DNA from: Cyclobacteriaceae bacterium
Lineage (GTDB): Bacteria > Bacteroidota > Bacteroidia > Cytophagales > Cyclobacteriaceae
Direction of reading: 5' to 3'
Length of the DNA stretch: 10,228 bases
Assembly: GCA_013140395.1 (NCBI GenBank)
Contig: JABFSY010000497.1
Location: 1 to 10,228 of the forward strand
Shown: positions 1-10,228 of the stretch, piece by piece
How the letters are laid out: the number at the start of each line of letters is the position of its first letter
Position numbering within the stretch: the stretch's first letter is position 1
The notes under the pieces: model-generated
What the model saw: the letters and a program-made list of their open reading frames with translations, nothing else
Databases searched by the model: none
What the model was told of the DNA's origin: nothing
Translations under genes and position numbers: made by a program

Positions 1-40
1 CAATTACTCCATCCAGATCAAATATTACTGCTTTTATCAT
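1..40 (-). CDS. HAD-superfamily hydrolase, N-terminal 13 codons only (beta-phosphoglucomutase-like)
   Basis: The reverse strand starts ATG at 40-38 and reads MIKAVIFDLDGVI before the window ends. This is the HAD motif I: a hydrophobic strand followed by DxDG, where the first Asp (residue 8) is the nucleophile and the second (residue 10) the general acid/base. The DLDGV(I/L) form is typical of the beta-phosphoglucomutase/phosphatase subgroup. Beta-phosphoglucomutase converts beta-glucose-1-phosphate, made by maltose- or trehalose-type phosphorylases, to glucose-6-phosphate. That would fit the glucosidase and glucokinase genes on the same strand, but with 13 residues the exact enzyme is inference; another HAD phosphatase is equally possible. 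The gene is the next one downstream of the PfkB kinase, 118 bases away. It is cut by the window edge, not visibly damaged. Confidence 0.7.
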   Translation of the reverse strand, partial: MIKAVIFDLDGVI

Positions 41-60
41 TTTTAAAATATAAATTAAAA

Positions 61-155
61 GAATTCAGAATATTGAAGTAAGAATTCACAAGCTTAAGAG
101 AAACCCAAATTCTAAATTCTGACTTCTAACTTCTGTGTTCAAAATCTTGTATTCC
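61..155. repeat. Degenerate 7-bp repeats in two opposed tracts
   Basis: The spacer between the PfkB and HAD genes contains two tracts with a 7-base period. At 61-88 four units begin with GAA (gaattca, gaatatt, gaagtaa, gaattca). At 107-155 seven units carry TTC or a near match in a fixed position (aaattct twice, gacttct, aacttct, gtgttca, aaatctt, gtattcc). The tracts are opposed, so 60-87 and the reverse complement of 107-134 agree at 19 of 28 positions, with a 19-base loop between. A transcript could fold into a long imperfect hairpin. No perfect stem followed by a T-run is seen, so I do not call a terminator. Confidence 0.6.
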
Positions 156-158
156 ATT

Positions 159-1136
159 TCACGCGCGAATATAGCCCTGCTTGATTATTTGTTCAGTCTC
201 TGCCTGAGATTTAAATACCGCAAACGTTTTCCCTTGCGTTTTAAGAGCTCCTAAGGCATTTCCATAACTCACGGCATTGAGGTAATCAGTCGGCTTGTGG
301 AGTAGTCCAAAGCCGACCCCGCCTGCAAAAGAATCGCCACATCCCGTGGTGTCAATCACCTGATCAACTTTGATAGCTGGGACTAAATCTTCTTTGAATT
401 TTCCCCGCTCCTTTCGATAGACCAAACAACCTCTGGAATCTACTGTAACACAGACACACTTGACACCTTGCGATAAGCAGTGTAGTGCGAATTTTCTCAA
501 CTCTTCGCGATCGGGGTCTTCAGAGATTGAAAAATCCTGGCTTTCATATTCCTTCTTGAACCACGATGCCTGGGCCTCTTCAAGGTTCATCTTTAACACA
601 TCGATGTAGGGAAGCCACTGATCGCGATCGATCCAGAATTTACGCTGGCGTTCGCCATTTGCCAGGCAGGCAGTGGTCGGGCCGTGGGCATCAAAAATAA
701 TTATGCCTTTACTCCTTTTCTTTAGGTACTTCAGCGTGTCTAATGAAATTTCATAGTCGCTTATAGGTATGAACACAAATACTTTGCAATCCAAAAGATC
801 TTTGAAGTCGGCCGGCATAATGGGATCCATGAACCCCGTTTGTCGCTCCAGTCGATTGTTGACATCTACAAAACGAAGACTAATTATATCTCCCTGATCA
901 TTCTTGGATGAAATGAATTTTGTATTGATCCCTTTATACCCTTTAAAAACCTCCCGCACATTATCCATATCTACTTTGCGCAAATGCGAAACTGGCACGA
1001 CCTCCAATTTATCTCCGGCCATGATTGACAGCGCGATCACCGGATGTGTAACGCATCCCCACTTTTGAATTAAGTCGCCCTGGTGAGTAACAATATGGTC
1101 GCGAGGGATAGGGCCTACGATGGCAATTTTTTTCAT
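159..1136 (-). CDS. PfkB-family carbohydrate kinase
   Basis: A 325-residue ribokinase-fold cytoplasmic kinase that should transfer phosphate from ATP to a sugar or nucleoside hydroxyl. The C-terminal PfkB signature is clear at about 262-275 (DTTGCGDSFAGG), with Asp268 as the expected catalytic base. The usual GAGD anion-hole motif is GCGD here. The NxxE motif of the family is at 184-187 (NLEE). The N-terminal part (MKKIAIVGPIPRDHI) replaces the usual GG-containing start, so the substrate cannot be read off; this resembles a subgroup usually annotated only as carbohydrate kinase. Length is normal. The start has no Shine-Dalgarno match, but the next residues form the first beta strand of the fold. 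The gene lies 84 bases downstream of the ROK kinase gene on the same strand and is flanked on both sides by 7-bp repeat tracts, so it may be less tightly linked to the operon upstream. Confidence 0.9.
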   Translation of the reverse strand: MKKIAIVGPIPRDHIVTHQGDLIQKWGCVTHPVIALSIMAGDKLEVVPVSHLRKVDMDNVREVFKGYKGINTKFISSKNDQGDIISLRFVDVNNRLERQTGFMDPIMPADFKDLLDCKVFVFIPISDYEISLDTLKYLKKRSKGIIIFDAHGPTTACLANGERQRKFWIDRDQWLPYIDVLKMNLEEAQASWFKKEYESQDFSISEDPDREELRKFALHCLSQGVKCVCVTVDSRGCLVYRKERGKFKEDLVPAIKVDQVIDTTGCGDSFAGGVGFGLLHKPTDYLNAVSYGNALGALKTQGKTFAVFKSQAETEQIIKQGYIRA

Positions 1137-1151
1137 ATCAGGAAGCTTTAG

Positions 1152-1214
1152 AATTCAAAATTCAAAGTTCAAAGTTGATGTTCAAGTTTCAAAGGTTGAA
1201 AGTTCAAAGTTGAA
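1152..1214. repeat. Nine consecutive degenerate 7-bp repeats (consensus about agttcaa)
   Basis: The spacer between the ROK and PfkB genes divides without a gap into nine heptads: aattcaa, aattcaa, agttcaa, agttgat, gttcaag, tttcaaa, ggttgaa, agttcaa, agttgaa. Both TTCAA and its complement TTGAA occur, so the tract contains short perfect stems, for example 1187-1192 with 1196-1201. It fills almost the whole 84-base gap. The period and the TTC core match the tracts at 61-155 beyond the other end of the PfkB gene. The function is unknown. Confidence 0.75.
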
Positions 1215-1220
1215 GGTGTT

Positions 1221-2141
1221 TTAAACGGTTAAATAGGCTGCTCCAAAAACCCCTGCGCTGTCGCCCAACAATGGCTTTACAATGGGGGTATCTACCACGC
1301 CATTATTAAAAATATACTTTCGGGTTGACTCAATGCCATCTGTATAAATTTCATCAATGTTCCCCACACCACCCCCAATTACTATTACATCCGGATCAAT
1401 AATGTTTATGATGACACTGATTGCTTTTCCAAAAAAGTGCGACATGCGTTGAATCGTCTTGGTGGCGTTTTCGTCACCCACCTTATACAATTCATAAATC
1501 TCTTTAAGCCTAGTCTGTTGACCCGTTATTGAATGATAATATCTTTCCAATGAAGGGCCTGCCAATACTTTTTCCACGCAACCGCTCTTTCCGCAGTAAC
1601 ACGGTCCCCCCGATTCATCTAAATAATTGTGACCCCACTCGCCTCCAATTCCATGGAGCCCGTTGATTACTCTTCCGTCTACCACCAAGCCTCCACCCAC
1701 ACCAGTGCCCATGATTACGCCAAACACCACTTTTGCGTCCGGGTATTTCTCTTTCACTACGCCCATTCTTGCTTCAGCTAAGGCAAAACAATTGGCATCA
1801 TTGGCAATAAAAATCTCCAGACCCAATAACTTTTCCAGATCACTTTTCATCGGTTGAAAATTCATACACTCTGAATTACAGCCCTTCATGGTGCCAAGCT
1901 TAGGATCTAGCGTGCCGGGCGTACCGATTCCCAACTTTGAAGGCCGATAACCCATCTTGCCTTCCATCATCCGCACCAGCTTTTCTATTTGACCAAGAAT
2001 ATTCTGGTAGCCATGCTCCGCACCCGTGGGCACACGATCACGAAAAAGTATCTCATTTAAACCACCCGGGCCAAGGACTACTCCCTCCGCTTTCGTCCCC
2101 CCCAGATCGATGCCCCACAAAATATTCTTTCGGTCACTCAT
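1221..2141 (-). CDS. ROK-family sugar kinase, probable glucokinase
   Basis: A 306-residue cytoplasmic kinase that most likely phosphorylates free glucose to glucose-6-phosphate; fructose or another hexose is possible. The ATP-binding motif DLGGTK is at 12-17. The catalytic Asp is in ANDAN (Asp115). A glycine-rich phosphate loop MGTGVGGG lies at 144-151. The ROK zinc site is complete: His171 in EWGH, then CxCGxxGC with Cys181, Cys183 and Cys188, followed by Glu190. Length is typical. The start overlaps the stop of the glucosidase gene in ATGA (2141-2138), with no Shine-Dalgarno sequence, so translation is probably coupled. The order glucosidase then glucokinase suits direct capture of the released glucose. 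The family also includes repressors, but there is no N-terminal helix-turn-helix here, so this is an enzyme. Confidence 0.93.
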   Translation of the reverse strand: MSDRKNILWGIDLGGTKAEGVVLGPGGLNEILFRDRVPTGAEHGYQNILGQIEKLVRMMEGKMGYRPSKLGIGTPGTLDPKLGTMKGCNSECMNFQPMKSDLEKLLGLEIFIANDANCFALAEARMGVVKEKYPDAKVVFGVIMGTGVGGGLVVDGRVINGLHGIGGEWGHNYLDESGGPCYCGKSGCVEKVLAGPSLERYYHSITGQQTRLKEIYELYKVGDENATKTIQRMSHFFGKAISVIINIIDPDVIVIGGGVGNIDEIYTDGIESTRKYIFNNGVVDTPIVKPLLGDSAGVFGAAYLTV

Positions 2142-3778
2142 AGTTTATATATCATTGCTTCCCACGGGCGTAGACTTGAACTTACATCGGCATAGTTACC
2201 AATCAGTCTTTGCCCATTTTGCGGGATTGGAAAGGTACTATTCTCATTAGAAAAATTAAGAACTATCTGATATTTTTCTTTGCCCTCCACGCGGTTGTAA
2301 GAAAATAACCGTTCATGTTTTGTTTCAATGGGTTCATAAGAACCGTAGGTTAATGCTGGATGCGTCTTACGTAGACTCGCCATCGCGCGAAAATAATTGA
2401 GGATTGAATCGGGGTCATCCGCTTGAGCAACAACGTTAATTCGAGACGTGTTCGGATTTAGATCCATCCATGGATGACCAGTGGTGAACCCTCCAAAAAC
2501 ACTATCGTCCCACTGCATTGGAGTGCGCGCGTTGTCTCGTCCGGAATAGTTGGCTAGCGAAAGAAATTGATCTTCTGACATTCCTCGCTTTTGGGCTTCA
2601 CGCCATCCATTTTGAGTTTCTATGTCTTTGGAATCTGCGACCGCTTTTAGCTTGGTATTGGTCATCCCTATTTCATCACCCTGAAAAATAAAAGGCGTGC
2701 CCCTCATTGACAATAACAGAGTTATCAGTAACGTGGATGATTCTCTCCAATAGCTGCTATCATCTCCCCATCTGGAGACCATTCGAGCAAAATCATGATT
2801 GCCAAGAAATATACTTCCCCACCCGGTTTTGGCGAACGTATCGTCCCACGTCTTGAATACTTTCTTAAAATCAGTCATCGACCAGGGAATAGGGTCAAAT
2901 CGGCCACCAGGGCCTTGGTCCATAAACATATGACCAAAATGAAAAATCATATTTAAACCCTTCTCCGGATCTAAGTAATCAAGCGCGTTTTGTGGTGTAA
3001 TTCCCGGCCCTTCACCCACGGTCATTACATCTTTGTATTCATTGATGACTTTGGTTCTGACTTCTTCAATAAACTCTTGCAGTCGCGGACCATTTGAATA
3101 ATACCTGCGAATGGTTTCATTAAAATCAGCTGTATCTGTAGGCGGAAAATCAGTTCGCTTTGAAATCGCAGAAATCACATCAAGTCGAAGACCATCCACG
3201 CCTTTTTTCAACCAGTAGCGCATCAACTCGTGGATGTCCTTTCTCAAGGCGATGTTCTCCCAGTTTAGATCGGGTTGTTTGACTGAAAAAAGATGCAGGT
3301 AGTACTCGCCCGTCCGGTCATCTAATTGCCAGGCATTGCCACCAAAGAAAGAAGGCCAGTTATTTGGTGGATGTCCGTTTTTGCCCGGCTTCCAAAAATA
3401 GTAATCACGGAAAGAATTAGACTTCGATTTTTTTGACTCCTCAAACCAGGGATGCTCATCGGATGAATGGTTAAGGACCAAATCCATGATCAACTTCAGG
3501 CCGCGTTGGTGAAGCCCGGCCAACAGTTCATCGAAGTCTTGCATCGATCCGAATTCAGGTTGAATGGAATAGTAGTCGCTGATGTCGTAACCCCCGTCAT
3601 CATTCGGAGACTTATAAATTGGATTCAGCCAAACAGCATCCACACCGAGCGATTGGATGTAATCCAACTTTGAGATAATTCCCTGAAGATCACCTACTCC
3701 ATCCCCATTGCTGTCTTTAAAGCTTCTAGGATATATTTGATAGACAATCGCTTCCTTCCACCACACTCGGCTAGTCAT
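2138..3778 (-). CDS. GH13 alpha-glucosidase, probable oligo-1,6-glucosidase
   Basis: A 546-residue (alpha/beta)8-barrel glycoside hydrolase releasing glucose from the non-reducing end of short alpha-glucosides. All GH13 regions are present: DLVLNH at 99-104, GLRLDVI with nucleophile Asp200, GEGPG with acid/base Glu256, and GNHD with Asp329. An EF-hand-like calcium loop (DSNGDGVGD) is at 22-30 and the QPDLNW motif at 168-173. Val201 follows the nucleophile; in this family Val there favours alpha-1,6 bonds and Thr favours maltose, so isomaltose-type substrates are expected. No signal peptide is seen, so it is probably cytoplasmic. The frame is open back to 3943, but I choose ATG at 3778: the residues before it look like random translation of the upstream gene, and with this start the catalytic residues fall where Bacillus enzymes have them. 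The start overlaps the DUF3179 gene by 8 bases. Confidence 0.93.
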   Translation of the reverse strand: MTSRVWWKEAIVYQIYPRSFKDSNGDGVGDLQGIISKLDYIQSLGVDAVWLNPIYKSPNDDGGYDISDYYSIQPEFGSMQDFDELLAGLHQRGLKLIMDLVLNHSSDEHPWFEESKKSKSNSFRDYYFWKPGKNGHPPNNWPSFFGGNAWQLDDRTGEYYLHLFSVKQPDLNWENIALRKDIHELMRYWLKKGVDGLRLDVISAISKRTDFPPTDTADFNETIRRYYSNGPRLQEFIEEVRTKVINEYKDVMTVGEGPGITPQNALDYLDPEKGLNMIFHFGHMFMDQGPGGRFDPIPWSMTDFKKVFKTWDDTFAKTGWGSIFLGNHDFARMVSRWGDDSSYWRESSTLLITLLLSMRGTPFIFQGDEIGMTNTKLKAVADSKDIETQNGWREAQKRGMSEDQFLSLANYSGRDNARTPMQWDDSVFGGFTTGHPWMDLNPNTSRINVVAQADDPDSILNYFRAMASLRKTHPALTYGSYEPIETKHERLFSYNRVEGKEKYQIVLNFSNENSTFPIPQNGQRLIGNYADVSSSLRPWEAMIYKL

Positions 3779-4979
3779 TTTCTTTCGCTTTTGGTGGAAT
3801 AAACCGTTCAGTATTAAGATGGAACGTTTTCCAGGAATGCCAAAACTCCTGATATGAGGGAAGCACTTCAAGTTGGCTGCCAGCATATTTTCCACTTTCA
3901 CATTTGCCGTTCCAATTCCATCGCGAACCCGATTGCTGATCAATCAATACATTCAAACTATCCTTTAACAAAAACTGAAGAGTATCCATTCCCGCAACGG
4001 ACACCCAGGTGTGAAAAGAAGCAGAGTCGGCCTCCACTGCTAATAATATCGGGCGACCGCTGATTTGGTCATTTATCACTCTTCGTTCGACCAACTCATT
4101 CCAGTCATAGGCTCTCGCAAACAAACCCATCGGCACACCCACCACCCACGATTTATCTTTCCACGATAACGAATCACGACCCTCAAGGCTCCCCTCCATC
4201 TTTCCTTCGTCATACTTTGCCAATGTCTCATACTGATCTTTAAATTTTGGGTCGGGTTGAAGAATCAACGATTCAGGGTGCCTCGAAAGCCATGCCCGAA
4301 GTGTCATTTGTTGAGAAGTTATTTCGGTCAGTTGTGCTCCCTTCAATGGGCCTATGATGGCTGTTCCGTTGACTTGTCGCCACCAACTTTTTGTGGTAGC
4401 ATCTTCAAACATGGCGTTAAAATGATCCATGCCAACTAGCCTGAATGTTTCCGGCTGGCCGTTGACCAATGGGCTAAACACACGGCCAGATCTGCACACC
4501 GTGCAGTAAGTAACCATGATTGGTTGGCCCGCAATAGTGTCACGGACCTGGTGGTGATAACCAATGATTTCTATTGGATAAGCTCTAGACTTACCATTCA
4601 GTGAAACGCCTATAACAAGCTGATTATCAATTATCTTACTATCTTTTGCTTTTAGTAACGAAACAGACTCGGATTGATAGAACATTTTGTCGGCCAGAAA
4701 CTGAAAATTGAAAGCATAGCAGACAATTATCCAAAATGCGAGCATGGACGCAACAGTCCATTTGATGTAGGCATTGTTCCCAACTAAATAGAAGAATGCG
4801 GGATAACCTATCATTAAAACACCTACGATTCGAAACCACCAGATATAATTTTGAATGAAGTAAGCAAGCTCAACCACCTCATCCACTTGACTTCCCGGAA
4901 AGGGCATGATATAATACACACGTGCTACCTCCACCCCGATTAAAAGAACGATGCCGACTAAAAACAATAAAATCTTCAT
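3771..4979 (-). CDS. Membrane-anchored DUF3179 protein of unknown function
   Basis: A 402-residue protein with three hydrophobic segments at about 3-20, 45-66 and 74-96, followed by a soluble domain from about 115 to 395. The soluble part matches DUF3179: YCTVCRSG (Cys159 and Cys162), then GMDHFNAMFED, and a C-terminal GSRWNW plus FWHSWKTFH pattern. The function of the family is not known to me. The CxxC pair with nearby His142/His143 might bind a metal or act in redox, but that is only a guess. The membrane topology suggests the domain faces either the periplasm or the cytoplasm; the sequence does not decide. The start overlaps the glpD stop in ATGA (4979-4976), and the 3' end overlaps the glucosidase start by 8 bases. 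It is therefore made together with glycerol-phosphate and glucoside enzymes, an unexpected partner. Confidence 0.88.
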   Translation of the reverse strand: MKILLFLVGIVLLIGVEVARVYYIMPFPGSQVDEVVELAYFIQNYIWWFRIVGVLMIGYPAFFYLVGNNAYIKWTVASMLAFWIIVCYAFNFQFLADKMFYQSESVSLLKAKDSKIIDNQLVIGVSLNGKSRAYPIEIIGYHHQVRDTIAGQPIMVTYCTVCRSGRVFSPLVNGQPETFRLVGMDHFNAMFEDATTKSWWRQVNGTAIIGPLKGAQLTEITSQQMTLRAWLSRHPESLILQPDPKFKDQYETLAKYDEGKMEGSLEGRDSLSWKDKSWVVGVPMGLFARAYDWNELVERRVINDQISGRPILLAVEADSASFHTWVSVAGMDTLQFLLKDSLNVLIDQQSGSRWNWNGKCESGKYAGSQLEVLPSYQEFWHSWKTFHLNTERFIPPKAKEND

Positions 4980-6628
4980 GGATTGTTACTTGGTAAAAAT
5001 TGAGTTGCCTGTAAAATTACTTTATCTAGTCTTTTCCTCGCTATATCGAGATCGCTCAATGACCAGCTGAAAAAAGTGCTGAACTCAATCAGTACTACTT
5101 CTTTAATTTTTTGCAGTCGGGGCAGATCGAAGTACAACATCCCAGTCCGCCTTACCAGAAAGTCTTCGGGGGTCAAAACCATCTCATATTCAAAGCAATA
5201 CCATAATTCTGCTTTCATCAAAGCAACGTCCGTGTCCTTCTCCAAATTTACTTTAAGTCGATCCAGAATCACATCGCAATGCTTACCATAGTTAGCCACC
5301 AAATAGTTAACCTGACCTTCAAGATTTAACACTCGAAGCTGAATCAGTAGGCTTCCCTTATAGTTTTTTACCTCTTCGTAGTTCCTAAACTGGGTACCTG
5401 AAAAAGGTATTGAGTCTGTGAAGCATTTAACTTTAATTTGAGGGAAACTAGTTGACACTACCCGATCGACAATTCGTTCTGCCATCTTACGATAGCCCGT
5501 TAGCTTGCCTCCCGCGATAGAGATCAAACCGGTTTCAGATACAAATATTTCGTCTTTGCGGGAAAGTTCAGAAGCCGACTTACCATCTTCGTGTATCAAC
5601 GGTCGCAATCCAGCCCAACTGGATTCAATATCATCGATGGTCAATGTCACTTTTGGAAAGGTGCGATTCGTTGCATTGATAATATAAGCCGCATCCTCTT
5701 GGGTTGTCAACACCTCTTCTTTGTTCCCTTGGTAAGTAGTGTCTGTTGTTCCAATGTAGGTCGTTCTTCCGCGTGGAATGGCAAAAATCATTCTTCCGTC
5801 ATCTACGTCAAAATAGATCGCCTGTTTAATAGGAAACCTGTTGTTGGGAACGACCACATGGACTCCTTTAGTAAGGTGCAGGCGTTTGTTTTTCTTGGAA
5901 TGATTGAGCTCGCGCAATTCATCTACCCATGGACCAGCGGCATTCACCACAGCTTTTGCTTTTATCGTGAACGTATTGCCTACCAGCATGTTAGTTACAT
6001 GAACTCCGTCCACCCGATTCTCCGCATAAACAAAACCGGTAACCTGACAGTAGTTGGCAATGATCGCGCCTTTATGATGGGCGGTCTTCACAATCTCAGT
6101 AGTGAGCCGAGCGTCATCGGTTCTGTATTCCGCATAAATCGCTCCCCCTTTTACATCTTCTGGCTTTAGCAATGGTTCTGCACGGAGTGTTTGACCTCGT
6201 GTAAGCATCACCCTCCGATCTTGCTGTTTGACTCCCGCAAGCCAGTCATAAATCTTGAGCCCCAACGAAGCGAGCCAGTAACCCATCCCTCGTTTTTCAT
6301 AAAGTGGCAGCAACATCTTTTCCGGTATCACCAGGTGTGGTGCTAGTCGATGAACGATTGCCCGCTCGCTGCCCACCTCTTTCACTAATCCAAATTCCAA
6401 TTGTTTGAGGTAGCGCAAACCTCCATGTATCAATTTTGTAGAGCGGCTACTGGTGCCAAACGCGAAGTCATTTTTTTCAATCAAAGCAACAGTAAGTCCG
6501 CGAGACGCTGCATCAAGTGCAATACCCGCTCCGGTAATGCCTCCGCCAATCACCACTAAATCCATCGATTCAGTAGCCATCTGCCGGATAGATAAGTCAC
6601 GTGTTTTTGATGAAAACGTAAGTGGCAT
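4976..6628 (-). CDS. glpD: Glycerol-3-phosphate dehydrogenase, FAD-dependent (quinone-linked)
   Basis: A 550-residue flavoprotein oxidising glycerol-3-phosphate to dihydroxyacetone phosphate at the inner membrane face, passing electrons to quinone. The FAD dinucleotide motif VVIGGGITGAG is at about 25-35 and GTSSRSTKLIHGGLRYL at 58-74. Further motifs are YRTDDARLT, AGPWVDELR, GTTDTTY, SSWAGLRPLI and ISIAGGKLTGYRKMAE, then the helical C-terminal DAO domain. It resembles the Bacillus GlpD form (about 555 residues) more than the E. coli one. The frame is open to ATG 6703, but I choose ATG 6628: the stretch FSSKTRD...QM...DL aligns without gaps to the start of Bacillus GlpD as I recall it, whereas the 25 residues before it do not resemble the family. 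It is the first gene of the minus-strand operon and is divergent from the TerC gene. No glycerol kinase or facilitator lies in the window. Confidence 0.93.
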   Translation of the reverse strand: MPLTFSSKTRDLSIRQMATESMDLVVIGGGITGAGIALDAASRGLTVALIEKNDFAFGTSSRSTKLIHGGLRYLKQLEFGLVKEVGSERAIVHRLAPHLVIPEKMLLPLYEKRGMGYWLASLGLKIYDWLAGVKQQDRRVMLTRGQTLRAEPLLKPEDVKGGAIYAEYRTDDARLTTEIVKTAHHKGAIIANYCQVTGFVYAENRVDGVHVTNMLVGNTFTIKAKAVVNAAGPWVDELRELNHSKKNKRLHLTKGVHVVVPNNRFPIKQAIYFDVDDGRMIFAIPRGRTTYIGTTDTTYQGNKEEVLTTQEDAAYIINATNRTFPKVTLTIDDIESSWAGLRPLIHEDGKSASELSRKDEIFVSETGLISIAGGKLTGYRKMAERIVDRVVSTSFPQIKVKCFTDSIPFSGTQFRNYEEVKNYKGSLLIQLRVLNLEGQVNYLVANYGKHCDVILDRLKVNLEKDTDVALMKAELWYCFEYEMVLTPEDFLVRRTGMLYFDLPRLQKIKEVVLIEFSTFFSWSLSDLDIARKRLDKVILQATQFLPSNNP

Positions 6629-6758
6629 TAAAAACTGTAAATCAAAAATAGTTTGGCCAAAAATGGGATTAAAAGACTGATTTTCCTTTGTTTGGACATA
6701 CATTTTTTAAGTTCAACTCTTTGTTTAATTTAGACACAAATTTCAAATTCTGCTGTAG
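6629..6758. promoter_or_regulatory. Divergent intergenic region between glpD and the TerC gene
   Basis: This 130-base AT-rich gap must hold the start signals for both divergent transcription units, since each lead gene faces outward from it. On the minus strand TATTTTTG at 6650-6643 fits the Bacteroidota -7 pattern TAnnTTTG, but it lies only about 15 bases before the glpD start and has no clear TTTG at the expected -33 distance. I therefore do not assign a promoter precisely. No riboswitch-like fold is evident; in particular there is no room for the manganese riboswitch that precedes some terC/alx genes. The upstream-most glpD ATG (6703) lies inside this gap. Confidence 0.4.
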
Positions 6759-7598
6759 ATGGAAATATTCTTAAAAGCCGATGCCTGGCTTGCTCTTATA
6801 ACTCTATGTTTTTTAGAAATTGTCTTAGGAATTGACAATATTATTTTCATCTCGATTGTTTCCAACAAACTACCCGAAGAACAACGCGGTAAAGCGAGAA
6901 ACATAGGTCTGTTTTTGGCCATGTTTGTTCGCATTGTTTTCTTGCTTTGCATCACTTGGATCATCAGTTTCAAAGAGCCGTTGTTTGCCGTCAATGACTT
7001 CATGCCGGATTGGCTGATCAAATTCCTGGGGTTCCATGGAGACCATACGTTTAGCGGCCGCGATCTAATCCTCGGCTTTGGAGGGTTATTTCTGATCGCA
7101 AAAAGCACCATGGAAATAAACCACGAAATGGAGGGTGAAGAAGACGAAGACGTAGTGAGTGGTAAGCCAAAGGTACCTACCCTGAGTGCCACCATCTTTC
7201 AGATTATTTTGCTTGATATCATCTTCTCATTTGATTCCATTCTTACGGCCATCGGGATAGTGGATCAAGTCATCATCATGATTTTTGCGGTTATGATTTC
7301 AATTGGCGTAATGATGTTCTTCTCCGGAGCCATTAGTAAATTCATCCAGCAGCATCCCTCCATGGAGGTACTGGCATTAGGCTTCTTGATCTTAATTGGC
7401 TTCATGTTGTTTTTAGAGGCGTTGGAATTTGTCGTTCCAAAGGGATATATCTACTTCGCGGTGGCTTTTTCACTCCTCATTGAGCTCACAAACATCAGGG
7501 TTAAAAAGAAGAGGAATGCTAAAAAGAAAAAGCCAGTTGTACTTCACAAGCCTTTTTCCGAAAGCGAAATCAATGACGCGGTCAAAAAGATGAACTGA
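6759..7598 (+). CDS. TerC-family integral membrane protein (putative metal ion exporter)
   Basis: A 279-residue polytopic membrane protein with about seven hydrophobic segments (roughly 9-31, 48-70, 104-116, 144-168, 172-192, 203-225, 229-245). The two repeat motifs of the TerC fold are present: EIVLGIDN at 20-27 and LLDIIFSFDSILTAIG at 151-166. Their acidic residues (Glu20, Asp26, Asp153, Asp159) lie within the membrane and are the likely cation site. Some TerC relatives (Alx, MeeF-type) export manganese, so metal homeostasis is the best guess; tellurite resistance is the historical name only. An acidic loop lies at 123-131 and a Lys/Arg-rich tail at 249-258, both probably cytoplasmic. No Shine-Dalgarno sequence precedes the ATG, but it sits exactly at the start of the first amphipathic/membrane segment. 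It is the first gene of the plus-strand run. Confidence 0.93.
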   Translation: MEIFLKADAWLALITLCFLEIVLGIDNIIFISIVSNKLPEEQRGKARNIGLFLAMFVRIVFLLCITWIISFKEPLFAVNDFMPDWLIKFLGFHGDHTFSGRDLILGFGGLFLIAKSTMEINHEMEGEEDEDVVSGKPKVPTLSATIFQIILLDIIFSFDSILTAIGIVDQVIIMIFAVMISIGVMMFFSGAISKFIQQHPSMEVLALGFLILIGFMLFLEALEFVVPKGYIYFAVAFSLLIELTNIRVKKKRNAKKKKPVVLHKPFSESEINDAVKKMN

Positions 7599-7622
7599 CA
7601 AACACTATTTGGAACTTTTACC

Positions 7623-8165
7623 ATGACTGAATTACAGCCTGATCCTGACAGGTACCCCATTGGAAAGTTTAAGCCTGCCTCAGAATATACCACCCTTGAA
7701 ATAGCTGACTTCATTTCGCGCATAGAAACACTGCCGGGAAAACTTTCGCACGCGGTGACTGGTCTAAATGACAATCAATTGGATACTCCTTATCGGGAGG
7801 GCGGATGGACCATTCGACAAGTGATTCACCATGTAGCCGACAGTCATATGAATGCCTACATAAGAATCAAGTGGACACTTACAGAAGACAGCCCCGTGAT
7901 TAAGGCATACGATGAAAAAGGGTGGGCAGAGACACCAGAAACAAAACTGGACATTGATCTCTCGCTAAATCTACTTCAATCACTGCACGCAAAATTTGTC
8001 TCTTTAGCAAAACGAATTTCTCAAAAAGACCTAAGCAGAAGCTTCATTCACCCGGATACAAAAAAGGAAATCAGCCTCGGGCAGCTTTTAGGTATGTATG
8101 CCTGGCATGGCGAGCATCATTTGGCGCATATAGCTGCTCTGAAAGTAAAAAGGGGCTGGACCTAA
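7623..8165 (+). CDS. YfiT/DinB-family putative metal-dependent hydrolase (bacillithiol transferase-like)
   Basis: A 180-residue four-helix-bundle protein of the DinB/YfiT superfamily. The stretches RYPIGKFKP (10-18), LDTPYREGGWTIRQVIHHVADSHMN (two parts around 53-77), YDEKGW (96-101) and WHGEHHLAHI (161-170) match Bacillus YfiT closely, as I recall it. A metal is held by three His in YfiT; the spacing points to His69, His162 and His166 here. In Firmicutes such proteins transfer bacillithiol to reactive compounds, and many Bacteroidota also make bacillithiol, so thiol conjugation in detoxification is plausible but inferred. The gene begins 24 bases after the TerC stop and ends 32 bases before the hydrolase gene, so cotranscription is likely. 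No ribosome binding site is seen. Confidence 0.9.
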   Translation: MTELQPDPDRYPIGKFKPASEYTTLEIADFISRIETLPGKLSHAVTGLNDNQLDTPYREGGWTIRQVIHHVADSHMNAYIRIKWTLTEDSPVIKAYDEKGWAETPETKLDIDLSLNLLQSLHAKFVSLAKRISQKDLSRSFIHPDTKKEISLGQLLGMYAWHGEHHLAHIAALKVKRGWT

Positions 8166-8197
8166 GTGATCGAAAAAGCAGGCGCAGCAAAGTATCG

Positions 8198-9130
8198 ATG
8201 AAAAATTATGCACGTCCCACATTTCTACCCAACCGCCACCTAGAAACAATTTATCCGTCACTTTTTAGAAAGGTGGAATTGCGGCCCTACGAACGCGAAC
8301 GGATTGAAACGCCTGATAACGACTTCCTAGATTTAGACTTTCTGCGACAAGGCGCGTCACAGCTTGTCGTCATTTCTCATGGGCTCGAAGGCAACACTGA
8401 TAGAGCCTACATAAAGGGAATGGCAAAAGCATTTTTTGACAAAGGCTTTGATGTATTGGCTTGGAACTATAGAGGCTGTAGCGGTGAGATGAATCGGCAG
8501 CCTCGTTTTTATCACAGTGGAGCTACCGAAGATCTAAAAACGGTTATTGAAAAAGTCTACCCTACCTACCAATCCATCTCGTTAGTTGGCTTCAGTTTGG
8601 GCGGCAACCTGACATTAAAATTTTTAGGTGAAAGTAGCACCTCCTACAAAAAAATAACCAAGGCTGTTGTTTTTTCAGTACCCCTTGATTTACACACAAG
8701 CTGCCGAGAAATCATGAAGCCCTCCAACTGGATTTATCATCAGCGATTCCTTAAAAGTCTGAAAACAAAAGTGCTTCAGAAGTCAAACAGGAAGCCAGTC
8801 GCCCAAATAGAGCATCTTAATGAGGTCAAGACATTAATGGAGTTTGATGATCACTTTACGGCTCCCATTCACGGCTTCGCGAATGCGGTAGACTATTACG
8901 CCCGTTGTAGTTCCATTCATTTCCTGGAAGCTATTCAAACAAACACGTTGATCGTCAATGCGAAAAATGACCCATTCCTTAGCCTTGAGTGTTTTCCTGA
9001 CCTGAAAGGACATACCTTTGTAAAAACCGAAAGCCCACAGCACGGTGGCCATGTGGGCTTTGCTCATTTTGGCGGAGACGGACTCTATTGGTCGGAGTTG
9101 AGGGCGCTAGACTTTATTATCAAGACATGA
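8198..9130 (+). CDS. YheT-type alpha/beta hydrolase
   Basis: A 310-residue alpha/beta-hydrolase of the YheT/UPF0017 group, a cytoplasmic esterase-like family with uncertain natural substrate. Family motifs appear in order: FLPNRHLETIYP at 9-20, ISHGLEGNTDRAYI at 59-72 (oxyanion-hole region), AWNYRGCSGE at 88-97, RFYHSGATEDL at 103-113. The nucleophile elbow is GFSLGG with Ser133. The other triad members are probably Asp258 (NDPF) and His285 (HGGHVGF). Length is normal. The ATG at 8198 has only a weak purine-rich sequence upstream, but homology begins right at the N-terminus. The stop codon overlaps the start of the SRAP-family gene in ATGA (9127-9130), so the two are probably translated as a coupled pair. 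Confidence 0.92.
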   Translation: MKNYARPTFLPNRHLETIYPSLFRKVELRPYERERIETPDNDFLDLDFLRQGASQLVVISHGLEGNTDRAYIKGMAKAFFDKGFDVLAWNYRGCSGEMNRQPRFYHSGATEDLKTVIEKVYPTYQSISLVGFSLGGNLTLKFLGESSTSYKKITKAVVFSVPLDLHTSCREIMKPSNWIYHQRFLKSLKTKVLQKSNRKPVAQIEHLNEVKTLMEFDDHFTAPIHGFANAVDYYARCSSIHFLEAIQTNTLIVNAKNDPFLSLECFPDLKGHTFVKTESPQHGGHVGFAHFGGDGLYWSELRALDFIIKT

Positions 9131-9819
9131 TCGAACGTTTTTCCGTAGGAGCTTCTGCGAGCCGATTGGCTGCACATTATAACACTGAAGAGCCAACCTT
9201 CCTTCCCCGATACAATGGCGCACCTTCACAACTGTTTCCTGTTCTAACTAGCGAAAGCCCAGAGGGGTTTTCCTATTTCTATTGGGGCGTTGCTCCCCAA
9301 TGGGCGAAGAATAAGTCAATAGCCGAGCGACTGATCAATGTACGGGCCGAACAGATTGCCGAAAAGCCAGTGCTTAAGCAAAACTTGAAAAAATTCAGAT
9401 GCATCGTACCAGCCGATGGATTTTATGCCTGGAAAAAAGTTGGAAAGAAGACGATGATCCCATGGCGATTTGTTCTTCCGTCAAAAGAAGTATTCTCGAT
9501 AGCTGGATTATGGGAAGAATACGAAGAAGATGGCGATGCATTCCACACGTTCACGATCATTACCACCACAGCTAACGGTCTATCCGCCACCGTTTCGGAT
9601 AGACAACCCCTTATTCTCTCCAAAGAAGGCGAAGCAATTTGGCTAAAAAAAGATGCGGAAGAATCCGAACTACTTGATCTTCTGAAACGGGCAAATGGCA
9701 TTGACTTTGACGGGTTCACCGTCTCACCGCAATTGAATTCAATTCAGTTCGACCGTCCCTCGTTGCTGCTACCTGTTCCGGCAGCCGATCAGTTTGGGAA
9801 TTTGACTTTGTTTGACTGA
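9127..9819 (+). CDS. SRAP (YedK/HMCES) family protein lacking catalytic residues
   Basis: A 230-residue protein with the SRAP fold, whose active members shield abasic sites in single-stranded DNA by a Cys2 thiazolidine crosslink. Landmarks are RYNGAPSQ (28-35), YWGVAPQWAKN (52-62), INVRAE (70-75), CIVPADGFYAWKK (92-104) and SDRQPLIL (157-164). Compared with YedK, Cys2 is Ile2 (start MIERFS instead of MCGRF), Glu105 is Ala101 and His160 is Ser157; only Asn75 (Asn71 here) and the following Arg (Arg73) remain. The changes need two or three base substitutions each, and the frame is intact over full family length. ATG at 9127 is chosen over 9088: it overlaps the hydrolase stop in ATGA and puts RFS where the family N-terminus has RF. 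The longer start would bury this end, which the family needs free. It is expected to bind DNA but not to crosslink; that is inference. Confidence 0.9.
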   Translation: MIERFSVGASASRLAAHYNTEEPTFLPRYNGAPSQLFPVLTSESPEGFSYFYWGVAPQWAKNKSIAERLINVRAEQIAEKPVLKQNLKKFRCIVPADGFYAWKKVGKKTMIPWRFVLPSKEVFSIAGLWEEYEEDGDAFHTFTIITTTANGLSATVSDRQPLILSKEGEAIWLKKDAEESELLDLLKRANGIDFDGFTVSPQLNSIQFDRPSLLLPVPAADQFGNLTLFD

Positions 9820-9845
9820 ACGGTTTCTTAACAAAAAAGATTACC

Positions 9846-10103
9846 TCATTGTGCTAGCTTGAAAAAAATTGGAATCACCATTCTTTGTTTAACTGGCTTA
9901 CCGCGCTGACGACCTGGCGTCCAGGGTGGTGCATTTTTTAGTATCCGAATCGCCTCCTCTTCCAAACCAGCACCCAAACTGTTCACGGTAGTAACATCAG
10001 TAATACTTCCATCTTTGTCCACAACGAATTGTACATAGATTTTTCCCTCAACACCCATTCTGCGGGCGGGCGCAGGATACCTTATGCTCTCAGAAACATA
10101 TTT
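9846..10103 (-). pseudogene. TonB C-terminal domain fragment, 5' end lost
   Basis: The reading frame encodes a complete TonB C-terminal domain: KYVSESIRYPAPARRMGVEG, then VQFVVDKDGSITDV, then WTPGRQRGKPVKQRMVIPI and FFKL near the end. This domain contacts the TonB box of outer-membrane transporters in the periplasm. Bacteroidota proteins of this type have a membrane anchor and linker before it. Here homology stops at the codon ending at 10103, and beyond lies an IS-like end. The frame stays open to an in-frame TAG at 10149-10151, with only a TTG (10124) as a possible start and no signal sequence or transmembrane segment. So the fragment should not give a working TonB protein. It converges with the SRAP gene across 26 bases. 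A short cytosolic protein begun at TTG cannot be excluded. Confidence 0.7.
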
Positions 10104-10104
10104 A

Positions 10105-10228
10105 GGGTCTGCTGAAAAACTCAAATAGTTTATAATGGGGCTACAGAGCTAATTTTTTTTGAACTTAGCACTAATCAAGTGCAAGCAAAAATGGCTAAAG
10201 CCCTAAAAAACCGTGCATCTAAGCAGGC
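10105..10228 (+). mobile_element. Probable insertion-sequence end (IS1182/IS5-like), truncated by window
   Basis: Starting where TonB homology ends, the sequence GGGTCTGCTGAAAAACTC (10105-10122) resembles the terminal inverted repeats of IS1182/IS5-type elements as I remember them. It is followed by an AT-rich leader and an ATG at 10191 opening a frame into the window edge. The other end and the inverted partner lie outside the window, so the family is not proven. The insertion explains the loss of the 5' part of the TonB gene. Confidence 0.5.
10191..10228 (+). CDS. Start of a possible transposase gene (12 codons visible)
   Basis: ATG at 10191 begins MAKALKNRASKQ and runs off the window. The basic start is compatible with IS1182-type transposases, which often begin with a Lys/Arg-rich segment ending in Gln before a Pro-Pro-Ser motif. 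Twelve residues cannot prove it. The main support is position, 86 bases inside the presumed IS end and reading away from it. Confidence 0.4.
   Translation, partial: MAKALKNRASKQ

Follow-up and report, generated by a model that had tools for sequence, protein, structure and literature searches.

The literature that we found on SRAP proteins, judged mostly by titles and the openings of abstracts, treats them mainly as abasic-site crosslinkers, and no paper listed there deals with inactive SRAPs. For YedK, the SRAP protein of Escherichia coli, Paulin et al. 2022 (PMC9436759) describe what becomes of the chemistry when catalytic residues are removed: the C2A variant still forms a Schiff base and acts as an AP lyase on AP DNA at 0.05 per min, the C2A E105Q variant is 25-fold slower than C2A, and Cys-blocked YedK carrying E105Q or H160Q shows no cleavage and keeps DNA binding. 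The same study also assays the SRAP domain of HMCES as a crosslinker. In other words, the YedK mutants imply that loss of the cysteine alone would leave a protein that nicks DNA, and that loss of the glutamate as well would leave one that is nearly inert. There is also precedent for a SRAP protein working without its covalent chemistry; according to PMC10250235, one role of HMCES requires DNA binding and not crosslinking.

Here we describe a SRAP gene of a Cyclobacteriaceae bacterium in which the cysteine, the glutamate and the histidine are all replaced. The stretch of DNA analyzed, hereafter the window, is 10,228 nucleotides long (contig JABFSY010000497.1), and the positions of the features under discussion are collected in Table 1.

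Table 1. The hydrolase gene, the SRAP gene and selected SRAP codons, numbered from the first letter of the window
Feature	Positions	Strand	Remark
YheT/PRK10985-like alpha/beta hydrolase	8198..9130	+	below NCBIfam cut-off; overlaps SRAP start by 4 bases
SRAP-fold protein, 230 aa	9127..9819	+	without Cys2, Glu and His; full-length ORF
Codon 2, ATC (Ile)	9130..9132	+	replaces nucleophile Cys2
Codon 3, Glu	9133..9135	+	compared across orthologs
Codons 71-73, Asn-Val-Arg	9337..9345	+	
Codon 101, GCC (Ala)	9427..9429	+	replaces YedK Glu105
Codon 157, TCG (Ser)	9595..9597	+	replaces YedK His160
Codon 159, Arg of HDR motif	9601..9603	+	
C-terminal tail DQFGNLTLFD, residues 221-230	9787..9816	+	clamp-binding-like short motif

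An intact SRAP fold without its catalytic residues

The product of the SRAP gene matches PF02586 (SRAP) with E 1.9e-51 over positions 1-213/214, scoring 175 bits where the cut-off is 27.1; its AlphaFold model has a mean pLDDT of 87, and the structural matches shown for that model comprise YedK, HMCES and entries from structural genomics that share its size and fold. The original prediction for this DNA was that Cys2, Glu and His are all replaced in an otherwise intact SRAP protein and that Asn71 and Arg73 stay. Both points are confirmed, with Ile2, Ala101 and Ser157 standing against Cys2, Glu105 and His160 of YedK and with Asn-Val-Arg in place at codons 71-73. Could a wrongly called start codon conceal the cysteine? 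We rejected this possibility because relatives begin at the same residue; at another locus, L051, which starts with GTG and is canonical, a wrong start had made the cysteine seem missing. Additionally, Ile2 should block the removal of Met1, which would leave the N-terminus out of position for the chemistry. Membership of the window SRAP in a defense system was likewise rejected, as a search with the PADLOC anti-phage defense models at E 0.001 matched 0 families for the SRAP protein, the hydrolase and the Cys-bearing paralogue described below.

Elsewhere in the window, an ORF for a TonB C-terminal domain (9846-10124, minus strand) has a TTG start only and lies near the contig end, where it is probably cut off. 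The GH13 ORF as listed (2138-3943, minus strand) also begins at TTG and overlaps a DUF3179 ORF (3771-4979); the Met of MTSRVWWKEAIVYQ, farther in, is the more probable start. A TerC-family gene (6759-7598) scores, below cut-off, on riboswitch-linked NCBIfam subfamilies, and an Rfam search of the window returned no RNA at gathering score and no riboswitch.

Selection on a Cys-less clade

The window SRAP gene is under strong purifying selection, with dN/dS values of 0.076, 0.059 and 0.048 against L003, L004 and L005, respectively (dS is saturated in the pairs L013-L016 and L052-L061). The claim that the losses reflect neither a read error nor simple decay is borne out by ratios of 0.05-0.08 against three close relatives and by the full length of the gene. 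A ratio near 1 and close relatives with an intact triad were looked for as signs of decay; what was found instead, beside those ratios, was a window clade of 40 rows (SH-aLRT 93 on a tree of 130 rows) in which Cys is present in 0/40 and Glu in 0/40. In one Cys-less gene, L012 (about 7824-8513), residue 103 is followed by an in-frame TAA, which marks either a pseudogene or an assembly error. Ordinary decay or assembly error could be read into the absent catalytic residues of the window gene and into the stop codon of L012, but the low dN/dS, the full length, the recurrence of the same losses in many independent assemblies, and the conserved core and tail render this explanation extremely improbable, and for the clade as a whole the low dN/dS and the conserved core and tail refute it.

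Among 121 proteins (the query plus the best 120 of 5884 hits), Glu is found in none, His in one, and Cys in 0 of the 118 with residue 2 in place. A scan of named genomes, of which we consider the best 80 of 158 passing loci, gave 51 Cys-less loci, from Ohtaekwangia, Chryseolinea, Dawidia, Chryseosolibacter, Pseudochryseolinea and many MAGs, as well as 29 loci with Cys, namely L051 and, at 48-51% identity, those of Algoriphagus, Cyclobacterium and their relatives. It had been asked whether Ile2, Ala101 and Ser157 define a conserved clade. The Cys-less form does make up such a clade (22 rows, support 99/96 on a second, more careful tree), but these three residues do not define it. In the 59 unique window-type sequences (no Cys2 and a GNLTLF end, minus three placed elsewhere in the tree, so that both the missing Cys and the letters of the tail follow from how the set was made), position 2 is I/V/T/L/S/F, position 101 is A/V/G/I/S/T/C, and position 157 is T/S/Y/H/Q/A/C/D. 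As all three positions vary, a conserved new triad was rejected. In sequence terms, the clade is defined by no Cys and no Glu, plus Glu or Asp at position 3.

Repeated loss across the ortholog group

The window SRAP belongs to an ortholog group of its order, probably Cytophagales; outside the order, among the listed matches in 295 class-wide genomes (E up to 1e-20), none gave an alignment that began at residues 1-2 and extended over the tail. Sampling covered 148 genomes of the family and 194 of the order, plus 80 hand-chosen further places, mostly matches reaching the C-terminus. The set comprises 185 unique tail-bearing orthologs and was picked by the tail pattern, which makes tail counts within it partly circular. 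Two of its members, L188 and L255, are fragments with residue 2 unseen, leaving 183; Cys, Glu and His are all present in 53 of these, none of the three in 101, Cys only in 15, His only in 5, Glu only in 5, Glu and His in 3, and Cys and Glu in 1. The orthologs L166 and L210, with Pro2, and L192, with Ser2, keep Glu and His; judging from YedK C2A, they may have AP lyase activity and not be dead.

How many times were these residues lost? On the first tree (130 rows, trait columns excluded, a quick search that left 47 of 127 forks open), the minimum number of changes is 11 for Cys2, 11 for Glu101 and 10 for His157, and on the second (61 rows picked by hand from these, with the longest branches omitted along with the majority of the highly divergent rows), it is 4, 7 and 8, respectively. 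For example, the inactive L197 and L205 (100/99) are nested on the second tree in a seven-row clade (100/99) whose remaining five rows are canonical, and the inactive L198 groups with the canonical L051 and L193 (100/99). Forcing all Glu-less rows together was rejected with p-AU 3e-99 and forcing all Cys-less rows together was rejected more weakly with p 0.02, both on 61 rows, and these p values are not fully independent because the groups were set by state after the first tree, on hand-picked rows. A single origin of all inactive forms is thereby ruled out for Glu101 and, more weakly, for Cys2; as read from the aligned sequences, the catalytic residues have been shed repeatedly and independently within the ortholog group.

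Residues that remain

In the 59 window-type sequences, Glu is retained in 0/59 and His in 4/59. Arg4, Asn30, Arg91 and Lys107 are present in 59/59, Asn71, Glu75 and Arg159 in 58/59, and Arg or Lys at position 73 in 50/59. We take the retained residues to be ones that face DNA in YedK and HMCES. Two arginines are predicted at the pocket edge in PMC3765255. Across the 102 fully inactive sequences (a count that includes fragments entered as Cys-less; the recount is 101), no variation is seen at Asn30, Trp53, Gly54, Cys92, Pro161 or Trp172 wherever the position is present, and next to none at Arg91, Lys103, Lys107, Lys108 and Pro112. The relaxed positions are Asn71 (83), Glu75 (72) and Arg159 (63, the most relaxed), and Arg73 and Arg159 are frequently lost outside the window-type set. 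With Arg159 in 63/102 and Asn71 in 83/102, DNA binding may not be common to all lineages.

Position 3 is Gly in 52/53 canonical orthologs, Glu or Asp in 88/102 fully inactive sequences and Glu or Asp in 58/59 window-type ones, which places a negative charge next to the former AP-site pocket. This acidic residue, the only one gained with the loss of the triad, could speak for a new enzyme activity in a remodeled pocket, where Glu3, or some other retained residue, would supply the acid. Yet positions 2, 101 and 157 have no conserved replacement, Glu/Asp3 is not universal, and the other invariant residues of inactive members are, except at tail positions, invariant or nearly so in catalytic members too. 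A new activity, which was among the readings first offered, thus finds little positive support, and we consider it distinctly unlikely.

The C-terminal tail

Residues 225-230 of the window SRAP have pLDDT under 50 and are predicted to be disordered, and the tail is highly conserved though predicted disordered, as would be the case for a short binding motif. In a second selection of 151 unique sequences, made by hydrolase linkage instead of by tail, [YLFM]xLF plus at most 2 residues ends 151/151, and Cys, Glu and His occur together in 48 of the 151. The rest of the alignment without the tail consists of canonical and paralogous sequences, the truncated L228, and L232, an ortholog in which the motif is followed by eight extra residues.

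The consensus for binding to the bacterial sliding clamp, as given in PMC4549789, is QLxLF, mostly C-terminal. NLTLF of the window SRAP matches three of its four fixed positions, with Asn for Gln, and some canonical members carry Ser or Thr at the Gln position. Within the same genome, Pol IV (Pfam IMS; L272) has a C-terminal QLKLF, a clamp-like motif is absent from the second IMS-domain ORF (ImuB-like, L273), and the DnaE2-like ORF, incomplete as seen, shows no motif. A similar C-terminal motif is present in 5 of 842 other neighborhood ORFs, 3 of which we take to be Pol IV-like from a motif and their resemblance to the Pol IV of this genome, and GNx[TS]LF is present in none. Of the listed relatives of the Cys-bearing paralogue, 94/120 end in LF (plus at most 2 residues) and 75/120 in Qx[STDN]LF, and 13/26 fetched second SRAP copies end in LF. 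SRAPs of the order may be clamp clients more generally; the paralogue of this genome ends in QQGSLF and its Pol IV in QLKLF.

The hydrolase neighbor and the Cys-bearing paralogue

The YheT-like hydrolase is upstream in 81/81 loci compared, adjoining the SRAP gene except at L054, where the two are separated by a small gene, and its GxSxGG motif is kept in 79/80 full-length copies (81 copies in all). More broadly, it lies directly upstream in 150 of the 179 orthologs that had 600 nt or more of preceding sequence, canonical and inactive alike, and 150/151 hydrolase matches stop no more than 220 nt from where the SRAP gene starts; in 29/179 it was not found within the upstream stretch searched. 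This shared neighbor indicates that, for the most part, canonical and Cys-less SRAPs are orthologous and occupy a single locus, rather than one of them being a stray spare copy. Such close linkage to an enzyme with a conserved motif raises the idea that the SRAP protein is a partner or regulator of the hydrolase, its fold binding the enzyme or the product and its tail binding the hydrolase and not the clamp. We judge this idea unlikely; the linkage also covers catalytically intact SRAPs (48/151), the paralogue of the same genome has the QGSLF end and no YheT-like neighbor in the 1421 nt upstream, and the 29 orthologs without a hydrolase match have the tail nonetheless, seven of them (L262-L268) being inactive, coming from a family with 1.0-1.6 Mb genomes and ending in an NYSLF tail. 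That a fully inactive SRAP is kept in this small-genome family, where no hydrolase was found, suggests a needed function.

A canonical paralogue had been proposed as something to look for, and the genome (81% complete) does hold one further SRAP, L002:1380-2165, which is Cys-bearing and begins MCFSKSY. Might the window SRAP then regulate a true SRAP, as a dominant-negative or dimer partner? We searched 50 genomes, 49 with the Cys-less gene (the other, G049, has the canonical L051). Among 26 fetched second copies, a number that excludes three further weak or partial matches, 25 begin Met-Cys, and the 26th was read only as a piece without its N-terminus. These copies speak for a regulator, but no other SRAP was found at E 1e-3 in 25/49 genomes with the Cys-less gene. 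Two isolates, Ohtaekwangia koreensis and Chryseosolibacter indicus, are among these 25, and many of the rest are MAGs that may be incomplete. The proposal of a paralogue regulator is weakened as a result, and as a general role we regard it as very unlikely.

A proposed function

By analogy with the published YedK mutants, the pattern of the window clade (Cys and Glu gone, few His left) fits the removal of both functions: crosslinking has very probably been lost from the window SRAP, and lyase activity is probably absent as well. Motif resemblance lends moderate support to clamp docking, and the retained residues suggest that the protein could bind and shield DNA. Of the three readings first offered, a DNA-binding pseudoenzyme appears to fit best. 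We favor the view, credible but a little short of probable, that the window SRAP is a clamp-docked protein kept for a non-covalent DNA job without abasic-site crosslinking, since the protein retains the fold, the greater part of the residues presumed to face DNA, and a tail that resembles a clamp-binding motif. The flexible GNLTLFD C-terminus would dock on the bacterial sliding clamp and bring the SRAP core to the replication fork, where the core, with its Arg, Asn and Lys residues and minus the triad, would transiently hold single-stranded or junction DNA at lesions. The DNA so held would be shielded, or the protein would compete with Pol IV for the clamp, with no long-lived protein-DNA crosslink as the outcome.

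Several observations stand against clamp-docked DNA binding. Asn replaces the consensus Gln in the tail, the motif of L232 is not terminal, and two other polymerase genes of this genome offer no motif, L273 lacking it and the DnaE2-like ORF being incomplete. Additionally, Arg159 and Asn71 are relaxed across the wider inactive group, the acidic Glu/Asp3 adjoins the former AP-site pocket, the gene is linked most strongly to a hydrolase gene and not to one for repair, and one Cys-less gene, L012, has its in-frame stop.

Whatever the exact mechanism, the SRAP ortholog group probably keeps a second job independent of the crosslinking chemistry; purifying selection, the repeated dropping of crosslinking residues and the kept C-terminal motif point to a second job of the fold, perhaps at the clamp. 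A bolder hypothesis, possible but speculative, is that clamp docking and non-covalent DNA binding are the conserved function of the whole ortholog group and that crosslinking is a dispensable extra, shed many times within the order. If so, the group would offer a natural series of SRAPs: dead ones, ones with Cys kept and Glu and His gone, and possibly lyase-like ones with Pro2 or Ser2 and both Glu and His. The inactive orthologs provide natural separation-of-function variants for such a second job, and database names such as 'SOS response-associated peptidase' and 'YedK' mislead about the chemistry of such proteins.

Comparison with known SRAP proteins

In structural alignment, YedK and the window SRAP share 23% identity; Cys2, Glu105 and His160 are present in YedK and their equivalents are absent from the window SRAP, whose GNLTLFD tail falls outside the part alignable with YedK. 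The SRAP domain of human HMCES likewise retains the catalytic residues that the window SRAP is without. The L002-type paralogue resembles the window SRAP in its family and has the C-terminus given above, and it differs in having Cys2, Glu and His and in occupying a different locus. The canonical MCGR orthologs of Algoriphagus and Cyclobacterium, in contrast, share the locus after the same hydrolase, 48-51% identity and a similar tail, GNYTLFG, and they differ from the window SRAP in that Cys2, Gly3, Glu and His are all retained.
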